Origin: JBGPLH01 sp041486365 [NCBI: Thermodesulfobacteriota bacterium]
GTDB taxonomy: Bacteria; JAUYMQ01
DNA: 5,695 nucleotides
NCBI GenBank assembly: GCA_041486365.1
Contig: JBGPLH010000226.1
Span: 1-5,695 of the forward strand
Direction of reading: 5' to 3'
Shown here: positions 1-5,695 of the stretch, piece by piece
Layout of the letters: the number at the start of each line of letters is the position of its first letter
Position numbering within the stretch: the stretch's first letter is position 1
Position numbers and translations under genes: made by a program
The notes under the pieces: model-generated
Told to the model about the DNA's origin: nothing
Seen by the model: the letters and a program-made list of their open reading frames with translations, nothing else
Database searches by the model: none

Positions 1-60
1 CGAAACCGGAAGGTGTCATGGGGCGATGGTGTAGCGTATGCCCCGGAGGAGGTCAAGACG

Positions 61-630
61 TCAGGCGGGATCTTTTCGCCCCCGCTGCGCGCGGACGATC
101 TCGTCGCGCAGGGCGAGGAAGCGCGCGTTGGCCGGCTCGTATGCCAGGGCCATCTTCACGTTGCGCAGGGCGGCCGGGAGGTTCCCCTTGTGGCGCTCCG
201 CCTCCGCCATCTGGATGAACTCGCGACCCTGGGGCGTCTTGCCGATGGCGTCCACCTGCGCCTGCCGTGCCTGCCGAGCGGTTTTCTCCGTATAGCGGAG
301 GCCGCCCTCGGACGAGGAGAGCGCCGTGTCGTAGAGCGGGCGTTTCTCGGCGTGGCGCAGCACCGCGTAGGCTTCCTTGATCCGCTTGGCGATGGCGTTC
401 ACGGCCTCCCGCAGCCCCGTGTCATCGGAGGCGAGATAGCGATCGGGATGGAACGCACGCGATTCGCGGTGGTAGGCGGCGCGGATGGCCTCCGAGGAGG
501 CGGCGCGGTCGAGGTGGAGCACCTGATAGTAGTCGAGATCGTCGATTGTGCCGGCCAGGGCGCGGATTTCCGCCGGGGAGGGGCCACTGGCCCGTCCCTG
601 GGCGCCGGCGGCCGGTGCGGACAGGTTCAT
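61..630 (-). CDS. J-domain co-chaperone with C-terminal TPR-like motif
   Basis: A 189-residue protein. J domains stimulate the ATPase of a partner Hsp70 and deliver clients to it. The J domain spans about residues 33-103: it opens with DYYQVL, has the catalytic HPD tripeptide at 61-63, and ends with a helix III/IV region (KRIKEAYAVL...RPLYD). There is no Gly/Phe segment, no CxxCxGxG zinc finger and no DnaJ C-terminal beta domains, so this is a class C (type III) J protein. Residues 135-168 fit one TPR repeat: G149, L151, A154, V158, A161 and P166 fall at consensus positions 15, 17, 20, 24, 27 and 32. The first about 25 residues are Ala/Gly/Pro-rich and probably disordered. The ATG at 630 overlaps the Hsp70 stop by one base (TGATG) and is preceded by a GGGAGAGG ribosome site; a TTG at 633 is a less likely start. 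The overlap implies stoichiometric production with the upstream Hsp70, its likely partner. Client unknown. Confidence 0.93.
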   Translation of the reverse strand: MNLSAPAAGAQGRASGPSPAEIRALAGTIDDLDYYQVLHLDRAASSEAIRAAYHRESRAFHPDRYLASDDTGLREAVNAIAKRIKEAYAVLRHAEKRPLYDTALSSSEGGLRYTEKTARQARQAQVDAIGKTPQGREFIQMAEAERHKGNLPAALRNVKMALAYEPANARFLALRDEIVRAQRGRKDPA

Positions 631-2414
631 CAAGCCTCTCCCGTGTCTTCCTTTTCGCTGTCCTCGGGCTCCGCTTCCATGCCGCCCAGCAGATCGAGCA
701 GCTCGGGGCTCGGGCCGAGCTCCTCGCCCGAGGCCAGCGGCGAGAGGTCGGGGACGTCGTCGTCGAAGGGAGAGTAGGCGGGGACGGGCGACCCGGCGGG
801 CGCGGGCGCGTCGGCCGCGCCTTGCGTCGCGGAGGCTTCGCCCGCGCGGACCTCCTGGTTACGGACGGCGTCCCGGATCTCCTCCTCGGTGAGCCCGCTC
901 GACAGATGCACCGTCGTCGTCTGCCGGCGGCCGGTCTCCGCGTCCTTCGCGATCACGTTCACGATGCCTTCCGGGCTGATCTCGAAGGTGACGTCGATCG
1001 CCACTTCCCCGCGCTTCGCGGGCTTGAGCCCCGGGAACTCGAACTCGCCGAGCAGCTCATTCTCCGCGGCGACGCGGCTCTCGCCCTGGTAGATCCGGAT
1101 CGAGACCCCTTCCTGGTTGTCGCGTGTGGTGGTGAAGGTGCGCGTCTGCTCGATGGGGATCGGGGTGTTCTTCTCGATGATCGTCTCCGCCAGCCCGCCG
1201 GTGATCCCCAGCCGGAGCGAGAGGGGCGTCACGTCGAGAAGGAAGGTCTTCTGCTCGGTCTCCATCAACGAGGCCGCGTGGATCGCCGCGCCGGTCGCCA
1301 CGACCTCCTCAGGGTCGAGGTTGCACTGAGGCTCCTTGCCGAAGAAGCTCTGCACCGCTTCCCTGATCATCGGGAGCCGCGTCGGCCCGCCCACGAGGAT
1401 CACGGCGTCGAGGTCGGTGGCCATCAGTCCCGCCGAGCGCAGCGCCTCCTCGCACACCTTGAAGGTGCGATCGGTGAGGTCCTGCGTGAGAGTCGCGAAT
1501 TCCTGCCGTGAGATGTTCAGCCGGATCCCTATCATCTCCGGCTCCGCATAGTACAGGTCCGGGATGTCGATCGTGGCCGTCTCCTGGCTGCTCAGCGCCA
1601 TCTTGGCCTGCTCGGCGGCGGTCTTGAGCTTCTGCAGTGCGATCGGATCGCGCCGCAGGTTGATCTCGTGCTTCGCCACGAAGCCGTCGGCCAGGTGATC
1701 GAGCAGTCGATCGTCGAAGTCCTCGCCTCCCAGGAAGGTGTCGCCGCCCGTGGCGAGCACCTCGAAGATGTCCTTGCCGATCTCCATGATCGAGATGTCG
1801 AAGGTCCCTCCGCCGAGGTCGTAGACCGCGATCCTCCGGGTGAGATCCTGCCCGTAACCGTAGGCGAGCGCCGCGGCGGTGGGCTCGTTGATGATCCGGA
1901 GCACCTGGAGCCCCGCGATGCGCCCGGCGTCCTTCGTGGCCTGCCGCTGGTTGTCGTTGAAGTAGGCGGGCACCGTGATGACGACCCGCTCCACGGGGCC
2001 GCCGAGCCGGAGCTCCGCGATCCGCTTCATCTCCCGGAGGATCAGCGCGCTGATCTCGGGGATGCTGTACACCGTGCCGTGCACCTGGACGCGGGCGTCG
2101 CCATTGGGGCCCGGTACGATGGCGTACGCGCAGACGGCCCGGGCCTTCTTCACCTCGTCGGACTCGAACACGCGGCCGATCAGGCGCTTCGCCGAGAAGA
2201 TGGTGTTCCGGGTCCGCTCGATCACGTGATCCCGGGCGGGAGAGCCGACCTCGACGGTCCCGTCCTCGGAGAAGGAGACGACGCTCGGCGTGATGCGCTC
2301 TTCCCGCTCATTGGCGAGTACCCCCGGGTTGCCGTCCATCACCGCGCAGACGCAGGAAGTGGAGGTCCCGAGGTCGATCCCGACGGCGACGTCTTTGCTG
2401 CTGGTGGCGGACAT
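630..2414 (-). CDS. Hsp70 (DnaK-family) chaperone lacking the helical lid
   Basis: A 594-residue ATP-dependent cytosolic chaperone; E. coli DnaK has 638 residues. The nucleotide-binding domain is complete: phosphate-1 GIDLGTSTS (12-20), K76 in [19 protein letters not shown] (176-186), phosphate-2 [10 protein letters not shown] (199-208, including T204 and D206), and adenosine motif [11 protein letters not shown] (338-348). The interdomain linker FLLDVTP is at 391-397. The substrate-binding beta domain runs to about 503, keeping DNQ and YQGE motifs. Numbering stays within about one residue of DnaK up to helix A ([15 protein letters not shown], 507-521), so nothing is lost before it. After that, helices B-E are absent. 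Residues 522-550 are Ala/Pro/Ser-rich, and the last 44 residues hold 16 Asp/Glu against one Lys. The start ATG follows AAGGGGA with good spacing. The 80 bp upstream shows no convincing sigma-70, sigma-32 or CIRCE element, so read-through from ddl is possible. It is probably a specialised paralogue, not the housekeeping dnaK; this is inferred from the missing lid and unusual partner. Confidence 0.96.
635..642 (-). promoter_or_regulatory. Ribosome binding site of the J-domain gene, inside the Hsp70 coding end
   Basis: GGGAGAGG on the minus strand sits four bases before the ATG at 630, within the last codons of the Hsp70 gene. Together with the TGATG stop/start overlap it favours the ATG at 630 over the TTG at 633, and it suggests re-initiation by ribosomes finishing the Hsp70. 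Confidence 0.5.
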
Positions 2415-2420
2415 GGCGGA

Positions 2421-2427
2421 TTCCCCT
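2421..2427 (-). promoter_or_regulatory. Ribosome binding site of the Hsp70 gene
   Basis: Read on the minus strand, AAGGGGA lies six bases before the ATG at 2414. It is purine-rich and partly matches the AGGAGG consensus. It supports the chosen start, [16 protein letters not shown], which places the phosphate-1 motif at the usual distance from the N terminus. Confidence 0.5.
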
Positions 2428-2494
2428 TGAGAGTGGTGCTCGGAGAATTCATCGGCCTAACCGGGGCGAAAATTGAGGCGAAACACAGGAAGAT

Positions 2495-3334
2495 TCAGGC
2501 GCCGGAGGCCGCCGGGGGGTCAGGCCGCGTTCGCGGGCCGGGCGGGTCGCCGGACCCCCGGGAGGCCTCGAGATCGAGGTAGAGGAGCGTGCCGCCCACC
2601 ACGCCGAGCGGCATGCAGAGCAGGCTGAGGCCCGGCACGAAGATCGTGAGGAAGAGGGAGCTCCCGAAACCCGCCATGAGGGCGCGGTGACGGAAGACGG
2701 TCCGCCGCCGTTCGGCGAACGGGAGCCGCCGCCGCGACATCGCGTAGTCGGTGAAATCGAGCGCCACGAAGAGGACCCCGAAGGCGACGGAGATCGTCGC
2801 GTAGGCGACGCTCCCGGCGACCGGAATGAGGTTGAGCGGGAGAAGGGCCGCCTGCACGAGCACGAAGAAGGCCGTGCGCCTGAGCTCGTCGCCCACGGCG
2901 CGACGGGCTTCCCGTCCCACGGCCAGGAGGCCCTTCCCGCCGTCGTCCGGTGCGCGCAGGCCGAGCCGGCGCTCCGTCGCCGCGCTGAGCAGCTCGTTGA
3001 AGGGGGAAGCGATCACGTTGCCGACGAGCGTGAAGGTGAACCACACGACGAGGAGCGCGGCGATGGCGAGGAGGAGCGCGAGGAGCCATCGGAACGCCCG
3101 GGCGAGCCAGTAGAGCGGGATCCAGTACCACGCCTGCGGGCGCGCCACGTGGGCCCAGGCCGTGAGGAGCCGGACCAGGTCGTCGAACCAGAAGGCGAAG
3201 GCGCCGACCGCGACCGCGAAGATGGCGAGGTTGATGAGGAAGGGAAGGAGCGCGTAGCGGCGTAGCGCGGCGTCGGCGCGGATCAGCCTGAAGGCGAGGA
3301 CGGGGTAGAAGAGGCCCCTCGCGAAGGCGGCCAT
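2495..3334 (-). CDS. EI24/CysZ-like integral membrane protein
   Basis: A 279-residue inner-membrane protein that resembles the EI24 (PF07264) family, which includes the bacterial sulfate permease CysZ (about 250 residues). Hydrophobic segments lie near residues 27-50, 82-107, 153-193 and 222-254. Family-like features are the ASPFNELLSAATERRLG stretch (109-125), the LDFTDYAMSRRRLPFAERR stretch (192-210) and the final hydrophobic FVPGLSLLCMPLGVVGGTLLYLDL segment (232-255). About 24 C-terminal residues are Pro/Gly/Arg-rich and probably disordered. The ATG at 3334 was chosen because the family-like sequence (FARGLFYPVLAFRLI) starts right there. An in-frame GTG at 3400 would add 22 Ala/Pro-rich residues, and neither start has a good ribosome site. 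The gene lies 68 bp after ddl and 80 bp before the Hsp70. No cysteine-biosynthesis gene is nearby, so sulfate transport is not supported by context and the substrate is left open. Confidence 0.88.
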   Translation of the reverse strand: MAAFARGLFYPVLAFRLIRADAALRRYALLPFLINLAIFAVAVGAFAFWFDDLVRLLTAWAHVARPQAWYWIPLYWLARAFRWLLALLLAIAALLVVWFTFTLVGNVIASPFNELLSAATERRLGLRAPDDGGKGLLAVGREARRAVGDELRRTAFFVLVQAALLPLNLIPVAGSVAYATISVAFGVLFVALDFTDYAMSRRRLPFAERRRTVFRHRALMAGFGSSLFLTIFVPGLSLLCMPLGVVGGTLLYLDLEASRGSGDPPGPRTRPDPPAASGA

Positions 3335-3402
3335 CGCGCCGCGCGGAAGGGTGGGAGCCGGGCTCGCGACGGTCGGGCCGGGAGCGGCCGGGGCGCCCAC
3401 GC

Positions 3403-4569
3403 CTAGCGCGAGCGGCGCAGGCGCGCCCTTTCGTCGTGGCGCGAAAGCCCGAGCGCGATCAGGCGGTCGATCAGCCGGGGGTAGGGGAGGCCGGAGGCCT
3501 CCCACATCTTCGGGTACATGCTGATCTTCGTGAAGCCGGGCATCGTGTTCACTTCGTTCAGGTAGATCTTCCCGGTGGACCTGTGCAGGAAGAGATCGAC
3601 GCGGGCGAGGCCGGAGGCGTCCACGGCCTGGAAGGCGGCGATGGCGATGCGTTGCACCTCGCGGGCCGTGGCCGCATCCACGGGGGCGGGGATCAGCAGC
3701 TTCGATCCCTCCATCAAATACTTCGCCTCGTAATCGTAGAACTCCTTGCAGGGGACGATCTCGCCGGGCACGCTGGCCTCGGGCTCATCATTGCCGAGCA
3801 CGGCGCATTCGATCTCACGGGCGGGGACACCTTCCTCCACGAGGATCTTCTCGTCGTAGGAGGCGGCCAGGTCGAGCGCGGGCGCGATCTCCCGCTGCTC
3901 GTGGACCTTCGAGATGCCGACCGAGGAGCCGAGATTCGCGGGCTTCACGAAAAAGGGCCAGGCGAAGGCGTCCGCGATCTCCTTTATCACCGCCTCGGGC
4001 TCCCTGCGCCATCGGTTCGCGGGGATCATCCGCCAGCCGACTTGTGGAAGACCCGCCTGCGCGAACAGGCGCTTGGCGATGTGCTTGTCCATTCCGACCG
4101 AGGAAGCGAGCACGCCGCTCCCCACGTAGGGGAGCCCGGCCATCTCGATCAACCCCTGCACCGTGCCGTCCTCGCCGAAAGTGCCGTGGAGCACGGGGAA
4201 GATCGCGTCAATGGGGTTCCGGCTCCAGGCGCAGGGGCCGCCCCCCGCCGGATCCGACAGGCGAACGAGCCCCTTGAACCCGGGCGCGCCCCAGAGGGCG
4301 ACCTCTACCGACTCCGGCCCGAAGGCCCTGTCGGGCTCGGGCGGGCCGTCCACGGCGGGGGTGCGCCAGATCCCGTCCTTCGTGATGCCGACCGGGACGA
4401 CCCGGTACTTCCTGGGATCCGCCGCCTGCATGACCGAGCGGGCCGAGATCACCGAGACCTCGTGCTCGCCGGAGCGACCCCCGAAGAGGAAGCCCACCGT
4501 GAGCTTAGCTCTTGAATCCTGGCGGCCCGCGCTTCGCTCGGGACCTCCGGCCTGTCCAGCCTGACTCAT
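3403..4569 (-). CDS. ddl: D-alanine--D-alanine ligase (ATP-grasp)
   Basis: A 388-residue cytosolic enzyme that joins two D-alanines using ATP, giving the dipeptide that MurF adds to the peptidoglycan precursor. N-terminal domain: GGRSGEHEVSV (30-40, with E35 matching the first-substrate Glu of DdlB), HGTFGEDGTVQG (128-139) and YVGSGVLASSVGMDK (148-162). ATP-grasp part: KPANLGSSVGISK (209-221), omega loop EFYDYEAKY (276-284) and Mg-binding EVNTMPGFT (339-347). Tyr at the end of the omega loop (Y284, DdlB Y216 equivalent) is typical of D-Ala-D-Ala, not D-Ala-D-lactate, ligases. The protein is longer than DdlA (about 364) because of about 20 polar N-terminal residues and a basic C-terminal tail. 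The reading frame stays open upstream to 4788, but the conserved domain begins near residue 22, so ATG 4569 is preferred; ATG 4599 (398 residues) is the alternative. It is first of four co-directional genes and is not beside mur or fts genes here. Confidence 0.96.
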   Translation of the reverse strand: MSQAGQAGGPERSAGRQDSRAKLTVGFLFGGRSGEHEVSVISARSVMQAADPRKYRVVPVGITKDGIWRTPAVDGPPEPDRAFGPESVEVALWGAPGFKGLVRLSDPAGGGPCAWSRNPIDAIFPVLHGTFGEDGTVQGLIEMAGLPYVGSGVLASSVGMDKHIAKRLFAQAGLPQVGWRMIPANRWRREPEAVIKEIADAFAWPFFVKPANLGSSVGISKVHEQREIAPALDLAASYDEKILVEEGVPAREIECAVLGNDEPEASVPGEIVPCKEFYDYEAKYLMEGSKLLIPAPVDAATAREVQRIAIAAFQAVDASGLARVDLFLHRSTGKIYLNEVNTMPGFTKISMYPKMWEASGLPYPRLIDRLIALGLSRHDERARLRRSR

Positions 4570-4571
4570 GG

Positions 4572-4580
4572 CCCCTCCCC
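4572..4580 (-). promoter_or_regulatory. Ribosome binding site of ddl
   Basis: On the minus strand a GGGGAGGGG run lies just before the ATG at 4569, with its GGAGG core four bases from the start. This is a little tight but strong. The alternative ATG at 4599 also has a GGAGGG (4602-4607) only two bases away, so the start choice rests on this site and on where conservation begins. Confidence 0.5.
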
Positions 4581-4600
4581 ACCCCTGGGTTGACCCCATT

Positions 4601-4617
4601 GCCCTCCGCCGGAGGGC
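4601..4617. promoter_or_regulatory. Inverted repeat in the ddl leader
   Basis: The arms GCCCTCCG (4601-4608) and CGGAGGGC (4610-4617) are perfectly complementary around a single central base; as RNA this would be a 7-bp stem with a 3-base loop. It sits between the possible -10 box and the ddl start. In the transcript it would pair up the GGAGGG in front of the alternative ATG at 4599, favouring initiation at 4569. It could equally be a protein-binding operator or chance in GC-rich DNA. Confidence 0.4.
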
Positions 4618-4628
4618 CGGGGCGGCCC

Positions 4629-4634
4629 ATAATA
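4629..4634 (-). promoter_or_regulatory. Possible -10 box for ddl
   Basis: TATTAT on the minus strand differs from TATAAT at one position and is conspicuous in otherwise GC-rich DNA. A transcript starting near 4622 would have a leader of about 50 bases. No matching -35 is present at 16-18 bp, so this is weak. Read on the plus strand the same spot gives CATAAT (4628-4633), so it could instead serve the divergent gene. Confidence 0.25.
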
Positions 4635-4682
4635 CACCCCACCCGCGCGGTCCGCGATGACCTTCAAGTTTCCCGCCCGACA

Positions 4683-4703
4683 GGACGAAAGGACGAAAGG
4701 ACG
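4683..4703. repeat. Short tandem repeat, 8-bp unit ggacgaaa
   Basis: Two full copies of ggacgaaa followed by a partial copy (ggacg) lie 37 bp before the start of the plus-strand MshEN gene. The unit is not a multiple of three and lies outside the assigned coding regions, so copy-number change would alter promoter or leader spacing without breaking a protein. Function unknown. Confidence 0.6.
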
Positions 4704-4739
4704 CGGGCGGATCGTTTCTCACCCCGTTTGGGAATCCCG

Positions 4740-5695
4740 ATGGAACGTGACCCACGGGCGGCGACGGCCTCTGCCGAGCCCGTTCCAAGAAGCCTCACGC
4801 TTGGTGAGCGGCTCGTTCGCCGCGGCGCGATCACGCGCGAGCAGCTCGAGGAAGCCCTCGAGGCTCAGACGATCTTCGGAGGGCGTCTCGGGACGAATCT
4901 GCTCGAGCTCGGCTACGTCGACGAGAAGACCCTCAACCAGGTCCTCTCGGAGAAGCACCACGTCCCGACGCTGGACGTAGGCGTCGTCGATCCCGCGCCC
5001 GATCCCAAAGTACTCGAGCTGATCCCGCAGGATCTCGTCAGGAAGTATCGCGTGTTCCCTTTGCGCCGGGAGAACAAACGCCTCCACGTGTTGATGGAGG
5101 ACCCGTCGTTGCTCGCGCAGATCGACGATCTCTCCTTCCGGACGGGACTCATCATCAGCCCCTGCGTCGCGAGCGAGGCGCGCATCGCCTACCTCCTCGA
5201 GCGCTACTACAACGTCCGCCGGGACCAGCGCTACGTGCTGCTGGCCGACAATCAAGGCCGGCCGATCCGGGAGAAGCCCACGCCGCGGGAGGTCGAGAGC
5301 GCCTCCGAGGGGATGCGGCTCAACTGGTTCGCGCCCGTCGACCCGGACAAGAAGCAGGAGGACGAGGTCTGGAACCTCTCGGACGAGGACGAGCTGTGTC
5401 CGGAGGATCTCCACCTCGAGCTGATGGGCGGCGACAAGCAGGACGGCTCCTCCGAGGGAACGTCGCCTTCACAGGCGGCGAAACCGGACCTCCGCCAGAT
5501 CGATATCGCGCGCAACCCGGAGGCGCTGCCGACGCTCCCCCACCTGAAGGGCGGAACGCTCGGCCGGCGTTTGCAGAAGGCGGCCCGACGTCTTGCGACC
5601 GGGGGACCCGCCGCACCGCCGCTCACGGTGAAGGAAGCCGTCGCCCGCCTGGCGCAGGTCGAAAGCCGCGACGAGGTCGCGGAGATTCTTCTGAA
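4740..5695 (+). CDS. MshEN-domain protein (predicted cyclic-di-GMP binding), 3' end outside window
   Basis: An open frame of 318 codons that continues past the right edge. Residues 17-159 form an MshEN domain (PF05157; N-terminal domain of GspE/PilB/MshE ATPases). Two copies of the 24-residue cyclic-di-GMP motif are visible, at 20-43 and 49-72, separated by exactly five residues; deviations are Thr for Arg at the first position and Lys for Gln at the last. The second half (PQDLVRKYRVFPL, MEDPS, IDDLSFRTG, ERYY) also fits the family. Residues 160-295 are a long, probably disordered linker with an acidic stretch (about 201-240) and a basic patch (276-285). From about 295 a new folded segment begins (LTVKEAVARLAQVESRDEVAEILL) and is cut off. 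In GspE or PilB the ATPase would normally follow the MshEN domain; no Walker A motif or ASDIH-like sequence appears. It is therefore better read as a signalling or regulatory protein than a secretion ATPase. ATG 4740 has only a weak GGGA upstream; TTG 4728 is possible. Confidence 0.85.
   Translation, partial: MERDPRAATASAEPVPRSLTLGERLVRRGAITREQLEEALEAQTIFGGRLGTNLLELGYVDEKTLNQVLSEKHHVPTLDVGVVDPAPDPKVLELIPQDLVRKYRVFPLRRENKRLHVLMEDPSLLAQIDDLSFRTGLIISPCVASEARIAYLLERYYNVRRDQRYVLLADNQGRPIREKPTPREVESASEGMRLNWFAPVDPDKKQEDEVWNLSDEDELCPEDLHLELMGGDKQDGSSEGTSPSQAAKPDLRQIDIARNPEALPTLPHLKGGTLGRRLQKAARRLATGGPAAPPLTVKEAVARLAQVESRDEVAEILL

Follow-up and report, generated by a model that had tools for sequence, protein, structure and literature searches.

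We observed that the Hsp70-family protein encoded in the window (the whole 5,695-nucleotide stretch of DNA analysed) lacks lid helices B–E in an intact reading frame and ends instead in a low-complexity tail. Its gene overlaps that of a J-domain protein. The anatomy of the Hsp70 and this neighbour suggest a specialised, fast-releasing chaperone and not a broken gene. On balance, we lean towards a dedicated lidless, ATPase-competent Hsp70 paralogue that, with the adjoining J-protein, would form a two-protein machine for loose and fast client handling.

On the minus strand, the gene order in the window is D-Ala-D-Ala ligase, EI24/CysZ-like membrane protein, Hsp70 and J-domain protein; at the opposite end, an MshEN-domain protein begins on the plus strand. 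The Hsp70 (P0001, 594 aa, positions 630–2414, minus strand) was identified by its open reading frame, Pfam and alignment with DnaK, and the J-domain protein (P0002, 189 aa, positions 61–630, minus strand) by its open reading frame and Pfam DnaJ. The end of the EI24 gene and the start of the Hsp70 gene are 80 bases apart. The J gene begins within the end of the Hsp70 gene, with stop and ATG overlapping as TGATG (632–628, minus strand), whereas E. coli dnaJ lies 88 bases downstream of dnaK. Rfam, tRNA and promoter/terminator scans of the Hsp70–J operon gave no matches.

The Pfam HSP70 profile (PF00012) places the protein in the Hsp70 superfamily with 604 bits against a cut-off of 20.6, and spans residues 10–535, equivalent to profile positions 1–529 of 599. 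Residues 11–524 align with E. coli DnaK with few gaps and about 48–49% identity. The earlier note had described the protein as following DnaK almost residue for residue, which is right for the nearly gap-free alignment but too strong for the identity. The best solved relative is DnaK 2kho, covering residues 11–524 of the query, and comparison of the whole model by fold gave 7kzu (Z 56.2, rmsd 1.6 over 520 residues). Based on the DnaK alignment and the fold match to 7kzu, the nucleotide-binding domain (NBD) covers residues 1–386 approximately (1257–2414; all features of the two genes are on the minus strand). It is followed by the interdomain linker KTFLLDVT, placed by the same alignment (residues 389–396; 1227–1250), and by the beta substrate-binding domain (SBDβ), on which alignment, model and fold match agree (residues 397–508; 891–1226). 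In the model, residues 509–528 (831–890) comprise helix A and, at the most, the first turns of helix B. By model and composition, residues 529–594 (633–830) form a disordered tail, Ala/Pro-rich and then acidic with a net charge of −16, in place of lid helices B–E.

To describe the end of the protein more closely, 71–73 low-complexity residues follow helix A, with Ala, Pro and Ser first and acidic residues after. This agrees with the earlier count of a 73-residue tail from residue 522, the last 44 residues of which hold 16 D/E and one basic residue. A 10-residue hydrophobic patch lies where it had been reported (569–578; 681–710); its flanks are acidic, and the model places a short, low-confidence helix over 570–576. 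In this model, which was made from 46 sequences with the other rows deliberately trimmed near the end of helix A, a helix is predicted over 510–528 and pLDDT is below 50 over 525–594. The proposed loss of helices B–E stands in that the model contains no lid helices, with the qualification that the helix running to 528 perhaps retains the first turns of B. A frameshift or hidden lid was rejected on the basis of the frames read and the shuffle scores. None of the six frames of 600–900 looked lid-like by eye, and the scores of the three minus-strand frames against E. coli lid helices B–E were reached by 458, 471 and 183 of 500 shuffles. The tail has a GC content of 0.82/0.55/0.88 at codon positions 1/2/3, near that of the J gene (0.73/0.51/0.87), so we judge the tail to be coding-like. 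With an intact frame and the TGATG overlap, these results bear out the claim that no frameshift destroyed the lid.

The motor of the protein appears complete. D14, K76, E177, D199 and T204 are conserved in the DnaK alignment, and both the catalytic sites checked and the hydrophobic linker are canonical; with its catalytic residues present, the Hsp70 is predicted from sequence to be ATPase-competent. The equivalents of DnaK R167, N170 and D393, which we take to be J-contact positions, are likewise conserved, and R173, N176 and D394 of the window Hsp70 are kept in all 45 aligned rows. The GrpE-signature loop is retained with different residues. In DnaK, two salt bridges close the nucleotide cleft, with R56/E264 as the upper pair in the NBD. 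The lower bridge is present here (R61/E268) and the upper is gone (D62/T265), at two positions where the residue type is kept in 44/45 and 43/45 aligned rows. PMC8215388 links the lower bridge alone to faster nucleotide release. The client-binding side differs as well. Thr at both arch positions, as given in the earlier note, was confirmed by alignment: T405 (1200–1202) stands at the site of DnaK M404, where none of the 44 rows accounted for (of 45) has Thr, and T430 (1125–1127) at the site of A429, where 43/45 aligned Hsp70s have Ala. Within the groove, Ile replaces a Thr found in 45/45 rows, and the SBDβ net charge of −4 is at the acidic end of the 45 rows (mean 0.2, range −4 to 2). That arch, upper salt bridge and groove flanks are all altered suggests adaptation.

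The neighbouring protein carries a J domain with an HPD motif at about residues 31–103 (322–540; Pfam DnaJ 33–101, E 6e-13), preceded by a 30-residue N-terminal extension in which visual inspection showed no LP-like motif. Its model was made from a single sequence and has a mean pLDDT of 56.4, with values below 50 over residues 5–70. The C-terminal part is predicted with more confidence (pLDDT 87–96 in 10-residue blocks over 131–180 and 71 over 181–189) and, by model and fold matches, forms one basic TPR-like unit, a helical hairpin plus helix at residues 131–186 (73–240). This C-terminus matches the TPR protein 4bt8 (Z 9.9, rmsd 0.9 over 53 residues) and the co-chaperone Cpr7 (Z 11.1, rmsd 6.2 over 68); P58IPK and CHIP also match. 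We go no further than calling it TPR-like, because helical repeats often give Z scores as high as these and the Pfam TPR models fall below cut-off. Residues 130–189 have a pI of 10.5. As to TPR–EEVD pairing, the Hsp70 itself ends in EKEDTGEA, without EEVD, and where a carboxylate clamp takes several TPRs, a single TPR-like unit of the J-protein is predicted with confidence.

We compared the tail with the C-termini of 118 complete Hsp70 frames, which come from 117 loci and include HscC and HscA; a further 5 frames were left out because they lie at contig ends. The sample is biased: 81 loci are from viral contigs and the rest from relatives of an Obscuribacterales genome, genomes of the phylum to which a Propionivibrio belongs, and E. 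coli, with no locus known to share the phylum of the window; 16 stretches were picked for short or partial frames. Compared to these frames, the length and charge of the tail are not unusual, whereas its Pro+Gly content is. In the window Hsp70, 71 residues follow residue 523; 75 or fewer follow the equivalent position in 3/118 frames, namely E. coli HscC (63), L109 (65) and L115 (61), the position being extrapolated in L109 and some other rows in which the match stopped before residue 523. Fourteen of the 118 frames have 98 or fewer, most of them lid-like by eye, and several distant Hsp70s have 61–96, again mostly lid-like by eye. A narrower set of 102 loci, most drawn for DnaK similarity, leaves out L003, L012 (HscC) and L013 (HscA); its 99 complete frames have at least 99 residues past 523 (median 111), and three run off contig ends. 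The stretch after 523 has a net charge of −17, a value that falls between the extremes of −24 and +8 in the other frames. Its first 60 residues are 28% Pro+Gly with 10 Pro, while no other frame exceeds 15% or 5 Pro (median 0 Pro, n = 118).

The runner-up in Pro+Gly content, at 0.15, is the Hsp70 of L109/L122 (L122 7411–9162; genome G029, a relative of an Obscuribacterales genome). It is 39% identical to the window Hsp70 and its sequence after helix A is likewise low-complexity and not lid-like by eye, but its tail is non-acidic (net 0) and possibly ends in an amphipathic helix. Since this protein also looks lidless, loss of the lid with a disordered replacement seems to have arisen more than once. 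No frame with an HPD motif was found in 17 kb around it, which suggests that a lid can be lost without a J-protein being encoded nearby.

Searches for relatives returned many Hsp70s, with no close one among the matches listed. P0001 matched 60/60 relatives of G002, where the best match by E-value among those listed was 48% identical, and, at E 1e-100, 390 of the 398 genomes in the G001 phylum, where the best and second by E-value among those listed were 51% and 53%. None of the matches listed from either group is close enough for an orthologue, and their stop-to-stop frame lengths were excluded from the lid count. A genome-contig scan gave three loci: an HscA and a DnaK, both full-length frames, and L003, a 26% match on a 3.4-kb contig for which the motif filter gave no frame. 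Searching 398 genomes from another phylum with P0002 at E 1e-10 gave no match, in a run without a positive control, and viral contigs contained no match to either P0002 or the SBD segment. The best 30 of 54 plasmid records matching the J-protein cover at most 44% of the P0002 query, essentially the J domain. A phage or plasmid origin of the Hsp70 was considered and rejected, the best listed matches being 49% (phages) and 54% (plasmids); all 55 rows listed (records: 276 plasmid, 44 phage) stop at query residue 526 or earlier.

The protein has the catalytic residues and hydrophobic linker of a canonical DnaK but not lid helices B–E, and misses the DnaK cut-offs (PRK00290, 641.7 against 648; TIGR02350, 608.6 against 822.55). 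HscA was rejected on its cut-offs (525.3 against 620 and 522.9 against 708.55) and because the GrpE-loop deletion of HscA is absent here. HscC was rejected because the alignment contains neither its NBD deletion (DnaK 76–101) nor its SBD insertion. The absence of the lid is a feature the window Hsp70 shares with Ssz1-like proteins; we take the human relative of Ssz1 to be HSPA14.

Lidless and short-lid Hsp70s are already known (yeast Ssz1, plant Type III T1 and Myxococcus xanthus MXAN_2747), so the window Hsp70 is a variant of an existing kind. E. coli DnaK shares the domain order through helix A and an acidic, disordered C-terminal tail, and differs in having helices B–E, the Met/Ala arch and the upper salt bridge. 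Ssz1, of the yeast RAC complex, is a lidless Hsp70 with a J-domain partner, Zuo1, but is described as not hydrolysing ATP and as having a detached linker (PMC7083937), while the catalytic sites and linker look canonical here. MXAN_2747 is bacterial, lies outside PRK00290 and has a much shorter SBDα (PMC8265645). By that description it has no C-terminal tail, whereas the tail of the window Hsp70 is long and acidic. Falling narrowly below PRK00290, the latter resembles the proteins classed as 'cl35085 but not PRK00290' in the same paper. The J-proteins MXAN_2745 and MXAN_3015 bind MxDnaK1 (PMC11019930), and may also pair with the neighbouring Hsp70s MXAN_2747 and MXAN_3016. By number, MXAN_2745 is near MXAN_2747 and MXAN_3015 near the Hsp70 gene MXAN_3016. 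Another M. xanthus Hsp70, StkA (MXAN_3474), has 540 residues, a length suggesting that it probably lacks a full lid; as described in PMC4319316, heat induction was not found and the next gene is SCP2-like and not that of a J-protein. The plant cytosolic Hsp70T1 Type III proteins are natural lidless Hsp70s proposed to act as holdases (PMC10687569), though eukaryotic. HscC and HscA are bacterial Hsp70 specialists that have dedicated J-proteins and a modified lid (PMC8215388), but both keep the lid, and the NBD deletion of HscC is missing here. No bacterial Hsp70 with an acidic tail in place of the lid turned up among the papers listed by our searches of open-access literature.

Engineered lid deletions indicate what such a protein might do. 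According to work cited in PMC7083937, loss of the lid speeds the on and off rates of DnaK 10–100 times. A C. elegans Hsc70 without its lid retains ATPase activity and J-protein binding but loses refolding (PMC3315512). The weak and brief client binding predicted in the earlier note would be consistent with the DnaK rates. Because the motor is intact, a J-protein is adjacent and published lid deletions behave in this way, a fast-exchange holdase or remodeller is the most likely role. The pairing with the J-protein, what the tail does and the nature of the client are all inferred, as are the kinetics, by analogy with Hsp70s from which the lid was engineered away. The J-protein would pick and deliver one or few clients, supplying specificity, and trigger ATP hydrolysis; the β-sandwich groove, without a lid, would hold the client loosely and swap it fast. 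The outcome would be holding or remodelling, not general refolding. The disordered acidic tail would probably keep the complex soluble and provide a surface for docking or electrostatic contact, for which the basic end of the J-protein is one possible partner. As that end is basic (pI 10.5) and the tail acidic, one could go further and have the tail dock on the TPR-like end, with the J-protein replacing the lid in holding the client, but we consider this quite improbable.

Several observations count against the lidless two-protein machine. No orthologue was found among the relatives searched, the low-complexity tail could be neutral given that its length and charge are within the range of other Hsp70 C-termini, the J-protein could act with another Hsp70 of the same cell, and the L122 Hsp70 looks lidless without a J neighbour. 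The alternative to be taken most seriously, though unlikely, is that the protein resembles Ssz1 as a largely static subunit of a stable J-complex, with a pseudo-substrate (its own tail or the J-protein N-terminus) in the groove, and regulates or relays to another Hsp70. Ssz1 offers the precedent, being lidless, paired with Zuo1 and occupied in its groove by the proline-rich LP-motif of Zuo1 (PMC7083937), and both a Pro-rich tail and an N-terminal extension of the J-protein are on hand here. However, the lack of ATP hydrolysis in Ssz1 does not fit the canonical catalytic sites and linker, and the J-protein N-terminus shows no such motif by eye. A related proposal is that the tail acts as a cis-inhibitor or lid substitute, with its Pro-rich or hydrophobic 569–578 segment filling the client-free groove. 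DnaK-type grooves disfavour acidic flanks such as those of the patch, and the SBDβ is itself at the acidic end of the aligned rows. We therefore find this proposal very doubtful, even with the hydrophobic patch, its low-confidence helix and the LP-motif of the Ssz1 groove (PMC7083937) in its favour.

A simpler history is a plain in-frame deletion of helices B–E that joined helix A to an ordinary acidic DnaK tail, with little change beyond weaker binding. Acidic tails are usual in DnaK (PMC8215388), as the net charges in our frame count also indicate, and the tail aligns with the C-terminal tail of E. coli DnaK through DDDVPD/DDDVVD with a score of 34, equalled by 27 of 2000 shuffles, a weak signal from a short stretch and uncorrected for several comparisons. 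For the other Hsp70s compared, L004, L002 and L001, the match is weaker, with scores equalled by 299, 29 and 294 of 500 shuffles, and changes are also present at the arch, in the upper salt bridge and in the groove flanks, which makes a deletion of this kind rather unlikely. Finally, as this locus is represented by a single sequence, an error of sequencing or assembly, or a gene in decay, could be suspected. With the intact frame, the coding-like tail, the overlap with an intact J gene and no lid in the frames tested, we regard this as extremely unlikely.

The lid is taken as central to client trapping by Hsp70s. If our preferred reading of a lidless, ATPase-competent Hsp70 working with its J-protein is true, a natural lidless Hsp70 with a canonical motor and a J-partner would show what the remaining machine is capable of. 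Since it would have been shaped by selection and not by an experimenter, more could be learnt from testing it than from a truncated E. coli DnaK. The pair would also be a bacterial parallel to yeast Ssz1–Zuo1 and, should tail docking hold, a tethered machine that would be the bacterial counterpart of the eukaryotic tail-to-TPR pairing.

We compared the nucleotide cleft of the window Hsp70 with that of E. coli DnaK by alignment. D62 and T265 (2229-2231 and 1620-1622, minus strand) stand in place of the DnaK upper salt bridge, and the lower one is retained as R61/E268. The HscA of L001, a locus used for comparison, likewise carries D at the first upper position, and its second is alignment-dependent, being T in one alignment and not in another. 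In the acidic tail, DDDVPD (residues 551-556; 747-764, minus strand) resembles DDDVVD in the C-terminal tail of DnaK, and 27 of 2000 shuffles attained the score of the comparison between the two tails.

A second lidless-looking Hsp70, 39% identical to the window protein, is encoded at L122 7411-9162 (plus strand; also L109), in a genome akin to an Obscuribacterales genome. Past helix A it continues into a low-complexity stretch, and its C-terminus, GAKIMEMINSILSAIGIKKN, may form an amphipathic helix. The 17 kb examined around this gene showed no HPD-bearing frame.

Long plus-strand open frames lie opposite the window Hsp70 and J genes (13-777 and 546-1511), in line with what a GC content of ~66-71% would produce. 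Upstream of Hsp70 on the minus strand lie genes for an EI24/CysZ-like membrane protein and a D-Ala-D-Ala ligase (2495-4569), with 80 bases separating EI24 from Hsp70. Running divergently from this cluster is the start of a gene for an MshEN-domain protein (4740-5693, plus strand), c-di-GMP-binding and PilB/MshE N-terminal-like. Links between Hsp70s and type IV pili are known from StkA in Myxococcus xanthus (PMC4319316) and DnaK1 in cyanobacteria (PMC9239167). The MshEN gene adjoining the window cluster is a hint, only suggestive, of a tie between this Hsp70 and a pilus.
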